DNA of 64,000 nucleotides from Candidatus Hydrogenedentes bacterium ADurb.Bin170. Its GTDB lineage: Bacteria > Hydrogenedentota > Hydrogenedentia > Hydrogenedentales > CAITNO01. This document shows, piece after piece, positions 1-64,000 of the stretch (within the stretch, counting starts at the first letter, position 1; each line of letters begins with the position of its first letter). Location of the stretch: the NCBI GenBank assembly GCA_002070275.1, contig MWCY01000016.1:1-64000 (forward strand). Reading direction: 5' to 3'. Below the pieces are notes generated by a model, which did no database searches, was not told the origin of the DNA, and saw nothing but the letters and a program-made list of their open reading frames with translations. The translations under genes were made by a program, and so were the position numbers.

Positions 1-258
1 GCGGGCAATAACAGGCATGCCATGGGCGGTTGGTGTCATGCTTCCCAGACCTACGATGTCCGCATCAAAGTCAATAATCTGGCGAATAAGATCATCGTGC
101 GAACAATCCTCAATCCTCTGGTTGACCAGTTTAATTTCCAGAGGGAACCGTTCGCGAAGGTAGGCGGCGATGTACATAATCCCCAAAGGCGGCGTCGCGA
201 GAGGGTATAACCGAGAACGTATTCCAACGTTCGCCAGAAAAATACGTAGTTTTTTCAT
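1..258 (-). CDS. B12-binding radical SAM protein, N-terminal fragment
   Basis: Only the first 86 codons are in the window; the frame runs off the left edge. The start ATG ends at 258 and is preceded by an AAGGA ribosome site. The fragment reads as a cobalamin-binding Rossmann domain: a first beta strand (KKLRIFLANVG), the motif PPLGIMYIAAYLRE, and a strand ending in DADIVGLGSMTP. This layout is typical of B12-dependent radical SAM enzymes, whose CxxxCxxC domain would lie further left. The gene is divergent from another enzyme of the same type at 537. The substrate cannot be told. The family call is fairly safe, but the radical SAM domain itself is not seen. Confidence 0.7.
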   Translation of the reverse strand, partial: MKKLRIFLANVGIRSRLYPLATPPLGIMYIAAYLRERFPLEIKLVNQRIEDCSHDDLIRQIIDFDADIVGLGSMTPTAHGMPVIAR

Positions 259-536
259 GCAATATCCTTCTGCACTTGCTTCGGATCTTTATGAATTACC
301 GTATACTCTCCAAGCAATGCAGACACGAAAGAAATCTTGAAAGCCATTTTCTTTTTCGGATTACAAAAAATCATGTAGAAAAACAAGCATTTATATTCAA
401 TAAACGTATTAGTCTACCATATTTTTTCCTCTTAGGAAAATTTTGAAGTATTTATGTTCATTAACAACATAACGGTATGTTAAAATTCAATTAACGTCGA
501 CAATTAAATAAACTCAGTCAAACTTGAGAGAAAAAC
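259..536. promoter_or_regulatory. Divergent control region with two dyads
   Basis: AT-rich gap between two divergently transcribed radical SAM genes. It contains a perfect inverted repeat at 424-440 (TTTTCCT, 3-nt loop, AGGAAAA) and a second dyad at 461-483 (TTAACA, 11 nt, TGTTAA). These could be operators for a shared regulator. No convincing -35/-10 pair is visible for either direction. Confidence 0.35.
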
Positions 537-1988
537 ATGCGCATTCTTTTTGTATTGAATATTCCTTACGCCATCGAGCCGCACGGCGTTATGCTATTGT
601 CTTCGATATGTAAGAAAGCCGGACATGAAGTACATCTCGTTCTACTAAAAAAAGAAAATCTGCTTGAACGAGTTAAAAAAATTAAACCTCAGGTAGTTGC
701 TTATAGTGTTATAGGCAGTGAAATTGATATTTTTATCAAAGCCGATACTGAACTCCGTCAATATCTTGAGGAAGCCGATACTAAGGTATTCCGAATCATG
801 GGGGGGCCCCATCCCACCTTTTCTCCGAGTATTCTTGATACGATGTCTCTGGATGCTATTTGTCAGGGAGACGGTGAGCGCGCTTTTCCTACTTTACTTG
901 AACGACTTGAAAACGGCGGCAATCTTGAAAACATTCCCAACATTGCGCTCACGAGCGCAGGTGCTACACTTCGGGAAAAACTGGCCAGCGCTGATCTGGA
1001 TGCCCAACCCTTTGCTGATCGAGATTTATATTATTCGGCAGTACCTTATATCCCAAGAACAGGGCTTCGGTCTTTTGTCGCTTCCCGTGGCTGTCCATTT
1101 CATTGCACCTTCTGTTATAACCATGTCTACAACAAAATGTTTGAAGGGTGCGGTCCACTTTTACGTAGGCGTTCCGTCGACAATCTTCTAACAGAAATTG
1201 AACAGGTCATAGCCGAATATCCACCGGTTCGATTCATTCGCTTTTTTGATGATACTTTTTCTCTGACCGTGGATGACTGGCTTCGCGAATTTGCAGAAGA
1301 ATATCCTAAACGTATAGGCATTCCTTTTTATTGTCTCATGCGTCCCAACACCTTTTCAGAAGAAGCCGCTGGACTTCTTAAAAAAGCCGGCTGCTACTCT
1401 CTATCCATGGCAGTAGAAGCAGGATCGGAGTCTATAAGAAATACTATTTTGAAGCGGGGTCTGTCTGACGAGGATATGCGAGTTGCTTTTGAAAGAGCCA
1501 GACGCTGGGGCATCAAGACCTATGGCAATACCATGGTGGCAGTTCCCGGTACAACACTGGAGGACGACTTTAACTCCCTCGAATTTACGCGCAATCTGAA
1601 ACTGACTGTGCCTACATTCTCTGTCTGCAGCCCTTCACGCGGCACGGAGCTCGCTGATTATGCCATCGAACATGGATACATGCCCCCGGATGCGGACATG
1701 ATCACCCGTTTTTCTGCAGAAAGTCCCCTTATAACGTACACTAATAAAGAAAAGAAAATTCAGGCGCGCATCGCCTGCCTGGGCACCCTTTACTGCACAG
1801 TTCCGGCTTTTCTTAAACCGCTTGTAAAACTACTGATTAAAAGTCCTCTCCCCATCGGATTGGCAAGAAAAGCGGGTTTTTCTTTCGCTGTTTTCCGCAT
1901 TGCCACATGCCTTTTTCCCCATGCCATTCCCAAAAACCCTATTACGATTTTAAGGGTCGCTATTGACGGTATACGCTATTTCTGGTAA
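537..1988 (+). CDS. B12-binding domain radical SAM protein
   Basis: A 483-residue enzyme with the usual two-domain layout. Residues 1-130 resemble a cobalamin-binding domain (strand at RILFVLNIPYA, then MGGPHPTFSP). The radical SAM domain carries the cluster motif CPFHCTFC, with cysteines at 186, 190 and 193. The classical DxHxxG cobalamin motif is absent, as is common in B12-radical SAM proteins. The C-terminus after about residue 400 is a helical extension. Such enzymes methylate or rearrange unactivated carbon or phosphorus centres, and the substrate here is unknown. The start ATG follows a GAGAG site. The gene is divergent from the fragment at 1-258 and upstream of a glycosyltransferase-like gene, so a role in lipid or glycan modification is possible but inferred. 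Confidence 0.8.
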   Translation: MRILFVLNIPYAIEPHGVMLLSSICKKAGHEVHLVLLKKENLLERVKKIKPQVVAYSVIGSEIDIFIKADTELRQYLEEADTKVFRIMGGPHPTFSPSILDTMSLDAICQGDGERAFPTLLERLENGGNLENIPNIALTSAGATLREKLASADLDAQPFADRDLYYSAVPYIPRTGLRSFVASRGCPFHCTFCYNHVYNKMFEGCGPLLRRRSVDNLLTEIEQVIAEYPPVRFIRFFDDTFSLTVDDWLREFAEEYPKRIGIPFYCLMRPNTFSEEAAGLLKKAGCYSLSMAVEAGSESIRNTILKRGLSDEDMRVAFERARRWGIKTYGNTMVAVPGTTLEDDFNSLEFTRNLKLTVPTFSVCSPSRGTELADYAIEHGYMPPDADMITRFSAESPLITYTNKEKKIQARIACLGTLYCTVPAFLKPLVKLLIKSPLPIGLARKAGFSFAVFRIATCLFPHAIPKNPITILRVAIDGIRYFW

Positions 1989-2070
1989 AGCCCCGGCGCA
2001 CGAAAATACAATCAGAATCAATGCCGTAGTACTAATGATTTCCTCAACAACCTTTAAGTTTCATTTCTTC

Positions 2071-2116
2071 TGTTATAATTAGAACCCCATAAAAGAAGGA
2101 AAAACTGCCCCTTCTT
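2071..2116 (+). promoter_or_regulatory. Extended -10 promoter and leader hairpin
   Basis: TATAAT at 2074-2079 is preceded by TG plus one base, an extended -10 box. No good -35 is seen. Just downstream, at 2093-2116, AAGAAGG and CCTTCTT can pair around a 10-nt loop, close to the expected mRNA 5' end. This would serve the gene starting at 2163. Confidence 0.4.
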
Positions 2117-2162
2117 CACCGGTAGTGTTTGTTCTATTTTGGATATAAGGCATCTGAAGAAA

Positions 2163-5100
2163 ATGTCTTTTTTTTCAAAAAAACTCCATCATTGCTTCAC
2201 CTTTTATCTAGGCGCTGCCCTGAAGAGAGTATTTTTGCATCCTCTCATTCCGATTTTAATCATTGGCTTTTTGCTCCGCATCTATCGCTTGCCATACCAG
2301 TCAATTTGGCTAGATGACTGGCTCCCTTATATGGCGTTGCAAAATTCGGATTTGTTAAGTTTTCTCAGACTTTTTAAAACTGTAATTCCAGAGCATGCAT
2401 GCACGCCCGTTTTTTACATTTTACTTTTCTTATGGTCAAAATTAATTGGTACGGCTCCTTTTGCTCTAAAATTATTACCTTTAATCATCGGAACTTTTTC
2501 TATTGTACTAATCTTTATTTTAGGCACAATTCTCTTTTCTCGCAGAGCAGGCTTAATCAGCGCACTCCTTTTAGCTTTTTCCCCCCCTCAGATATGGTTT
2601 TCTCAGGAGTTTAGACCATACAGTTTAATGCTATTTTTAGCATTGTGCTCTCTTTTGGCCCTTGAACAGGCCTTGTCCTCTTCCCGTCGACCAGTACTTT
2701 TCTGGACATTGTATTACTGTTCAACTGTATTATTTGTTTTCAATCATCTCTTTTCTTTACTGATTCTGGTCCCTCATGGAATTTATATTCTTTTGCGTCG
2801 GGGCTGGCGCTGTTTCTTTCTTTGGTCCTTACCATGTTTTGTTTTGCTTTGCTTCCTTTTCTTTTCAGCTTTCAACATTTCTCACTCATCAATAGGATCA
2901 CACACACTGGTGGGAAAGTATAGTTTGTGGGAGGCTATAGCACAAGCAACAGCGAAAGATATTGTGAGCCGCCACGCCGATCTATTGCCTGTCTGGGCGA
3001 ATAATCCCCCGGCAGCACTCCCCGACTTTCTTAATATCCTTCTTCTATTCCGCCCCTACCTTGATGTAGCACTGTATTTGTTTGTTTTCTTCGGGCTTGT
3101 GCTTTTCTTTATTTTCAGTTATAAAACTATCATCTCTTTCGTTCTATGCGGAAGCAATTTAAGCGTGATTGCGCCCCGCTTCATCAGGACAAACAAGCAA
3201 AATCCTTCTGAAAATTTTCCTTCAGCCAAATTTCTGATCATTATTCTCCTAATTTACTTTTCGGCGATTGCTCTAGCCCTGCTTCAAAATGTGACCGGAC
3301 GGGCCGTCGCAGGCACAAGTTATGATGCTTATAATATGGCAGGTGTATATCTTGCCCTCGGTTTTGTTATCAGTAAGATAAAAAAAAGAACGCTATATAA
3401 AGCCGCTGTTTTTCTGATCCTTTTTTTCTACGGTTATCAATGTCTCATTTTTCTTCCATACAGAACGCGCCCTGAGTGGCAAGGAGCTGCGGATTATATT
3501 CGAAAACATGCCTCTCCACAAGACCTTATTATTGATGACTGGAGCCTTCTGCCTTTTTCCTCACGGGTACGCCCTTTTTTAGATGATCTGAATATCCGAA
3601 AAGAAGTTGCTACTTCCAGAGGAGATATTTGCGAACAAACGAAACGATTTTTTCAAGAGGAAGGTCCAACTTCACCCTCATCACCAAAGGTGTGGGTAAT
3701 TACTGAACCAGTTTTTTCGAAACCGCTCATTCGGTCTGGCGCAGAACCACTCAGTCTTTTGCTTGCTGAATTTCAGGAAATGGGATTTCAGATACAAACT
3801 ATTTCGTTCCTAGGAGGATCACACCTGACCGTTATTAAAGTAGCAGTGCCACCGCATAGACCTATTCACACATTTACTCCCTACTCTCAGGTCTTGAATG
3901 CTATAGATTACGACCATTTTTTCTCTGATTTAGGCATAGTGCCTCAGAACGCAAACGAAGAGAGCCTTTTAAAAGCTTCGTGCCAGAGGGCCACCGATGT
4001 CTGGCCCCCTATTTACACGCATACTAATCTCGGTGTAGGCTTTTCCTTTTTGCGCCAAAAAGAATACCGTCTGGCAGGAGCCTTTGCCCGGTACCTCCTT
4101 CGTTCCCATCCTTATTATGGTCTGGGCTACTACTACATGGGTACGCTGCTGGCACTGGCTGGAGAAAAAGAGCGGGCTCAGGCTTACTTTACAGAGGCTT
4201 TTTCTTTGTATCCCGTGGTAGAGTCTTATTCAGGCGGCTTTTCCCGAGAACTATGCCGGCCCGGAAATACACTTCCCGGAAAAAATGCTTCAGATCGCCT
4301 GTCCGCTTTCCCTTACCAATTTTTTGTTGATCTGGAACGATATATCAACGAAACAGCTATTCCTTTTGGAGATGGCCCGGAAAACAGAATGCTTCCGGAA
4401 TCGGAAAGAGCAAAACTGGCTGCGGAACTGTCCGAAGGCAAGGTGATTATAGAAACACTCTTTTCCGCTCAGGACAGTTTGGCTACAACGGAGGGATGGC
4501 TGCCTATTACCAAAAGACTTCCAGCCTTTTGGGCAGAAGCGCTCTGTCTCTTCACAGGTGATGCTGAAAAGGCGGCAAATAAATACAGAGCCTTAATTGC
4601 CCGTTTTCCTTTCGAGCGTTTGTTTTATGACCGCTACGATTTTTACCTGAAACACTATGCAGGTGGCAGCGAATATGCGGAAAAGTGGCTTGATCTCGTG
4701 TCTGTAAATCCTGATTTGGCTGCCTATGCCATCAAAAAACTTGAGGAGACCGGACAGCTCCGGCTTCAGCAGGAACAGGAAGAAGATGCGCTGGCTGCCT
4801 TTGAAACGGCTTTATCGCTGGGCTCAGATTCGATCAGCACCGCTGCAAAAGCGGGGGATCTCTATGCACGCGCCAATCGTTGGCAAGAAGCACTGACCGC
4901 TTATGCCGTTGTGCTTAAAAAAGAGCCTTACTTTGAAAACACACTGGATAAGGCAGATGAAATTCTGAACCGTTTAAATGATGAAAACATCACACGGGCG
5001 TATTGGAAGGATATTCAGGAGTCTAACAGCGCACACTGGGAAGTGGTACGCCGCTATGGCGCTGCCCTGGAAAACGAAAAACGCTACGATGAAGCCGCTG

Positions 5101-5684
5101 CTATCTATCTAAGCATCAAGGACAGCGCTGAACACGGATGCTATGCCCTTTTGGCAGGCGCCCGCTGCCTGCGCCTTGCCAGCAACGCACAACAAGCATT
5201 TAACATATTGAACATGCAGGATCCGGAGCGTTGTCATCCCCCTAAACTCCTCAGCTATGAGTATATTCTTTCAGGTCAGCAATTGACGGAAGAACATTTA
5301 CTTGCTGAAGCGACACAGTCCTTTCTCAAGGCCACAGAAGTGGGCGGTTTTGACGAATTGGCGTATTTTGGCCTGGGCAGCATCGCTCTGCAGCGTGGAG
5401 ATACGGAAGGCGCCTTGGATTATTTCAGGAAATCAGTGGATGCCGATCCGGAGAATATCTGGCATCGCCAGTGTCTGGCTGTTGAACAGCAAAAGGCAGG
5501 CCGATATCAGGAAGCACTGGAAAACTTAAAGATCCTTCTGGAAAAATCGCCCGACAACGAGGGATTGCGGCAAAGTGTTTTATCTCTGGTACAGGAACAT
5601 CGCGATTTGCTTAGGGAAGATACAGTGCAGGATCTTTTTGCTTCCTTCCCGGACTGGTTTTCCCTGCCGCCATCTGACAACTGA
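2163..5684 (+). CDS. Multi-span glycosyltransferase (PMT/ArnT-like) fused to TPR repeats
   Basis: Large two-part protein of 1173 residues from the ATG at 2163; an in-frame TTG at 2139 would give 1181. The N-terminal half has roughly ten hydrophobic segments. Its first loop reads LLRIYRLPYQSIWLDD, matching the R..L....W.D[DE] signature of lipid-linked-sugar glycosyltransferases (GT39/GT83, PMT_2). From about residue 600 the protein is soluble and built of TPR-like helical pairs, for example at LGVGFSFLRQ, YFGLGSIALQ and ALDYFRKSVDADP. By family knowledge such enzymes use polyprenyl-phosphate sugars to glycosylate proteins or lipids at the membrane, with the TPR part probably binding partners. 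The first half is much more AT-rich than the second. The exact donor and acceptor are unknown. Confidence 0.7.
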   Translation: MSFFSKKLHHCFTFYLGAALKRVFLHPLIPILIIGFLLRIYRLPYQSIWLDDWLPYMALQNSDLLSFLRLFKTVIPEHACTPVFYILLFLWSKLIGTAPFALKLLPLIIGTFSIVLIFILGTILFSRRAGLISALLLAFSPPQIWFSQEFRPYSLMLFLALCSLLALEQALSSSRRPVLFWTLYYCSTVLFVFNHLFSLLILVPHGIYILLRRGWRCFFLWSLPCFVLLCFLFFSAFNISHSSIGSHTLVGKYSLWEAIAQATAKDIVSRHADLLPVWANNPPAALPDFLNILLLFRPYLDVALYLFVFFGLVLFFIFSYKTIISFVLCGSNLSVIAPRFIRTNKQNPSENFPSAKFLIIILLIYFSAIALALLQNVTGRAVAGTSYDAYNMAGVYLALGFVISKIKKRTLYKAAVFLILFFYGYQCLIFLPYRTRPEWQGAADYIRKHASPQDLIIDDWSLLPFSSRVRPFLDDLNIRKEVATSRGDICEQTKRFFQEEGPTSPSSPKVWVITEPVFSKPLIRSGAEPLSLLLAEFQEMGFQIQTISFLGGSHLTVIKVAVPPHRPIHTFTPYSQVLNAIDYDHFFSDLGIVPQNANEESLLKASCQRATDVWPPIYTHTNLGVGFSFLRQKEYRLAGAFARYLLRSHPYYGLGYYYMGTLLALAGEKERAQAYFTEAFSLYPVVESYSGGFSRELCRPGNTLPGKNASDRLSAFPYQFFVDLERYINETAIPFGDGPENRMLPESERAKLAAELSEGKVIIETLFSAQDSLATTEGWLPITKRLPAFWAEALCLFTGDAEKAANKYRALIARFPFERLFYDRYDFYLKHYAGGSEYAEKWLDLVSVNPDLAAYAIKKLEETGQLRLQQEQEEDALAAFETALSLGSDSISTAAKAGDLYARANRWQEALTAYAVVLKKEPYFENTLDKADEILNRLNDENITRAYWKDIQESNSAHWEVVRRYGAALENEKRYDEAAAIYLSIKDSAEHGCYALLAGARCLRLASNAQQAFNILNMQDPERCHPPKLLSYEYILSGQQLTEEHLLAEATQSFLKATEVGGFDELAYFGLGSIALQRGDTEGALDYFRKSVDADPENIWHRQCLAVEQQKAGRYQEALENLKILLEKSPDNEGLRQSVLSLVQEHRDLLREDTVQDLFASFPDWFSLPPSDN

Positions 5685-5729
5685 TTGTCTGTGAACGTCT
5701 TCGGGTAGCAGCAACGGGCTGTGATTGGT

Positions 5730-5735
5730 TATACT
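5730..5735 (+). promoter_or_regulatory. Candidate -10 box (TATACT)
   Basis: TATACT about 75 nt before the start of the XRE-cupin gene. The -35 region is poor. It agrees with the TATACT boxes seen elsewhere in this window and argues against the longer upstream GTG reading of the gene. Confidence 0.3.
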
Positions 5736-5808
5736 AATCGCCGAGGTACGCAGGCATTCGGGGCGGCGGCTTATTTATGAAAACAACCCATCAGCCATGG
5801 AGTGCAGT

Positions 5809-6384
5809 ATGACTCAGGAACATCATCCCGGACAGGTTATTAAATCTTTGCGGGAAAGCCAGCAATTGACAGTTGAGGCCCTTGCCGAGCGTTCTCAGCT
5901 GGAAGCTGAATTTCTTACACATATTGAAGAGGGATACCTGCTCCCCTCTCTTGCACCGCTCATGAAAATTGCCAGGGCTCTCGGCGTGCGTCTCGGCACT
6001 TTTCTTGACGGGGAATCCATCCCCGGTCCCGTGATTGTTCGTCAGGGAAACGCCGCCGATGTTCTCCGCTTCACAGGATCCGGCGCGCAGAAAACAGGCA
6101 CGCTCGATTTTTATTCTTTAGGCGCTTCCAAACACGACCGGAACATGGAACCTTTCCTCATTGATGTGGCCCCCTCGGAGAACACAGCCCCCGTTCTTTC
6201 TTCCCATGAAGGTGAAGAGTTTCTGTTCGTTCTGAGCGGAGCGGTGCAGGTGACCCTGGGACGGGAAACGCACATACTGCAACAGGGCGACAGCATCTAC
6301 TATGATTCCATTGTGCCTCATGAAGTCCGGGCGGCAGACACTGCATGCGCCCGGATTCTCGCTGTTGTCTATGCGCCCTTCTGA
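5809..6384 (+). CDS. XRE-family regulator with C-terminal cupin domain
   Basis: Predicted DNA-binding regulator of 191 residues. Residues 8-65 form a XRE-type helix-turn-helix (IKSLRESQQLTVEALAERS, then LPSLAPLMKIARALGV). Residues 110-190 form a cupin barrel with the signatures EGEEFLFVLSG and GDSIYYDSIVPHEVR. This architecture is common in regulators that sense a small molecule in the cupin pocket. Start choice: ATG 5809 follows a GGAG at 5799-5802; ATG 5797 is the alternative, and a GTG at 5725 would precede the candidate promoter. An acyl-CoA ligase starts 39 nt downstream, so the regulator probably controls, or responds to a product of, that enzyme. Confidence 0.85.
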   Translation: MTQEHHPGQVIKSLRESQQLTVEALAERSQLEAEFLTHIEEGYLLPSLAPLMKIARALGVRLGTFLDGESIPGPVIVRQGNAADVLRFTGSGAQKTGTLDFYSLGASKHDRNMEPFLIDVAPSENTAPVLSSHEGEEFLFVLSGAVQVTLGRETHILQQGDSIYYDSIVPHEVRAADTACARILAVVYAPF

Positions 6385-6423
6385 TTGAAAACAACTGAAT
6401 ACGAATTCCCTCTGGAGCGTTGT

Positions 6424-8088
6424 ATGATCGTCATAGATAAAACGATAGGTGCTGTGTTTCGTGAACAGGCAGCCCAGCACGGCACTCAGGATTTTATGAT
6501 TTATCCCGACAGGGGTCTGCGCTTCTCCTGGAATGAATTTGAACAGCGAAGCGAAGCGCTTGCCAAAGGACTGCTGCAGCTTGGGCTCCGCCGTGGCGAT
6601 CATCTGGGCGTTTGGGCGCGCAATGTACCCGACTGGCTCACGCTTTTCTTTGCCACTGCCCAGATAGGTGTTGTGCTGATTACAGTCAACACGTCCTACA
6701 AAAGCCATGAACTTGCCTATGTGCTGAAGCAGTCGGATATGAAAGCATTGGCGATTGTGGACGGGTTCCGTGATGTCAGCTATGTAGATACCGTTTACGC
6801 TCTTATTCCAGAACTGCGCCAGTGTCCCCGTGGCATGCTTGTCAATAGCGAGTTCCCGCATTTGAAACATGTCCTTTTCATGGGTCAGGAAAAACATCGC
6901 GGTATGTACAGCATGCCTGAGCTGTTCCAGATGGGTGATCAATGTTCCGACGCATTTCTACGGGACGTCCGTGACTCACTGGACTGTGACGATGTAGTCA
7001 ACATTCAGTACACTTCGGGCACCACCGGATTCCCTAAAGGGGTCATGCTGACACACCGGAATATTCTCAACAACGGCTTTCATATAGGGGAGCGCCAGCA
7101 ATTCACCGACGCCGACCGGGTCTGTCTGCCTGTGCCCTTATTTCACTGCTTCGGTATCGTGCTGGGCGTCATGGCAACCCTTACCCACGGAGGCACGCTG
7201 GTCATGGTGGAAACCTTTGATCCTCTCGTCACTCTGGCAGCGGTACAGAAGGAAAAATGCACGGCTCTTTACGGCGTGCCGACCATGTTCAATACGGAAC
7301 TGAATCATCCCATGTTTTCCATGTTTGACCTCAGTTCGCTGCGCACCGGAATCATGGCGGGCTCTCCCTGCCCGATCGAAATCATGAAACGTGTCATTAA
7401 AGATATGCACTGCGATCAGATCACGATTGCCTACGGTCTGACTGAAGCATCACCGGTAATTACCCAGACAAGCACAGAGGATTCCATAGAGCGCCGTGTC
7501 AGTACTGTAGGCAGACAGCTGCCGGGTATGGAAGTGAAAATCGTTGATCCTGAAACAGGCGAAACACTCGGGACCAATCAGGAAGGCGAACTCTGCTGCC
7601 GGGGCTACAATGTGATGAAAGGCTATTACAATATGCCGGAAGCCACTGCAACAGTCATAGACGCAGAAGGCTGGCTGCACAGCGGGGACCTCGCCACGGT
7701 CGATGAACACGGGTATTACCGGATTACCGGGAGAAGCAAAGACATCATCATCCGGGGCGGCGAGAACATTTCTCCCCGGGAAATTGAAGAGTTTCTGCAT
7801 ACCATGCCCGGCATTCTGGATGTTCAGGTTGCAGGTGTCCCCGATGAGCGATATGGAGAGGTGGTTGCCGCTTTCATCATCCGGAAAGACGGCTCTGACA
7901 TCACAGAAGCCGACGTGCGAGACTTTTCACGCACCCGAATTGCCCGGTATAAAGTGCCCAAATATGTCTTCTTTATTCAGGAATTTCCGCTGACTGCCAA
8001 CGGAAAAATCCAGAAATACAAGCTGCGCGAACTGGCGTGCCGTGAACTGGGTCTCGATGTGGCAGGCACCATTACGGCAGAAGGGTAG
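6424..8088 (+). CDS. AMP-dependent acyl-CoA synthetase
   Basis: A 554-residue ANL-superfamily ligase. It would activate a carboxylic acid as an acyl-AMP and transfer it to coenzyme A. Visible motifs are the P-loop [12 protein letters not shown] near residue 196, the acyl-adenylate motif [18 protein letters not shown], the hinge [18 protein letters not shown], and the C-terminal catalytic lysine in [11 protein letters not shown]. Length and motifs fit the medium/long-chain FadD-like group. Start chosen at ATG 6424 because GGAG at 6414-6417 lies six bases upstream; a TTG at 6385 has no such site. The gene probably forms an operon with the XRE-cupin regulator. The chain length of the substrate cannot be read from the sequence. 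Confidence 0.9.
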
Positions 8089-8115
8089 CCTTCTCATCCT
8101 GCCGGTTCCTTACTT

Positions 8116-8145
8116 TTGATTCAGCACCAAAATGTTTGCTATACT
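8116..8145 (+). promoter_or_regulatory. Promoter of tRNA-Val
   Basis: -35 TTGATT at 8116-8121, an 18-nt spacer and -10 TATACT at 8140-8145. The tRNA begins 12 nt after the -10 box, which fits a transcript starting just before the mature 5' end. Confidence 0.6.
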
Positions 8146-8156
8146 CTCCGTGCTGT

Positions 8157-8233
8157 GGGCGATTAGCTCAGTTGGTTAGAGTGCCACGTTGACATCGTGG
8201 AGGTCGCAGGTTCGATTCCCGCATCGCCCACCA
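8157..8233 (+). tRNA. tRNA-Val (GAC anticodon)
   Basis: A full cloverleaf can be folded. The acceptor stem is GGGCGAT with ATCGCCC. The D arm is GCTC...GAGT. The anticodon stem CCACG/CGTGG holds the loop TTGACAT, giving anticodon GAC (valine). The T loop TTCGATT lies between GCAGG and CCCGC, with one A-C mismatch in the stem. Discriminator A is at 8230 and CCA is encoded at 8231-8233. The T-rich stretch just after may help end transcription. Confidence 0.95.
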
Positions 8234-8271
8234 TCCCCTCCTATTTTTCCTTTCCATTTCTCTGTTCCGCT

Positions 8272-11200
8272 TTATTCCAGATAAAGTGCAAACGTATCCG
8301 CTGCCACATGCAGGCTGAGTTCTGTGCCGCTTTCCTCAAGGGATTCATGCAGCCGGGTTCCGTCCTGTTTCTCAGTTGTTATTTGGCCGGGCTTTGCCGC
8401 AGCAAAGGGCAATGCCTCCAGATTCAGAGAAATGTCAAAAGCAGGGCTGTCAGGAAGAGGCAGAAGAATAAGGCGCGCCCCCTCCCGGGTCAGACGGAAA
8501 GCGCCGTCGGTCACAGCCTCCTCAAAGGAAACCGCCTTTCCCTCTCTGTTCATGCGAAGGTAATAATGGTCTGTTTCGAGCACCTGTTTTGCATAGGAAA
8601 TCCGGGGCAGTTTCCCTTCTTCTCCTTCAAAAACAAGCGTTCCTGCAGCAATAAAGCGGCGTTCATGATGCGCCTGCTCCATCAGGCACTGCCCTTTCCC
8701 GGGCTGAAACACACCTACCCTTATTTCAAAGTGATCGCCTGTCTGGCATTCAGGAGGCAGCTGTGCCTGTGCAGCAGTGGAAAAAGCTTTCGCCTCCGAT
8801 GCGGCCTCTGCAGGGAAAGGATGATCCGCCTGAAATGCTATATTGTCTTTACTGTCGATAAAATGAACAAAAATCCGCATCGCCGGATCCAAAGGCGCCC
8901 GGAGATCCCAGTTTAAAGATAATTGGATTGTGCGGCCGCCGACAGACGTTATATCCGCTGCAAGCAGCTGCAGAGGCAGGCAGGCTTCAGGAGCTCTCCG
9001 GGCATTTAAATACAGCCTTTCCGGAGCACGGCTCCACTCAACCAGCGTCTCCTGCTTCTTTTCTATGGCGCAGGCAGCGTCGCCCGCTTCAGCATAAAAA
9101 CCGAAAGGCGGCAGAACATGTCCTTTTATGTCCCAATCTTTCTCGCCCCGGTTAACCCAGATCTGTGCACCATTGGCGTACCGGATATGCTGCCGGTGAA
9201 TGTCATCGTCTTCAAAATGATGGTATTCCATGGGGTTCAGGGCAATACGCGTTATGAAATCATTGGAAAGCCAGTATTTTCGGACTCCGTCCCGGCTGAA
9301 TGCTGCCGGTGTCATGGCAGGATGACCTGTCAGCATTTCGGTTGAAATATAATCATCGCTGAAAATGCCATGCAGATCCTGACGCCACCCGGCAGAATAC
9401 CGGGGGTTATATCCTGCCCCCTGATAAACGAAGCGGTCATGATACGCCATATCGCTCCAGGGAATCCGCTCAGCATCGCTGCACCGTATGCGCCAGGTGC
9501 TTCCCCAGTCCCGTCCCGGCGGCGGGTCCGCATCCACCCGTAAATGGTTCGCCTGCGCACCGTCGACATACCCCACCAGCTGGTCATGGCCGCTCTCGGA
9601 AATCATGGGCGCCTTGCCGCCCAATGCATCCTGAATCCAATAGAAGGCGCTTTGCCATTCCTTCCGGCAGCACATACGGTCTTCCAGCTGCCCGTCCTGC
9701 GTCCACGTATCACAGGGCATCAGACTTGCCCATACATCAATAAAATAAGCATCCGGATGCAGCCAATCCCGAACCCAGCGGATATTCTTTTCCATAAAAG
9801 GGCGGAATGCTGTGGGGCGCCAGCGAAAGGACTGCGCTCCCCTGCCTTCATTCAGCCACGCCCAGACCGGCTCCCTGTTTTTCTGGAAAGCGACAGCATC
9901 GTAGGTAAAACCTTCAGCATCGGGGTAAAAATCAATGTAGTTATCATGAGGAGCAAAGAGCGCTCCCTGCTCCTGACAGGTGCGAATCAGGCTTTGAAAT
10001 TCTTCCAGAGAACCCAGATTGGGATTTGCCGGCGTGATATCGGGCAGCCGATAGTCATACCCGTACCGCTGCCAGCTGTGCCAGATTACGACGCTGTTTG
10101 TCAGCCCGTAGCGAAAGCTTCTTTGAAGCGCTTCCTGTGATGGCGCATATCGCCCGCCCCAGAGATCAAAGGTGAAACGCCCTGCCAGCTGTTCTACGCC
10201 GCGTCCGGCATTCAAACCGTTTATATCACGCCATGCACGCACCGCTGCCCAGACATTTTCTGCCGGAAGAAAATGATAATCCGCAACGACTCCTGCCTCC
10301 AGGGTATAAACACGGTCTTTCGGCGATACTTTCAGGCGGGACGGCGGCGCTTTCAGTGCCTGCACAAGAGAAAGGCCGGACTCAAAATCAAACCCGACAA
10401 AAGAAGTTGCAAGCTGATGCCCGTCGGGCGCAAGTGTAAAAGCTTCAGGATTACAGATGACATTACCCATACCCGCATACACCCGCGCTGCCCGGGCATT
10501 CCACGGCCCTGTTTCCACTTGTTCGAGCAAGCAAATCAGCCAGGGCTTCGGACTCGGCGCCGCCCCGATGCGCAATTCAACCCGAAGCGCTGTCCCTTCC
10601 GGAACAGACAGATCTCCGATCAGTTCAAAGTCGCCCAGAGGATTCTGAAAAGAATGACGGATTCGGATACCGTTGTTTTTGTCTTCAATCTGAACGGCGG
10701 CAAGCGTACTGGCACCCAGATTTTCTTTCAGTTCTTCACCAAACACTTTCACTGAAAATCCCCGGAAAGACACTTCTCCTCCGGTGCCGGAAAAAGTCAT
10801 TGTGCCATCCAGAAGCCCTCTGCGGCCGGGCTGAAAAAACACCTCCGATGTGTGCCCCTCTATGGTAATTGCGCCGAGTGAATATTTTTGTGATGAATAC
10901 GGAAGTTCGTCTTCTTCCGTTTTATTTATCAGGATTTCGGGATCCCCCCACAGCCCTCTGTCGCAGGTTGTATCCAGATTCTGTCCCGGGTGCGTTTCAA
11001 GCAGAAGACGTACTGTCTGCCCGGCATAGGCGCTTAAGTCACAGGATAAATTCTGCCAGACAAAAGAACTGGTATGGGTTTCACATAAGATTTCACCCGG
11101 GGCATCTTCGGGCGCATTCTCCGGCACGAGGCGCACTCTGAAAGTGACGCCGTCACTGGGCGGCTCCTGCCCCTCATTATGCTTTCCTATAGCCACAGCG

Positions 11201-11919
11201 GACTGAAAACGAATGGGAGAATTGGCAGGAAGATTCAAGTAGTATTCACGGATAACAGAACCCCGGGCGCCGCCTTTCCACGGAGGATGGGCAAAAAGTG
11301 TTTCGTGCGGCTCAGGAAGCGACAAAACCCCATAAGGAAGAATTTCGGCATGCGTTGCTCTTTCCGTCCCGGAAAATCCGGTCGGCAGAATGGTGACCGC
11401 TCTCCCGACTGTCTGCACGCGCATTCGGTGAACAGGGATCGCCAGAAGTTTTGTCCTGCTGTGTTTAAGCGCAAAGGGCTGCCAGGGCAATATGCTGTCC
11501 GGCCTGGGAACCGCCTCAAATCGTGTATAGATCAGCTGAACAGGGTGCAGCGTAAATTGCCCTTCTTCTGTTTTAAAGTCTATATAAGCGTGAACTGGAT
11601 AGATCGCATTGAAACTGTCAGGGTCTGCCGTAACCGACAGGGGAAATTCGCGGCTCTCCCCTTTGTTCAAAAAGAAATCTGTTTTCTCACTGGGTTCTAT
11701 CTGCCATCCGTCAATAGTGCGAAGCGTAAAATTGCCTTCTGCTGAAGCATAATCGCAATGCAGCAGTAAAGAGCCAGATAGGGAGCTGTCCTTTTCGGTC
11801 ATCGCGTCCGGGACGTTTAAAACGGCCTTCAGTGGCCCTGCCTGATCGACAGGTTCATTGAAGGCAGCAGCATTCCAGGCCATACAGAGGGCGATAAGAA
11901 TACAGGGGCAGTAACGCAT
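8272..11919 (-). CDS. Large secreted glycosidase-like protein (GH101/DUF5696-like)
   Basis: A 1215-residue exported protein. The N-terminus (MRYCPCILIALCMAWNAAAF) is a signal peptide and AAAGGA precedes the ATG. Residues about 20-580 are beta-rich, with jelly-roll and carbohydrate-binding-like stretches. Residues about 590-900 look like a TIM barrel: VIWHSWQRYGYDYRLP, FAPHDNYIDFYP, YFIDVWAS and MISESGHDQL. Asp in YFIDVW and Glu in SESG are plausible catalytic acids by analogy with GH101-type alpha-N-acetylgalactosaminidases and the related DUF5696 family. The rest is again beta-rich. It faces the tRNA and stands alone. Substrate inferred only as a glycan; the family call is moderately sure. 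Confidence 0.6.
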   Translation of the reverse strand: MRYCPCILIALCMAWNAAAFNEPVDQAGPLKAVLNVPDAMTEKDSSLSGSLLLHCDYASAEGNFTLRTIDGWQIEPSEKTDFFLNKGESREFPLSVTADPDSFNAIYPVHAYIDFKTEEGQFTLHPVQLIYTRFEAVPRPDSILPWQPFALKHSRTKLLAIPVHRMRVQTVGRAVTILPTGFSGTERATHAEILPYGVLSLPEPHETLFAHPPWKGGARGSVIREYYLNLPANSPIRFQSAVAIGKHNEGQEPPSDGVTFRVRLVPENAPEDAPGEILCETHTSSFVWQNLSCDLSAYAGQTVRLLLETHPGQNLDTTCDRGLWGDPEILINKTEEDELPYSSQKYSLGAITIEGHTSEVFFQPGRRGLLDGTMTFSGTGGEVSFRGFSVKVFGEELKENLGASTLAAVQIEDKNNGIRIRHSFQNPLGDFELIGDLSVPEGTALRVELRIGAAPSPKPWLICLLEQVETGPWNARAARVYAGMGNVICNPEAFTLAPDGHQLATSFVGFDFESGLSLVQALKAPPSRLKVSPKDRVYTLEAGVVADYHFLPAENVWAAVRAWRDINGLNAGRGVEQLAGRFTFDLWGGRYAPSQEALQRSFRYGLTNSVVIWHSWQRYGYDYRLPDITPANPNLGSLEEFQSLIRTCQEQGALFAPHDNYIDFYPDAEGFTYDAVAFQKNREPVWAWLNEGRGAQSFRWRPTAFRPFMEKNIRWVRDWLHPDAYFIDVWASLMPCDTWTQDGQLEDRMCCRKEWQSAFYWIQDALGGKAPMISESGHDQLVGYVDGAQANHLRVDADPPPGRDWGSTWRIRCSDAERIPWSDMAYHDRFVYQGAGYNPRYSAGWRQDLHGIFSDDYISTEMLTGHPAMTPAAFSRDGVRKYWLSNDFITRIALNPMEYHHFEDDDIHRQHIRYANGAQIWVNRGEKDWDIKGHVLPPFGFYAEAGDAACAIEKKQETLVEWSRAPERLYLNARRAPEACLPLQLLAADITSVGGRTIQLSLNWDLRAPLDPAMRIFVHFIDSKDNIAFQADHPFPAEAASEAKAFSTAAQAQLPPECQTGDHFEIRVGVFQPGKGQCLMEQAHHERRFIAAGTLVFEGEEGKLPRISYAKQVLETDHYYLRMNREGKAVSFEEAVTDGAFRLTREGARLILLPLPDSPAFDISLNLEALPFAAAKPGQITTEKQDGTRLHESLEESGTELSLHVAADTFALYLE

Positions 11920-12051
11920 GTTGTTTCCTTTGCGGTTTACTGAAATTGTATCAGGAGGAGAGGCTTTCCGGCTAAATGTTTTTCATGCGTGCACGTTCAC
12001 CGCTGGATTGCCCGCCCGGCCTCTGAGGTGATGTAGTTCAGTCTCAACAGG

Positions 12052-12057
12052 TATAAT
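12052..12057 (+). promoter_or_regulatory. -10 box directly before mutS
   Basis: TATAAT ends only seven bases before the mutS ATG at 12065, and there is no Shine-Dalgarno sequence. If used, transcription would start at or next to the ATG and give a leaderless mRNA. The -35 region is weak. Confidence 0.4.
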
Positions 12058-12064
12058 ACCCGTC

Positions 12065-14713
12065 ATGACTGAAAAATGGATGCAACTGAGCGAAATCTCC
12101 CCACACCACACCACACCCGCCATGCGCCAATATCTACAGGCAAAAATGGAGAGTGCGGATACGCTTCTTTTTTTTCGTATGGGCGATTTTTATGAGCTCT
12201 TTTTCGAAGATGCTCTCGAAGCCGCTTCCCTTCTGAATCTGGCGCTGACCTCCAGAGACGGGGCGGAAAAGGAGCGTCGAATTCCCATGTGCGGTGTACC
12301 GGTGCGTGCTGTGGACAGCTATCTGGCAAAACTTGTCCGCCTGGGGCGCTCCGTATCCATCTGCGAGCAGATGGAAAATCCCAAAGATGTGAAAGGTATC
12401 GTCAAACGTCAGGTAGTTCGAACCGTTACACCGGGCACGGTACTTGAACCGGAACTGCTGGAGGACGGGCAAAACAATTTCCTTGCCGCTCTTTGCGCTA
12501 ACGGTGAAGAGGCCGCCGCCGCTTTTGCCGACATGACAACAGGAGAGTTTCTGACTGTGTGCGTTTCTGAAGCATCGGGAACGCTCTTTGATGAAATTGC
12601 GCGTCTGACTCCTGCGGAAATTCTTTTGCCTGATGAGAATCAGGAGGGGCTGTGGTCGGAAGTAAAAAAAAGGTTTCCGGACACCGCCCTTGCCCGACGC
12701 CCCTCCGATGAATTTGACCCGGCCTACGGAAAAGAAACGCTGCTGCAGTATTATCGATTGAAAACGCTTCAAGGACTGGGTGAACTGGCTTTATCCGGTC
12801 CGGCACTCGGATGCGCAGGCGCTGTAATTTCCTATCTCAGAGAAACACAGCGGGAAGGGATCCCCCAACTGGGTCTTCCGAGGCATCAGCGCCCCTCTGC
12901 ATATGTCGCTCTGGATACGAATACGCAGCGCAATCTTGAGTTGACAGCGACCATGCACGACAAATCGAAACGGGGCTCGCTTCTGGGCGTGCTGGATAAA
13001 ACCCTGACCGGCATGGGCGAACGGAAACTCCGCCATTGGATTCTGCACCCTCTGGCGGAACTCGAACCGCTGAAAGAGCGGCTGGATGGGGTCAACGAGT
13101 TTTTTGATGAAATAACACTTCGTCTTTCTTTGCGGGAAGCCTTGAAAGGAATGCCCGATCTGGAGCGGCTTCTGGGCAGGATCACCGCAAGCGCCGGCAA
13201 TGCAAGAGACGTAAAGTCAATGGGCACCACACTCTCTTTGCTTCCGGAAATCCTCAGAATTGCGGAAAGTTTTCAGTCTCCTCTCCTTCAGGACTTGCAG
13301 TCCGCTCTGGATCCGCTGGAAGATATCGCATACCTTATAGAAACTGCCATCGCTGACGAGCCGCCACTCACATTGAACGAGGGCGGTCTGATCCGTGAAG
13401 GATACCATGAGGAACTTGACAGGCTGCGGGATCTGGTGCGTGGCGGCGTAAACTGGATCGCAAAACTGCAGCAGGCAGAACGGGATCGTACGGGGATAGC
13501 AAAACTGAAAGTCGGGTACAACCGCGTATTCGGTTATTACATAGAAGTGAGCCGGGGGCAGGCGCATCAGGTCCCTGATGATTACCAGCGCAAACAGACG
13601 CTTGCCAATGCGGAACGCTATATTACGCCCGCCCTGAAAAAACATGAAGAAGAGATCCTTACAGCGCAGGAAAAAATGCAGGATCTGGAATATGAGATTT
13701 TTATCACGGTGCGCAATCAGGTCGCTGCTGCGTCTGAACGCATCCGCAAAACTGCCGATGCTCTTGCATCTCTGGATCTGATCTCTTCACTGGCGGAAGT
13801 GGCGGCAACTCATAACTACTGCCGTCCTGAATTGGATCTGTCCGGAGAAATCCATATACGGGACGGACGGCATCCTGTTGTGGAAGATCTCAATAAGCAG
13901 GGCGAATTTGTACCCAACGATACACGGCTGGGCGAGAACGGCTCCCGGATGCTGATCATGACGGGGCCGAACATGGCGGGAAAATCCACCTACCTCCGTC
14001 AGGTGGCATTAATTTGCCTCATGGCACAGATGGGCAGCTATGTGCCAGCCTCACAGGCGCGCATCGGTCTGGTTGACCGCATTTTCACCCGGGTCGGCGC
14101 ATCGGACAATCTCGTTCGGGGCGAGAGTACCTTTATGGTCGAAATGATCGAAACAGCCGCAATTTTAAACAGTGCGGGCGAAAACAGCCTCCTTGTTCTC
14201 GATGAAATAGGCAGAGGCACCAGCACTTATGACGGCATCAGTATTGCCTGGTCCGTAGCGGAATATATCCACGACACCATAAAAGCGCGCACCCTCTTCG
14301 CTACCCATTACCATGAACTGACAGAGTTGGGGGACAAACTTGAGCATGCGCGCAATATCAGCGTCGCCGTGCGCGACTGGCACGATTCCATCGTCTTTCT
14401 GTACAGAGTAGTAGACGGTGGCGCCGATCACAGCTATGGCATTCAGGTGGCGAAGCTTGCCGGACTCCCCGGACAGGTCCTGAAGCGGGCACACAAAATC
14501 CTCGAATCGCTGGAAGCGGGCGGGCCGGCGACAGGTGCCACAGAGTCCGGGGCGCAGCAAATGTTCCTCTTTGCTCCTGTTGAAGAAACCGGGCCCGGGC
14601 CTCTGGAAAAAGAGTTGGAAGAGGTGGATGTGGATTCACTCACGCCCCGGGAGGCCCAGGCGTTTCTGTACCACCTGAAGCATTTGAGCAACCGACCGCG
14701 CAGCGGAACCTGA
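12065..14713 (+). CDS. mutS: DNA mismatch repair protein MutS
   Basis: An 882-residue MutS1, the usual length. It recognises mispaired bases and starts mismatch repair using ATP. The mismatch-binding Phe-x-Glu is seen in GDFYELF (Phe42, Glu44). The core and clamp domains follow, then the ATPase: Walker A GPNMAGKST near residue 633, Walker B LLVLDEIGRGTSTYDG and the signature FATHYHEL. The C-terminal 80 residues resemble the dimer/MutL-contact tail. No mutL is nearby. The gene sits alone between two opposite-strand secreted glycosidase-like genes; its stop lies three bases from the next gene's stop. Promoter spacing suggests a leaderless transcript. Confidence 0.98.
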   Translation: MTEKWMQLSEISPHHTTPAMRQYLQAKMESADTLLFFRMGDFYELFFEDALEAASLLNLALTSRDGAEKERRIPMCGVPVRAVDSYLAKLVRLGRSVSICEQMENPKDVKGIVKRQVVRTVTPGTVLEPELLEDGQNNFLAALCANGEEAAAAFADMTTGEFLTVCVSEASGTLFDEIARLTPAEILLPDENQEGLWSEVKKRFPDTALARRPSDEFDPAYGKETLLQYYRLKTLQGLGELALSGPALGCAGAVISYLRETQREGIPQLGLPRHQRPSAYVALDTNTQRNLELTATMHDKSKRGSLLGVLDKTLTGMGERKLRHWILHPLAELEPLKERLDGVNEFFDEITLRLSLREALKGMPDLERLLGRITASAGNARDVKSMGTTLSLLPEILRIAESFQSPLLQDLQSALDPLEDIAYLIETAIADEPPLTLNEGGLIREGYHEELDRLRDLVRGGVNWIAKLQQAERDRTGIAKLKVGYNRVFGYYIEVSRGQAHQVPDDYQRKQTLANAERYITPALKKHEEEILTAQEKMQDLEYEIFITVRNQVAAASERIRKTADALASLDLISSLAEVAATHNYCRPELDLSGEIHIRDGRHPVVEDLNKQGEFVPNDTRLGENGSRMLIMTGPNMAGKSTYLRQVALICLMAQMGSYVPASQARIGLVDRIFTRVGASDNLVRGESTFMVEMIETAAILNSAGENSLLVLDEIGRGTSTYDGISIAWSVAEYIHDTIKARTLFATHYHELTELGDKLEHARNISVAVRDWHDSIVFLYRVVDGGADHSYGIQVAKLAGLPGQVLKRAHKILESLEAGGPATGATESGAQQMFLFAPVEETGPGPLEKELEEVDVDSLTPREAQAFLYHLKHLSNRPRSGT

Positions 14714-14716
14714 TCT

Positions 14717-16657
14717 TTACTGCTCCCCTCCTGTTTTTTCTGCAGGCGGACGGAAAGCAACCGCAAGATGTGCTTCCTGCCCCGCACCAAAATCACCACG
14801 AAATACCAGCCGGAAAGGCTCTTCCTGCTCCGGCAGCCCGTCTGCTGTAATCTCAGCCTTCAGAGGAAGCACAAGACGCTCCATGGGCTGCAGCTGCACT
14901 TCCCAGCTGCTTTGCTCCAATGCCCAGCCGGCGGGCAGTTCAGTGAGTGCAACACTGCCGGAAAGAGCATGATCGCTGAAATTATATGCTGCCAGTTCCC
15001 AATGCTGCTTTCCCGGAAGCGCCGTGCGATAGTGTTCTTCAGACCAGTTAGCCGTCCATTGCTGAAGCTCCTCTACCGGTGCGACAAACTGAAGCACGAC
15101 GGGACAAGGCTCTTCATATTGAATCCTGTCAGGCAACGGCTCTTTATACAGCGCCAGTTGCTGCAATGCTCCTTCAGAAAACACAAGAAAAACAGGAGTT
15201 CCCGTCGCTGTTTCAGGGATTACTGAAGGCAGAGGCCTTCCCAGAAAATCCCATGCGCTTTCCACATTCAGACCATCCGGCAAATGCAGCGGCACGCTTT
15301 CATTGCCGCGGTCTTTCCATTCGTTTCTCTCTTCTGCCCAGGCGACAAGCACATCCCTGCTCTCCCCATGAGGCTTTGAGCGAAATGCGAAAGCAAAAAG
15401 TGTTGAGTGAGAAGCATCTTTCCATTGGCCAAGATAGTGTGCATCCGCAAGAAGACGCCCTGCAGCAGCATATGCCACATAGCCCATACGCGGCGATCCA
15501 TCTTTTCGGAGCAGTCCGAATTGCACTGTGTTGTTCTGTTCCATATACCAGGGGAGCACAAAATGAAAATGGCGCGCCACGCCGCTTGCGAGACTGGAAG
15601 CAACGGACTGAACGACAAAAGACGCTTTCAGTTTTTCGTAAGGCCAGGTTAAATCACCCAGTTCTGATTCCGGATCCGACTTCATGCCCCGATCAGATTC
15701 ACTCACCCACACAGGCTTCCCGCCGGCAGCTTCAAAAACCCATTTCCGGAGGCGGGGATAATCAAAATGCCAGTCATAGCTGTGCATCGAGTAAACATCA
15801 CAGTATGCGCCAGCGTGATTAAGTGAGATTGTTTTATACTGTGCCTCGGAAACAACACCTGCATAAGGTCCCCAGCATACGGTAGCATCGGGATTGCCGT
15901 TTTTAAATCCGAAAAAAGCAGCTTTCTGGTGGGACGCCAGTTCATCGGTGCTGTGGCCGCCGAAAGTGCGTGTATTCCCCTCGTTCCAGGGCTGCCATGC
16001 CTGAACTGTATCTTTATATCTTGCGGAAGCTTCGCGGCAGAACCGCCAGACCAGGCGAAGGTCTTCAGGGATATGTCTTTTACCCTGTGGATAGCCCAAC
16101 ATCCAGTAGGGCACATCGTGGAACACCTGAAGAATGTCGAGACCGGCATCTTTTTGAATTACAGACGTATCGTCATATTTTGTATAGGCAACGAGTGGCC
16201 CGGGCTCCGGCTGAAGGTCGCGCCAAAGTATACGGTCACGTACCATGGACACACCCGCAAGCGCCGCCATGCGTGCCACTGAACGCCAGCTTGCTTCTCC
16301 GGGCGGCGGCACCCACGAAAGAGCCACATCAATTGCGACCGGAGTCTGCGGGGAAGGTCTTTTCAGCAGGGGTATTAAAACAGCGATAGACGTCCAATCC
16401 AGAAGTTTACCCTCGGCATTTAAGAAATCAACCTTATACCAGCCGACAGGCAGCTCCCCCGGTAAAAGCACTGCCTTCCCGTTTTGAACAAACGCCTCAC
16501 GAAAAGGGCTGAAGTCCTCCTGAAGAAAATGACATACAGCCGCAGAGGGAGGCGCTGTCAGGTCTATGGGCTCTTCAGAGGTAAAAACAAACTGATCCGC
16601 TGAAGCAATCATAGATCCTATCAGGACAACGGCCAGCATAAAGCAATGTTTTATCAT
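14717..16657 (-). CDS. Secreted clan GH-A-like glycoside hydrolase
   Basis: A 646-residue protein with signal peptide (MIKHCFMLAVVLIGSMIASA) and a GGAG ribosome site. After a short beta domain (20-100), residues 110-420 look like a (beta/alpha)8 barrel of clan GH-A: Glu226 in PWNEGNT would be the acid/base and Glu320 in VWVSESDRG the nucleophile, each at the end of a beta strand as in GH39- or GH5-type enzymes. The C-terminus is beta-rich and may bind carbohydrate. It would act outside the cytoplasm on a glycan whose identity is unknown. It is convergent with mutS and has no operon partner. Confidence 0.6.
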   Translation of the reverse strand: MIKHCFMLAVVLIGSMIASADQFVFTSEEPIDLTAPPSAAVCHFLQEDFSPFREAFVQNGKAVLLPGELPVGWYKVDFLNAEGKLLDWTSIAVLIPLLKRPSPQTPVAIDVALSWVPPPGEASWRSVARMAALAGVSMVRDRILWRDLQPEPGPLVAYTKYDDTSVIQKDAGLDILQVFHDVPYWMLGYPQGKRHIPEDLRLVWRFCREASARYKDTVQAWQPWNEGNTRTFGGHSTDELASHQKAAFFGFKNGNPDATVCWGPYAGVVSEAQYKTISLNHAGAYCDVYSMHSYDWHFDYPRLRKWVFEAAGGKPVWVSESDRGMKSDPESELGDLTWPYEKLKASFVVQSVASSLASGVARHFHFVLPWYMEQNNTVQFGLLRKDGSPRMGYVAYAAAGRLLADAHYLGQWKDASHSTLFAFAFRSKPHGESRDVLVAWAEERNEWKDRGNESVPLHLPDGLNVESAWDFLGRPLPSVIPETATGTPVFLVFSEGALQQLALYKEPLPDRIQYEEPCPVVLQFVAPVEELQQWTANWSEEHYRTALPGKQHWELAAYNFSDHALSGSVALTELPAGWALEQSSWEVQLQPMERLVLPLKAEITADGLPEQEEPFRLVFRGDFGAGQEAHLAVAFRPPAEKTGGEQ

Positions 16658-16817
16658 GAAAACAATCTCCTTGTCTGAAATGAAACAGACACGTCAGTCA
16701 ACAGCAATTCCGGCCCCGTCGCTCATAAAGGCTTTTGCCGGAACATAATACGTTATATCTGAAACAGGACTGATGATTCCAGATCCTTTGGATTTTCAGG
16801 CCCTGAGGAGTCTTCTT

Positions 16818-16847
16818 TTGCTCACACGTCCCTTTTTATTTTATGAT
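16818..16847 (+). promoter_or_regulatory. Candidate promoter of the aminotransferase gene
   Basis: -35 TTGCTC at 16818-16823, an 18-nt spacer and -10 TATGAT at 16842-16847, about 90 nt before the ATG at 16937. Confidence 0.4.
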
Positions 16848-16936
16848 ATGCACGTTCCCCGTCGAAGGAGCCGCTCTTCTGCAGTTCCTTACTGTATCAG
16901 CCATTCCTTTATGCAATTCGGAGAGGTATATACCCC

Positions 16937-18127
16937 ATGTTTGAAACACTGCAAATGGCACCTGCCGACAGCATCCTGGGACTGACAGAAGCATTCAAAA
17001 AAGACAGCAACCCCAATAAGATTAATCTGGGCGTCGGTGTCTATAAAGATGCGGCAGGCAATACTCCGGTGCTGGAATCTGTTAAACGGGCAGAGCGCAT
17101 TCTTGTGGAAGAAGCGGAAACAAAAAGCTATCTTTCCATCACCGGCTCCTCTGCTTTTGCCAACGCCACCAGGACACTTCTTTTCGGCAAAAGCCATTCG
17201 GTGACTGAAAACGGTCGCGCCTATACAGCAAACACACCAGGCGGCACAGGTGCCTTACGCGTTGCAGGTGACTTCCTATACCGGTGGAATCCGAAGGGTC
17301 GTGTCTGGCTGAGTAATCCCACCTGGGCAAACCACGGCGCTATCTTCGAGGCTGCAGGGCTGGAAACAAAAGCCTACACCTATTATGATCCTGCCAGCAA
17401 GGACATCGACTTTGACGGAATGCTGGCAAGTCTCGGGGAAAGCGCCCCGGGAGATGTGCTGCTGCTGCATGCCTGCTGCCACAATCCGAGCGGTGTTGAT
17501 TTAAGTCAGGAACAGTGGCTTACCATGTCCGAGTTAATCAGGGAAAAATCTCTTCTTCCGCTGATTGACTTTGCTTATCAGGGTTTTGGCGCCGGACTGG
17601 ATGAGGATGCCGTCGGTGTACGCCTTCTTTCTGAACAGCTGCCCGAAGTGCTTATCTGCAGTTCCTATTCAAAGAATTTCGGCCTTTACCAGGATCGGGT
17701 AGGCGCACTGACCCTTGTCGCTGCCGATGCAGACAGCGGAGCCCGTGCCTTCAGTCAGGTGGAAAAGGCGATACGCGCCAATTATTCCAATCCCCCTGCC
17801 CATGGAAGCCTGGTAGTTACCACCATTCTCGAAAGTGATATTTTGCGTGGCATGTGGGAAGAGGAAGTCGCAGGCATGCGCAAACGTATTAATGAAATGC
17901 GCGCTCTTTTTGTGGATACACTGCAGAGTCTGGGTGTTAAACAGGACTTCTCCTTTATCCGCAGGCAGCATGGCATGTTTTCCTTTTCAGGACTGAATAA
18001 AGATCAGGTGGAACTGCTTCGGACACGCTACGCAATTTATATTGTCGGTTCCGGAAGGATCAGTGTTGCCGGAATGACAGAAAAAAACATGCCTGCTTTA
18101 TGTAATGCCATTGCCGATGTGCTATAA
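16937..18127 (+). CDS. Aspartate/aromatic amino acid aminotransferase (class I)
   Basis: A 396-residue PLP enzyme of the AspC/TyrB group (fold type I, subgroup I-alpha), which swaps amino groups between aspartate or aromatic amino acids and 2-oxoglutarate. Hallmarks are IPLGVGVYKD-like INLGVGVYKDAAGNTP, the PLP contact GGTGALR, DFAYQGFG, the lysine in SSYSKNFGLYQDRVG, and the C-terminal substrate-binding arginine in GSGRISVAGM. Length matches the family. The ATG follows GGAGAGG about ten bases upstream. Whether aspartate or aromatic substrates are preferred cannot be decided by eye. The next gene is 46 nt downstream and probably cotranscribed, though its function is unknown. Confidence 0.92.
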   Translation: MFETLQMAPADSILGLTEAFKKDSNPNKINLGVGVYKDAAGNTPVLESVKRAERILVEEAETKSYLSITGSSAFANATRTLLFGKSHSVTENGRAYTANTPGGTGALRVAGDFLYRWNPKGRVWLSNPTWANHGAIFEAAGLETKAYTYYDPASKDIDFDGMLASLGESAPGDVLLLHACCHNPSGVDLSQEQWLTMSELIREKSLLPLIDFAYQGFGAGLDEDAVGVRLLSEQLPEVLICSSYSKNFGLYQDRVGALTLVAADADSGARAFSQVEKAIRANYSNPPAHGSLVVTTILESDILRGMWEEEVAGMRKRINEMRALFVDTLQSLGVKQDFSFIRRQHGMFSFSGLNKDQVELLRTRYAIYIVGSGRISVAGMTEKNMPALCNAIADVL

Positions 18128-18173
18128 CAAGACAGCTGGTTACCTGTGACCCCCTCGCCTTTGGATAGTCGCC

Positions 18174-18824
18174 TTGGATGATGTACTTGGAAATATTCTA
18201 TTCACTTTTTTTCTGGCCGGCATACTCATACTCGGTGTAAGTCTTTACTTTTACTATCAGTATCTGATTCGCCGTGCTTTCATCGAAACGGCAAAAAAGC
18301 ACGGATACCGCTATTATTACAGAAGTTATGCCATTCCGCAGCGCTTTGCCTTTTTAGCACAGCACCGCCGCGGTCGTGGACGGTATGCCTTCAACATTCT
18401 GATTGGACAGGATAAGAACAGTTCTCGCCTGGTTTTTGATTACACTTTCAGCACCGGGCTGGGCGTGGAAAAAAAATGGCACTACTCCAGTTTCGCCGCA
18501 TTACGGCACGGAAAGACCTGTCCTTTTCTGCGCATCTATCCCCGGAGCATGCTTTCTGTTCTCGGCGATATTGTCGGTTATGATGAAGCGCTTTTTGAAG
18601 AGAGCGAATTCACCCAGAAATATGCCATCTATACAACGGACGAATCTTTTGCGCATGCAATGATAACGCAGCCGCTGATAGAGTATCTGTTCCGCCACCC
18701 GGAGCAATCGCTGGAAGTGGAACCCTATTGGATTGCACTGGGCACCTCGGAACGGCTGGTTCCTGAAGAAGTGCCACGCCGGGTTCGGCAGATTGAAAAA
18801 GTCCGAGCCATCCTCCCTCTCTGA
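18174..18824 (+). CDS. Unknown protein with one N-terminal membrane segment
   Basis: A 216-residue protein I do not recognise. The start is a TTG at 18174; no in-frame ATG lies near. Residues about 7-30 are a hydrophobic helix (ILFTFFLAGILILGVSLYFYY), placing the rest most likely in the cytoplasm as a membrane-anchored domain. The soluble part mixes strands and helices rich in Arg, Tyr and Phe, with no cysteine pair or nucleotide motif that I can see. It follows the aminotransferase by 46 nt on the same strand, so it may be transcribed with it. Function not inferred. Confidence 0.65.
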   Translation: MDDVLGNILFTFFLAGILILGVSLYFYYQYLIRRAFIETAKKHGYRYYYRSYAIPQRFAFLAQHRRGRGRYAFNILIGQDKNSSRLVFDYTFSTGLGVEKKWHYSSFAALRHGKTCPFLRIYPRSMLSVLGDIVGYDEALFEESEFTQKYAIYTTDESFAHAMITQPLIEYLFRHPEQSLEVEPYWIALGTSERLVPEEVPRRVRQIEKVRAILPL

Positions 18825-19215
18825 CACGCGCTTTTCACGGTGCCGCCGCTGCCCCTCAGTTTTCTGAAAAATTCCTGCGCATCGGCTCCTCCTTTCACTC
18901 TGTTTCTCCGCCCAGTCCTGCACGATGAGGGCAAATGTTACAGTATTCGCCGCCAAAGGTGATACAATCAGCATGTGCTCTTACTCCAGTGCTGTAATTA
19001 CACTGAAAAAGCAAGCTGTCTTCAAGGGAGTGGTCGACAGTGATAAAAATTAAGCTCTTCGCAATAGCAGGCCAAGGCTATCCGCGCCCTGCTTATCCGA
19101 CCTGCTCCCCCTCTTTTCTTTTCTTTCCCTCTCTGTCTTTTCTGCTTTGTTCTCTTTCTGGCGTGCCAAAAATCTTTTTACCGACGCAGTGGCTTTATTC
19201 TAAACCGGAGGCTGT
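18825..19215 (+). promoter_or_regulatory. Long leader/intergenic region before glgC
   Basis: A 391-nt gap. TACAAT at 18963-18968, preceded by TGA, forms an extended -10 box and would give glgC a leader of about 240 nt. Inside lies a possible 26-codon ORF (18973-19053). A weak hairpin with 6-bp arms AGCAGG/CCTGCT lies near 19065-19095, followed by a pyrimidine-rich tract. No known riboswitch class was recognised. Confidence 0.35.
18973..19053 (+). CDS. Possible 26-codon small ORF in the glgC leader
   Basis: ATG at 18973 opens 26 codons that begin Met-Cys-Ser-Tyr. A strong Shine-Dalgarno match, AAAGGTGAT, ends nine bases before the ATG. However, this site overlaps the candidate extended -10 box (18963-18968), so the two cannot both be used from the same transcript. 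The peptide has no recognisable domain. It may be a leader peptide or chance. Confidence 0.22.
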   Translation: MCSYSSAVITLKKQAVFKGVVDSDKN

Positions 19216-20532
19216 ATGATCATGACAAAACCACTCTCTTTTTCTGAGCAGGAAATATTGAACACGACGAGTGCGATTGTTCTTGGCGGTGGGCGGGGAA
19301 CCCGGCTGTATCCGTTAACAAAGGTAAGATCTAAACCGGCGGTACCTCTCTGCGGACGCTACCGGCTCGTGGACATTCCGCTAAGTAATTGCATCAATTC
19401 AGGCATCAACCGTATCAGTGTTCTGACCCAGTTTAACAGTCACTCGCTCAACCGGCATATTAACCGTGCGTATAAATTTGATGAATTTAACGGCGGCTTC
19501 GTAGAAATTCTGGCGGCCGAGCAGACAAATGAGACCGGCGACTGGTTTCAAGGTACTGCCGATGCTGTCAGGAAGCACCTGTATCATATCAGCCAGAGCC
19601 GTACCTCCCATTTTCTGATCCTTTCCGGCGATCAGCTGTACCGCATGGATTACAGGACTCTGCTGAAAACACATATAGAAAAGGATGCCGACATCACCGT
19701 TGCCGCCCTGCCGGTAAGCCGTGAAGCAGCACAAGGCTTCGGCATTATGAAAGTGAACCGAAATGCCGGAATCCGACGCTTTGTTGAAAAGCCTTCGGAT
19801 GATGCTCTTTTAGACTCGCTGATTACCCCTTCTAAGGTATTTGATGATTTCGGTTTATCGGCGGATGGGAAAGATTATCTGGCTTCCATGGGCATTTATG
19901 TTTTTAAAGCGCATGTGCTTGCAGATCTTCTTTTATCTCATCCCGAATGGGTCGATTTTGGAAAAGAACTGCTGCCCAATTCGCTGAAAAGTCACAAAGT
20001 TTTTGCACACATGTTTTACGGCTTCTGGGAAGACATCGGAACCGTGCGCTCTTATTTTGATGTCAGCATGGCAATGGTTTCCTCCCGGCCTCCCTTTCAA
20101 TTTCACGATCCGAACAATGTGATTTATACTCACGCCCGTATGCTGCCCGGAGTGCGGATCGACCGCTCGACCACCATAAATGCCATTCTCTGCAGCGGCA
20201 CCCGCATCGAGCAGGCACTGATTGAGGATTCCATCATCGGGATACGAAGCATTGTGAGGCCCGGTGCTGTCATTAAAAACTCCGTAGTGCTGGGCGCTGA
20301 TTATTTCGAGGAAGCCGGTTCAACGCTTAAAAATCCCATCGGAATAGGCAGAAACACCCAGATCAGCCGGGCTATCATCGATCATAATGCCCGGATAGGA
20401 GACAATGTGGTGATCCGCGGTTCCAAGCGGCTGAAAGACACCGATGGAGACGGATTCGCCATCCGTGACGGAATTGTAGTGGTCTTAAAAGATGCAGTCA
20501 TCCCTAAAGGCGCTCAAATCGGTGATGTCTAA
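19216..20532 (+). CDS. glgC: Glucose-1-phosphate adenylyltransferase
   Basis: A 438-residue ADP-glucose pyrophosphorylase. It joins ATP and glucose-1-phosphate to ADP-glucose, the committed step of bacterial glycogen synthesis. The nucleotidyltransferase domain shows GGGRGTRLYPLT, KPAVPLCGRYRLVDIPLSNC, SGDQLYRMDY, the substrate-binding VEKP and EDIGT. The C-terminal 120 residues are a left-handed beta helix with hexapeptide-like repeats. ATG 19216 follows GGAGG at 19206-19210; a second ATG two codons later is also possible. No other glycogen gene lies in the window. By family knowledge it is allosterically controlled by glycolytic intermediates. Confidence 0.96.
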   Translation: MIMTKPLSFSEQEILNTTSAIVLGGGRGTRLYPLTKVRSKPAVPLCGRYRLVDIPLSNCINSGINRISVLTQFNSHSLNRHINRAYKFDEFNGGFVEILAAEQTNETGDWFQGTADAVRKHLYHISQSRTSHFLILSGDQLYRMDYRTLLKTHIEKDADITVAALPVSREAAQGFGIMKVNRNAGIRRFVEKPSDDALLDSLITPSKVFDDFGLSADGKDYLASMGIYVFKAHVLADLLLSHPEWVDFGKELLPNSLKSHKVFAHMFYGFWEDIGTVRSYFDVSMAMVSSRPPFQFHDPNNVIYTHARMLPGVRIDRSTTINAILCSGTRIEQALIEDSIIGIRSIVRPGAVIKNSVVLGADYFEEAGSTLKNPIGIGRNTQISRAIIDHNARIGDNVVIRGSKRLKDTDGDGFAIRDGIVVVLKDAVIPKGAQIGDV

Positions 20533-20543
20533 GTATGTGTTTT

Positions 20544-20572
20544 TTGACTGAATTTCATGAAAATGGTAGGAT
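20544..20572 (+). promoter_or_regulatory. Candidate promoter of the cyclophilin gene
   Basis: -35 TTGACT at 20544-20549, a 17-nt spacer and -10 TAGGAT at 20567-20572. The start codon used is at 20806, so the leader would be about 225 nt. Confidence 0.45.
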
Positions 20573-20650
20573 TACTTGAGCATTCTCAGCGCCGATGTGT
20601 ATGAGCGGAATATCATCTGCAGGTTATTCAGAAGATGCTTTTCAGTTCAG

Positions 20651-20691
20651 GGATAGCCGTTCCCCTTCTCATTGAACAATGAGGGGTATCC
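20651..20691 (+). repeat. Long imperfect hairpin in the cyclophilin leader
   Basis: Nested arms can pair: GGATA with TATCC, CCCC with GGGG, and CTCATT with AATGAG around a GAAC loop, with internal bulges. It lies within the putative leader. No T-run follows, so it is not a standard terminator. Confidence 0.4.
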
Positions 20692-20805
20692 TCGCGGCAG
20701 CTTTTTGTCGTTAACAGGACACATGTGCAGGAATACAGCCTGCTCTTTTGGTGTATTCACCATAGTTTTCAGCCGTACCAATGGTTTGCAGAAAAAGGAA
20801 AAGCC

Positions 20806-21549
20806 ATGACCAGAAAAAAACGGATTGCCGCGGCCTTGCTTTTGAGCGCCGCACTGTTGCTGACAATCAGTATTATCGGTGCTCCGGATCGGCTTCCTGA
20901 GAGTGAGCACATCGCCCGCAACCAGGTTGCGTTGCGTTTGAACCAGATTTATGCCGAGGAAAAGGCCGCTCCGGAAGCCGATGCCGATGCCTCCTCTTCA
21001 ACCCAAAAGGATTCTGATATGACCCTTGTGAAAACCCCTGATGTATTTAAAGTAAAGTTCGAGTGTACCAATGGTGACTTCGTTGTTGAATGCCACCGTG
21101 ACTGGGCACCTCTTGGAGCAGACCGATTTTATGAGTTAGTGCAAAGCGCATTTTTTGACAATAGCAGTTTTTTTCGTGTAATTCCGAACTTTGTTGTTCA
21201 GTTCGGGCTTGCTGCTGATCCGGCAGTTACCGCCAAATGGAAAAATAACCGTATCAAGGATGATCCGGTCACAGAAAGCAATAAAGAAGGGTATATCACC
21301 TTTGCGACCTCAGGGCCCAACAGCCGGACTACGCAGCTGTTTATCAACACCGGCAATAACCAGCGTCTGGACACCATGGGTTTTTCTCCTTTCGGCAAGG
21401 TCATTGAAGGACTGGACATTGTCAAGGCGATCAATTCCGAATACAGCGAAAAACCCAATCAGGGGATGATTACCAAGGATGGTAATACCTATCTGAAAAC
21501 AAACTTCCCCAACCTGGACTACATCAAGAAAGCGACCCTGATCCCCTGA
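20806..21549 (+). CDS. Membrane-anchored or secreted cyclophilin-type peptidyl-prolyl isomerase
   Basis: A 247-residue protein that would catalyse cis-trans isomerisation at proline bonds during folding outside the cytoplasm. Residues 1-28 form a signal anchor (KKR followed by a long leucine/alanine/isoleucine stretch). A short acidic/Ser linker follows. The cyclophilin domain (about 85-245) shows FFRVIPNFVVQFG, SRTTQLFINTGNN, MGFSPFGKVIEG. Start chosen at ATG 20806, which follows AAGGA; an upstream in-frame start at 20725 has no ribosome site and would bury the signal. A strong terminator follows the stop, so the gene is transcribed alone. Confidence 0.92.
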   Translation: MTRKKRIAAALLLSAALLLTISIIGAPDRLPESEHIARNQVALRLNQIYAEEKAAPEADADASSSTQKDSDMTLVKTPDVFKVKFECTNGDFVVECHRDWAPLGADRFYELVQSAFFDNSSFFRVIPNFVVQFGLAADPAVTAKWKNNRIKDDPVTESNKEGYITFATSGPNSRTTQLFINTGNNQRLDTMGFSPFGKVIEGLDIVKAINSEYSEKPNQGMITKDGNTYLKTNFPNLDYIKKATLIP

Positions 21550-21570
21550 CCCTTCCCCGTTGATTTGCCT

Positions 21571-21608
21571 GCCGGCAATGCCTTCTGTGCGCATTGCCGG
21601 CTTTTTTT
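21571..21608 (+). terminator. Rho-independent terminator after the cyclophilin gene
   Basis: Perfect 11-bp stem (GCCGGCAATGC with GCATTGCCGGC) around a 9-nt loop, followed by seven T residues at 21602-21608. Confidence 0.93.
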
Positions 21609-21616
21609 GTGCAAAA

Positions 21617-22030
21617 TCAGGCAACCACACCTATTGTGAGAAGGAGATTGGCATAGATACGCTGTTCCCCTGTCACAATCTGCAGGCAGGTATCAGGGCC
21701 GGAGGCTTCTTCATAAAATTCAAAACGATTATAGGCCTGCAGGGGGACGTCCGGCAGCAGTGCGCGAAACTCATTAAAGATCGAAGGCTCCGGACCTGTC
21801 TCCGGTTCCATAACTGCGGCCTCTTCAACCGGGATGGCAGTGAGAATCACCTTCAGGACATCGGTAACAGAAAGCATGCCGGGCGCCAAGTTGAGATAGA
21901 CCAGCCCGGCATTATCTCCCAGCCGGGTGCTGGCGGGATAATTGCCGTCGGTGATCAGGATTTTTGAACCGTGCCCCGCTGCCGCCAATGCTTCCAGAAT
22001 ATCCGGATGTATTAATCTTTGTTTCAGCAT
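21617..22030 (-). CDS. fucU: RbsD/FucU-family sugar mutarotase
   Basis: A 137-residue protein of the RbsD/FucU fold, which speeds interconversion of sugar anomers (fucose mutarotase or ribose pyranase). The N-terminal motif HPDILEALAAAGHGSKILITDGNYPA-type region is split here: HPDILEALAAAGHG, then KILITDGNYPA, holding the active-site His and Asp; it resembles FucU more than RbsD. ATG 22030 is preceded by GGAGAATACC, so the longer reading from 22078 is rejected. The gene follows the sialidase-like gene by 69 nt on the same strand, suggesting that sugars released outside are processed inside. Exact sugar not proven. Confidence 0.85.
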   Translation of the reverse strand: MLKQRLIHPDILEALAAAGHGSKILITDGNYPASTRLGDNAGLVYLNLAPGMLSVTDVLKVILTAIPVEEAAVMEPETGPEPSIFNEFRALLPDVPLQAYNRFEFYEEASGPDTCLQIVTGEQRIYANLLLTIGVVA

Positions 22031-22099
22031 GGTATTCTCCTTATTGATTTTATTTAAAACACGGTGCCGCACGGGCACCCGTTTCGCGAAATTATTCTG

Positions 22100-23269
22100 T
22101 TACAGGGCTTCCAGAGGGATCTGCCAGCACCTGACCCGGTCACGTTTGTAGGTATAGGAGATTGCCACTCCCTTTGCGGTTTTTACAATAGCGGGATAGG
22201 AAAACTCAAATTCAGTGTCCTGCGGCGCATCTTCCAGATGCGCAAGAATAGACCAGCTGTCGCCGTTGTCACTGGAAACTGCAAGAGACAGAGGCGTGCG
22301 TGCGCCCCAATTGACGCCAACGGGATTCAGCACAAGAAGAAGACGGCCGTCTTCCAGCTGAATCAGATCTAAGCCGCTGTTGTTATTGGGCATGCCGGTA
22401 TCATAGGTATCACACCAGGTCACGCCGTTATCTGTGGAATCCGAACGCAAGATTGCACCGCAGGTTGACCGAAGCAATGCATGGATGTGTCCCGGCGCCG
22501 ATTCCCAGAGCGTCGGCTGAATGGTGCCTTTTCCTTTAAATTTTCTCCGATCAAGGGGAAAGTCCATGGAACGCTGCCAGCTTTTGCCACCGTCGGAAGA
22601 GAAATCAACAAAAGAATCCCATTTCCCCTCTTCTGTAGAAGCTGGAGCACACCACCTGTCATCCGACAGAATAATGGCCTTATTTTTTACGGGACCGCGC
22701 CCGCCCACATCACCGGGAACAAGCACCAGCGGCTCCGACCAGGTTTTTCCGTTGTCTTCAGAAGACATACACCAGGTACTCCAGCGCGGCACATCCACCC
22801 CAACTTTGAAAAAGAGGTGTATCACATCCTTCTCGTCTTTGAAAAGAACAGGATTCCAATGAGCAGTCTCTTCCACCTTTGCAATGGCGACAGGAGCAGT
22901 CCACTCTGATCCATCGAATACTGAATACCAGATTCCGACATCGGGATTCTTCTCCGCCGTGCCGCCAAACCAGGCTGTTATGATTTTGCCATCGGCAGTC
23001 TCCACCAGCGTACTGGCATGGCACTGGGCAAATGAACGTTCGCTGCCGAACGCAAAAGAGACACTGCCGCCGGCACCAGTCACTTTTTCCTCAAATGCAG
23101 CAGCAGACAGCGCTTCTTCCGGCTTCAATGACGCCAGGCGCGCTTCCGGAGTCAATACTGCCGTCTTTTCAGCGGCGCAAACAGTGTTGCCTGCACCCTT
23201 GGCAGATACACAACCCAGCACTGCCCCGCAACAACACAGCAGGCCAACCACAAATAAATTTTTGTACAT
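22100..23269 (-). CDS. Sialidase-like BNR-repeat lipoprotein
   Basis: A 389-residue six-bladed-propeller protein. ATG 23269 follows AAAGGA; a longer frame from 23422 lacks a ribosome site. The N-terminus is a lipoprotein signal ending in AVLGC, with Cys20 as the lipidation site. Four Asp boxes (S-x-D-x-G-x-T/S-W) are visible: SSEDNGKTW, SSDGGKSW, STDNGVTW and SSDNGDSW. The N-terminal sequence HASTLVETADGKIITAWFGG is typical of the Sialidase_2 (PF13088) group. The FRIP arginine motif of true GH33 sialidases is not seen, so sialic acid cleavage is unproven. It lies upstream of fucU and divergent from a DUF4091 gene. Confidence 0.8.
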   Translation of the reverse strand: MYKNLFVVGLLCCCGAVLGCVSAKGAGNTVCAAEKTAVLTPEARLASLKPEEALSAAAFEEKVTGAGGSVSFAFGSERSFAQCHASTLVETADGKIITAWFGGTAEKNPDVGIWYSVFDGSEWTAPVAIAKVEETAHWNPVLFKDEKDVIHLFFKVGVDVPRWSTWCMSSEDNGKTWSEPLVLVPGDVGGRGPVKNKAIILSDDRWCAPASTEEGKWDSFVDFSSDGGKSWQRSMDFPLDRRKFKGKGTIQPTLWESAPGHIHALLRSTCGAILRSDSTDNGVTWCDTYDTGMPNNNSGLDLIQLEDGRLLLVLNPVGVNWGARTPLSLAVSSDNGDSWSILAHLEDAPQDTEFEFSYPAIVKTAKGVAISYTYKRDRVRCWQIPLEAL

Positions 23270-23376
23270 TTTGTTTCCTTTATTTCGCAGTATGGTATAC
23301 TCACAATCCGTTTCGAGTATTGCATTGTAAGCAAAGCGGTGAAGCAATTCAAAGCCACTTCGCACTAAAGTCCGCA

Positions 23377-23419
23377 TTGCAACTTCTATTTCCCTTTGGG
23401 TATAGTGAAGGCTCACTAT
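23377..23419 (+). promoter_or_regulatory. Promoter with overlapping palindromic operator
   Basis: -35 TTGCAA at 23377-23382, an 18-nt spacer and -10 TATAGT at 23401-23406. A perfect palindrome, ATAGTGA-AGGC-TCACTAT (23402-23419), overlaps the -10 box and covers the transcription start. A protein bound there would block the DUF4091 gene. Confidence 0.5.
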
Positions 23420-23467
23420 CATTCGTACAGATACAATCCTGCTTGCAGACTGTCTAAGGAAAGAAAC

Positions 23468-25153
23468 ATGAGCTGTAAAAAAATTGTATATACCCTTTCA
23501 GCGACAGCAATTCTCTTATCTTTTTCCTCTCTCGCTCCCGGTGCCGAGCTTCAGCTGTGGTCTGTGGATCCGCTGATAAAAGTTTTTCGGGATGCCGAGC
23601 CGCAGCCCGCCGGTACTGCTGTGGATCATGTTGTCCGGGGCGAATACGGTGAATTTCAAATTGTTGTCCGTTCCGACACATCCCTGGATACCCTTTCGGC
23701 GTCGGTGACCGATTTTTCAAATACTGTAAGCGGAACAACCATCCCGGGGGCGTCTGTGCGCTTTGTCGGCTATGTTCATGTAGACCGTCCGTCACAGAGG
23801 CCTTCGCTGGATCAGCTCCGCCAGCCACCGGCAGACTTCCCCGACGTGCTGTTGGAAGATGCTTCTGTCTCTGTACCATCAGAGCAGGCGCAGCCTGTGT
23901 GGATTAGTGTACATGTTCCGCCTGCTGTGCCGGAAGGTGCGTACCAGGCATCAGTTACCGTTCGCGCTGACAGCGGCGGCATCACACAGGAAGCGACTTA
24001 TCCCCTTAAGTTGGTAGTGTATCCCATCACATTAGACAGCACCAGGCTGTGGGTCACCAACTGGTTCTCCATGCAATGGCGGCATATGGAAATTAATCCC
24101 GAACCGGATTCTGACGCTTATTACGATCTTTTACGGCGCTATGCCCGGAATATGGCGGAACACAGACAAAATGCTGCTCTGATCTCCCCACTGGCGCTTT
24201 CGCGTTTTTATGTGAATGCTGAAGGTGCGCTGGCAGTTGATTTTGAAAAATTTGACCGGTGGGTACAGATTTTCATTGATGAAGGAGTCATTGGACGTAT
24301 TGAGGGCGGGCATATCGGCGGTCGTTCGGGCGGCTGGGACTCGGATTTTATAACGTATATCCATAGTGTACAAGACGGGGCTGTAACCAACGGGTCGGCA
24401 GCACCCGATTCCGAAGAAGCCCGCACTTTTTACGGCTTTTTTTACCCGGCCCTGACAGCACATCTGAAGGAAAAAGGCTGGCTGGATATTTATATGCAGC
24501 ATCTTGCCGATGAGCCTACCCAGCGAAATATGGGTACATACAAAGCCCTGGCGGCACTGGTTCATGAGTTTGCCCCGGCATTGCGTATCATAGAAGCAAA
24601 TCATACAAAAGAACTCGTAGGCTCCATGGATATCTGGGTACCTCAGCTGAATTTTTTTCATGAGGATTTCGGGCATTATCAGGAACGCCAAAAGAACGGT
24701 GATGAGGTCTGGTTTTATACCTGCGTATTTCCTCAGGGTGAATATGCCAATCGCTTTATCGAACTTCCGTTAATTAAGACACGGCTTCTGCATTGGATCA
24801 ACTTCACCAGCGGTGCCACAGGCTACCTGCACTGGGGATACAATGCGTGGAAAAACGAAGACCCTCGGGTTTATACAACCCGTGAACATAACGGACCGCC
24901 CTATCTTCCTGCCGGAGACCCCTGGGTTGTGTATCCGGGTAAAGAGGGACCCCTCGATTCCATCCGCTTTGAAGCCATGCGGGACGGTATCTTTGACCAT
25001 GAGCTGCTGTGCCGTCTGGCAGAAAAAAATCCTGAAGAGGCGCATCGGCTGGCAGCAGGTCATATTCTCGATTTTGACCGCTACAATACGGACGTTGAGG
25101 CCTTTCGTGCAACACGTATTGCACTGCTGCAGGCACTGGCCGCCGCTTCCTGA
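23468..25153 (+). CDS. Secreted DUF4091 glycosidase-like protein
   Basis: A 561-residue exported protein with signal peptide (KKIVYTLSATAILLSFSSLAPGA). ATG 23468 follows AAGGAAAG. Residues about 30-200 are beta sandwich; 210-500 form a barrel-like domain with the DUF4091 signatures YMQHLADEPT, WVPQLNFFH and TSGATGYLHWGYNAW. DUF4091 proteins resemble glycoside hydrolases, and the Asp-Glu in LADEP is the usual candidate catalytic pair; activity is not established. The gene is divergent from the sialidase-like/fucU pair and has its own promoter with an operator, so the locus looks like an inducible glycan-use unit. Confidence 0.85.
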   Translation: MSCKKIVYTLSATAILLSFSSLAPGAELQLWSVDPLIKVFRDAEPQPAGTAVDHVVRGEYGEFQIVVRSDTSLDTLSASVTDFSNTVSGTTIPGASVRFVGYVHVDRPSQRPSLDQLRQPPADFPDVLLEDASVSVPSEQAQPVWISVHVPPAVPEGAYQASVTVRADSGGITQEATYPLKLVVYPITLDSTRLWVTNWFSMQWRHMEINPEPDSDAYYDLLRRYARNMAEHRQNAALISPLALSRFYVNAEGALAVDFEKFDRWVQIFIDEGVIGRIEGGHIGGRSGGWDSDFITYIHSVQDGAVTNGSAAPDSEEARTFYGFFYPALTAHLKEKGWLDIYMQHLADEPTQRNMGTYKALAALVHEFAPALRIIEANHTKELVGSMDIWVPQLNFFHEDFGHYQERQKNGDEVWFYTCVFPQGEYANRFIELPLIKTRLLHWINFTSGATGYLHWGYNAWKNEDPRVYTTREHNGPPYLPAGDPWVVYPGKEGPLDSIRFEAMRDGIFDHELLCRLAEKNPEEAHRLAAGHILDFDRYNTDVEAFRATRIALLQALAAAS

Positions 25154-25166
25154 ATAACTGGAACTG

Positions 25167-26357
25167 TCATTCCGGCGAAGGATCTTCTTTTTTCTTCACT
25201 TTCAGTGTATTACCGAGGCGCATGGAATCGAAGCCCAATTTTTCACGCATACCGTCCACGGCATGCAGCAGGCGCTCCCACTTTTCGCTGTCCTCCCGGC
25301 CAAAAAGCCGCATCTGATGCTGGTCTTTGGAGAGACCCGATAGGTTCACCCCGATAAGGCGCACACGGGTTCGGCGCTGCTGTGCCTTCGGTATAAGTAG
25401 TTTCAAAGCCTCTACAATGCGGGTATCCAGACAGGTCGGCTCAGGAAGGGTGATGCCAAAGGATTTTGTTTCAAAGTCGCTGTACCTGACTTTTAACGTA
25501 ACTTTCCCTGCTTCCAGCCCTTCAGAGCGGAGGGTATGCGCACAATGCTCGGCAAGGCAGAATAACACAACTTCGAGTTCCTTCCAATCCTGAAGGTCTT
25601 CAGAAAAAGTTGTTTCACGGCTGATCGATTTGGGCGTGCGAACCGGGTCGACAATATCGCTGCCGACGCCCTGGGCAGCGGCATACAGACCTGACGCCGC
25701 CTGCGCGCCCATCAGCCGGGAAAGCACTGCTTCCGGCACTGCTGCAAGCTGCCCGACAGTCAGAATCCCGCGTTCCTCCAGCATTTCCCGAGATCGCGGG
25801 CCCACGCCGGGCAATTCCGCTACAGATAAAGGTGCGAGAAAAGATGCCTCTTCGCCGTTCGGCACAGCAAGGAAACCATCCGGCTTGCGCTGATTGGCAG
25901 CAATTTTTGCCACCATTTTATTGGAGGCAATACCGACGGTGGCGGTTAACTGTTCCTTTTCATAAATGCGCTGTTTCAGAGAAAGGGCAAGAGCGGCCTC
26001 ATCGTCAAAAAGATGGATCGAGCCTGTTATATCCAGATTTGCTTCGTCAATAGATGCCATTTGTACCAGTGGCGTGACTGAATAGAGGATATCTCTGATC
26101 CTGCGGGACACTTCTCCATAAACGCCGTGACTGCCGCGAATAAAGATGGCATGGGGACAGAGCTGCCTTGCCCTGCCTAAAGGCATGGCGGAGCGCACTC
26201 CGTATGCTCTTGCTTCATAGGAAGCGCTCGCCACGACCCCGCGCCTGTCTTCGGGATTCCCTCCGACAACTACTGCTTTGCCGCGGAGCTGAGGATTTCG
26301 TGCCACTTCAACAGAAGCGAAGAAAGCATCCATGTCAATGTGCAGAATACGACGCAT
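25167..26357 (-). CDS. dinB: DNA polymerase IV (Y-family)
   Basis: A 396-residue translesion polymerase that copies past damaged bases. The palm motif HIDMDAFFASVE starts at residue 6, the steric-gate region is in place, and SIDEANLDITG holds the catalytic Asp-Glu pair. The helix-hairpin-helix thumb reads LPGVGPRSREMLEERGI, and the little finger domain fills the last 120 residues. It ends in a basic tail (LKVKKKEDPSPE) without the usual QLxLF clamp-binding peptide; LRLFG-like RLFGRED just upstream may serve. ATG 26357 with upstream AGGAACG is preferred over the TTG at 26390. No LexA box was recognised. Confidence 0.95.
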   Translation of the reverse strand: MRRILHIDMDAFFASVEVARNPQLRGKAVVVGGNPEDRRGVVASASYEARAYGVRSAMPLGRARQLCPHAIFIRGSHGVYGEVSRRIRDILYSVTPLVQMASIDEANLDITGSIHLFDDEAALALSLKQRIYEKEQLTATVGIASNKMVAKIAANQRKPDGFLAVPNGEEASFLAPLSVAELPGVGPRSREMLEERGILTVGQLAAVPEAVLSRLMGAQAASGLYAAAQGVGSDIVDPVRTPKSISRETTFSEDLQDWKELEVVLFCLAEHCAHTLRSEGLEAGKVTLKVRYSDFETKSFGITLPEPTCLDTRIVEALKLLIPKAQQRRTRVRLIGVNLSGLSKDQHQMRLFGREDSEKWERLLHAVDGMREKLGFDSMRLGNTLKVKKKEDPSPE

Positions 26358-26655
26358 AAGCAGAAGACGTTCCTGAAACCAGAAAGACAATGTAAATTAA
26401 AAACGCGGACTCCAGGACACAGACAGAGTCATTTTGCCTGGATATTGTCTCTGTGGTACTGTCCCAAACCAATCCGGGCGCAGCGCCACATAAAAAAACA
26501 CACCTGCATCCAAACCGAATAAAAGCAGTATGGGCTCCTGAATTGTAAGCCAGGACTTTCAAAGATTCAACATTGACCTTCTCCGTCCGAAGTTTCCCGA
26601 ACGTGTGCTTTTCTATTTTCAGTGTGACATAATATAAAGAGCAAAGGATCTGCTA
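26358..26655. other. Divergent intergenic region dinB / nnrD
   Basis: A 298-nt gap between divergent genes. It is AT-rich near 26625-26640 (ATAATATAAAG), which may hold the nnrD -10 box, but no confident -35 partner, operator or small gene is seen. Confidence 0.4.
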
Positions 26656-27552
26656 ATGGTTCAATTATTAAATCACAAAGAAGTGCGCCACCTTCTTCCG
26701 CCGCGTCCTCCGGACGGACATAAAGGATCTTTTGGGCATCTTGCTGTGGCAGCAGGTTCTACGGGGTTTGCGGGTGCGGTAAAACTTGCCTGCCTTGGCG
26801 CCTATAGAAGTGGTGCCGGACTGGTCACCGCCTGCGTGCCTGCAGCCATTTTTGACAGCCTTGCCTCATCTCTCACTGAGGTTATGCTGAAGAAGTGCCG
26901 TTCCACGGCGGAAGGAAGCCTTTCAGAAGCCGCTTTTTCCGAACTGATGTCTTTTTGCGGAGATAAATCAACGCTTCTTCTGGGTCCGGGACTTTCGCGG
27001 CATGAGGAAACCGTCCGGTGTGTCCGGCGGCTGTGCAGAGAGATCACTCTTCCTCTGGTCATTGATGCGGATGCTCTTAATGCATTGGCTGAACATAAAG
27101 ACGACATGAAAGACGCATTTCATTTGAGGGAAGAGCCGGTTATTGTAACCCCGCATCCGGGAGAGATGAGCCGACTTGCCGGGCTGCCGACGGCTTATAT
27201 CCAGAAAAACCGTATTCCTGTGGCATTGGAATTTGCGCAAAGATGGCAGGTCATAACCGCATTAAAGGGAAAAGACACGATCATTGCCGCTCCTGACGGA
27301 AGAGTCGCCCTTTGCCCGCTCGGAAATAACGGAATGGCTACAGGGGGTTCAGGGGATGTACTGGCAGGCATTGCAGGAGCCCTGCTTGCCCAGAAGATTC
27401 CATCTTTCGATGCAGCATGTGCGGCAGTTTATGTGCATGCACTGGCAGGTGATTTTGCCGCCCGACGACTGGGAACACGCGCCCTGATAGCTGGTGATAT
27501 CATTGATGCTCTGCCCCCGGCCTGGCAGGCGCTTGAAGGATACGGTCTGTGA
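26656..27552 (+). CDS. nnrD: ADP-dependent NAD(P)H-hydrate dehydratase
   Basis: A 298-residue YjeF C-terminal-domain kinase-like enzyme that repairs damaged hydrated NAD(P)H. Seen motifs are HKGSFGHLAVAAGSTGFAGA, the GPGLS nucleotide loop, IDADALNAL, TPHPGEMSRL and the conserved GNNGMATGGSGDVLAG with its catalytic Asp. The epimerase half (YjeF N domain) found fused in many species is missing, so this is a stand-alone dehydratase. AAGGA lies before the ATG. Its stop overlaps the thiL start by four bases, so the two are translationally coupled. Confidence 0.94.
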   Translation: MVQLLNHKEVRHLLPPRPPDGHKGSFGHLAVAAGSTGFAGAVKLACLGAYRSGAGLVTACVPAAIFDSLASSLTEVMLKKCRSTAEGSLSEAAFSELMSFCGDKSTLLLGPGLSRHEETVRCVRRLCREITLPLVIDADALNALAEHKDDMKDAFHLREEPVIVTPHPGEMSRLAGLPTAYIQKNRIPVALEFAQRWQVITALKGKDTIIAAPDGRVALCPLGNNGMATGGSGDVLAGIAGALLAQKIPSFDAACAAVYVHALAGDFAARRLGTRALIAGDIIDALPPAWQALEGYGL

Positions 27553-28535
27553 GTGACTTGCAAAATCTTGGAGAGTTCGGGCTGATTCACCTTCTGACAG
27601 AGGGGCTTCCTCCGGATAAAACTGTCATAAAAGGCATCGGTGACGATTGTGCGGTTGTCCGGATCGGCGGCGAGGAATTGCTTTTTTCCTGTGATGCTTT
27701 TCTCGAAGGCGTGCACTTTCAACGACACTGGGCGACGGGCGAGGATATAGGGCATAAGGCCGCTGCCACCGCTTTAAGCGATATTGCCGCCATGGGCGGT
27801 ATCCCCCTTTATGCACTAATAACGGTCGCAGCGCCGCCTGATACAGATATCTCCTTTCTGCAGGATGTCTACACCGGTTTAAAACATGTTTTTTCAGACA
27901 GCCTGTGCTCCCTGATCGGTGGGGACACTGTATCTTCCGCATCAGGGCTTTTTTTGAATGTAACTGTCACGGGCAAGGGGGCTGGCGGACGAATACTTTA
28001 CCGCCGGGGTATGATGCCCGGTGATCTGATTATGGTTACAGGCCACCCGGGCGCCTCAGCACAGGGACTTCACAGTCTGCTACACGAAAAAGACGCTCCT
28101 CCCTCCCTGCTTCAGGCGCATCGTCGCCCTGTTCCACGCCTGCAGGAAGGTCTTTTTTTCTCCGGGGATCCTGCGGTGCACGCCATGATTGATATCAGCG
28201 ACGGCGTGTCTCAGGATCTGATGCATATGGCACAGTGCAGCAGTGTGTCCGTATATCTGAATTCCGGCGATTTTCCATTTTCGCCTGATCAGATAGCCTA
28301 TGGCAATGCAGGCGGTCTGCCGGCTTTGGATGCTTTTTTATACGGCGGCGAAGATTATGAATTGGCACTTGCGGTTGATCCGGAGCAGGCTGATGCACTA
28401 CAGAAGCGTTTTTCCAGCATGTTTCCGCTTCCCCTGACGGTCATCGGGCATGCTGCTGCGGGTGACCCTGAATTATGGATGGACGGCAAAACAATTAAAA
28501 GCGGCGGCTGGGACCACTTTCAGGAACTGAAATAA
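27549..28535 (+). CDS. thiL: Thiamine-monophosphate kinase
   Basis: A 328-residue ThiL, which phosphorylates thiamine phosphate to the cofactor thiamine diphosphate. It has the PurM-like fold with GIGDDCAVV, the Mg-binding SCDAFLEGVHF, KAAATALSDIAAMGG, IGGDTVSS and GGEDYELAL. The start is GTG 27549, overlapping the nnrD stop. Both genes concern cofactor upkeep. The last 16 bases overlap the end of the convergent redoxin gene. No other thiamine gene is in the window and no thiamine riboswitch was seen. Confidence 0.95.
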   Translation: MSDLQNLGEFGLIHLLTEGLPPDKTVIKGIGDDCAVVRIGGEELLFSCDAFLEGVHFQRHWATGEDIGHKAAATALSDIAAMGGIPLYALITVAAPPDTDISFLQDVYTGLKHVFSDSLCSLIGGDTVSSASGLFLNVTVTGKGAGGRILYRRGMMPGDLIMVTGHPGASAQGLHSLLHEKDAPPSLLQAHRRPVPRLQEGLFFSGDPAVHAMIDISDGVSQDLMHMAQCSSVSVYLNSGDFPFSPDQIAYGNAGGLPALDAFLYGGEDYELALAVDPEQADALQKRFSSMFPLPLTVIGHAAAGDPELWMDGKTIKSGGWDHFQELK

Positions 28536-29101
28536 GCAGGCGCGTTCCCCGGCTTCCATTTTATGTTGCATCCAAGACTCGGACGCTGCACATCGGAAAC
28601 GGGCTTGCCTGCCAGAAGTGCGTCCAGTGCCGCCCGAAGATCCGCTCCTGTCACCGGGCGGTTATTTCCGGGGCGCGCATCATCCATCTGTCCGCGGTAT
28701 ACGAGCCGCTTCTGTGCATCGAAAAGGAAAAAGTCGGGTGTGCATGCCGCTCCATACGCTTTTGCCACTTCCTGAGTCTCGTCATAAAGGTAGGGAAATG
28801 TATATCCGGCGTCTTTCACTTCCAACGCCATTTTATCAGGGGCATCATCCGGGTACGCCTGGACATCATTCGCCATCACGGCAACGATTCCCACACCTTT
28901 CGCTCCGTACTCTCTGCCGATTCGGGCTATTTCTTCGCGCACCAGTTTGACATAGGGACAATGGTTGCTGAGAAACATCACCAGAAGTCCGGGAGCATCA
29001 GCGTAATTCTTAAGAGAAACGGTCTGCTTTTGGGTATCCGGCAAAGAAAAATCCGGTGCCGGCGTGCCTAGCGGCATCATGGTAGAGGCTGTTTGTACCA
29101 T
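28520..29101 (-). CDS. Thioredoxin-fold redoxin (AhpC/TSA-like)
   Basis: A 193-residue protein with a thioredoxin fold. It opens with GTPAPDFSLPDTQ, the usual start of redoxins, and has a single cysteine at the active site in SNHCPYVK rather than CxxC. GAACTPDFFLFD carries the cis-proline loop. Members of this group end in a short tail like GCNIKWKPGN, as here. They are thought to be peroxiredoxin- or TlpA-like, but the substrate is unclear. No export signal is seen. ATG 29101 follows GGAG. The gene is convergent with thiL and overlaps it by 16 bases. Confidence 0.85.
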   Translation of the reverse strand: MVQTASTMMPLGTPAPDFSLPDTQKQTVSLKNYADAPGLLVMFLSNHCPYVKLVREEIARIGREYGAKGVGIVAVMANDVQAYPDDAPDKMALEVKDAGYTFPYLYDETQEVAKAYGAACTPDFFLFDAQKRLVYRGQMDDARPGNNRPVTGADLRAALDALLAGKPVSDVQRPSLGCNIKWKPGNAPAYFSS

Positions 29102-29197
29102 TCTTAAAACTCCTTTCTGGAGCGGAAACACCGCTGCTCCGATGGTATATGCTTTTTAAAAGATACATCGAAAGACCTGCATTCATTCCGGATAAGG

Positions 29198-29845
29198 TCA
29201 TGTGTATGCATAAATGACGGACAGAGAAAGGAGTATTTGCCCGGCGTAATATAAAGGCAGACCAATGACCTGATTGATTTTGCCGGGCGCAATAAAGTGG
29301 TAGCGGGCTACAAACAGATCCGAGACATAAAACAAGCCGGCACCAGCCAGCGTGATCACATAACCGCGGGTAAGAAATACACCCGCTGCAAATGCCACCA
29401 TAACTGTAATGGCGGTCATATAAAGAAGCACCGGAACACGCATTTCTTTCAGATAAGGATAAAGCCACCTGCCTACAAATATTCCGGGGACAAGCATAAT
29501 GGACAATGCCGCCACCGGTGCCGATTTTCCCGGGTGCTGCATGATAAATGCTGTGGTGTAAGCGGCATGAGTCGCCAAAAAAGAAAGCAAGCCCAGAAGA
29601 AAAATACTGCGGGTCTTTGAAATCAGAAAAAGGTCTCCCCACCAGGAAAAAATTAATCCGATGAAAACAGCCAGACCGTAAGCACTGTGGAGCCCCCCTG
29701 CAGCAATGCATAAAACCAGATAACCGGTGGATGCCACCATTTTAAAAGCACCGACCAGATAATGATCTCTGGATAAGGACAGGAGCAGGCATATAACTGC
29801 TGCTACAATCAACCCTATGATGCTGATCAGAATGGAAAGTGTCAT
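29198..29845 (-). CDS. YhhN-family membrane protein (lysoplasmalogenase-like)
   Basis: A 215-residue integral membrane protein with about seven or eight hydrophobic helices. It matches the YhhN/TMEM86 family through FSWWGDLFLI in an early loop, SDLFVARYHF, and the closing PLYYAGQILLSLS. Animal TMEM86B hydrolyses lysoplasmalogen; whether bacterial members do is less certain. The start ATG at 29845 opens directly into the first helix. It lies 61 nt after rlmB on the same strand and 96 nt before the redoxin gene, so cotranscription is possible. Confidence 0.88.
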   Translation of the reverse strand: MTLSILISIIGLIVAAVICLLLSLSRDHYLVGAFKMVASTGYLVLCIAAGGLHSAYGLAVFIGLIFSWWGDLFLISKTRSIFLLGLLSFLATHAAYTTAFIMQHPGKSAPVAALSIMLVPGIFVGRWLYPYLKEMRVPVLLYMTAITVMVAFAAGVFLTRGYVITLAGAGLFYVSDLFVARYHFIAPGKINQVIGLPLYYAGQILLSLSVIYAYT

Positions 29846-29906
29846 CCGTGTTACCTGTGCTTGCTTCTTATATTCATTAGTTTTCTCGATTTATTATACT
29901 GCCATA

Positions 29907-30683
29907 TCAGACTCTTGTGTCAATGTTTTTCTGGCGCCAGCTTTCGTAGAGGATTGCGGCGGCGGCGGCGGCAACATTTAAGGAGTCTATGCCGCTGCTT
30001 TGCGGTATTTTGCAAGATTCATCGCAGAGATCTAATAATGCCCTGTCTACTCCTTCTGCTTCGTTGCCTAAAATGAGACCAACTGGTCGTTTAAAGGAGC
30101 ATTCCCATACCGCTTTTTCGGCGTTCAGAGCCGTTGCAATGAGGCTGATTCCCTGCTCTTTCATCTGTCTCGCCTGTTGAAGACAGTCGGAGACCTGCAC
30201 AAGAGGCAGATGCATGACAGCACCGGCTGAGGCTCGGACGACTTGACTGTTTACGGGAGCCTGTCTGCTTTCCCCCACTATTACTGCAGAAGCACCAAGA
30301 GAGGCGGCGGAGCGGATGATTGCTCCGAAGTTATGGGCGTCCTGAATGCGATCCAAAACAAGATACAGAGGACTCTGCACTGTATTTGGATGAACCTCTT
30401 CCCACCGGGCATAGGGAAAAGGTCCCATTCTCAGCAGCATCCCCTGGTGTTCTGTTGTTCCACAGAGCGTTTTCAACCGGTCGGCGGATACATAAGTAGG
30501 TATAATACCCCAAGTCTGAAGTTTTTCCGAAAGATCCGGATATTCGTTGCTGCTTAAGGTATCGCTGAAATAACACTCGCGGACAGGCCAGGTCCCCATT
30601 CTTATGATTTCAAGAACAGGATTGCGCCCCCAGACCCAGCTGCGTTGATGTCCTGACAGGAACTGTCCTCCTTTTTTTTTCAA
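29907..30683 (-). CDS. rlmB: TrmH/SpoU-family RNA 2'-O-methyltransferase (RlmB-like)
   Basis: A 258-residue SPOUT methyltransferase that would methylate a ribose in 23S rRNA (G2251 in E. coli) using S-adenosylmethionine. The N-terminal substrate-binding part begins WVWGRNPVLEII. The catalytic domain shows motif 1 DRIQDAHNFGAIIRSAASLG, motif 2 LILGNEAEGV and motif 3 IDSLNVAAAAAA, which form the trefoil knot. The start is uncertain: TTG 30683 follows AAGGG, while a strong GGAGGA lies just inside the frame after nine adenines and could drive a later non-ATG start. It follows queC by 29 nt. Confidence 0.88.
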   Translation of the reverse strand: MKKKGGQFLSGHQRSWVWGRNPVLEIIRMGTWPVRECYFSDTLSSNEYPDLSEKLQTWGIIPTYVSADRLKTLCGTTEHQGMLLRMGPFPYARWEEVHPNTVQSPLYLVLDRIQDAHNFGAIIRSAASLGASAVIVGESRQAPVNSQVVRASAGAVMHLPLVQVSDCLQQARQMKEQGISLIATALNAEKAVWECSFKRPVGLILGNEAEGVDRALLDLCDESCKIPQSSGIDSLNVAAAAAAILYESWRQKNIDTRV

Positions 30684-30712
30684 CAGACTACCCTTTTATA
30701 CCAATATCTTTT

Positions 30713-31396
30713 TTATGGTGCGCCCGTGAGGAGCGGATCCTGCATGTGCAGTGCCTGAAAAGCCATATTCCGTTCAACGCAGGTGGGACACACGCCACAG
30801 GGCTTAACGTCCCCGCGATAACAGCTCCAGGTCCGGGCAAAATCCACGTGCAGTTCCAGTCCCTTTTTAACAATTTCTTCTTTTGTAAAATGCATAAAAG
30901 GGGCATGAATACGGACAGGATTGCGCCTGTTCAGTGCGAGCACGGCATTCATGCTCTCCACAAAATCCGAAGTGCAGTCCCAATATCCATATTCAACTTG
31001 TGCCTGAGCCCCATAAAACACATCCTGCGCTCCTTTGACTTCGGCAAAAGCGGCGGCAATGGAAAGAAGCATCATATTGCGGTTGGGCACATAAGTAGAG
31101 GGCTGATCGCGCTGTTCTGGTGCAATCGATACCAGTGCCGGCACTTCGGCACCGCCGGACAGCAAAGAAGACCCGCCTTTGAGCAGACCACCCAGCTCGC
31201 CCAGATCTGCCTGCGTAAAAGAAGCGCCCGCCCGCTTTGCCTGATAGCGCGCACAATCCAGTTCTTTCATGTGGCGCTGTCCATAGGAAAGGGAAAGTGC
31301 ATGAATGTTTTCATAGAGCGGTCGTTGTGCATGCAGCAATACAGTGGAATCCAAACCGCCGCTCACGAGAACCACCGCTGCTTGTTTCAGCTTCAT
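30713..31396 (-). CDS. queC: 7-cyano-7-deazaguanine synthase
   Basis: A 227-residue QueC, which turns 7-carboxy-7-deazaguanine into preQ0 with ATP and ammonia, on the way to queuosine in tRNA. The PP-loop VLVSGGLDSTVLLH starts near residue 8, SLSYGQRH follows, and the zinc site is the four-cysteine cluster in CYRGDVKPCGVCPTC. ATG 31396 is preceded by AAGG; the frame could open earlier but that would swallow the terminator hairpin. Its ribosome site is inside a perfect hairpin, which suggests translational control. queA is elsewhere in the window (57036). Confidence 0.95.
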   Translation of the reverse strand: MKLKQAAVVLVSGGLDSTVLLHAQRPLYENIHALSLSYGQRHMKELDCARYQAKRAGASFTQADLGELGGLLKGGSSLLSGGAEVPALVSIAPEQRDQPSTYVPNRNMMLLSIAAAFAEVKGAQDVFYGAQAQVEYGYWDCTSDFVESMNAVLALNRRNPVRIHAPFMHFTKEEIVKKGLELHVDFARTWSCYRGDVKPCGVCPTCVERNMAFQALHMQDPLLTGAP

Positions 31397-31404
31397 CAGC
31401 GTTT

Positions 31405-31425
31405 GCCTTTTTGAATTAAAAAGGC
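31405..31425 (-). promoter_or_regulatory. Hairpin masking the queC ribosome-binding site
   Basis: On the minus strand GCCTTTTT and AAAAAGGC form a perfect 8-bp stem with a 5-nt loop. The 3' arm holds the AAGG that serves as the queC Shine-Dalgarno sequence. Its 5' arm supplies the T-run of the terminator just upstream and shares two bases with that hairpin. Confidence 0.5.
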
Positions 31426-31451
31426 GGTCTGACCACGTGTGATCAGACCGC
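31418..31451 (-). terminator. Rho-independent terminator between degT and queC
   Basis: On the minus strand GCGGTCTGA and TCAGACCGC form a 9-bp stem with a 10-nt loop, followed by C and five T residues. It lies 24 nt after the DegT-family stop and could act as a terminator of that gene or as an attenuator for queC. Confidence 0.75.
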
Positions 31452-31475
31452 ACAGTATCATTTCATGGCCGCAAA

Positions 31476-32792
31476 TCAGTGAGACAGTGCCTGATATTTT
31501 TTCAGTTGCCCCGGCTTTACGGCACGCAGCTGATCAATATTGTCGACGATCTTTTTAACTGCTGATGCCACCATTTCCATATCGCTTCTGGAATTCATAA
31601 GGAGCTGATGGTGAATGGTCACGCCGCTTTTTTCATGTGCCTCGGTTGCAACAGGAAGTTTGTACTTCGTAATGTCGATCGCTTTCCAGTAGGCTTTACT
31701 GAGGTTATGTCTCGCTTTGGTCTGGGGGCGGAAAAGGCCGCAATTATTGAGCGGTTCGTAGGGCGGTTCAAAGGCATCGACCAATCCGAGCTCCGCATTG
31801 AGCGCAACGCTGAATTGTTTGTTATCCACTTTCAGTTCTTTGGTATCGAGACGGAAAGCGAAGTTAAAATAGCTCTGCTGGGTAATTTCCGGGCGCCGAT
31901 ACATAGGCAGAATTCCGGGAATCCCTGCAAGAAGAGAATTGAGATAAATGGCGTTGATGTCTCTTTGCTTTACCTGTGCGTCCAGGCGTTTAAGCCCTCC
32001 AAGCAGGATTGCCGCCTGCCACTCGGTAAGACGGTAGTTTCCGGACTGTAAAGAATATTGCTGCATATTTGCCGGTTTGGTCAGGCCGAAGACAGCGGGG
32101 TCGGCAGGATAGGGGCGGCCGCAGTTACGGAGACTGTATAATTTGTAGAAAAGTTCGCGGGTTTTACACATGTTAAATCCGCCTTCGCCGCTGGACAGTA
32201 CTTTTGATTCCTGAAAACTCCAGGAACTGATATCGCCCAGACTGCCCACACCCTGCCCCTTCCAGAAGGAGCCATGCTGATGGGCGCAGTCTTCAATTAA
32301 AAAGAGGTTGTGCTTTTTGCAGATCTTCTGAAGGCGGGTCATATCTGTCATGGAACCGTACAGATGCACAACAATAACCGCTCTGGTTTTGGGGGTAATC
32401 GCTTTTTCGACAGCATCCAGATCAAGATTCCAGGTGTCCGGCTCAATATCAACGAGCACAGGTATTGCATTGACATCCACACAGGCCGCTGCCGTTGCCT
32501 GCCAGGTCATGGCGGGAACAATCACTTCATCATAGGCGCCGATACCCAGTGCTTCCAGGGCAATTTGAATACCGATCGTGCCGTTTGCGACACACATGCC
32601 ATATTTCGCGCCCTGATAGGCGGTAAATTTTTCAGCAAATTCCCATTCAACGGGCCCGTCAAAAGACCATCGATTGGAGGTCGTAATCTTTGCAACCAGT
32701 TTTGCATCAGCCGCATCGCTGATGGGCCATTTTGCCCATTTCTTGGATTTTTTTACCACTGCTTTGCCGCCGCAAATAGCCAGTTTTGCCAT
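31476..32792 (-). CDS. DegT/DnrJ/EryC1/StrS-family aminotransferase
   Basis: A 438-residue PLP-dependent sugar aminotransferase-like protein (fold type I). Seen are the cofactor contacts VANGTIGIQIALEALGIG and PAMTWQATA, IEDCAHQHGS with the PLP-binding Asp, and the Schiff-base lysine in FQESKVLSSGEGGF. The family makes amino sugars for surface glycans or antibiotics; this branch is longer than typical sugar enzymes and resembles AHBA-synthase-like members. It has its own promoter, a leader near 110 nt and a terminator, so it is a single-gene unit. The second DegT protein at 58207 is clearly different. Substrate unknown. Confidence 0.88.
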   Translation of the reverse strand: MAKLAICGGKAVVKKSKKWAKWPISDAADAKLVAKITTSNRWSFDGPVEWEFAEKFTAYQGAKYGMCVANGTIGIQIALEALGIGAYDEVIVPAMTWQATAAACVDVNAIPVLVDIEPDTWNLDLDAVEKAITPKTRAVIVVHLYGSMTDMTRLQKICKKHNLFLIEDCAHQHGSFWKGQGVGSLGDISSWSFQESKVLSSGEGGFNMCKTRELFYKLYSLRNCGRPYPADPAVFGLTKPANMQQYSLQSGNYRLTEWQAAILLGGLKRLDAQVKQRDINAIYLNSLLAGIPGILPMYRRPEITQQSYFNFAFRLDTKELKVDNKQFSVALNAELGLVDAFEPPYEPLNNCGLFRPQTKARHNLSKAYWKAIDITKYKLPVATEAHEKSGVTIHHQLLMNSRSDMEMVASAVKKIVDNIDQLRAVKPGQLKKYQALSH

Positions 32793-32910
32793 TATCTGTC
32801 TCCTTAGATTTGGTTGGATTCAGCACACGCGCATCTTGTTAAGGCGGATCCCGCTCCAGTAGCCCGGATGGGACCGCTTGCTGAAACTGACGGTTAAAAA
32901 GAATTGTTTC

Positions 32911-32940
32911 AGTATACACCGGCTCTGTTATGCAGTGCAA
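32911..32940 (-). promoter_or_regulatory. Promoter of the DegT-family gene
   Basis: On the minus strand: -35 TTGCAC (32935-32940), an 18-nt spacer and -10 TATACT (32911-32916). The leader to the ATG at 32792 would be about 110 nt. Confidence 0.5.
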
Positions 32941-32984
32941 AAACCAGCCGGACAAACATTCACATTTGCTGCGTTCAACAACAT

Positions 32985-33458
32985 TCAGAGGCGCCCGGTA
33001 TTTCTCTGTTTCAGATAACTTTCTGCCCGGCAGACAATTTCTTTCTCAGAGGAATAGGTCATGGTTTTGCATATCTCGGACGGAAGTACCCATCGGGGTA
33101 CAAAAAGAGCCTCCTCCTCTCCGACAGGCTGTGCCACCCCTCTTGTTTCGTCGGTGTCGATAAAGGTCATGAGGTAATAATGTTCTGTCCGTTCGATAAT
33201 TTTGTGATCCCGCTGAAAGCGGCTGTGCACTTCGCCCAGATAACTGATAATCCTCAGATTCCAATAACCGCTTTCTTCTCCCACCTCGCGTAAAGCACAC
33301 TGTTCAAGTGTCTCGCCTGCGTCAATATGTCCTTTGGGAAGCCGCAGCTCATGCACAACGCTGCCGTTACGCTTTACATGTCTTTCCAGAACAAGCAACT
33401 CGCCCTTTTGATTGACGACGACACCGCCTGCAGTAACATACCTGTCGGTTTTATGCAC
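32985..33458 (-). CDS. Nudix hydrolase
   Basis: A predicted 157-residue Nudix enzyme, which cleaves nucleoside diphosphates linked to another group. The Nudix box G-x5-E-x7-RE-x2-EE-x-G is complete in GHIDAGETLEQCALREVGEE plus SG. The fold begins at RYVTAGGVVVN. I chose GTG 33458, two bases after the clpA stop, because the domain starts right there; the in-frame ATG at 33518 would overlap clpA by 59 bases and is the main alternative. The gene is the third in the clpS-clpA-nudix operon and is probably translated by coupling. Substrate unknown. Confidence 0.8.
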   Translation of the reverse strand: MHKTDRYVTAGGVVVNQKGELLVLERHVKRNGSVVHELRLPKGHIDAGETLEQCALREVGEESGYWNLRIISYLGEVHSRFQRDHKIIERTEHYYLMTFIDTDETRGVAQPVGEEEALFVPRWVLPSEICKTMTYSSEKEIVCRAESYLKQRNTGRL

Positions 33459-33459
33459 G

Positions 33460-35928
33460 TCACCTCGCTTTCGCAGGTATTTTCCGGAGTCGTCCGGATT
33501 TTGCCGGGAGTTCGGCATCGGGGAACAGAAAATGAAATTCTCCACTGGTTTTATCCACCTCGATACGGAGGGCGCCACCCTTTTGAAGTTTTCCAAAAAG
33601 GATTTCATCAGCCAAGGGTGTCTCTATTTCATTTGCGATAAACCGCGCCAGAGGGCGTGCCCCAAATTTCGGATCGTACCCTTCGTCAGCAATTTTGGTC
33701 TTCGCCTTTTCGCTCACAGTGAGCACGACACGACGCTCCTCCAATTGCTGATTCAGCTGCCGGATAAGTTTATCCACAATCATAAGAACCACCTCCCTGT
33801 TCAGGTGATTAAAGGTTATCGTGGCATCCAGCCTGTTTCTGAATTCGGGAGAAAGAAGTTTTTCAATGGCCTTTTCGCTTTTACTGCGGCTGTCCTCAGC
33901 CGATGATGTAAAGCCTATTGTAGTTGAAACGAGCTCTCTTGCACCGGCATTGGAAGTCATAATAAGGACAACATTCCGAAAATCCGCTTTTCTGCCGTTG
34001 TTGTCTGTCAGGGTAGCGTTGTCCATCACTTGCAGCAGTATATTGAAGAGATCCGCATGCGCCTTTTCGATTTCATCGAGGAGCAGCACTGTGTACGGGT
34101 TCCTGCGAATTTCATCGACAAGCAGCCCGCCCTGATCAAAGCCCACATAGCCCGGTGGCGCGCCTATGAGACGGGACACGGCATGCTGTTCCATGAATTC
34201 GCTCATGTCGTAACGGGCAAAGTGATTTCCCAGACACAGCGCAAGCTGCCGTGCCGCTTCTGTTTTCCCCACACCAGTGGGCCCTGTGAAAAGAAAACAT
34301 CCGACAGGACGTGCGGGAGCACCAAGGCCGGCACGGGAACGCTTAATCGCGCGTGCCAGATGAAGCAAAGCTTCATCCTGCCCGAAAACATTCGCTTTCA
34401 GATCTTCTTCCAGCCGGGCGAGGCGTTTCTGCTCTGTGACATTAATTCGCAATTCGGGTATTCCCGCATACTCAGAAACGAGTTTTTCTATGTCGCCCGG
34501 TAAAACGTTTTTAGTCCGTCCTTCCTCTGCAGTGCGGATCATTGCCGCCGCCTCATCTATAAGATCAATTGCTTTGTCGGGCAGGAAACGGTCGTTCATA
34601 TAACGCACAGACAGATCTACAGCTGTTCTGAGTGTTTCATCGGAAAAAGACACCCCGTGATGTGCCTCATAATCCTTCTGCAATCCTTTGAGAATCTCAT
34701 AGCTTTCTTGTGCCGTGGGCTCCGCCAGATCAATTTTCTGAAAGCGGCGGGACAGGGCATGATCATTTTCTATATAGGCTTTATAGTCTTTATAGGTTGT
34801 GGTTCCGATACAGCGCAAAGTCCCTTGAGCCAAAGCAGGCTTCATAAGAGAGACGGCATCAATCGTGCATTCAACCGTTGCGCCGGCGCCGACCATGGTA
34901 TGAATCTCGTCAACAAACAGAATCACATTGCCACGCGCTATCAGGGCATCCAGTATTTCCTTGACCCGCTCTTCAAATTCCCCGCGATACTTTGCTCCTG
35001 CCAGAAGAGCTGCCATATCCAGCGAAATGACTTCTTTTGAACGCAGCTCTTCCGGAACACGGACAGGCGTCTCCTGGAAACGGGATTGAAAAAGGAGCAA
35101 CGCCAATCCTTCGGCAAGGGCTGTTTTCCCTGTCCCCGGTTCTCCGACGAAAAGAAGATTATTTTTTTTGCGGCGGCACAGCACGCGCAGTGCCCGTTTC
35201 AATTCCTGCTCCCGGCCGATTAAGGGCTCGATTTTTCCGTCTGCAGCCCGCATGGTAAGTGAATCGGTGCATCTGCTGAGCTGCAAATCACTTTCACGCT
35301 CCCGATGCCACTGCCTATAATCCTCCCCTTCCCTGCCATCCTCGTCTTCCAGGTCATCGTTACAAAGTTCCACTCCCTCGTCGTCATCCTCCGGATCATC
35401 AGACCCGGAATCATCGTCGTAATAATCACATAATTCTTTAAGCCACGTGGCCCGTATCACCCCGCCCGTCATTACGCTTGCCTGCACTGTATGGGAGGAG
35501 ATGTCGTAACTGCTCAGGATATAGGAGGCGAAAGAATCCTTTTGGTCCATCATGGCAAGCAACAGGCCCAGAAGTCTTGTCTTTCCGTCTTCTTCCCCCT
35601 TTCCATTTTCCTTCCCCTCTCTCTCGTGCGCCCTCTCCATCTCCCTCTGGCTGTGTTTTTTTGCGCGCTCAAGCATTTCTCTGTATGCGGGCGTAGGCAG
35701 CACTTCCTCGTTATTGCTTCCGCTCACCATTTCAACCTCGGTCTCCAGGTAGAGTTTTAAATGCTCTTTCAGCGTATCCGGGTTCACGCCGCACTGGGTG
35801 AGAAGCTGCCGTGCTTCGCTATTCATACTCATCGCGAGGAGTACATGCTCTGTACATAGATAGCGGTTGCCCAGGCGGATTGCCTCCTGAGCAGCTTTTC
35901 GAAGAATTAATTCAATCAACATTGCCAT
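33460..35928 (-). CDS. clpA: ATP-dependent Clp protease ATP-binding subunit ClpA
   Basis: An 822-residue unfoldase that feeds proteins into the ClpP protease. The N domain (1-150) holds the two Clp repeats. The first AAA module has Walker A GEPGTGKTALAEG and LFVDEIHTMVG; the second has GPTGVGKTEAARQ, LLLDEIEKAH and the sensor SNAGARE. The gene lies directly after clpS, confirming ClpA rather than ClpB or ClpC. Unusual is a very acidic stretch at residues 168-205 between the N domain and the first AAA module, plus a charged insert at 95-117. ATG 35928 and 35922 are both possible. No clpP is in the window. Confidence 0.96.
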   Translation of the reverse strand: MAMLIELILRKAAQEAIRLGNRYLCTEHVLLAMSMNSEARQLLTQCGVNPDTLKEHLKLYLETEVEMVSGSNNEEVLPTPAYREMLERAKKHSQREMERAHEREGKENGKGEEDGKTRLLGLLLAMMDQKDSFASYILSSYDISSHTVQASVMTGGVIRATWLKELCDYYDDDSGSDDPEDDDEGVELCNDDLEDEDGREGEDYRQWHRERESDLQLSRCTDSLTMRAADGKIEPLIGREQELKRALRVLCRRKKNNLLFVGEPGTGKTALAEGLALLLFQSRFQETPVRVPEELRSKEVISLDMAALLAGAKYRGEFEERVKEILDALIARGNVILFVDEIHTMVGAGATVECTIDAVSLMKPALAQGTLRCIGTTTYKDYKAYIENDHALSRRFQKIDLAEPTAQESYEILKGLQKDYEAHHGVSFSDETLRTAVDLSVRYMNDRFLPDKAIDLIDEAAAMIRTAEEGRTKNVLPGDIEKLVSEYAGIPELRINVTEQKRLARLEEDLKANVFGQDEALLHLARAIKRSRAGLGAPARPVGCFLFTGPTGVGKTEAARQLALCLGNHFARYDMSEFMEQHAVSRLIGAPPGYVGFDQGGLLVDEIRRNPYTVLLLDEIEKAHADLFNILLQVMDNATLTDNNGRKADFRNVVLIMTSNAGARELVSTTIGFTSSAEDSRSKSEKAIEKLLSPEFRNRLDATITFNHLNREVVLMIVDKLIRQLNQQLEERRVVLTVSEKAKTKIADEGYDPKFGARPLARFIANEIETPLADEILFGKLQKGGALRIEVDKTSGEFHFLFPDAELPAKSGRLRKIPAKAR

Positions 35929-35970
35929 CGGTAAAGTACTCCATCAGGAAAAAGGTAGTTGCTGTTCTGT

Positions 35971-36282
35971 CTATTCCTGCATCAGGGTGCATCGCAGCGG
36001 AAAACCTGCAGCCGCAGCAAGCTGACGCACCTGTTCCTGCTTTGCCTCTGCAATCTCTTTAACGTAAACGCCGGCAATTCCCATTCCCTCATAATGAATT
36101 TGAAACATGAGTTCTACGGCGTCATCGAAGCTTTTCAAAAAAACGTCGAGTAAAATCATCACTACAAAGTCCATTGTAGTGACATCATCGTTCAACAAAA
36201 TGACCTTATACCGCTTTCCCCACTCAGGAAGCTGTGCGGTATTGGTCTGGTCTTTCACCTCACACGATGTACAAGACGACAT
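35971..36282 (-). CDS. clpS: Clp protease adaptor ClpS
   Basis: A 103-residue adaptor that hands N-degron proteins to ClpA. The core reads KRYKVILLNDDVTTMDFVVMIL, where the NDD motif contacts the ClpA N domain and substrate, and ends with the YVKEIAEAKQEQVRQLA helix. The first 20 residues are a flexible tail with two cysteines (SSCTSC). It is the first gene of the clpS-clpA-nudix operon, 42 nt before clpA, and is divergent from nifS. Confidence 0.95.
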   Translation of the reverse strand: MSSCTSCEVKDQTNTAQLPEWGKRYKVILLNDDVTTMDFVVMILLDVFLKSFDDAVELMFQIHYEGMGIAGVYVKEIAEAKQEQVRQLAAAAGFPLRCTLMQE

Positions 36283-36456
36283 AGGCTGCTATCCTGTCCA
36301 GATGTTTTCATCGGGTAAATGGTACTTGAGTTAAACTGTCCTTATCAACCCATTAAAGCCCCTGCATCTGACATGGAATATTCATTTTGTTTTGCGTGTT
36401 GGACATCCGGGGTGTTTCTATTCTAAAATTCCATTGATTCAACGGGAGTATTTATT

Positions 36457-37641
36457 ATGACACAGCGCCAGGTATATCTGGATAATAATGCCACGACCCC
36501 CTTGCATCCGGAAGTGCAGAAAGCACTGATCGATGCGCTCCCTCTGTTCGGAAATCCATCCAGCATGCACGGTTACGGACGGGAAGCCCGATCCAAGACA
36601 GAAGAAGCCCGGGAGAAAATTGCCGCCTTTATCGGTGCCCTCCCGGAAGAAATCATATTTACCGGCAGTGGCTCCGAGGCAAACAACACGGTGCTTTCCA
36701 TCACGGGATGTCCTGCCACGGAGTGTTCCTGTGACCGTGGCCAGAGAACACATATTGTTACTACGACCATTGAGCATCCCTGTGTTCTGGAGACCTCGGG
36801 CTGTCTGTCCGGACGAGGAACGCCGGTTACTTATATACCGGTCGATCAGTACGGAATCGTGGATATGGACGCTTTGCGCGCCAGCATCACCGATCACACC
36901 GGTGTTGTTTCCGTTATGATGGCAAACAACGAAATCGGTACGATCCAGAATATTAAAGAATTGGCAAAGCTCGCCCACGAAAAGGGCGCATGGTTTCACA
37001 CGGATGCTGTGCAGGCTGTAGGCAAGGTGCCTATTAACGTTCGTGATCTTGATGTGGATTTTCTGACACTTTCCGCCCATAAAATTTATGGTCCCAAAGG
37101 AATCGGTGCACTGTACGTCAAGCGCGGCGTGCCTTTCTGCCCGCTGATTCGAGGCGGCCATCAGGAACGGGGTCGCCGGGCGGGGACAGAAAATACCCTG
37201 GGCGTCATCGGTTTGGGCAAGGCTGTAGAAATGCGCTCTCTTGAAATGGCCGAAGAGTCCCTGCGTTTTCATGCCATGAAAGAAGCCTTGAGAAAAGGGA
37301 TTGAGGATCTGATCCCCGATGTACGCTTCAACGGACATCCCGACCAGTCTCTCGCCAGTACGCTGAATGTTTCTTTTGCCGGTGCCGAAGGCGAAAGCAT
37401 TCTCCTTTACCTTGACCTTGAAGGAATTGCCGTGTCCACAGGTTCCGCCTGTGCCTCCGGATCTCTGGATCCTTCCCATGTCCTGCTTGCGACAGGTGTC
37501 CCCGTTGAACAGGCGCACGGCTCCATACGCATCAGCATGGGAAGAGAAAATACAATGACAGATGTTGACTATTTACTGGACAAACTCCCGGGCATCATCG
37601 CCAGAATCAGGGATATGTCCACAGTATACAGGAGAAAATAA
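36457..37641 (+). CDS. nifS: Cysteine desulfurase (NifS/IscS-like)
   Basis: A 394-residue PLP enzyme that removes sulfur from cysteine for Fe-S cluster building. Hallmarks are YLDNNATTPLHPEV at the N-terminus, GSGSEANNTVL, the substrate loop, the PLP lysine in SAHKIYGPKGIGALY, GTENTLG-type RAGTENTLG, and the catalytic cysteine in STGSACASGSLDPS. The loop around that cysteine is the group I kind (NifS/IscS). GGGAG precedes the ATG. It is followed five bases later by a NifU-like scaffold gene, so the pair is a minimal Fe-S assembly unit. No IscR regulator is nearby. Confidence 0.96.
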   Translation: MTQRQVYLDNNATTPLHPEVQKALIDALPLFGNPSSMHGYGREARSKTEEAREKIAAFIGALPEEIIFTGSGSEANNTVLSITGCPATECSCDRGQRTHIVTTTIEHPCVLETSGCLSGRGTPVTYIPVDQYGIVDMDALRASITDHTGVVSVMMANNEIGTIQNIKELAKLAHEKGAWFHTDAVQAVGKVPINVRDLDVDFLTLSAHKIYGPKGIGALYVKRGVPFCPLIRGGHQERGRRAGTENTLGVIGLGKAVEMRSLEMAEESLRFHAMKEALRKGIEDLIPDVRFNGHPDQSLASTLNVSFAGAEGESILLYLDLEGIAVSTGSACASGSLDPSHVLLATGVPVEQAHGSIRISMGRENTMTDVDYLLDKLPGIIARIRDMSTVYRRK

Positions 37642-37645
37642 AGCC

Positions 37646-38251
37646 ATGAGCGCACACCAGTCCTGGGCCTATACCGAGCAGGTTAAAGATCATTTTGTCA
37701 ATCCCCGCAATGTTCTCCGCGAAGAAAACTACGAGGAGGACGGAAAAGGGCTTGTCGGCAATATTCAATGCGGCGATGAGATGCTGGTTTTAATTAAAGT
37801 TGACCGCAACACAGACACCATAACCGACTGCAAATGGCGCACCTATGGCTGTGCCAGCGCTATTGCCAGCACGTCCGCCATGTCTGAAATTGTGATAGGG
37901 ATGCCTCTTGACGAAGCGTTTAAAGTCGGTCCCAAACAAATCACCGCTGCACTGGGTCAGCTTCCAAACAACAAGATTCACTGTTCCGTTCTAGGCGACA
38001 AGGCGCTGCGTGCAGCCATCAACGACTACTATGAAAGAAACGGACGGCATGATAAAGTGGTTCGCGAGCAGGCGCGTATTGTTTGCACCTGTATGAATGT
38101 CACCGATCTCGAAATAGAAGAAGCGGTGCTGGAAGGCGCACGCACCTTCCTGGAATTGCAGGAACAGACAAAGATGAGCACGGTATGCGGCAAATGCCGG
38201 GATGAAGCAGAGACTCTGCTCAAAGTATACATGCAAAAGCATTTCGGCTGA
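37646..38251 (+). CDS. nifU: NifU-like Fe-S scaffold: IscU domain plus BFD-like domain
   Basis: A 201-residue scaffold. The N-terminal IscU domain has all three cluster cysteines: QCGDEML, YGCASAIASTSA and HCSVLG. From about residue 145 a second domain has the spacing C-x-C (VCTCMNV) then C-x2-C (VCGKCRD), as in the [2Fe-2S] BFD-like middle domain of NifU. The third, Nfu-type domain of full NifU is absent. ATG 37646 follows GGAG; a longer frame overlapping nifS is not needed. It is cotranscribed with nifS. The stop faces the next gene's stop 21 bases on. Confidence 0.93.
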   Translation: MSAHQSWAYTEQVKDHFVNPRNVLREENYEEDGKGLVGNIQCGDEMLVLIKVDRNTDTITDCKWRTYGCASAIASTSAMSEIVIGMPLDEAFKVGPKQITAALGQLPNNKIHCSVLGDKALRAAINDYYERNGRHDKVVREQARIVCTCMNVTDLEIEEAVLEGARTFLELQEQTKMSTVCGKCRDEAETLLKVYMQKHFG

Positions 38252-38272
38252 GCACCGGATCGTACTACCCTG

Positions 38273-39703
38273 TCATTTGCTCAGAATAGTGCCGTCTGCC
38301 AGAATTGCCGTGCTTTTATCAAAACTTTTCGGCAATGTCTGTGCGCGCTCCGCAAACTCTTCCCTGTTCACCGCCCAGGCAGGACTGATTTCCAGTTGCC
38401 ATGCCGCATTGCTTCCGGATTGTTCAGGAATCGCAATCCCAGCCCCTTTCATCCACCCGGACCAATAATCGGTCATGCTCTGCCGTGCCGCAACGACACT
38501 GTTAACACCATCATAATCTTTAATCGGTGTATATTCGCCGAGCCGCTGAATTTCCAGTGCAAGAGGATTTCGGGCAAAACGCAGCGCATCAAAAATAAAA
38601 GTCTCGAATTTGTATCCGTTCGGCGCATCCGGAGAAAAAAGAGTTCCGTCTTCCCGGATACATGGGATTTTTTTGAAAGCCTTGTGCCAGGGAAAGTCTT
38701 CGAAGTGATCATAAATATCCTGAACAAAAGAAACATTGAGCAAATGGATTCCTGAATTTCCGGCAGAAAAGACGGCATCTCCTGAAGCGTCAACCTGCAG
38801 CAGCTGGGGATAGATATCCAATTCGCTGTATTCAATCACACGGTACACTTGGTCGCACAGGCAGTGGACGCCCACCGCTTCTCTCGGGCTGTTGCGACGG
38901 TGACATTTGGACGACATGTCGGACTGCTGCAGTGCGTGATGCCCGATAAAGAGCGGGTCCGCCGCCTGCACCGCCCAGTTATCCACCTGGAAGTAACTGA
39001 GGATTTCAACCCCCCGGCTGGCGGCATCTGCCAGAATTCCTTTTTCCACCAGAGCCTGTACACTGCCCCCGTGACCGCCCGGGCTGACCGCAAGGCGAAA
39101 GGGTGTTTCCAACATCATTTTTCCCTTTTCATTAACACAGGGAATCATCTGCTGTTCAAAAAATAAGATGTTGGCGGGATCCAATGCAAAATAATTCTGC
39201 TGTTTGAAAAACGCACGGGTAGCGTCGCCATTTGCAGGGCTGACCATGATGTACCAGGGCAACACGGTGCCATAATACCGCTGAAGCCCCCGGATCTTTT
39301 CCGCATGATACTGGAACAGCGAATGACCGGTGAGGGCACCGATGGGATAACTGCCTTTGGGTCCGTCAAAGCCGAGTCTCGTTCCCTGACCTCCGGCAAC
39401 AGTGAAGCAGGCGACTTTGCCCGCACGGATCAGTGCCTCTCCCGCATCGCCGGCTTCCCGGGCACGGCGATCTTTCGGTGCAACCAGGTCGACCGGTTTT
39501 ATCTCATCGTAGTACTCTGCAGGCGGCTCTGTAATCACCAGAGACTCAATCAGTCTTTTCATCTCCGGGAATTTTACCTCTGAAATACTTCGGAGCAGTA
39601 TTGCTTTCTCGTTGTGATTCAGATCCTCCCAGAAGTCGAAAAGATGTGATTGTCCATATTGTTCAGTGAGGTCACGATGCGTTGACTCGTCCATAGTGCT
39701 CAT
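38273..39703 (-). CDS. UDPGP-family nucleotidyltransferase (UDP-GlcNAc pyrophosphorylase-like)
   Basis: A 476-residue enzyme of the eukaryote-like UDPGP family (UAP1/AGX type). It would join UTP with N-acetylglucosamine-1-phosphate or a similar sugar phosphate. The nucleotide-binding loop GGQGTRLGFDGPKGSYPIG starts near residue 103. SPGGHGGS, the uridine contact, the substrate region SGIHLLNVSFV and FETFIFDAL fit UAP1 rather than GalU. Bacteria often use GlmU instead, so this type is typical of a few phyla. The BadF-type kinase further upstream could supply the sugar phosphate. Sugar specificity inferred. Confidence 0.85.
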   Translation of the reverse strand: MSTMDESTHRDLTEQYGQSHLFDFWEDLNHNEKAILLRSISEVKFPEMKRLIESLVITEPPAEYYDEIKPVDLVAPKDRRAREAGDAGEALIRAGKVACFTVAGGQGTRLGFDGPKGSYPIGALTGHSLFQYHAEKIRGLQRYYGTVLPWYIMVSPANGDATRAFFKQQNYFALDPANILFFEQQMIPCVNEKGKMMLETPFRLAVSPGGHGGSVQALVEKGILADAASRGVEILSYFQVDNWAVQAADPLFIGHHALQQSDMSSKCHRRNSPREAVGVHCLCDQVYRVIEYSELDIYPQLLQVDASGDAVFSAGNSGIHLLNVSFVQDIYDHFEDFPWHKAFKKIPCIREDGTLFSPDAPNGYKFETFIFDALRFARNPLALEIQRLGEYTPIKDYDGVNSVVAARQSMTDYWSGWMKGAGIAIPEQSGSNAAWQLEISPAWAVNREEFAERAQTLPKSFDKSTAILADGTILSK

Positions 39704-39868
39704 TACAGCTCCTGAATATTTACAATTCAGCCTTTAGTTAAAAGTGTTTTTGAAAACTGCGGATCTTAACTCTGCTTCCCGTCCACACCCCGAAAACAAT
39801 GAATCGCAGGATAGTTAAGTCGACAGAATATCCCGTCATAAAATCAGATGCGCCTCCTGCATGCACGT

Positions 39869-39899
39869 ATTATAGCGCCTGCCCACAGGCTGTAATCAA
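39869..39899 (-). promoter_or_regulatory. Candidate promoter of the UDPGP gene
   Basis: On the minus strand: -10 TATAAT (39869-39874) with -35 TTGATT (39894-39899) and a 19-nt spacer, one or two bases longer than ideal. The leader to 39703 would be about 160 nt. Confidence 0.4.
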
Positions 39900-39928
39900 A
39901 AGCGCAAGCAAAAGAAATTGCAAGCAAT

Positions 39929-41056
39929 CTAACGTACTGCTCCGGGCATAGACACAAAAACAGGAAGGCATTGCCTGTAGGTTTTCGCTGCGGTATGAAT
40001 AAGCAGCGTAACGCTGCTTCTGTTAAACCCGGGAGGCATATCAGCCCTTGCGGAAAAGCGCGCAATCCACCGGTCGGGCGCAAGAGGCTCGAAAGAGCCG
40101 GCGAGCAATTCACTTTCGCCATCAGGCATTGAAACGCTGAAGGCTTCCGTACAGTGAATGGTCAGCTCCGCCTGGTGCTCCGGATAATGAATATTGATAC
40201 CGCCGTTAAGATGCTCCATCGGTATGCTGAAGGGAGCTGTTACTTCTCCCGTTGCCGGAGTCCGGTATGCATCGAAACGCTCCAGATCGGTGACAATGTA
40301 AAAATAGTCCTCGAACTTGCCGGGGCTGTGTGCGGAATTTAACCGGGCTGTTATGATGTACTCGCTTCTTCCCGGCGTCCGCCACTCCTCTTCGGGCACC
40401 ATTTTAAAGGATAAATCAAGAGGCGGGCACACAGGAGGTTTCTCGTTTTCCACATAAAAAGCCACCTCTTTCACCGAAAGGGGCTGGTCAATAAGAGAGC
40501 GAAAGCACTGAGATGCTTCCGCCTCAACGCCTTGCTCCACTGTACCGAATTCCATTGTTTCCGGTTCGAGTACAAACTCGGGATCCACCCGTGCCTCCAC
40601 TTCCAGATTGACCTTAGCATGCCGGGGATCGTTGCTGCCGATGGACACTGTTTTTTTCGAGTAAAAACCGTAGACACCGGAAGGGAGCATTGTAATATTC
40701 AGTTCGGCTGAACCGCCGGGCGGGATCCTCTTTTTTCCGTCTGCCATAGCCGCTCTGGTGCATAAACCACATGAAGTCAGCAGACTTCGAATTTCAAGAG
40801 GACTCTTTCCGTCGTTAAAAATAAGAATACTTTTCGTGGTTGTTCTGTCCCGAGGAATTACCCCGAAGTCAAAGGAATCCTTCTCAAGACGAATCTTTGG
40901 TGCATCCTCCATAGAAACGTCAATGGGAGGAGACAGCCCATCATCAAAAGTGACGTTGTTATAGCGTGAAAGAGAATGCTGATTGGCGGCAAAAAGAATA
41001 AAAACAGAAAGCAGTAGCAGTACAGCAATGACTACATAAGACGCCTTGATTTTCAT
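39929..41056 (-). CDS. DUF1573 membrane-anchored protein
   Basis: A 375-residue protein with one N-terminal transmembrane helix (VVIAVLLLLSVFILFAA), the rest probably periplasmic and all-beta. Residues about 55-150 match DUF1573: FDFGVIPRDRTTTKSILIFNDGKSPLEI is the hallmark start, split by a loop, followed by a Cys pair in SCGLC. A second Ig-like repeat follows at about 160-250. The domain is abundant in Bacteroidetes and PVC-type bacteria; its role is unknown. ATG 41056 lies three bases after the BadF-kinase stop, so the two are one operon. Confidence 0.85.
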   Translation of the reverse strand: MKIKASYVVIAVLLLLSVFILFAANQHSLSRYNNVTFDDGLSPPIDVSMEDAPKIRLEKDSFDFGVIPRDRTTTKSILIFNDGKSPLEIRSLLTSCGLCTRAAMADGKKRIPPGGSAELNITMLPSGVYGFYSKKTVSIGSNDPRHAKVNLEVEARVDPEFVLEPETMEFGTVEQGVEAEASQCFRSLIDQPLSVKEVAFYVENEKPPVCPPLDLSFKMVPEEEWRTPGRSEYIITARLNSAHSPGKFEDYFYIVTDLERFDAYRTPATGEVTAPFSIPMEHLNGGINIHYPEHQAELTIHCTEAFSVSMPDGESELLAGSFEPLAPDRWIARFSARADMPPGFNRSSVTLLIHTAAKTYRQCLPVFVSMPGAVR

Positions 41057-41059
41057 GAT

Positions 41060-42070
41060 TTATTCCGCCTGAAAGCTAATCCCGAACTTTAAAGCCGCTT
41101 CATCCAGGGAACGGGACAGCACTGCATATTTTTCATCTGTAACGGGCGCATCCATTTCCATGCCCAGCAGCAGAGCGCCGACTACAGGCTCGTAAAGGGC
41201 GTGAACGGTCCTTGCGCCCGGGCACTCCCGGTGTATACGTGCGGTCATAACATCCTTCAGCACAGGGCTTTGCCCTTTAAATACACTTCCTGTCATGACT
41301 ATGTCAAACTCATCCCGGCACATTTCCAGTTTGCGCGCTACAGCAGTTACCATATCCGCCAGATACTTACCGCCCCACTCCAGAATAGAGCAGGCAATCT
41401 GATCGCCTTCCCAGGCAGCCTCAAAAACCAGTTTTGCCATCGGTTCGAGATCGGCATAGGTGATCCGCCCGTAATACATTTCATGAAACAATGCTTCTAT
41501 GTCCGGGCAGCCGGATCGGGTCACAAATTTTTCTGTCAGTCGTGTTTCACCTAAAATACCGTCCCGGCTGCGCCATACCGCTTTCAGGCCTTCAATGCCG
41601 ATGCTTGATCCGCTCACCATGTCTCCAAAATCTTCGTTGATGCCACCCACCCGCGTTTTTTTGCCCGCGCGGTTAACCCCTGCACAAACGCATCCGGTAC
41701 CGCAGGCAATCACAATACCAAAGGGATCTTTGGTTCCACCGCGCAACCCGCCCATAGAATCGTTTTCAAAAGTACGGGGAATATCTCCCATAATGGGATA
41801 AAGCAATTCTTTTTCCAGCATGACATAGTCTTCGGGAAGATCGGCGCCCGCCACACCCAGACCGATAGCAGAAATCTGGTTTAATTTCAGGCCTGCTGTC
41901 TCAAGAGCGCCGTCAATGGCTTTCTGAAATTCAACCGCTGCGGCAGGTACGCCAGCCACTTCATAATTACCGGGGCCACCGGCGCCAAAGCCCAGCACAT
42001 GTCCGGAAGCATCACCCACCAGGCAAAAAGTTTTTGTTCCACCGGCATCAAGACCCAGATAGTATTTCAT
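41060..42070 (-). CDS. BadF/BadG-type ATPase, N-acetylglucosamine kinase-like
   Basis: A 336-residue ASKHA-fold ATPase. It begins with the phosphate-1 motif YLGLDAGGTKTFCLV; IGLGVAGADLP, the adenosine region and IACGTGCVCAG follow. These match the BcrAD_BadFG family and, within it, N-acetylglucosamine or glucosamine kinases, which phosphorylate amino sugars recovered from cell wall or chitin. No cysteine cluster of the radical-enzyme activators is present, so the sugar kinase reading is preferred. AAGGAAAG lies before the ATG. It is followed by the DUF1573 gene. Confidence 0.85.
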   Translation of the reverse strand: MKYYLGLDAGGTKTFCLVGDASGHVLGFGAGGPGNYEVAGVPAAAVEFQKAIDGALETAGLKLNQISAIGLGVAGADLPEDYVMLEKELLYPIMGDIPRTFENDSMGGLRGGTKDPFGIVIACGTGCVCAGVNRAGKKTRVGGINEDFGDMVSGSSIGIEGLKAVWRSRDGILGETRLTEKFVTRSGCPDIEALFHEMYYGRITYADLEPMAKLVFEAAWEGDQIACSILEWGGKYLADMVTAVARKLEMCRDEFDIVMTGSVFKGQSPVLKDVMTARIHRECPGARTVHALYEPVVGALLLGMEMDAPVTDEKYAVLSRSLDEAALKFGISFQAE

Positions 42071-42090
42071 TTTTACTCTTTCCTTAATTT

Positions 42091-42131
42091 AAAGAACAAA
42101 TCGGGCGCGGAAAGTTTTTTCCCGCGCCCGA
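42091..42131 (-). terminator. Terminator after cpoB
   Basis: On the minus strand TCGGGCGCGG and CCGCGCCCGA form a 10-bp GC-rich stem with an 11-nt loop, followed by TTTGTTCTTT. It lies 25 nt after the cpoB stop and ends the pal-cpoB operon. Confidence 0.75.
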
Positions 42132-42155
42132 CACTATTAACAACACGACAAGAGA

Positions 42156-43148
42156 TTATTCGCCACGCAGCTTACGTAAATCTGTCCGCGCCTGATCCGC
42201 CGCCTGACTGGTCGGATACTGATCGATCACGGCTTCCATCAGACGCGCCGCTTCAGGGAGCTGACCGAGTCTGGAATGGGCAACAGCCTGATTGTGCATG
42301 GCAAAAGGCACTTTCGTGCTTGTACCATAATTGGTACGCAGCTGTTCAAAAGCCTGAATGGACTCAGCATACCGATCCATACTGTAGAGACATTTTCCTT
42401 TCCAGAACAGCGCATTGGCGCTTAAGTCACTGGAAGGGTTTTGCGACAGATATTCATCGAACTGGCGAAGGGCGGTATTGTAATCTTCATTGGCAAAACT
42501 GCGCTGTGCCTGCTGATACAGAACCCTGGGATCGCTTGCTGCCGGACTTTGCGGGACTTCAGCTGCTGTTTGCACCGGCGCCGCTGTCTGTGCCGCACCA
42601 GTCAACGTTTCTGTCGGCAATGGCGCACTGTCGAAGATCTCATTTTTGCCCGTCTGCGTTTGTGCAGCCGCAGGAGGAGCGGCCGGAGCCGGTGTTTCTG
42701 CGGGTGCAGACGCAGGCGCAACGGCCGGTGCCGAAGGCGGTGTCACAGCGGGTGTCTGCGCACCTTCAATGGTAACCGTCCCTGCGGAAACATCCTTGGG
42801 GGGACCCGCAGGTGCTCCGGACGTGGTCAGGTTCCAATGGCGGTACAAGGTGGTCTTCATGCTGGCGAGTTCGCGTGTCAGCGCATCAAGTTTCGCCTGA
42901 TTCTCTTCCAGCAGCCCTTGCAGCATGCGTGTCTGCTGATCGCTCTGATCCGTCCGGGCGATCAACGTCGCCGTGCTTTCGTTTAAGCGAGATACAGAAC
43001 TGTCCAGCTCCCGATCCAGTTTGACCATTCTGCGGTGCATATCGTACACCGTGGTCTGCATCTGGTTTCCACCCATTGTTTCGCAACCGGGCAGGATCCC
43101 TGTAATGACGATGATGGCTGCCAACATGAACCAGTAGTAGTTTTTCAT
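42156..43148 (-). CDS. cpoB: Cell division coordinator CpoB-like (YbgF) lipoprotein
   Basis: A 330-residue envelope protein. The N-terminus is a signal ending in ILPGC, suggesting a lipoprotein, unlike E. coli CpoB, which is periplasmic. Residues 35-100 are a coiled coil (LDRELDSSVSRLNES...), followed by a Pro/Ala-rich linker. The last 120 residues hold three TPR repeats: LYQQAQRSFANEDY, ALFWKGKCLYSMDR and MHNQAVAHSRLGQ. By family knowledge it links the Tol-Pal machine to septal wall synthesis. ATG 43148 is chosen for the signal. It follows pal by 38 nt. The tolQRAB genes are absent here. Confidence 0.9.
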   Translation of the reverse strand: MKNYYWFMLAAIIVITGILPGCETMGGNQMQTTVYDMHRRMVKLDRELDSSVSRLNESTATLIARTDQSDQQTRMLQGLLEENQAKLDALTRELASMKTTLYRHWNLTTSGAPAGPPKDVSAGTVTIEGAQTPAVTPPSAPAVAPASAPAETPAPAAPPAAAQTQTGKNEIFDSAPLPTETLTGAAQTAAPVQTAAEVPQSPAASDPRVLYQQAQRSFANEDYNTALRQFDEYLSQNPSSDLSANALFWKGKCLYSMDRYAESIQAFEQLRTNYGTSTKVPFAMHNQAVAHSRLGQLPEAARLMEAVIDQYPTSQAADQARTDLRKLRGE

Positions 43149-43186
43149 AGTCTGTATCTCACAATAGTTTGGCTGCAAGGAACAGT

Positions 43187-43720
43187 TTATCGGGCACGAT
43201 TGAATTCAGCGCGGCGGTTCTTCGACCAGGCAGCTTCGTTTGAACCGACTGCTGCAGGAAATTCTTTTCCGTAACTGATCGTTACGATGCGGTCGCCGGA
43301 AACACCCAGCTGAATGAGGTACTGACGGACAGCAAGGGCACGCCGTTCACCCAGCGCCATATTGTATTCCTGAGTGCCGCGTTCGTCACAGTGACCGGCA
43401 ATCTGGATCACAACGCCGGGAACCTGTTTGATTTTTTCAGCGTTGGAGCGCAGTGTATCCATGGCATCGCCACGCAGCGCATCGCTGTTATAGTCGAAAT
43501 ATACGGTTTGCAGCCCATACTTGGAGCCCGGTTCGAAAAGAAGGCTTTCCAGATCCATTCCAGGCAGCCCGTCGCCCGTGGTACGCTCGGAACCAAGACC
43601 GCTTTGGTCGTCAAGATTCGTGAAGGTATCCAGGGGTTTTTTGCGCTGACAACCAGCCATCATTCCCACTACAAGAAGAAGCGCTAAACTCACTGTCATA
43701 AGCTTACTGAACTTTACCAT
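43187..43720 (-). CDS. pal: Peptidoglycan-associated lipoprotein Pal
   Basis: A 177-residue outer-membrane lipoprotein that ties the outer membrane to peptidoglycan. The signal ends in GMMAGC (Cys24 lipidated). After a linker, the OmpA-like C domain carries VYFDYNSDAL, the peptidoglycan-binding GHCDERGTQEYN, and RRALAVRQYL; the Asp and Arg that hold diaminopimelate are present. ATG 43720 precedes the signal directly; a longer frame from 43795 would put 25 residues ahead of it. It has a clear promoter with a palindrome near +1, and is followed by cpoB. Confidence 0.96.
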   Translation of the reverse strand: MVKFSKLMTVSLALLLVVGMMAGCQRKKPLDTFTNLDDQSGLGSERTTGDGLPGMDLESLLFEPGSKYGLQTVYFDYNSDALRGDAMDTLRSNAEKIKQVPGVVIQIAGHCDERGTQEYNMALGERRALAVRQYLIQLGVSGDRIVTISYGKEFPAAVGSNEAAWSKNRRAEFNRAR

Positions 43721-43772
43721 GGATTCGTTTTCTCCGATTTTTGCCCGGTAGGGCGGTTGGGTTGTATCGTTT

Positions 43773-43820
43773 TGTGCAGGATGCACAGGAATCATACCAA
43801 AATCGTATCTTTCACATCAA
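43773..43820 (-). promoter_or_regulatory. pal promoter with palindrome at the start site
   Basis: On the minus strand: -35 TTGATG (43815-43820), an 18-nt spacer and -10 TATGAT (43791-43796). A perfect dyad TGTGCA-3 nt-TGCACA (43773-43787) covers the expected transcription start and could be an operator. Confidence 0.5.
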
Positions 43821-44184
43821 CCCTTCAGACATGCTTTCCATCTGCAAATCTGCGATATTCGCTGCAGGAAGGCAGTTGATGTGGTTGTTTACCTGACAGA
43901 GCAGGTAGAGAACAGTTCTTGCGCAAAATCGGTTGTTCAGGGTGCTGCTCCCGCTCGAAACAGCCCGTTCCCCGCTGCAATCTTCCGACTTTGCCCCGTA
44001 GTACGGCTACGCTGCCTATCTTGTATCATAAAATACCTGAAAAGGCAAAAAAGTTCCCGATTGCACCAATAATTCTGCTGTTCTTCCGCTTCGGTAATTC
44101 AAACGTTATAATTGGAAACAAAAGTGTTTCCAAATTATTCCTTCTTTTGCTGTCACAAACAAGTGGCAGAAAGTCATATTATTC
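43821..44184. other. Intergenic region, no gene seen
   Basis: About 360 nt between the pal promoter and the end of the zinc-ribbon gene. Apart from the perfect inverted repeat at 44112-44133, nothing convincing is seen: no ORF with a ribosome site and no structured RNA that I recognise. Confidence 0.4.
44112..44133. repeat. Perfect inverted repeat
   Basis: TTGGAAACA and TGTTTCCAA, 9-bp arms around AAAG. It lies 52 nt after the zinc-ribbon gene's stop. No T-run follows on either strand, so it looks more like a protein-binding site than a terminator. Confidence 0.6.
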
Positions 44185-44646
44185 TCAGGGGCTGTAGGTG
44201 AAGTAAGCAATCAATAAGCCAAGAACAAAAAGCGGCAGAAAAGCATAGGTTGCCGTGGATCTCTTAAAGGGCAGTCTGAGCCAATTCGTCAAATAGGCGG
44301 GATCGTTCATTCCGGTTAAGAACAAAAAACCGCCCACAGTGCCGATCACAAGATATATTGCAAAAGCAAGCAGACAAAGGGGCGTTCCTGTCTGCCCATA
44401 GATATAAGCCAAAGGCAAAAACGCCAGAAACACCGTATACAGTAAAGCCAGAACAACAATTCCCCTAACGGTCGATTTCGGAGTTTCAGCCGCATTTTTT
44501 GCCGATGCTGTCTGCTTCGGCGACAGAGGCGGATCCGTATTCAATGGAACCAGGTAACTGCACTGTGGACACAGCACGGTATCGGAAAAGGTACTATCAT
44601 CACTTTGCCCTTTAAATCCGCAATTGCTACAAGTGAATGCCGACAT
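44185..44646 (-). CDS. Zinc-ribbon membrane protein of unknown function
   Basis: A 153-residue protein. Residues 5-30 hold two CxxC pairs (CSNC and CPQC), a small zinc ribbon. A Pro/Thr/Ala-rich linker follows, then three hydrophobic helices (IVVLALLYTVFLAFLPLAYIYG, CLLAFAIYLVIGTVGGFLFL and AFLPLFVLGLLIAYF). ATG 44646 follows GGAGGA; the longer frame from 44700 has no such site. Such proteins are common in many phyla, often as accessory membrane proteins, but no function can be inferred. It is divergent from tolC. Confidence 0.7.
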   Translation of the reverse strand: MSAFTCSNCGFKGQSDDSTFSDTVLCPQCSYLVPLNTDPPLSPKQTASAKNAAETPKSTVRGIVVLALLYTVFLAFLPLAYIYGQTGTPLCLLAFAIYLVIGTVGGFLFLTGMNDPAYLTNWLRLPFKRSTATYAFLPLFVLGLLIAYFTYSP

Positions 44647-45044
44647 CACGAAATCCTCCTCGATTTTCTGCACTGGCACAATTTGTGGCAAACGCTCCAC
44701 TTTTTTGTTAATGACTACTTTATCCTGTGTCCCGCATTTAAATCAACCGGGGAAAAACAAAAAACCTTTACTTGTGTCGAAGCCTGTCTGGTAAAATATT
44801 TCTCAAAAATTACCTCTGTTCCCTTGCAGCAGGGATAAGACTGCACTTTTTTTGCCTGAAAAAAACAAAAAAAACCTCACTATTGAACGTCGCACATCAG
44901 TTTAGTATATTCTTAAGGAGCACGATTGATATAAATCAGGATCTGTCTGCCATGTTTTTTTATTCCCGTTCAGTTTTTCGGCGGAGTTTACTTTTGATTT
45001 CTAACGCCAGACCGGCGCTATTAAAAGGAAAGGAGTCTTTTTTT
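44647..45044 (+). promoter_or_regulatory. tolC control region
   Basis: A 398-nt divergent gap. For tolC a good promoter is visible: -35 TTGAAC (44883-44888), a 17-nt spacer and -10 TATATT (44906-44911), giving a leader of about 127 nt to the ATG at 45045. For the opposite gene, a weaker minus-strand pair may exist: TTGATT (44741-44746) and GATAAA (44719-44724). Confidence 0.5.
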
Positions 45045-46739
45045 ATGGAACCCCCTGCAACCCCGCACTATTTTGCTGCAGGCGTGTTCCGATGCGCTCT
45101 TGTTTTATTGCTGTGCTGCGCTTCTGTCGGGCACAGCGACTCCGCTGACCTTTCCGAGTCTCCTGTTGAAGAGACCGCCGAAACACTGACATCATCCCCG
45201 GAAGCCTCACCTTCTTCCGTTGAGACACCGGGCTGTGATTCAGATGACAACAACGCATCTTCCGCTATTGAAAGCGCTTCGGATAGTAATCAGCCTTCCA
45301 TCATTTTTCTTGATCTGATCGAAGCACAACGCAAAGCCATTCAATCCAATCCATCCCTTGCCGCCGGTGCTGAACGTGTTTATCAGGCAAAGCAAATGGT
45401 GGCAATGACACGTTCCATGTATTATCCGCAGATTGATTTGAATTACACCTACACCTGGACCTGGCTCCCTTCCAGTTATACGGATCCCCTTTTGAATTAT
45501 CTGGATGCAACGGAGGATCTTGTTTCCGATATACGCCGCCAGATGTACTGGTATACCATTTCCAATCAGCTTCCGCCGCAAATTAACCGGCGCGACCTGC
45601 GTTCCTGGCTGAACAGTGCAGATGATTTGATTGATAACAGCAGAAAGTATCTGGATAGCCCTTATGAAAACGCCGCTATCAACGTAACGGCAGGCTGGCT
45701 TCTTTTTGATGGATTTGCCCGTGAATTTGCCAATGCCATGGCAAAGCATGGTTTTCAGGAAGCACAGGCTGCCTATCGGGACGGGCAGCGCATTCTGCTC
45801 GACGCTGTTGCCCAGGCCTATTATGGCGGGCAATATGCCCGGGAGCAGGTCGTCGTTGCAGAAGCATCCATAGCCTTTTTTGAACGGCTTCGCAAGGAAG
45901 CTACAGCCCGCAGAGAAGTAGGCAGGGCAGCAACCAGCGATGTACTGAACTTTGAGACTGCTCTTTATGCTGCCCGGGGCAATCTTCTCCGCGCATCCCG
46001 GGAGCATGAACTTGCCCGCATTGCTCTTGCCCTGCTCATTGGCGAGGAGCAAGGCTATCTGGCTGAGACCGTACAGTTGGCGGCATTGGAAAAAGAAACG
46101 CCGGATATTATGGTAACGCCGGATGTCGATGCCATGCTGGATCTTGCCTTTGCATGCAGACCTGATCTGGAACAAAAAGAGCTGGGGCTGAAGCGGGCGC
46201 AGGCGGCGGTGCGTCGGGAATATGCAAAATATGCACCTCAGGTGGCCGCTGTAGTGCGTGCCCAGACAGCCAATATCAACGAGACTTCTTTTGATGCCGA
46301 CCGCATAACCTCAACAGTCGGGATTAATGTTTCTGTCAATCTTTTTTCAGGGGGCAGGCGCAAAGCAGAACTGACTACGGCAAAACACGCCCGGAAAGAA
46401 GCGGAATGGCACATTGTTGCGTCAGAACAAAAAGTTGCGGCAGACGTACGATCTGCGCTGGTAGATCTGAAAATCGCTCAGGAAGCGCTGACGCTTCAAT
46501 TGGAAGCGGCTTCCTGTGTTGAAAAAAACCGGGATCTTGTCGAAAAAGAGTATAATGCAGGTAAGGCAATGCTTGTTCGTTTGAATCAGGCTCAGCATGA
46601 CTATGTTCAGGCTATGGGTCTTCTTGCGCAGACGCGTGTTAACCTGCACCGCTGCTGGCAGGCACTTCATGCTGCCACCGGTGTAAGCCTTGATATAATC
46701 CGGAAAGAGCCGCTGGATATGCCGGAAACAGAAGAATAA
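45045..46739 (+). CDS. tolC: TolC-family outer membrane efflux channel
   Basis: A 564-residue outer membrane factor, the exit duct of tripartite efflux or type I secretion. The signal peptide covers about 1-32 (GVFRCALVLLLCCASVGHS). A Ser/Glu/Asp-rich stretch (33-90) precedes the channel. Two outer-membrane-efflux repeats follow, with long helices such as ANLLRASREHELARIALALL and the second-repeat LFSGGRRKAELTTAK. ATG 45045 follows AGGAG nine bases upstream; the frame is open further up but ATG 44952 has a poor ribosome site. No inner-membrane pump or adaptor gene is nearby. A 37-codon ORF follows. Confidence 0.88.
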   Translation: MEPPATPHYFAAGVFRCALVLLLCCASVGHSDSADLSESPVEETAETLTSSPEASPSSVETPGCDSDDNNASSAIESASDSNQPSIIFLDLIEAQRKAIQSNPSLAAGAERVYQAKQMVAMTRSMYYPQIDLNYTYTWTWLPSSYTDPLLNYLDATEDLVSDIRRQMYWYTISNQLPPQINRRDLRSWLNSADDLIDNSRKYLDSPYENAAINVTAGWLLFDGFAREFANAMAKHGFQEAQAAYRDGQRILLDAVAQAYYGGQYAREQVVVAEASIAFFERLRKEATARREVGRAATSDVLNFETALYAARGNLLRASREHELARIALALLIGEEQGYLAETVQLAALEKETPDIMVTPDVDAMLDLAFACRPDLEQKELGLKRAQAAVRREYAKYAPQVAAVVRAQTANINETSFDADRITSTVGINVSVNLFSGGRRKAELTTAKHARKEAEWHIVASEQKVAADVRSALVDLKIAQEALTLQLEAASCVEKNRDLVEKEYNAGKAMLVRLNQAQHDYVQAMGLLAQTRVNLHRCWQALHAATGVSLDIIRKEPLDMPETEE

Positions 46740-46788
46740 AAACGCCGGTGTGGTTACCTTTTCAACCCAACTGATTTGGAGATGCGAC

Positions 46789-46902
46789 ATGTTTAAATCT
46801 TCCCGCAATGATACGCTCGACTTTTTCTATGACCTTTTTGATCTGCTGAATTTCATTATCGAGATTTTCAGAAATCTGGGAAATCTTTTCAGCCGTCGCT
46901 AA
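46789..46902 (+). CDS. Candidate 37-residue amphipathic small protein
   Basis: ATG 46789 opens 37 codons ending in TAA, with GGAG seven bases upstream, an ideal ribosome site. The peptide starts MFKSSRND and ends NLFSRR. Residues 9-33 alternate Phe/Leu/Ile with Asp/Asn/Arg (DFFYDLFDLLNFIIEIF), giving an amphipathic helix suited to lie on a membrane. It follows tolC by 49 nt and may share its transcript. No known family recognised; it may be a membrane-linked peptide or a chance ORF. Confidence 0.5.
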   Translation: MFKSSRNDTLDFFYDLFDLLNFIIEIFRNLGNLFSRR

Positions 46903-46937
46903 ACATTCCTGAATCTCCTGTTATTTATATACGGTTT

Positions 46938-46943
46938 TATAAT
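46938..46943 (+). promoter_or_regulatory. Candidate -10 box before the EGE lipoprotein gene
   Basis: TATAAT 26 nt before the ATG at 46969. No good -35 is visible. It may let the lipoprotein gene be transcribed apart from tolC. Confidence 0.3.
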
Positions 46944-46968
46944 TTCAGACGGAAAAAGGAATTCCGCC

Positions 46969-47799
46969 ATGTCCTTTAAATCTTTTTTGTTTTCAGCAGT
47001 CATCGCTTCGGCAGCCCTTCTCACATTGGCAGGATGTCCGCCCAATGCGTTTTACGTCCTGACTGTGACCGCTGTACCTATTGAAGGTGGCGTGGTCAAA
47101 CTGGATCCGGAACGCCCCTCTTATTTTGCCGGAACAACGGTCACCCTTACTGCTGTTCCTGCAGAAGGATTCACTTTCCGCCGATGGTTGGGTTCGGGCA
47201 TCAACACCACAATCAATCCGACCAACAAAAAGATCTATGCAGACGAGGCGGTCGCCGCCGAATTTCAATCTGACGTATTGATCCCGGGCGAAGGAGAACC
47301 AGAAGAGGGGGAAGGGCACGAAAATTTTGTCAAAGACGGCAACTTTGAATATACCACCGCCGGGAGCACCTGGCAGGCGCTGTCTCTGACCGGCATGCCG
47401 ATTATCTGCGAGACCAGTACCTGCGGACTACTGGGCGGTAAAGGTCCTGCCCATGGTCTGGGCTGGGCATGGTTCGGCAACAGCGCTCAGTACGGGTTTG
47501 AGCAAGCGACACTGGCACAGCAGATCACACTTCCGGTTAAAAGAGAGGCCACGCTCAGGTTCAATGTTTCCGTGCCTCTTGTAACCAATCCATTCACCTT
47601 CAGTGTCAGTATGAACAATGTTGTACTCTGGCAACTCACTGAAGCTGAAGCCATGGACTTCAACGCCTACCAGCAGGTCGATCTGAATATTGATGACTTT
47701 GCAACCGGTCGTCCTGCCATTCTGAGCTTTTCCTTCTCCTGCACAGGAGAAATCGGACAGGAAAGCGCCGTATTCATCGATGACATTCAGGCTTACTGA
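46969..47799 (+). CDS. Secreted lipoprotein with InlB-like repeat and Glu/Gly linker
   Basis: A 276-residue lipoprotein. The signal ends in the ideal lipobox LAGC (Cys23). Residues 28-90 look like a divergent InlB B-repeat: GGVVKLDPERPSYFAGTTVTLTA-type sequence (split here: GGVVKLDPE, then AGTTVTLTAVPAEGF and RRWLG). A short linker of Gly/Glu/Pro (PGEGEPEEGEGHE) follows. The last 165 residues are beta-rich and read like a carbohydrate-binding or jelly-roll module ending VFIDDIQAY. AAGGA precedes the ATG. EGE linkers of this kind are known to me from Hydrogenedentes and related phyla. Role probably adhesion or glycan binding at the surface. Confidence 0.75.
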   Translation: MSFKSFLFSAVIASAALLTLAGCPPNAFYVLTVTAVPIEGGVVKLDPERPSYFAGTTVTLTAVPAEGFTFRRWLGSGINTTINPTNKKIYADEAVAAEFQSDVLIPGEGEPEEGEGHENFVKDGNFEYTTAGSTWQALSLTGMPIICETSTCGLLGGKGPAHGLGWAWFGNSAQYGFEQATLAQQITLPVKREATLRFNVSVPLVTNPFTFSVSMNNVVLWQLTEAEAMDFNAYQQVDLNIDDFATGRPAILSFSFSCTGEIGQESAVFIDDIQAY

Positions 47800-47900
47800 C
47801 GCAGTAACCCTTTCACTCCTGCTCTCTGAAAGTCCGGCAGCAGTGTATAACTGCCTGTTCCAGTTCGCACAGGTATTGTGTTTTGGGAAGAGGAAGTGCT

Positions 47901-48599
47901 ATGCAAATTGAGGATCGCGTCATTCACTTCAGCGCAGAATTGATTCACCATCCCCTGCCCATAGAGCGGCAGCAGCTTCAGAAACTGTATTACGACCTGT
48001 CGCAAACACGTGCCGCCTATGACAGCATCGACATTTCTGTGCCAACTCAGGCAAAGTTCCATTCGCAACGGGACAAGGCCCAATCCATCATGCTCCATCT
48101 GCCTGAGCGGATTCTTATGATCGAGGAATGGGCAGATATCCCGTTGAGTACTTTTGCTGAAAAACTGCATACTGCTGTCCCGCTGGTACTGCAAACGCAG
48201 AATATTGCACAAATTTTGCTGCATGCCCTCACCGTACGGTCCACCTTTGCGCTCACCCATTTTGATGACGCACGCATTTTTCTTCTGGATCATGCCTGCC
48301 ATCTTGCCGGGCGAATCAACCCGCACTTCCAACGCCCTCTTGCCACAGGCGGGCTGAGATTTGTATTCCCGGAAACCAACGAGCACCGGGGCACGCTTCA
48401 TGTGAATATCGAGTCTTTCAGACACAGTGCCAATGAGATTTTTGTTGAAGTCAAAGGCATTTTCGGAAGACAGCCGGTAGATGCTGATCATGTCGGTGTT
48501 ATTACCGACAACCTTCGTGCGACCCGTTCTTTCATTACAGAAAATGTCTTTCCCTTTCTGCAGCAGTTTGATGCGAATCCTGAGCAGGAATCACCATGA
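47901..48599 (+). CDS. Unknown 232-residue protein
   Basis: I do not recognise this protein. ATG 47901 follows AGAGGAAG. It has no signal peptide and no membrane segment. The sequence mixes helices and strands, for example RQQLQKLYYDLSQT, IEEWADIPLSTFAEKL and the closing ITENVFPFLQQF. An opposite-strand frame of equal length overlaps it (47793-48491), but that frame lacks a ribosome site and looks like a shadow. A promoter-like pair and 221 nt separate it from the radical SAM gene downstream, so operon membership is unclear. Confidence 0.65.
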   Translation: MQIEDRVIHFSAELIHHPLPIERQQLQKLYYDLSQTRAAYDSIDISVPTQAKFHSQRDKAQSIMLHLPERILMIEEWADIPLSTFAEKLHTAVPLVLQTQNIAQILLHALTVRSTFALTHFDDARIFLLDHACHLAGRINPHFQRPLATGGLRFVFPETNEHRGTLHVNIESFRHSANEIFVEVKGIFGRQPVDADHVGVITDNLRATRSFITENVFPFLQQFDANPEQESP

Positions 48600-48733
48600 G
48601 CGTTGCCAGGTGTGAATGGCCTGGGCAGATCAGGAAATGAGCCAGCGCATAGCGTTAAGCCGCAGCAGCGCCACAGCGTCGCATCCGGAGCGTCCTGTTT
48701 TTCCTTCTGCATTTCCCAGTCTTTCACTTTTAT

Positions 48734-48761
48734 TTGACTCTTTCACATTATTTTCTTTAAA
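48734..48761 (+). promoter_or_regulatory. Candidate promoter of the radical SAM-carbamoyltransferase pair
   Basis: -35 TTGACT (48734-48739), a 16-nt spacer and -10 TTTAAA (48756-48761), 60 nt before the ATG at 48821. Confidence 0.4.
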
Positions 48762-48820
48762 CTGAAACACTTGTAATCAAGCAACTTGAAGCATTATTCC
48801 GTTATAAAACAGGGTACCTG

Positions 48821-49801
48821 ATGTTCCATGTATTCAGCCTCGCAAAGGCGCTGATCAATATCCACCTGCTGAAAAAACGAACCCCTCTTTTTCTCTCCTG
48901 GAACATTACTTTTCGCTGCAATCTGCGGTGCCAATACTGTGCCGCCTGTGATGCCCCTCCCGAAGAACTGACAACAGAGGAAATTAAAGCGGGTCTGGAT
49001 GCGCTCTGGAAACTTGGAACAAGATGGATCACTTTCGGCGGCGGCGAACCGCTCATCCGTCAGGATATAGGCGAAATCGTCCAATACGCACGCTCCAGAG
49101 GATTCCAGTGCTATCTCAGCACCAATGGCTCTCTTTTAAAATCAAAACTGGAATCGATCAAGCCCGGGGTACAGCATATCAACTTGAGCCTGGACGGAAG
49201 CGAAACCGTTCATGATCAGGTACGGGGCAAAGGCAGTTATGCAAAAGCTATCGAGGCACTGGAACTGTGCAAATCTTCCGGCACTTCAGTAAGCCTGCAA
49301 TGTGTGCTGAACCGGTATAATCTCGATGATTTTCATAAGGCAGTGGAAACGGCGCAGCACTACAAAGTGCCGATTATGTTTCAACCTGCAACAAAATGGC
49401 TCAGCACATCTCTGGAAAGTAATCCCATCGCCCCTGACACGGCCCCTTACCGGGAAGCAATTCAAAAGATTATCGCCCTTAAACAAAGAGGCGCGCCCAT
49501 CCGCAATTCCTATACAGGGCTGAAGCATCTTGCCCACTGGCCCGACCCCCAGCCCATTTTCTGCGCTGCGGGAAAGTCCATGGCAATTCTGGAAGCAGAC
49601 GGCTCCATGCTCGCCTGCCATCAATGTCAGGTAAAAGACTTTCTTCACGGGACAGCGGCTTCAGGGACATGGCCGGAAAAATTTAAAAACATGCCGTTGC
49701 CGAAGCACTGTGCACAATGCTGGTGCGCTCCCGTGGTAGAGCTTTGTCTTTTTTTCTCTTTAAAGCCCGAAGCAATGCTCAACGCATTGCGCTACAGATA
49801 A
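48821..49801 (+). CDS. Radical SAM protein with C-terminal cysteine-rich (SPASM-like) region
   Basis: A 326-residue radical SAM enzyme. The [4Fe-4S] motif is CNLRCQYC, with cysteines near 34, 38 and 41, followed by an unusual extra Cys pair (AACD). GGGEPL is the SAM-binding GGE motif; STNGSLL and NLSLDGSE continue the barrel. The C-terminal third has further cysteines (FCAAG, LACHQCQ and CAQCWCAP), resembling a SPASM/twitch region holding an auxiliary cluster. Such enzymes modify peptides or lipids (PqqE/HpnH-like), but the substrate here is unknown. A carbamoyltransferase gene starts 57 nt downstream on the same strand. Confidence 0.85.
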   Translation: MFHVFSLAKALINIHLLKKRTPLFLSWNITFRCNLRCQYCAACDAPPEELTTEEIKAGLDALWKLGTRWITFGGGEPLIRQDIGEIVQYARSRGFQCYLSTNGSLLKSKLESIKPGVQHINLSLDGSETVHDQVRGKGSYAKAIEALELCKSSGTSVSLQCVLNRYNLDDFHKAVETAQHYKVPIMFQPATKWLSTSLESNPIAPDTAPYREAIQKIIALKQRGAPIRNSYTGLKHLAHWPDPQPIFCAAGKSMAILEADGSMLACHQCQVKDFLHGTAASGTWPEKFKNMPLPKHCAQCWCAPVVELCLFFSLKPEAMLNALRYR

Positions 49802-49858
49802 ACTATTCTGTAAATGTGTCACGGCCTGCATTCAAATTAACAGTTTAACGGAGAAGCC

Positions 49859-51580
49859 ATGCCCATCTGGCTCGGTATAAATGAAGATCTGTTTGATTCC
49901 GGTGTTGCCTTGAGTGACGGCGAATCTGTTCTGTTCGCATCCAATGAAGAACGTTATTCCCGTCGTAAAAACGAGGGCGGTTTTCCGCACCGCGCTCTGG
50001 AATCTCTCTTCCAGTATACGGGTATTGCTCCGCAGGATGTTGATTACATATGCATGTCCGGGCTCATGACACCGCCTCCGCCTGTACGGCTCCTCCCCCG
50101 ATCCCATCAATGGCTCTACAATGCCCGTCGCGAAAAGAAAGAATCGAGGCTGAGAAAGCTTCTGGATGACCTCACTTTTTACCTGCCTGTATCCCACACC
50201 TCGAACCGGTCACTGCTGCGGAAATGCTCGCTTCCTTTCCTGCCTTTCATGACCCGTATGGTGCTGCCCCATCCTTTAAAGAAGAAACCCCTGCGTTATG
50301 TGGAACATCATATAGGGCATGCTGCTGCCGCCTGGAAACTTTCCGGCTTTGAAGAAGCTCTGGTGCTGTCCGTCGATGGCATGGGTGACGGTTTATCCCT
50401 GCTTGTCCTGCAGTGCACACCCGGGCAGCCTATGCGCCGGTTGTGGGAAGTATCTTCCCGCGACAGTCTGGGACTCTTCTTTCAGGTTATGGCGGAAGTA
50501 TTCGGCTTTGTTTCCTGCCGTGATGAAGGCAAAATAACCGGTCTTGCTGCAAACGGCTCGTCGGAAAATGTGGATTTTCCCTTCCCTTTTGAATATGCCG
50601 AAGGAAGGCTCCGATTCACGGGTCAGTTCGGGTTTGGGCAACGGGGCATAGACTGGGCAAAGAAAATGCTTGGCGAACGCTATGCCCGTGAAGATCTGGC
50701 GGCGTGGGCGCAGGACAATCTCGAAAAATATGTAGTGCAGATTGCCCGGGATTTTTTAAGAAAGACAGGGCTGAGGAGACTGGCAGTCACGGGCGGTGTT
50801 GCCGCGAATGTAAAGCTTAACCAACGCCTTCACGAGATACCGGAGGTTGAGCAGTTGTTTGTTTTGCCTAATATGGGCGATGGAGGCCTTGGACTGGGCG
50901 CTTTATGTGCTCATGATGCAGTTGCCCCGCATCGCGTGCCCGATGTGTTCTGGGGTGAATCCTATACAGATGCCGAAATTAAATCTGTGCTGTCACAGTC
51001 CGGTCTTCCCTACCGACGCGTAGAGGCCATTGAAAACACAATCGCCGACCTGCTTGTCAAAGAATTTCTTGTTGCGCGTTTTACCGGGCGTATGGAATGG
51101 GGACCCCGCGCTCTGGGCAACCGCTCAATTCTGGCGAAAACGACGGACAGCAAAGTGGTCACCCGGCTGAACGCTCTTCTTCAGCGCAGTGACTTTATGC
51201 CCTTCGCACCTGCTGTGCTCGCCGAAGATCTGGACTTATACTGTCTGAACACAGGCGCAGGGCGCCACGCCGCTGAATTCATGACTGTCTGCTTCGATTG
51301 CACGGAAAAAATGAAACAGGAGAACCCTGCCATTGTTCATGTGGACGGCACAGCGCGCGCTCAGGCAGTAAGTGCCGGAGCGAATCCTGATTTTTATAAG
51401 ATCCTGAAAGCCTTCAAAGATATTTCCGGAAGCAGCGTTCTTCTCAACACCAGCTTTAACGTCCACGAAGAGCCCATTATTCGAACACCGGAAGAAGCGA
51501 TTACCGCTTTTAAAAAAGCACGGCTTGATTATCTTGCAATCGGCCCCTTCCTCGTAGACGGCTTTCCCATCTGCAGATAA
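49859..51580 (+). CDS. NodU/CmcH-family carbamoyltransferase
   Basis: A 573-residue enzyme that would transfer a carbamoyl group from carbamoyl phosphate, through carbamoyl-AMP, to a hydroxyl of a sugar or natural product. The kinase-like domain has the metal-binding HHIGHAAAAW and LVLSVDGMGDG; GGVAANVKLNQ follows. The C-terminal adenylate domain shows MEWGPRALGNRSILA and LLNTSFNVHEEPI. In the usual N-terminal HDS[SA] motif the His is Phe here (LFDSGVAL). Length fits the family. The neighbour is a radical SAM gene, suggesting joint tailoring of a sugar, lipid or small molecule. GGAG lies before the ATG. Confidence 0.9.
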   Translation: MPIWLGINEDLFDSGVALSDGESVLFASNEERYSRRKNEGGFPHRALESLFQYTGIAPQDVDYICMSGLMTPPPPVRLLPRSHQWLYNARREKKESRLRKLLDDLTFYLPVSHTSNRSLLRKCSLPFLPFMTRMVLPHPLKKKPLRYVEHHIGHAAAAWKLSGFEEALVLSVDGMGDGLSLLVLQCTPGQPMRRLWEVSSRDSLGLFFQVMAEVFGFVSCRDEGKITGLAANGSSENVDFPFPFEYAEGRLRFTGQFGFGQRGIDWAKKMLGERYAREDLAAWAQDNLEKYVVQIARDFLRKTGLRRLAVTGGVAANVKLNQRLHEIPEVEQLFVLPNMGDGGLGLGALCAHDAVAPHRVPDVFWGESYTDAEIKSVLSQSGLPYRRVEAIENTIADLLVKEFLVARFTGRMEWGPRALGNRSILAKTTDSKVVTRLNALLQRSDFMPFAPAVLAEDLDLYCLNTGAGRHAAEFMTVCFDCTEKMKQENPAIVHVDGTARAQAVSAGANPDFYKILKAFKDISGSSVLLNTSFNVHEEPIIRTPEEAITAFKKARLDYLAIGPFLVDGFPICR

Positions 51581-51736
51581 TACTCAGAAGACACCGACTA
51601 AAAAACCTCTGTCACATCTGCATAAAAAAAGGAGTTTCTGCTTTTATCTTTGGATTTATGAAGTGTCTTTGTGTATGGTATGAAATCTTCAGTTACAGCA
51701 CTGGTTTCAACTTTTTACTTTTACAGGAATTTTGGC

Positions 51737-52972
51737 GTGAACAAATATTTCGCTATTCTTTTTCTCATGCTTATTGTTGCGTTCTCTGCCGATGCGGGCG
51801 AATCGCCACAGTTCCGCGGACCCTGGCGGGACGGGCGCTTTGATGAAAGTAAACTTCTTACGACATGGCCTGAGGAAGGGCCGCCCTGCCTGTGGACAAC
51901 ACACGGACTGGGGCACGGCTATTCTTCTCCGGTGATCGCTGACGGAAAAATTTATATACCTGGCATGATTGATGAAGCCACCGCGGGAATTTTTGTGCTG
52001 AATCTCTCAGGCGAAATTGAACGAGTCATCCCTGTCGGTATTGAAACCGAAGACACCCAGGCACCAGGACCGCGGTCGACTCCGACCCTTGACGGGGATC
52101 GCCTTTATATGCTCTCAGGGCTTGGTGAACTCTTCTGCCTGAATATCGCTTCCGGAGAAAAAATCTGGAGCGTTAATATTCTTGAGCGTTTCAAAGGTCC
52201 GAATATTATGTACACATTGGCTGAATCCCTGCTGGTTGACGGCGACCGGGTCATTTGCACGCCGGGCGGAGCAGATGCAGGGCTCGCTGCTCTCGACAAA
52301 TATACCGGGGAAACTGTATGGACAACGCCGGGTTTTACCGATGAGGCCTCCTATTGCGCACCGATTATCTACACACACAAGGGCCGGCGCCTGCTGCTTA
52401 CTGAAACTGCGAATTATCTTGTCTGTCTGGATGCGAAAAACGGCTCTTTCCTCTGGAAAATGGAGCATCCTACCCGCGACGGGATTCATGCGGTAACGCC
52501 TCTTTATCTGGATGGTCTGATTTATTATACGGGCGGCTACGAAGCGGAAAGCGGGGCTGTTCGCCTTTCAGATGACGGCAGCAGTTACGAAAAAGTCTGG
52601 CAGGACAACTTGCTGGACTGCCAGCATCACGGTGTAGTGCTGCATGAAGGTTATCTGTATGGAACCAGCCACATGCGCGGCAATCATCTGGTTTGCATCG
52701 AGATGAAAAGCGGCGAAATCATGTGGATAGCGAAAGATGTAAAACAGGGTGTCGTCATTTACGCCGATAATATGCTGTATATTTATGAAGGACCGACACG
52801 AGGCATCGTCCATCTGGTGAAAGCGGATCCAACAGCGTTTCACCACGCCGGCTCTTTTCGAATCACGGAAGGCGATGGCAGACACTGGGCACATCCTGCT
52901 ATTGCCGACGGCATCCTTTATATCCGGCATGGTGATGCCGTCATGGCTTATGATCTTCGTTCAAAGCCATAA
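51737..52972 (+). CDS. Secreted PQQ-propeller protein (BamB-like)
   Basis: A 411-residue exported beta-propeller. GTG 51737 with upstream CAGGAA gives a signal peptide (KYFAILFLMLIVAFSADAG); a GTG at 51671 or ATG at 51680 would place 20 extra residues ahead of it. The mature protein starts PQFRGPWRDGRF, typical of PQQ-like proteins in PVC-type bacteria. Repeated blades show the pattern DGDRLYMLSGLGELFCLN, YTGETVWTTPG and AKNGSFLWKMEHP, with the Trp-docking motif. It could be an electron-transfer enzyme or a structural protein; no clear cofactor residues seen. Confidence 0.8.
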   Translation: MNKYFAILFLMLIVAFSADAGESPQFRGPWRDGRFDESKLLTTWPEEGPPCLWTTHGLGHGYSSPVIADGKIYIPGMIDEATAGIFVLNLSGEIERVIPVGIETEDTQAPGPRSTPTLDGDRLYMLSGLGELFCLNIASGEKIWSVNILERFKGPNIMYTLAESLLVDGDRVICTPGGADAGLAALDKYTGETVWTTPGFTDEASYCAPIIYTHKGRRLLLTETANYLVCLDAKNGSFLWKMEHPTRDGIHAVTPLYLDGLIYYTGGYEAESGAVRLSDDGSSYEKVWQDNLLDCQHHGVVLHEGYLYGTSHMRGNHLVCIEMKSGEIMWIAKDVKQGVVIYADNMLYIYEGPTRGIVHLVKADPTAFHHAGSFRITEGDGRHWAHPAIADGILYIRHGDAVMAYDLRSKP

Positions 52973-53180
52973 GAACGCTCAGCGTTGAAAAACGCATCTG
53001 CAGGCTGCATGCGGCCTCTGTTGCTGTTTCAGAGATATTTAATATAAGACTTTGCTCCGGGGTCTTTCTTCCTGTCTGCAGGGAATATGCTAACTGTCGG
53101 TATTCCTTGTATCTAAAACACGCTTTTTTAAATAATGTTAGGAAATATTGCTAGTCTTTAAAGAAAGTCTGGGAAATTCG

Positions 53181-55001
53181 ATGCTGTTTTCATACAATGC
53201 TTTTAAGCGCATACCTTTTTATTCTGCTCTGATTCTTTTTGCTGTGTCCTGGGGTGCTACGGCTCTGTCGGTAGACAATGCCCTTGACAGTGCACGCAGA
53301 AGGCTGGCTGAAAACTATGAACTCAGTCAATTGCGATCGATGACACCACAGCAAATTATGGAGCAGCTGACTGAGGAAGAATGCGCTGCCTTTGCCAATG
53401 AGCACATCCGCTTTCAGATCAACTGCCCGGCAAAAGTTTACGTACTCTACGACAGTCGTTTTGAAGAGAAAGGCCCCTTTGAAGCTTTCTGGCTGAAGGA
53501 CCATGCTTTTGAGCGTACTGATGTGCAGGTGTCCAGTGACGGCGATTATTTTGTTGGCTACGCCCGGGATTTTGATGCCGGAGCCGTCGGACTGGGGATC
53601 AATTCTTTTTCAGGAAACTACCTCCACTATTTCATCGCCGTACAGCCGCTCCGGAAGGAAGACACCCTCACTATTTCCGGAATTTACCCTCAAAGCATCC
53701 GGACAGCAGCATTCCAGAAAGGCGTCCGCCCTTATACGCACCCTGAATGGCAGCCCATTGACAGCTATTCTCCTGCACTGGAAGGGGCAACGCTGCTTCA
53801 GGTGGATGCCCGGTGGCGGCGCACCACCAAACTGCTCGACTTTTTTGCGGAAACAGACTACCCCGCCTCGCCCCGGCCGGACAATATAATTCTCACCTGG
53901 AGCAGCGATCCCCGGTATACCCAGAGCATCCTATGGCGTACGAGTGAGGAGTCCCGGCAAGGCGCTGTTGCTTATATGAAAAAGAAAGACTACAGGCACT
54001 TCACCCCCGGTGCACCTGTTATAAAAGAAGCGCAATCGCTCCGCCACGAATCCATACATCTCTTGAACCAGCCCGTCATCTATACCCATACTGCCACGCT
54101 GACAGATCTGGAACCGGACACTTCCTATGTTTATGCAGTCGGAGACGGCTCATCGGACGGCTGGTCCGCATTGAACGAATTTACAACAGCTCCGGATAAA
54201 GAAGCCCCTTTCTCCTTCATCTATATGGGAGACGTTCAGGTCGGCTATCCCCGATGGCGTAGCCTTCTCGAGCGTGCGTGGCAGGATCAGCCCAATGCGC
54301 GATTTTACATGCTTGCCGGAGACAACGTAAATCGTGGCGTGGATCGCAATGAATGGGATGCGTTTTTTGCACACACAACGGGCGTTTTTGATCATCGTGT
54401 TGTGGTACCCGCTCTCGGAAACCACGAATATATTGGCGGCGATCCGACACTTTTTGAAGATTTTTTTGTCCTGCCTGAAAACGGGCCGGAAAATATTGCA
54501 CCCGAACATTGCTTTTCTTTTGAGTACAGCAATGCTCTATTTGTTATAGTGGATACCAATCTGCTCCCGGAGGAATACGTCGGATGGCTGGATGAAACGC
54601 TGGGACAAAGTCATGCGGTGTGGAAATTCGTCATGATGCACCACCCGCTATACAGTTCAGGGATCAACCGGGACAACGTCTGGCTCCGGGATACGCTGCT
54701 TCCCGTCTTTGATCGACACCATGTGGACATGGTGCTGCAGGGCCATGACCATGCTTATTTGCGCACAGGTCCCATGCGGGACAATCAGAAAGCGGAGCGT
54801 CCGGCGGACGGAACTTATTATGTTGTTTCCGTGTCCGGAACAAAACTGTACAAACTTGCCGACCGACCCTATGCAGACGTTGCCTATGAACACCTGTCTA
54901 CCTATCAGGTCATCGACCTGCAGCTGAATCCGCCACGGCTGGTCTATCGCTCTTTTGACGTGGACGGCAATATGAAAGATGAAGTCATCATAGAAAAATA
55001 A
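53181..55001 (+). CDS. Secreted purple-acid-phosphatase-like metallophosphoesterase
   Basis: A 606-residue protein with a signal peptide (FYSALILFAVSWGATALS). ATG 53181 is used; the open frame to 53148 has no ATG. Residues about 230-345 resemble the fibronectin-like N domain of purple acid phosphatases (LTDLEPDTSYVYAVGDG). The metallophosphatase domain has all metal motifs: IYMGDVQVG, LAGDNVNRG, PALGNHEYIG, MMHHPLYSSG and LQGHDHAYLR. It would hydrolyse phosphate esters in the periplasm. Residues 30-220 are an extra helical and beta region I do not recognise. Exact substrate unknown. Confidence 0.88.
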   Translation: MLFSYNAFKRIPFYSALILFAVSWGATALSVDNALDSARRRLAENYELSQLRSMTPQQIMEQLTEEECAAFANEHIRFQINCPAKVYVLYDSRFEEKGPFEAFWLKDHAFERTDVQVSSDGDYFVGYARDFDAGAVGLGINSFSGNYLHYFIAVQPLRKEDTLTISGIYPQSIRTAAFQKGVRPYTHPEWQPIDSYSPALEGATLLQVDARWRRTTKLLDFFAETDYPASPRPDNIILTWSSDPRYTQSILWRTSEESRQGAVAYMKKKDYRHFTPGAPVIKEAQSLRHESIHLLNQPVIYTHTATLTDLEPDTSYVYAVGDGSSDGWSALNEFTTAPDKEAPFSFIYMGDVQVGYPRWRSLLERAWQDQPNARFYMLAGDNVNRGVDRNEWDAFFAHTTGVFDHRVVVPALGNHEYIGGDPTLFEDFFVLPENGPENIAPEHCFSFEYSNALFVIVDTNLLPEEYVGWLDETLGQSHAVWKFVMMHHPLYSSGINRDNVWLRDTLLPVFDRHHVDMVLQGHDHAYLRTGPMRDNQKAERPADGTYYVVSVSGTKLYKLADRPYADVAYEHLSTYQVIDLQLNPPRLVYRSFDVDGNMKDEVIIEK

Positions 55002-55058
55002 GAATAGCGTGGCATTTCGTTTCAGGAATCAACTTCAACTAACCCGGGAAATTTTTCC

Positions 55059-56003
55059 ATGAGCAAAGGTTTGTTTGCGCAAAACATTATTGCAGTCATT
55101 TGGGACTTTGATAAAACACTGTCTCCCCACTATATGCAGACACCTCTTTTTCAGCATTACAACGTGGATGAATCTCAGTTCTGGAAGGAAGTGCAGGCGC
55201 TCCCCGCTTACTATAAAAAGGCAGGCATCACTGTTCATCAGGACACCTGTTATCTGGGGCACCTTTTGACCTATGTCCGCGCAGGGATTATGAAGGGTCT
55301 GTCCAATGCTCTGCTCCGGGAAATGGGCAAAAAAATTGATTTTTACCCGGGGATTCCGGATATTTTTGATCGCCTGAAAAAAATTCTGGACTCACAGAAA
55401 TATCAGGAGATTGATCTGCATCTGGAGCATTACGTTGTCAGCACCGGGCTCGCCGAAATGATCAGGGGTTCGGTTGTTGCTGAACACCTGAGCGGCATAT
55501 GGGCAAGCGAGTTTATCGAAACACCTGCCGCCCCTGCATTCAATCCTGACACCTCGCCGGAGCCCGGAGAAATCACGCAACTTGCTGGATGCCTGGACAA
55601 TACGACCAAAACACGCGCCATTTTTGAAATTAACAAAGGAGTGAATAAAAAGGAAAATATCTCCGTGAATGACACAATCCCGGAGTCAGAACGGCGCGTG
55701 CCCATCAAAAATATGATCTATATTGCAGACGGGCCAAGCGATGTACCCAGCTTTTCTGTCATCTGTAAACATGGTGGAAAAGCCTTCGCTGTATACGACA
55801 CGGATTCCACGGCACGCTTTTCCCAGGTGGATGATCTGCAACGGAGCGGCCGCGTGGATTCCTACGGGCCAGCCGACTACAGAGAAGGTGGACATACGGA
55901 CATGTGGCTCAAAAAGTACATCACGGCCATCGCTGACCGAATCGTTGATGAAAGGCGGCAGGCTTTGGAGAAACAAATTGGTAAAGGGCCTCAGCATCTG
56001 TAA
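55059..56003 (+). CDS. HAD-superfamily phosphatase
   Basis: A 314-residue HAD hydrolase. Motif I is WDFDKTLS with the nucleophile and acid Asp pair; motif II lies near YVVSTGLAEMI; motif IV is IADGPSDVPSF. Between about residues 165 and 215 there is an extra loop rich in Pro, Thr and Asn not usual for the core fold. It has no signal peptide, so it acts in the cytoplasm, most likely on a small phosphorylated compound. It starts 57 nt after the metallophosphoesterase gene and 60 nt before the DUF6807 gene, so all three may be cotranscribed. Confidence 0.85.
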   Translation: MSKGLFAQNIIAVIWDFDKTLSPHYMQTPLFQHYNVDESQFWKEVQALPAYYKKAGITVHQDTCYLGHLLTYVRAGIMKGLSNALLREMGKKIDFYPGIPDIFDRLKKILDSQKYQEIDLHLEHYVVSTGLAEMIRGSVVAEHLSGIWASEFIETPAAPAFNPDTSPEPGEITQLAGCLDNTTKTRAIFEINKGVNKKENISVNDTIPESERRVPIKNMIYIADGPSDVPSFSVICKHGGKAFAVYDTDSTARFSQVDDLQRSGRVDSYGPADYREGGHTDMWLKKYITAIADRIVDERRQALEKQIGKGPQHL

Positions 56004-56063
56004 TCAAAAGCACGATAATTCCACGTTCTGCAATAGAACATTTGCCAAAAGGAGCTGTCCGCT

Positions 56064-57020
56064 ATGAACACTCTCTGCCTGCTTGCATCGGCACTGCTCG
56101 CTATTCAGTCCGCATTCACTATGGAAGATGACGGTACAGCGCTCTCCCTGTATGAAAACGGAAATCCCGTGCTGGTTTACCACTACGGCCTGGTCAAACC
56201 TGCCTGGCCTGTGCCGGAACATTATACACGGGGCTGCTATTTCCATCCGCTATACGGCCTTAATGGGGAAATACTGACCCAGGACTTTCCTATCGACCAT
56301 TTCCATCACCGCGGCCTTTTCTGGGCGTGGCCGGACAGCCTGTCGGGTGATAGAAAGATTGACGTATGGATTCTGAAAGATGCCAGGCAGCATCATGTGT
56401 CCTGGATCAAAAAAGAGCCTGGAACGGAAAGTGCATTCTTTGCGCTGGTTAATCACTGGGCTTTTGACGATACGCCAGACACAGCAATCATGGAAGAAAA
56501 AGTGACGTTTGAGGTAGCTCCCGAAAAAGAGAACCACCGGTTCCTTGATTTTACACTGACCTTTACGAACGTCAGTGACGCTGTTTTAACTTTACGGGGC
56601 GCAGGTACAGACAACAAAGGCTATGGAGGATTCTGCTTCCGGCCCGATGCCGCCCGAAAACCTTTTATTTTCAGATCGGCACAGGGTATTTCAGAAGAAG
56701 ATGCCCTGATGCTGAATTCTCCCTGGGCGGACATTTCTTTCCCGGAAAAACCGGGCGGAAATATCTATTCAGGTGTTGCTATTTTTCAGCATCCCGGCCT
56801 GCCCGGGTTCCCTCATACAGGATGGATTCTCAGGCATTACGGCTTTTTAGGGCAATCCTGGCCCCATGTCCGGGATCATGTGATGCAGCCGGGCGATTCC
56901 TTCACGTTAAAATACCGTCTGGTCATCCATCGCGGGACTGGCGAGGATGCAGGCATAGCGTCACTCTTTCAGGAATATCTCTCTGAATGTTCTTCCACGA
57001 ACGACACCCGCACCCCCTAA
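56064..57020 (+). CDS. DUF6807 (PmoA-like) secreted protein
   Basis: A 318-residue, all-beta protein with a short signal-like N-terminus (TLCLLASALLAIQSA). Seen are the DUF6807 marks YTRGCYFHPLYGLNGE, DHFHHRGLFWAW, and TGWILRHYGFLGQSWPH. Homologues in Planctomycetes and relatives are often labelled PmoA family because of a naming accident and have no tie to methane oxidation. They are often near sugar-handling genes; a role as a galactose-mutarotase-like or lyase-like protein is plausible. It is followed 15 nt later by queA. Confidence 0.8.
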   Translation: MNTLCLLASALLAIQSAFTMEDDGTALSLYENGNPVLVYHYGLVKPAWPVPEHYTRGCYFHPLYGLNGEILTQDFPIDHFHHRGLFWAWPDSLSGDRKIDVWILKDARQHHVSWIKKEPGTESAFFALVNHWAFDDTPDTAIMEEKVTFEVAPEKENHRFLDFTLTFTNVSDAVLTLRGAGTDNKGYGGFCFRPDAARKPFIFRSAQGISEEDALMLNSPWADISFPEKPGGNIYSGVAIFQHPGLPGFPHTGWILRHYGFLGQSWPHVRDHVMQPGDSFTLKYRLVIHRGTGEDAGIASLFQEYLSECSSTNDTRTP

Positions 57021-57035
57021 TAAATCGGACGCCCC

Positions 57036-58058
57036 ATGAAAAGTTCTGACCTCGACTATAAACTGCCCGAATCGCTTATCGCTCAATATCCGGCGGAGAA
57101 AAGAGACGCTTCCCGGCTCATGATCATCGATCGCAACAGCGGTCGTATTCAGCTGGATGTTTTTGAAAATATGCCGGACTATCTGAATCCGGGTGATTGC
57201 CTTGCGCTGAATGACACCAGGGTCATACGTGCCCGGCTGCACGGGCGAAAAGAAACAGGCGGTGCGGTAGAGATTTTTCTTCTGCAGGAACTGAGTGACG
57301 GCGGATGGTCTGCACTGGTTCGCCCTTCTGCCAAAGTACGGGCGGGTGCAAAGATTCTCTTCCCTGCCGGTCTGGAAGCCGTCGTGGCTGAAACGCTGCC
57401 GGGCGGGAAGCGACGTGTATTTTTTAACGGTGAACAGGTTATTTCCCGGCTGGAGGAGGCAGGAGAAATTCCTTTGCCGCCTTATATACACCGCAAAGAG
57501 TCCGATCATAATGACACAACACGCTATCAGACCGTGTATTCGAAGCATCCCGGAGCAGTTGCGGCACCGACGGCCGGGCTCCATTTCACAGAGAATGTTT
57601 TCAGGAAGCTGGCCGCTGCGGGCATCGAGAAAGCATATCTTACCCTGCATGTAGGCTACGGCACTTTCAAGCCTATTCAGGCGGACAGGCTCAGTGACCA
57701 TCAGGTAGATCAGGAAGAGTACATTTTTCCGGAAGAAACGGCTCAAAAACTGAATGACACAAGGCACTGCGGACATAAAGTTGTTGCCGTAGGGACGACC
57801 TGCACCCGTGTGCTAGAATCCTGTTATTCCGATGGCAAATATAGCGGCGGAAACGGAAGCACCGATTTATATATTTTTCCACCCTACACATTTCGGGCTG
57901 TGGATGTTCTGCAGACTAATTTCCACCTGCCGCGCTCAAGCCTGCTTGCTCTGGTTTGCGCTTTTGCCGGCAGAGAACTGCTGATGGACGCCTACCATCT
58001 CGCAATTAAAGAACAGTTCCGTTTCTATTCTTACGGCGATGTCATGCTCATTCGCTGA
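57036..58058 (+). CDS. queA: S-adenosylmethionine:tRNA ribosyltransferase-isomerase
   Basis: A 340-residue QueA, which uses S-adenosylmethionine to convert preQ1 at the wobble base of tRNA to epoxyqueuosine. Typical stretches are LPESLIAQYPAEKRDASRLM, LNDTRVIRARLHGRKETGG, PPYIHR, RYQTVYSKHPGAVAAPTAGLHF (split by this note), HVGYGTFKPIQ and NFHLPRSSLLALVCAFAG. Length is normal. It probably shares a transcript with the DUF6807 gene. queC is in the window at 30713, but tgt and queG are not. Confidence 0.97.
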   Translation: MKSSDLDYKLPESLIAQYPAEKRDASRLMIIDRNSGRIQLDVFENMPDYLNPGDCLALNDTRVIRARLHGRKETGGAVEIFLLQELSDGGWSALVRPSAKVRAGAKILFPAGLEAVVAETLPGGKRRVFFNGEQVISRLEEAGEIPLPPYIHRKESDHNDTTRYQTVYSKHPGAVAAPTAGLHFTENVFRKLAAAGIEKAYLTLHVGYGTFKPIQADRLSDHQVDQEEYIFPEETAQKLNDTRHCGHKVVAVGTTCTRVLESCYSDGKYSGGNGSTDLYIFPPYTFRAVDVLQTNFHLPRSSLLALVCAFAGRELLMDAYHLAIKEQFRFYSYGDVMLIR

Positions 58059-58084
58059 GAAAGCCCCAAACGCCTTTCTCTCTT

Positions 58085-58114
58085 TTGATATTCCGGCAAA
58101 CAGTTTTTTATACT
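58085..58114 (+). promoter_or_regulatory. Promoter of the second DegT-family gene
   Basis: -35 TTGATA (58085-58090), an 18-nt spacer and -10 TATACT (58109-58114). A second TATACT at 58168-58173 with a weaker -35 may be a tandem start. Confidence 0.55.
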
Positions 58115-58206
58115 GTAAAGGAAATGGCGGGCAGGAGGCATTTTACCTTTTTTAAAGACACTGACCGTATACTGCCTGTTGGATCAGTTCAGGAGCAAGC
58201 CTAAAA

Positions 58207-59316
58207 ATGACAATTCCCATGGTGGATTTGCGTGCCCAGTATCACGCTCTCCGCAAAGAGATAGAAAAAGCAGTGCTTTCCGTTCTGGAGCGGCAACAGT
58301 TCCGGGGTGGCAGCGACGTGGAATCCTTCGAAAAAGCATTGGCTGATTTTGCGGGAGTAAAACATGCTCTCGGGGTTTCCTCCGGGACAGATGCGCTGCT
58401 GCTTCCGTTAAAAACTCTGGATCTTCAGCCGGGCGACGAAGTCATCACGACGCCTTTCACCTTTTTCGCTACAGCCGGCGCTATCGTAAATGCAGGCGGT
58501 ATTCCTGTATTTGCCGATATTCTTCCCGACACTTTTACGGTGGATCCGCAGTCGGTCCGCCAATTAATTACTCAGAAAACGCGCTGCATCCTGCCCGTCC
58601 ATCTGTACGGACAGTGTGCCGATATGGACGCTTTAACCGGCATCGCCACGGAGTACAATCTTCCCATTATCGAAGATGCGGCGCAAGCACTGGGTACTCG
58701 CATGAATAACCGGCAGCCCGGAAACTGGGGAATCGCTGCAGCGTTAAGTTTTTATCCCACCAAAAATCTGGGCGCCGCCGGAGAAGGAGGTGCCATCCTT
58801 ACCAATGATGATGCGCTGGCGGAAAAACTGCGTATGCTGCGCTGCCACGGGGCAAGCGCCCTCTATCAGCATGCGCTGGTGGGAACCAACAGCCATTTAC
58901 ATACAATTCAGGCGGCTGTACTGGCAGTAAAACTGAAATATCTGGCACAGTGGAACGAAAAGCGCCGTGAAAAAGCCGCTTATTATACGCAATGCCTGAA
59001 GGATGTACCCGGCATTATCCCGCCCGTGGAACAGGATGGCATGTATCATGTCTATCATCAGTATGTAATTCGCATACCGCAGCGCGACCGTGCCCGGCAG
59101 CTGCTGGCTGACCGGGAAATAGGCAGCGGCGTTTTCTATCCGCTGCCGCTCCATCGACAGCCTTGTTTTCAGGCATATGTTTCAGCGAAGGCTTCCTGCC
59201 CGGAAGCGGAAAGAGCCTGCACAGAAGTGCTCGCTCTGCCTGTGTTTCCGGAGCTGACAACGGAGCAACAGGATCAAATCATCGAGGTGCTCCGGAATCA
59301 CTGCGCCTCTCTCTAG
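58207..59316 (+). CDS. DegT/DnrJ/EryC1/StrS sugar aminotransferase
   Basis: A 369-residue PLP enzyme of the usual family length. It starts IPMVDLRAQYHALR. Seen are SSGTDALLLPLK, TPFTFFATAGAI, IIEDAAQALG with the PLP-binding Asp, and the internal aldimine lysine in FYPTKNLGAAGEGG. This form matches enzymes making UDP- or dTDP-amino sugars for lipopolysaccharide or other surface glycans. AGGAG lies before the ATG. The gene stands behind its own promoter and is followed 58 nt later by a sugar isomerase-like gene. Confidence 0.93.
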   Translation: MTIPMVDLRAQYHALRKEIEKAVLSVLERQQFRGGSDVESFEKALADFAGVKHALGVSSGTDALLLPLKTLDLQPGDEVITTPFTFFATAGAIVNAGGIPVFADILPDTFTVDPQSVRQLITQKTRCILPVHLYGQCADMDALTGIATEYNLPIIEDAAQALGTRMNNRQPGNWGIAAALSFYPTKNLGAAGEGGAILTNDDALAEKLRMLRCHGASALYQHALVGTNSHLHTIQAAVLAVKLKYLAQWNEKRREKAAYYTQCLKDVPGIIPPVEQDGMYHVYHQYVIRIPQRDRARQLLADREIGSGVFYPLPLHRQPCFQAYVSAKASCPEAERACTEVLALPVFPELTTEQQDQIIEVLRNHCASL

Positions 59317-59374
59317 TTGCGTACAGCCCGGGCAGTGTCTGCCGGCTTATGGCATACCCACAAGGAGTCCACGT

Positions 59375-60250
59375 ATGAACCGACGCTGTTTCCTGCATTC
59401 TGCTGCTTCTGCCGCCGCAAGCGTGTCTCTTTGCCCTGCCACTTTTTCTGACATTGGGAACAGCCCGACCTTTGCCGATTCAGGGATGCGTTTTTCCGCA
59501 CCTCTGGAATGGTTCCCAGGTTTGCGCCCGGAAGACAAACTGGAACATGTGGCACGCTGGGGACTTGCCGCATACGAATGGCTTTGGCCCATCGGTGACG
59601 CCGACAAAATCCGGGAAAAGGCCTGTGCTTTGGGACTGGAAATAAGCTGTATGGCAGGTACCGGGGCTATTGCCGAGGGCTGGATGGTTGCTCCCGAAGA
59701 TCATGATAAAGTCTTCGAAATGCTTCGCCAACGGATTGCAATGGCAAAACAGTTGAATTGCAGACGGCTTATAGGATTAACAGGAAACAGCCTGAAAGGT
59801 ACATCAGCGGAAGCACAGACGGAATCAGTCATTACCTGCCTGAAGCGGCTTGCGCCCCTCCTTGAGGACAGTGGCATGATTCTTGTAATGGAAGCTCTGA
59901 ATCCTCTTGTGGATCACAAGGGATTTTTCATAACCCGCACCGATCAGACCATTGAGATTTTACAGGCGGTCGGAAGTCCCAACGTCAAAATGCTCTTCGA
60001 TATTTATCATCAGCAAATTACAGAAGGTAATGTAATACGCAATATCAGGGAAAATATTGCCCATATCGGGCATTTTCACGTTGCCGACAACCCAGGTCGC
60101 AATGAGCCGGGCACAGGCGAACTCAACTACACCAATATATTCAGGGCTATCAGAGAAAGCGGCTATACGGACTTTATAGCGCTTGAATGCGGGCACTCCA
60201 CGGGTAATTACGAAAACACGCTTCAGGCAACCCTGAAGTGCCTGCTCTGA
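59375..60250 (+). CDS. Hydroxypyruvate-isomerase-like TIM-barrel protein with Tat-like signal
   Basis: A 291-residue protein. The N-terminus MNRRCFLHSAASAAAS resembles a twin-arginine signal. The rest is a xylose-isomerase-like barrel of the Hyi/IolE group: the metal and catalytic residues fit VMEALNP, FDIYHQQI, IGHFHVADNPGRNEPG and ALECG. Hydroxypyruvate isomerase swaps hydroxypyruvate and tartronate semialdehyde; export and exact substrate here are inferred. Exported members are typical of PVC-like bacteria. It is convergent with fabG, 12 bases apart. Confidence 0.87.
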   Translation: MNRRCFLHSAASAAASVSLCPATFSDIGNSPTFADSGMRFSAPLEWFPGLRPEDKLEHVARWGLAAYEWLWPIGDADKIREKACALGLEISCMAGTGAIAEGWMVAPEDHDKVFEMLRQRIAMAKQLNCRRLIGLTGNSLKGTSAEAQTESVITCLKRLAPLLEDSGMILVMEALNPLVDHKGFFITRTDQTIEILQAVGSPNVKMLFDIYHQQITEGNVIRNIRENIAHIGHFHVADNPGRNEPGTGELNYTNIFRAIRESGYTDFIALECGHSTGNYENTLQATLKCLL

Positions 60251-60262
60251 TATCCTTCCGGA

Positions 60263-60997
60263 TCAGGTGCCCAGCCCGCCGTCCACGGTAAGCGTGGCTC
60301 CGGTAATATACGCCGCTTCATCCGAAGCAAGAAAAGCCACTGCTGCCACCACTTCCTCCGCAGTTCCCGGGCGCTGCAGCGGAACCCGGGAGAGCAGCGC
60401 ATCACGCTGCGCCTCCGGAAAGGAGGCTGTCATTTCCGTGTCAATAAATCCGGGGGCAACCAGATTAACAGTAATATTTCGGGAAGCCATTTCCCGAGCA
60501 TAGGATTTGGTAAAGCCGATCAGCCCCGCTTTTGCCGCCGCGTAGGCACATTGCCCGGCATTGCCACGCAGCCCTGCAACGGAGCCGATATTGATGATAC
60601 GGCCGTAACGCTGTTTCATCATCATGGCAGCTGTGGCACGGCAGGTATAAAACACACTGCTGAGATTGGTTTGTATGAGCCGCTCCAGACGCTCATCTTT
60701 CATCCGGATCAGAAGGCCGTCATCGGTCGATCCTGCATTATTCACTAGAATATGAACCGTTCCCCACGTGGCGGCGACTCTGCCGATGAGCGCGTCCACT
60801 GCTGCCGGATTGGATACATCGCAGCCTATACCGATGCAGGAAGAACCGAGGCGCTGAGCGGCAGCCGATGCACTTTCCTCGGAACGGCCACACAAAGCAA
60901 CCTGCGCCCCTCTTTCAATAAAAAGCCGGGCAACCGCATATCCGATTCCCCGGGTGCCTCCCGTGATTACAGCGATTTTTCCCTTTAATGATGACAA
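60263..60997 (-). CDS. fabG: 3-oxoacyl-ACP reductase FabG
   Basis: A 244-residue short-chain dehydrogenase that reduces 3-oxoacyl-ACP in fatty acid elongation using NADPH. The Rossmann motif is GGTRGIGYAVA, then NNAGSTDDGLL, the catalytic Ser in INIGSVAGLRG and the YxxxK in YAAAKAGLIGF. The C-terminus LTVDGGLGT is typical. It is the last gene of the DUF177-rpmF-plsX-fabG operon, 96 nt after plsX. fabD, fabH and acpP, often found in this operon elsewhere, are missing here. Confidence 0.95.
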   Translation of the reverse strand: MSSLKGKIAVITGGTRGIGYAVARLFIERGAQVALCGRSEESASAAAQRLGSSCIGIGCDVSNPAAVDALIGRVAATWGTVHILVNNAGSTDDGLLIRMKDERLERLIQTNLSSVFYTCRATAAMMMKQRYGRIINIGSVAGLRGNAGQCAYAAAKAGLIGFTKSYAREMASRNITVNLVAPGFIDTEMTASFPEAQRDALLSRVPLQRPGTAEEVVAAVAFLASDEAAYITGATLTVDGGLGT

Positions 60998-61093
60998 TGC
61001 GCTTTCCTTGGATCACATTTTAAGCCTGGTTTCTCTCACAAACGTGCCTGCTTTATCGTGCAGGAAAGGAAAGAAGAAAAGCAAGAGAAGAGA

Positions 61094-62224
61094 TTACTGA
61101 AGCAGATTCGATGATTCAGCGGACGAAAAGACGGCTGCTTCCGGAGGATCTTCCGTTTCGGACTGGAGCCCGAGCCCTGCCATGGAATCGGCTGACAAAG
61201 CATCCTGAGCAGATCCGTTTACTCCACCATTTTCTTTTAATGTCTGGATGTTCTCGCGGATATGTTCCAGCAGGTGGTTTTCCAGAGCGTGCTGTGTTCC
61301 GTAGATCGCATTTTCTATGCCCCGAACAGTGCTGGCACCATGAAGAACAATCACTGTTCCGTCAACGCCCAACAGCGGCGCACCGGAATACTCGTTGGGA
61401 TCCATTTTGTGCTTGATCTGCTTGAGAGCCTTGCGGGCGAGGACAGCGCCGATCTTGCTCATATTTGAGCTTTCGAAATGCTCCCTCACCATTTTTCCCA
61501 TGAAATAGGCAACGGCCTCACTCGTTTTTAGAAAGAGGTTACCGATAAAGCCATCGCAGACGACCACATCCGCCTTGCCCTCGCAAAGCGGTCTCGGCTC
61601 AATATTGCCTATGAAATTCAGGTGGGACGCTTTTGAAAGCGTTCGGTATGCCTCCCGGGCAATCGCACCGCCCTTGACGTTTTCCTCGCCGATATTCAAC
61701 AGGGCAATCCTGGGGTTCTCGACGCCCAGGGCATGTCTTGAATAAGCGACACCCATCTCGGCAAATTCACACAAATGCCGGGCTGTGCAATCCACGTTCG
61801 CACCCAGATCAAGCACAACTGTGCGTCCCTGCAGCGTGGGGAAGGTCTGACTCAAAGCGGGGCGTGCCACGCCCGGAATAGATCCCAGAATCACACGGGT
61901 GGCCACCATAATTGCACCGGTATTGCCAGCGCTGATAAATGCCTGTGCCTCCCCTTCTTTGACCATGCGCATCGCCACATGCATGGAGGAATGCTTTTTT
62001 TTGCGAACAGCAATAACCGGCGGCTCGAGGGGCGTTATTGCCTCAGGAGCGTGGCGGATGGAGACGTTGCCTTTTTTCGGAAAAGCTTCGAGTTTCTCTT
62101 TCAGCAGATCTTCATCACCGACCAGGATGACCTCCACGTCTGAATTGAGGCTTGCCAAGACAGCACCTTCCACCTCCGGTCCGGGCGGATTATCTGTTCC
62201 CATGGCATCCAAAGCAATTCGCAC
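61094..62224 (-). CDS. plsX: Phosphate acyltransferase PlsX
   Basis: A 376-residue PlsX, which turns acyl-ACP into acyl-phosphate for phospholipid synthesis, acting at the inner membrane face. Hallmarks are RIALDAMGTDNPPG at the start, SAGNTGA, LDLGANVDC, LLNIGEENVKG, CDGFIGN and GAPLLGVDGTVIVLHG. The family is about 330-350 residues; the extra C-terminal 30 residues are Ser/Glu-rich and look disordered. It lies 66 nt after rpmF and before fabG in one operon. Confidence 0.96.
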   Translation of the reverse strand: MRIALDAMGTDNPPGPEVEGAVLASLNSDVEVILVGDEDLLKEKLEAFPKKGNVSIRHAPEAITPLEPPVIAVRKKKHSSMHVAMRMVKEGEAQAFISAGNTGAIMVATRVILGSIPGVARPALSQTFPTLQGRTVVLDLGANVDCTARHLCEFAEMGVAYSRHALGVENPRIALLNIGEENVKGGAIAREAYRTLSKASHLNFIGNIEPRPLCEGKADVVVCDGFIGNLFLKTSEAVAYFMGKMVREHFESSNMSKIGAVLARKALKQIKHKMDPNEYSGAPLLGVDGTVIVLHGASTVRGIENAIYGTQHALENHLLEHIRENIQTLKENGGVNGSAQDALSADSMAGLGLQSETEDPPEAAVFSSAESSNLLQ

Positions 62225-62290
62225 AGAGAAATCCTTTATCTCAGTTCAGATCAGGCAAACCGGTGCTAAAAAAATGCCGGCGAAAACAAC

Positions 62291-62473
62291 TCAGTCGTTC
62301 TGAGGCTTTACAACAACGCGGCCTTTATAAAATCCAGTTTTAAGGCAAACACGATGAGGAAGCTTGGCTTCGCCAGAATCGGGGCATTCAACTACATTGG
62401 GGGCTGTAAGTGCATGGTGTGAGCGGCGCATGCCTTTTTTCGCTTTGCCGGTACGTCTCTTGGGTAATGCCAT
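62291..62473 (-). CDS. rpmF: 50S ribosomal protein L32
   Basis: A 60-residue L32. The N-terminus MALPKRRTGKAKKGMRRSHHALTAP-type stretch is clear (PKRRTGKAKKGMRRSHHAL). Zinc-binding members have two CxxC pairs; here each pair keeps only its first cysteine (CPDSGEAKLPHRVCLKTG), so a full four-cysteine site is not present. The position between DUF177 and plsX is the usual one. The stop codon of DUF177 ends six bases upstream. Confidence 0.97.
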   Translation of the reverse strand: MALPKRRTGKAKKGMRRSHHALTAPNVVECPDSGEAKLPHRVCLKTGFYKGRVVVKPQND

Positions 62474-62479
62474 TGTAAA

Positions 62480-63079
62480 CTACTCCTTATTCTTGTCGGA
62501 TTGCAGCTCCGGAAACATCTTTGCCAGCGCCGACAATCCCTGATTGTCATTCAGGTGCTGTGACTCTTTTTCCTTGTCACAGCCACAGTCATTATGATTT
62601 AAGTTGGTGCCGCATCGGCCACAGACACCTTTGCAGTCCGGACCGCATACATAGGTATACGGCTCTGCAAAAACAACCTCCTCCCATACGTAAGGAGCCA
62701 GGCAAATCACATCTTCCTGCGCTGCCGGTGCTGAAGCGTTTTTCGCCGGATGACTGTAAAAGAAGTCTGTCTCTTCCTGCGAACGGCTGATTTCCTTCAG
62801 CACATTTCCGGATATTTTTTCAAAAATCCATCGGACTTGTACACAAAAGGGGACGTCTGCCGAGGCAAGGCATTGGCAACAGGTTCCGTGATATGCGCCC
62901 GTCACTCTGCCACGAAAGGTATATGATTCACGAAATTTTGTAAATCTGCCCGATATGCACACCGAACCTACAGTCACCGCCGGCGTATCAGGCGGCTGAA
63001 TAGATTCTAAAGGGATGCACTCCTCGAACTCGTAGCCGTCGCCGCCAATACAGGAAATTGGAATTGTTAAGTTGTTCAT
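62480..63079 (-). CDS. DUF177 (YceD-like) protein
   Basis: A 199-residue cytoplasmic protein of the YceD/DUF177 family, almost always encoded before rpmF and linked to 23S rRNA levels in E. coli and plants. It has CQCLASADVPF in the middle and a cysteine-rich end, CGPDCKGVCGRCGTNLNHNDC, that matches the family's C-terminal signature. ATG 63079 follows AAAGG; a longer frame from 63133 overlaps the promoter. It is the first gene of the lipid operon. Confidence 0.92.
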   Translation of the reverse strand: MNNLTIPISCIGGDGYEFEECIPLESIQPPDTPAVTVGSVCISGRFTKFRESYTFRGRVTGAYHGTCCQCLASADVPFCVQVRWIFEKISGNVLKEISRSQEETDFFYSHPAKNASAPAAQEDVICLAPYVWEEVVFAEPYTYVCGPDCKGVCGRCGTNLNHNDCGCDKEKESQHLNDNQGLSALAKMFPELQSDKNKE

Positions 63080-63114
63080 GAACCGATGCCTTTTCAGTGG
63101 CGCAACGACGCAAC

Positions 63115-63144
63115 AGTATATCAAAAAACACATGATTACTTCAA
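63115..63144 (-). promoter_or_regulatory. Promoter of the DUF177-rpmF-plsX-fabG operon
   Basis: On the minus strand: -35 TTGAAG (63139-63144), an 18-nt spacer and -10 TATACT (63115-63120), ending 35 nt before the ATG at 63079. No FapR-type operator was recognised. Confidence 0.5.
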
Positions 63145-63362
63145 AGTGAGTGAACGATACAAGCAGGGAGTGTTTATCCGTTGCACCGTGTTATCTATTT
63201 GAAATAAATATGAGACGTACTGTAGCAGATGCGCTCCAAAAAAAACGAAGGTGTCCTGATCGCCTTCCGGCGGTGTTGATTGACTATGCAGATAATTTCT
63301 GTAGTTTACTTTATTATTATACGATAAATATTGCTTAAAGGTTAACAGTATAAAGCCAACAG

Positions 63363-63391
63363 TTGCCCCTTAAGGCAGGTTTTAGTATACT
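63363..63391 (+). promoter_or_regulatory. Promoter of the last gene
   Basis: -35 TTGCCC (63363-63368), a 17-nt spacer and -10 TATACT (63386-63391). The leader to the ATG at 63477 would be about 80 nt. The rest of the gap from 63145 to 63362 is AT-rich and shows no gene. Confidence 0.55.
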
Positions 63392-63476
63392 ACTGGCGGC
63401 TTCAGAACAATAACGGGGGTTTACCTGAGCCTGCAATGGAAAGCCTTCCCCCTCTTTAAAAATAAAGGAATGTTTT

Positions 63477-64000
63477 ATGCTCTTCGCTCTTCGATTTCTG
63501 TGCGCAATGGCTGTGACCTTTACCCTGTCCCATACAGTTGTTCTGGCAGCACCAGCCAAAGCCTCAGCAAAAGCACCTGCTAAGGCAACGACGCAGGCGC
63601 CTGCACAAAAACTCCCCTGGACTTTACGGGAACATTATACTTTCAGTGGTGGCCCTTTAAGGCTTGACTACGCAAAGGACAACGGGGAATGGCGCATAAA
63701 GCTCTTTCAGGAAGACAGTGAACAGGCACGGATGAATCCGGATCTGATTTTAAAGGAAGTCCGGTTTTCTATCGAGCTGGCAGACGGTCGTGTGCTCACC
63801 AATGATATGTTCGGTGCCGCCGGAGAAACATTCCTCGACAGAGGCCCAGCCGTGTGGGAAGTGGCAGGAGAAGGCACGCACTACGCCATCCAGTTTCAAC
63901 CGCTGGAAGGATTGTCTGTTGAGCATGCTGTAACCATGTTAAAACAGTGGAATTTTCTTCTGATCACGCTCAAAGTTAAAAATATCAGCGAAAATCCCAT
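63477..64000 (+). CDS. Secreted protein of unknown family, N-terminal fragment
   Basis: ATG 63477 follows AAAGGA and the frame stays open to the right edge (174 codons seen). Residues 1-26 are a signal peptide (LFALRFLCAMAVTFTLSHTVVLAA). An Ala/Lys/Pro-rich linker (27-46) follows, then beta-rich sequence from LPWTLREHYTFSGGP to the edge. The layout resembles the N-terminal sandwich of secreted glycosidases such as alpha-galactosidases (NPCBM/GH36-like), but this is a guess. The rest of the gene is outside the window. Confidence 0.75.
   Translation, partial: MLFALRFLCAMAVTFTLSHTVVLAAPAKASAKAPAKATTQAPAQKLPWTLREHYTFSGGPLRLDYAKDNGEWRIKLFQEDSEQARMNPDLILKEVRFSIELADGRVLTNDMFGAAGETFLDRGPAVWEVAGEGTHYAIQFQPLEGLSVEHAVTMLKQWNFLLITLKVKNISENP

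Follow-up and report, generated by a model that had tools for sequence, protein, structure and literature searches.

The window analysed here is a 64,000-nucleotide stretch (positions 1 to 64,000 of contig MWCY01000016.1) of the Candidatus Hydrogenedentes bacterium ADurb.Bin170 genome (GCA_002070275.1), a 3.5-Mb assembly of 164 contigs which is 96% complete. The locus is composed of two genes on the forward strand: rSAM-A1 (48821-49801), encoding a 326 amino acid radical SAM enzyme (PF04055, E 1.6e-27) predicted to be of the Twitch type, and CT1 (49859-51580), encoding a 573 amino acid class III (NodU/TobZ-type) carbamoyltransferase (PF02543 and PF16861). The stop codon of the first and the ATG of the second are 57 nt apart (49802-49858, forward strand). 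Coordinates, common strand and spacing were all as given in the first-pass annotation, which had also named CT1 a NodU/CmcH carbamoyltransferase; this identity is supported by matches to Carbam_trans_C (E 3.6e-56) and Carbam_trans_N (E 1.2e-34), both above the gathering score, and by an E of 1.1e-56 against TobZ. CT1 falls in a non-canonical subfamily in which EDLFDSG replaces the HD[SA] motif, and reaches 99 bits against the 1000-bit cut-off of the NodU equivalog NF041651. The promoter-like site reported 5' of the pair is present (TTGACT/TAAACT, 48734-48763, forward strand) and has no value as evidence, since such sites are no better than chance, two being found against 3.5 expected in shuffled sequences.

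In a survey of 60 relatives and 68 Hydrogenedentota genomes, a CT gene of the same subfamily lay directly 3' of 15 out of 25 rSAM-A genes, in three Hydrogenedentota families and with both genes on one strand at all 15 loci. The pairs are found in family f1 (given as genome and contig: G000:C16, G003:C7, G016:C132, G014:C58, G007:C152, G015:C917, G015:C326, G011:C1264, G010:C68 and G005:C201), in family f7 (G039:C175, G022:C32, G034:C109 and G029:C6) and in family f10 (G031:C348). This adjacency is far above chance. The rSAM-A and CT trees give matching, highly supported groups (the window group, the f7 group, G005/G010 and G007/G015); the agreement concerns small groups, with the deeper forks open. 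The genome of the window carries a second copy of each gene, rSAM-A2 (C14, 53%) beside an aminotransferase gene of the DegT type and CT2 (C2, 54%) on its own. In G001, of the same genus, CT1 is fully syntenic with the window, no remnant of rSAM-A1 is found 5' of it, and CT2 is missing; as CT1 and rSAM-A2 are kept, each function is left once. In G006:C41 (10955-11200) CT, next to an intact rSAM-A, ends after about 35 codons and is immediately followed by what we take, from its sequence, to be an RmlA-like gene; this CT remnant is a natural loss or recombination scar.

A pairing conserved across many phyla was not found: in one pattern-based scan, a type of search which can miss relatives, the close relatives of rSAM-A were confined to Hydrogenedentota, and outside that phylum a single deltaproteobacterial MAG held a relative, at 31%. 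The Cloacimonadota relatives of the radical SAM protein (25-30%) were rejected as carriers of the module, CT being absent nearby. The deltaproteobacterial contig (VGRB01000113.1, 4962-10966) carries a tandem DegT-rSAM-DegT-rSAM arrangement beside a B12-binding radical SAM gene (B12-rSAM), without CT, and independently supports the partnership of DegT with radical SAM enzymes.

The pair is often part of a longer gene run. A PF03706 membrane protein is often encoded directly 5' of rSAM-A, and in f7 and f10 the order is PF03706, rSAM-A, CT, HisH2, HisF2 and WbuX, followed by the B12-rSAM and a PMT-type membrane glycosyltransferase (loci L078, L074 and L075 of f7, the last ended by the contig edge, and L068 of f10). 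In G018:C6 the genes for PF03706, CT, HisH2, HisF2 and WbuX are contiguous, and rSAM-A lies on a separate contig beside rSAM-B, a second radical SAM protein with a true SPASM domain. The curated NCBIfam cut-off for the AglZ/HisF2 acetamidino family is exceeded by HisF2, and that of TIGR03573 by WbuX of this genome. The DegT aminotransferase of the module is nearest to PseC and DesI; its gene adjoins module genes in f7, rSAM-A2 in this genome and in G001, and CT in G007, G008, G013 and G016, and in G005, G007 and G010 it starts right at the rSAM-B stop or overlaps it. In six f1 genomes (G000:C76, 968-4616, and relatives) rSAM-B is part of a conserved run of five genes, which holds small lipoprotein-like, TPR and membrane proteins.

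Presence of the families was scored in the 68 genomes, which are MAGs throughout, so that incompleteness blurs absences. rSAM-A, CT and DegT were each found in 21 genomes, PF03706 in 18, rSAM-B in 19 and the WbuX subfamily (matches of 189-228 bits, the clade clustering as K3) in 20; a clear score gap lay below the matches for all but DegT, which had one borderline extra (G002, 5e-102). rSAM-A and CT occur together in 20 genomes (hypergeometric p 5e-15), and since kinship makes genomes non-independent a second test permuted the presences inside each taxonomic family (p 5e-5); for all 15 pairs of families the hypergeometric p is at most 9e-11 and the within-family p ranges from 5e-5, the floor, to 5e-3, all these values being descriptive because thresholds were set after the searches had been viewed. 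Same-genus pairs hold the whole set or none of it, G031 having six of six and G036 none, and G018 six of six and G026 none, while G060, sole member of family f5, has five of the six. Exceptions are G050 (60% complete), with CT, rSAM-B and WbuX and no rSAM-A or DegT; G010, without WbuX; and G006 with its truncated CT. At least six families, namely rSAM-A, CT, DegT, PF03706, rSAM-B and WbuX with HisH2/HisF2, are co-inherited, mostly unlinked in this genome. The set is found in a minority of Hydrogenedentota and was previously undescribed, and we did not find the combination in the open-access literature.

Scattered as they are, the six families could feed more than one glycan. We regard it as unlikely that they are merely co-resident and serve several separate surface glycans, with rSAM-A and CT a two-gene unit making its own product: the genome of the window has the parts spread over six or more contigs, with unrelated neighbours beside rSAM-B and WbuX, but the contiguous run of f7 and f10, the all-or-none contrasts within genera and the permutation within families speak for one module.

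The gene at 47901-48599, suggested as third member in the first-pass annotation, belongs to an unannotated single-copy family that no Pfam or NCBIfam model matches; 54 of the 68 genomes have it, with or without the pair and on other contigs than the pair, and its within-family permutation p, computed as a control, is 0.81 to 1.0, so that it shows no link by phyletic profile. It is a phylum-wide core gene and was dropped as a pathway partner. Three of its four f7 copies and one more have an in-frame stop inside the open frame of the match region; in the f7 genomes (G022, G029, G034 and G039) several matches of rSAM-B and of this gene contain one in-frame TAA or TAG near one or other end of the match, probably reflecting extension of the match at its start or end. 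Also rejected were the window's DegT/DnrJ gene near queA (58207-59316), which is of a different DegT group, with about 25% identity to the module DegT; the PQQ-like propeller at 51671 together with the genes around it, common only to G000, G001, G007 and G015 (K28); K11-K14 beside rSAM-B, confined to f1; and the Na/H exchanger K10 beside DegT, also a neighbour in G002, which lacks the rest.

PF03706 includes lipid flippases, and HpnH- and HpnJ-like radical SAM enzymes act on hopanoids. A modified membrane lipid, such as a carbamoylated hopanoid or polar head group, in place of a glycan would agree with the lipid-handling PF03706 fold and with weak matches under the cut-offs, of rSAM-A to HpnH (3e-23) and of B12-rSAM to HpnJ and HpnR. 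We give such a product a low probability, as DegT and WbuX/HisF2 are sugar enzymes and only 4 of the 68 genomes, all of them without the module, have a squalene-hopene cyclase; a hopanoid was rejected on the latter count.

The active site of CT differs from that of the known enzymes. The four metal ligands of GdmN are two histidines and two aspartates (PMC9633730); the corresponding H150, H154, D173 and D341 of CT are invariant and aligned with GdmN H133, H137, D156 and D333, and the GPRALG and LNTSFN motifs are conserved in the subfamily. H27 of the HD[SA] motif is the general base of GdmN, and its H27N mutant is inactive (PMC9633730). Each of the 20 aligned members of the CT subfamily has Phe or Tyr at this position, within the sequence ED[LFM][FY]D[SA]G; the histidine is kept by all 11 of the other Hydrogenedentota CTs and by TobZ, for which the PDB alignment supplied the row. 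Further downstream H536-E537 (LNTSFNxHE) is common to all 20 members, where the other CTs have other residues and Gly-Glu. With a mean column identity of 65%, the protein is under strong constraint. From these alignments, the role of the lost histidine may be taken by another base, for which the clade-specific H536-E537 is a candidate, or the acceptor may be an amine instead of a hydroxyl, giving a ureido-sugar; an amine, which would need no base, could come from DegT. The loss leaves room for CT not being an ordinary carbamoyltransferase. That it no longer transfers carbamoyl at all, as a regulatory or otherwise inactive relative, is very doubtful: the dead GdmN mutant and the replacement in every member would fit, but the metal ligands, both motifs, a new invariant His-Glu and the strong constraint argue against it.

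The first-pass annotation had described rSAM-A1 as SPASM-like, of which the radical SAM part holds and the SPASM part does not. The cluster motif CxxxCxxC (C33, C37 and C40) is intact and G74-G75-E76-P77 (GGEP) is invariant, which places the protein in the radical SAM superfamily. The SPASM domain is defined by the seven-Cys motif CX9-15GX4C-gap-CX2CX5CX3C-gap-C (PMC6231123). rSAM-A has five C-terminal cysteines (C248-X12-G-X4-C266 and C297-X2-C300-X-C302, that is CX12GX4C-gap-CX2CXC) and no match to PF13186; since these are five and not seven, it is best described as Twitch-like, a shortened SPASM, in agreement with the Twitch pattern of CX9-15GX4C and later cysteines for one auxiliary cluster. 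Across an alignment of 22 rows, C33/C37/C40, GGEP, C248-X12-G-X4-C266 and C297/C300 never vary and C302 is kept in 90% or more; in one relative, G018:C228, most of the C-terminal cysteines are missing.

Among solved folds, the AlphaFold2 model of rSAM-A (mean pLDDT 89.7) comes nearest to BlsE (7vob; Z 25.2, 16% identity), with an rmsd of 3.2 Å across 290 residues; SkfB (Z 23.5), SuiB, PqqE and viperins come next, and DesII and BtrN stand lower, at Z 18.6 and Z 14.9. BlsE catalyses the decarboxylation of cytosylglucuronate, and the predicted fold would fit a sugar substrate without establishing one; as the peptide enzyme SkfB is within 2 Z units of BlsE, the match of a radical SAM fold cannot fix the reaction. 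It is highly improbable that the locus serves RiPP maturation, with rSAM-A a SkfB-like Twitch peptide maturase and CT decorating the peptide, for although SkfB, SuiB, CteB and PqqE rank high among the solved folds closest to it and SkfB shares the five C-terminal cysteines (PMC6231123), the 326-aa protein gave no match to an RRE domain and its radical SAM core begins at about residue 20, the NCBIfam maturase models are far under cut-off, and beside the pair no small ORF recurs (80-aa limit) but DegT, PF03706, HisH2/HisF2/WbuX and glycosyltransferases do.

With a sugar aminotransferase, a sugar amidotransferase system, membrane glycosyltransferases and PF03706 as partners, a surface-glycan sugar is the most economical reading. 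We consider it fairly probable that the pair is a unit of a co-inherited sugar-modification module, its product most likely an unusual amino-, amidino- and carbamoyl-decorated sugar of a cell-surface glycan. The PseC/DesI/ArnB-like DegT would aminate a nucleotide sugar or lipid-linked sugar; rSAM-B (SPASM) and rSAM-A (Twitch) would change its carbon skeleton via a 5'-deoxyadenosyl radical, by oxidation, deamination, decarboxylation or epimerisation as in DesII, BtrN and BlsE; and HisH2-HisF2-WbuX would convert an acetamido into an acetamidino group. CT would use carbamoyl phosphate and ATP to form carbamoyl-AMP and would carbamoylate the sugar, the PF03706 protein may carry the lipid-linked product over the membrane, and where PMT-type or GT9-type glycosyltransferases are linked they may hand it on. 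In this scheme the sugar substrate, the succession of steps, the radical chemistry, the flipping and the final glycan and product are our inferences. More tentatively, the pathway may make a sugar not yet described, for example a ureido- or carbamoyl-acetamidino sugar, in a Hydrogenedentota surface glycan, with a CT that departs from the His mechanism of TobZ and GdmN by using a different base or by accepting an amine. The earlier idea of a small undescribed pathway acting on a sugar or glycolipid gains from the adjacency, the co-occurrence, the contiguous sugar amidotransferase genes and the lack of a matching paper, and has to be enlarged from two or three genes to at least six families. The analysis thus ties a concrete group of co-inherited genes to a surface sugar yet to be described, in a phylum represented here by MAGs alone, and shows that scattered genes can be linked by phyletic profile; a CT subfamily without the catalytic base offers a means to test the accepted mechanism of the family.

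A precedent for a CT-family enzyme decorating a surface-glycan sugar is WapO, the Pseudomonas LPS-core carbamoyltransferase acting on Hep II, a likeness drawn from its description and not from sequence; that description mentions no radical SAM partner (PMC8005017). With TobZ, GdmN and NovN the CT described here shares the Kae1-like and YrdC-like domains, the aligned metal ligands, GPRALG and LNTSFN, but it differs in the Phe/Tyr at GdmN H27, in the clade-specific H536-E537 and in its partnership with radical SAM and sugar-amidation genes. The HisH2-HisF2-WbpG/WbuX system for acetamidino sugars of O-antigens is matched by HisF2 and WbuX, which pass the curated cut-offs and are contiguous with CT in f7, f10 and f3; the WbuX group of the module (189-228 bits) is distinct from a higher-scoring group (249-347 bits) found elsewhere in Hydrogenedentota, outside the module. 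BlsE, DesII and BtrN have the fold in common with rSAM-A (Z 25.2, 18.6 and 14.9) at an identity of just 16%, 13% and 16%, so that the likeness is one of fold. DesII acts after the DegT aminotransferase DesI, and rSAM-A2 and rSAM-B adjoin DegT in the genomes described here.
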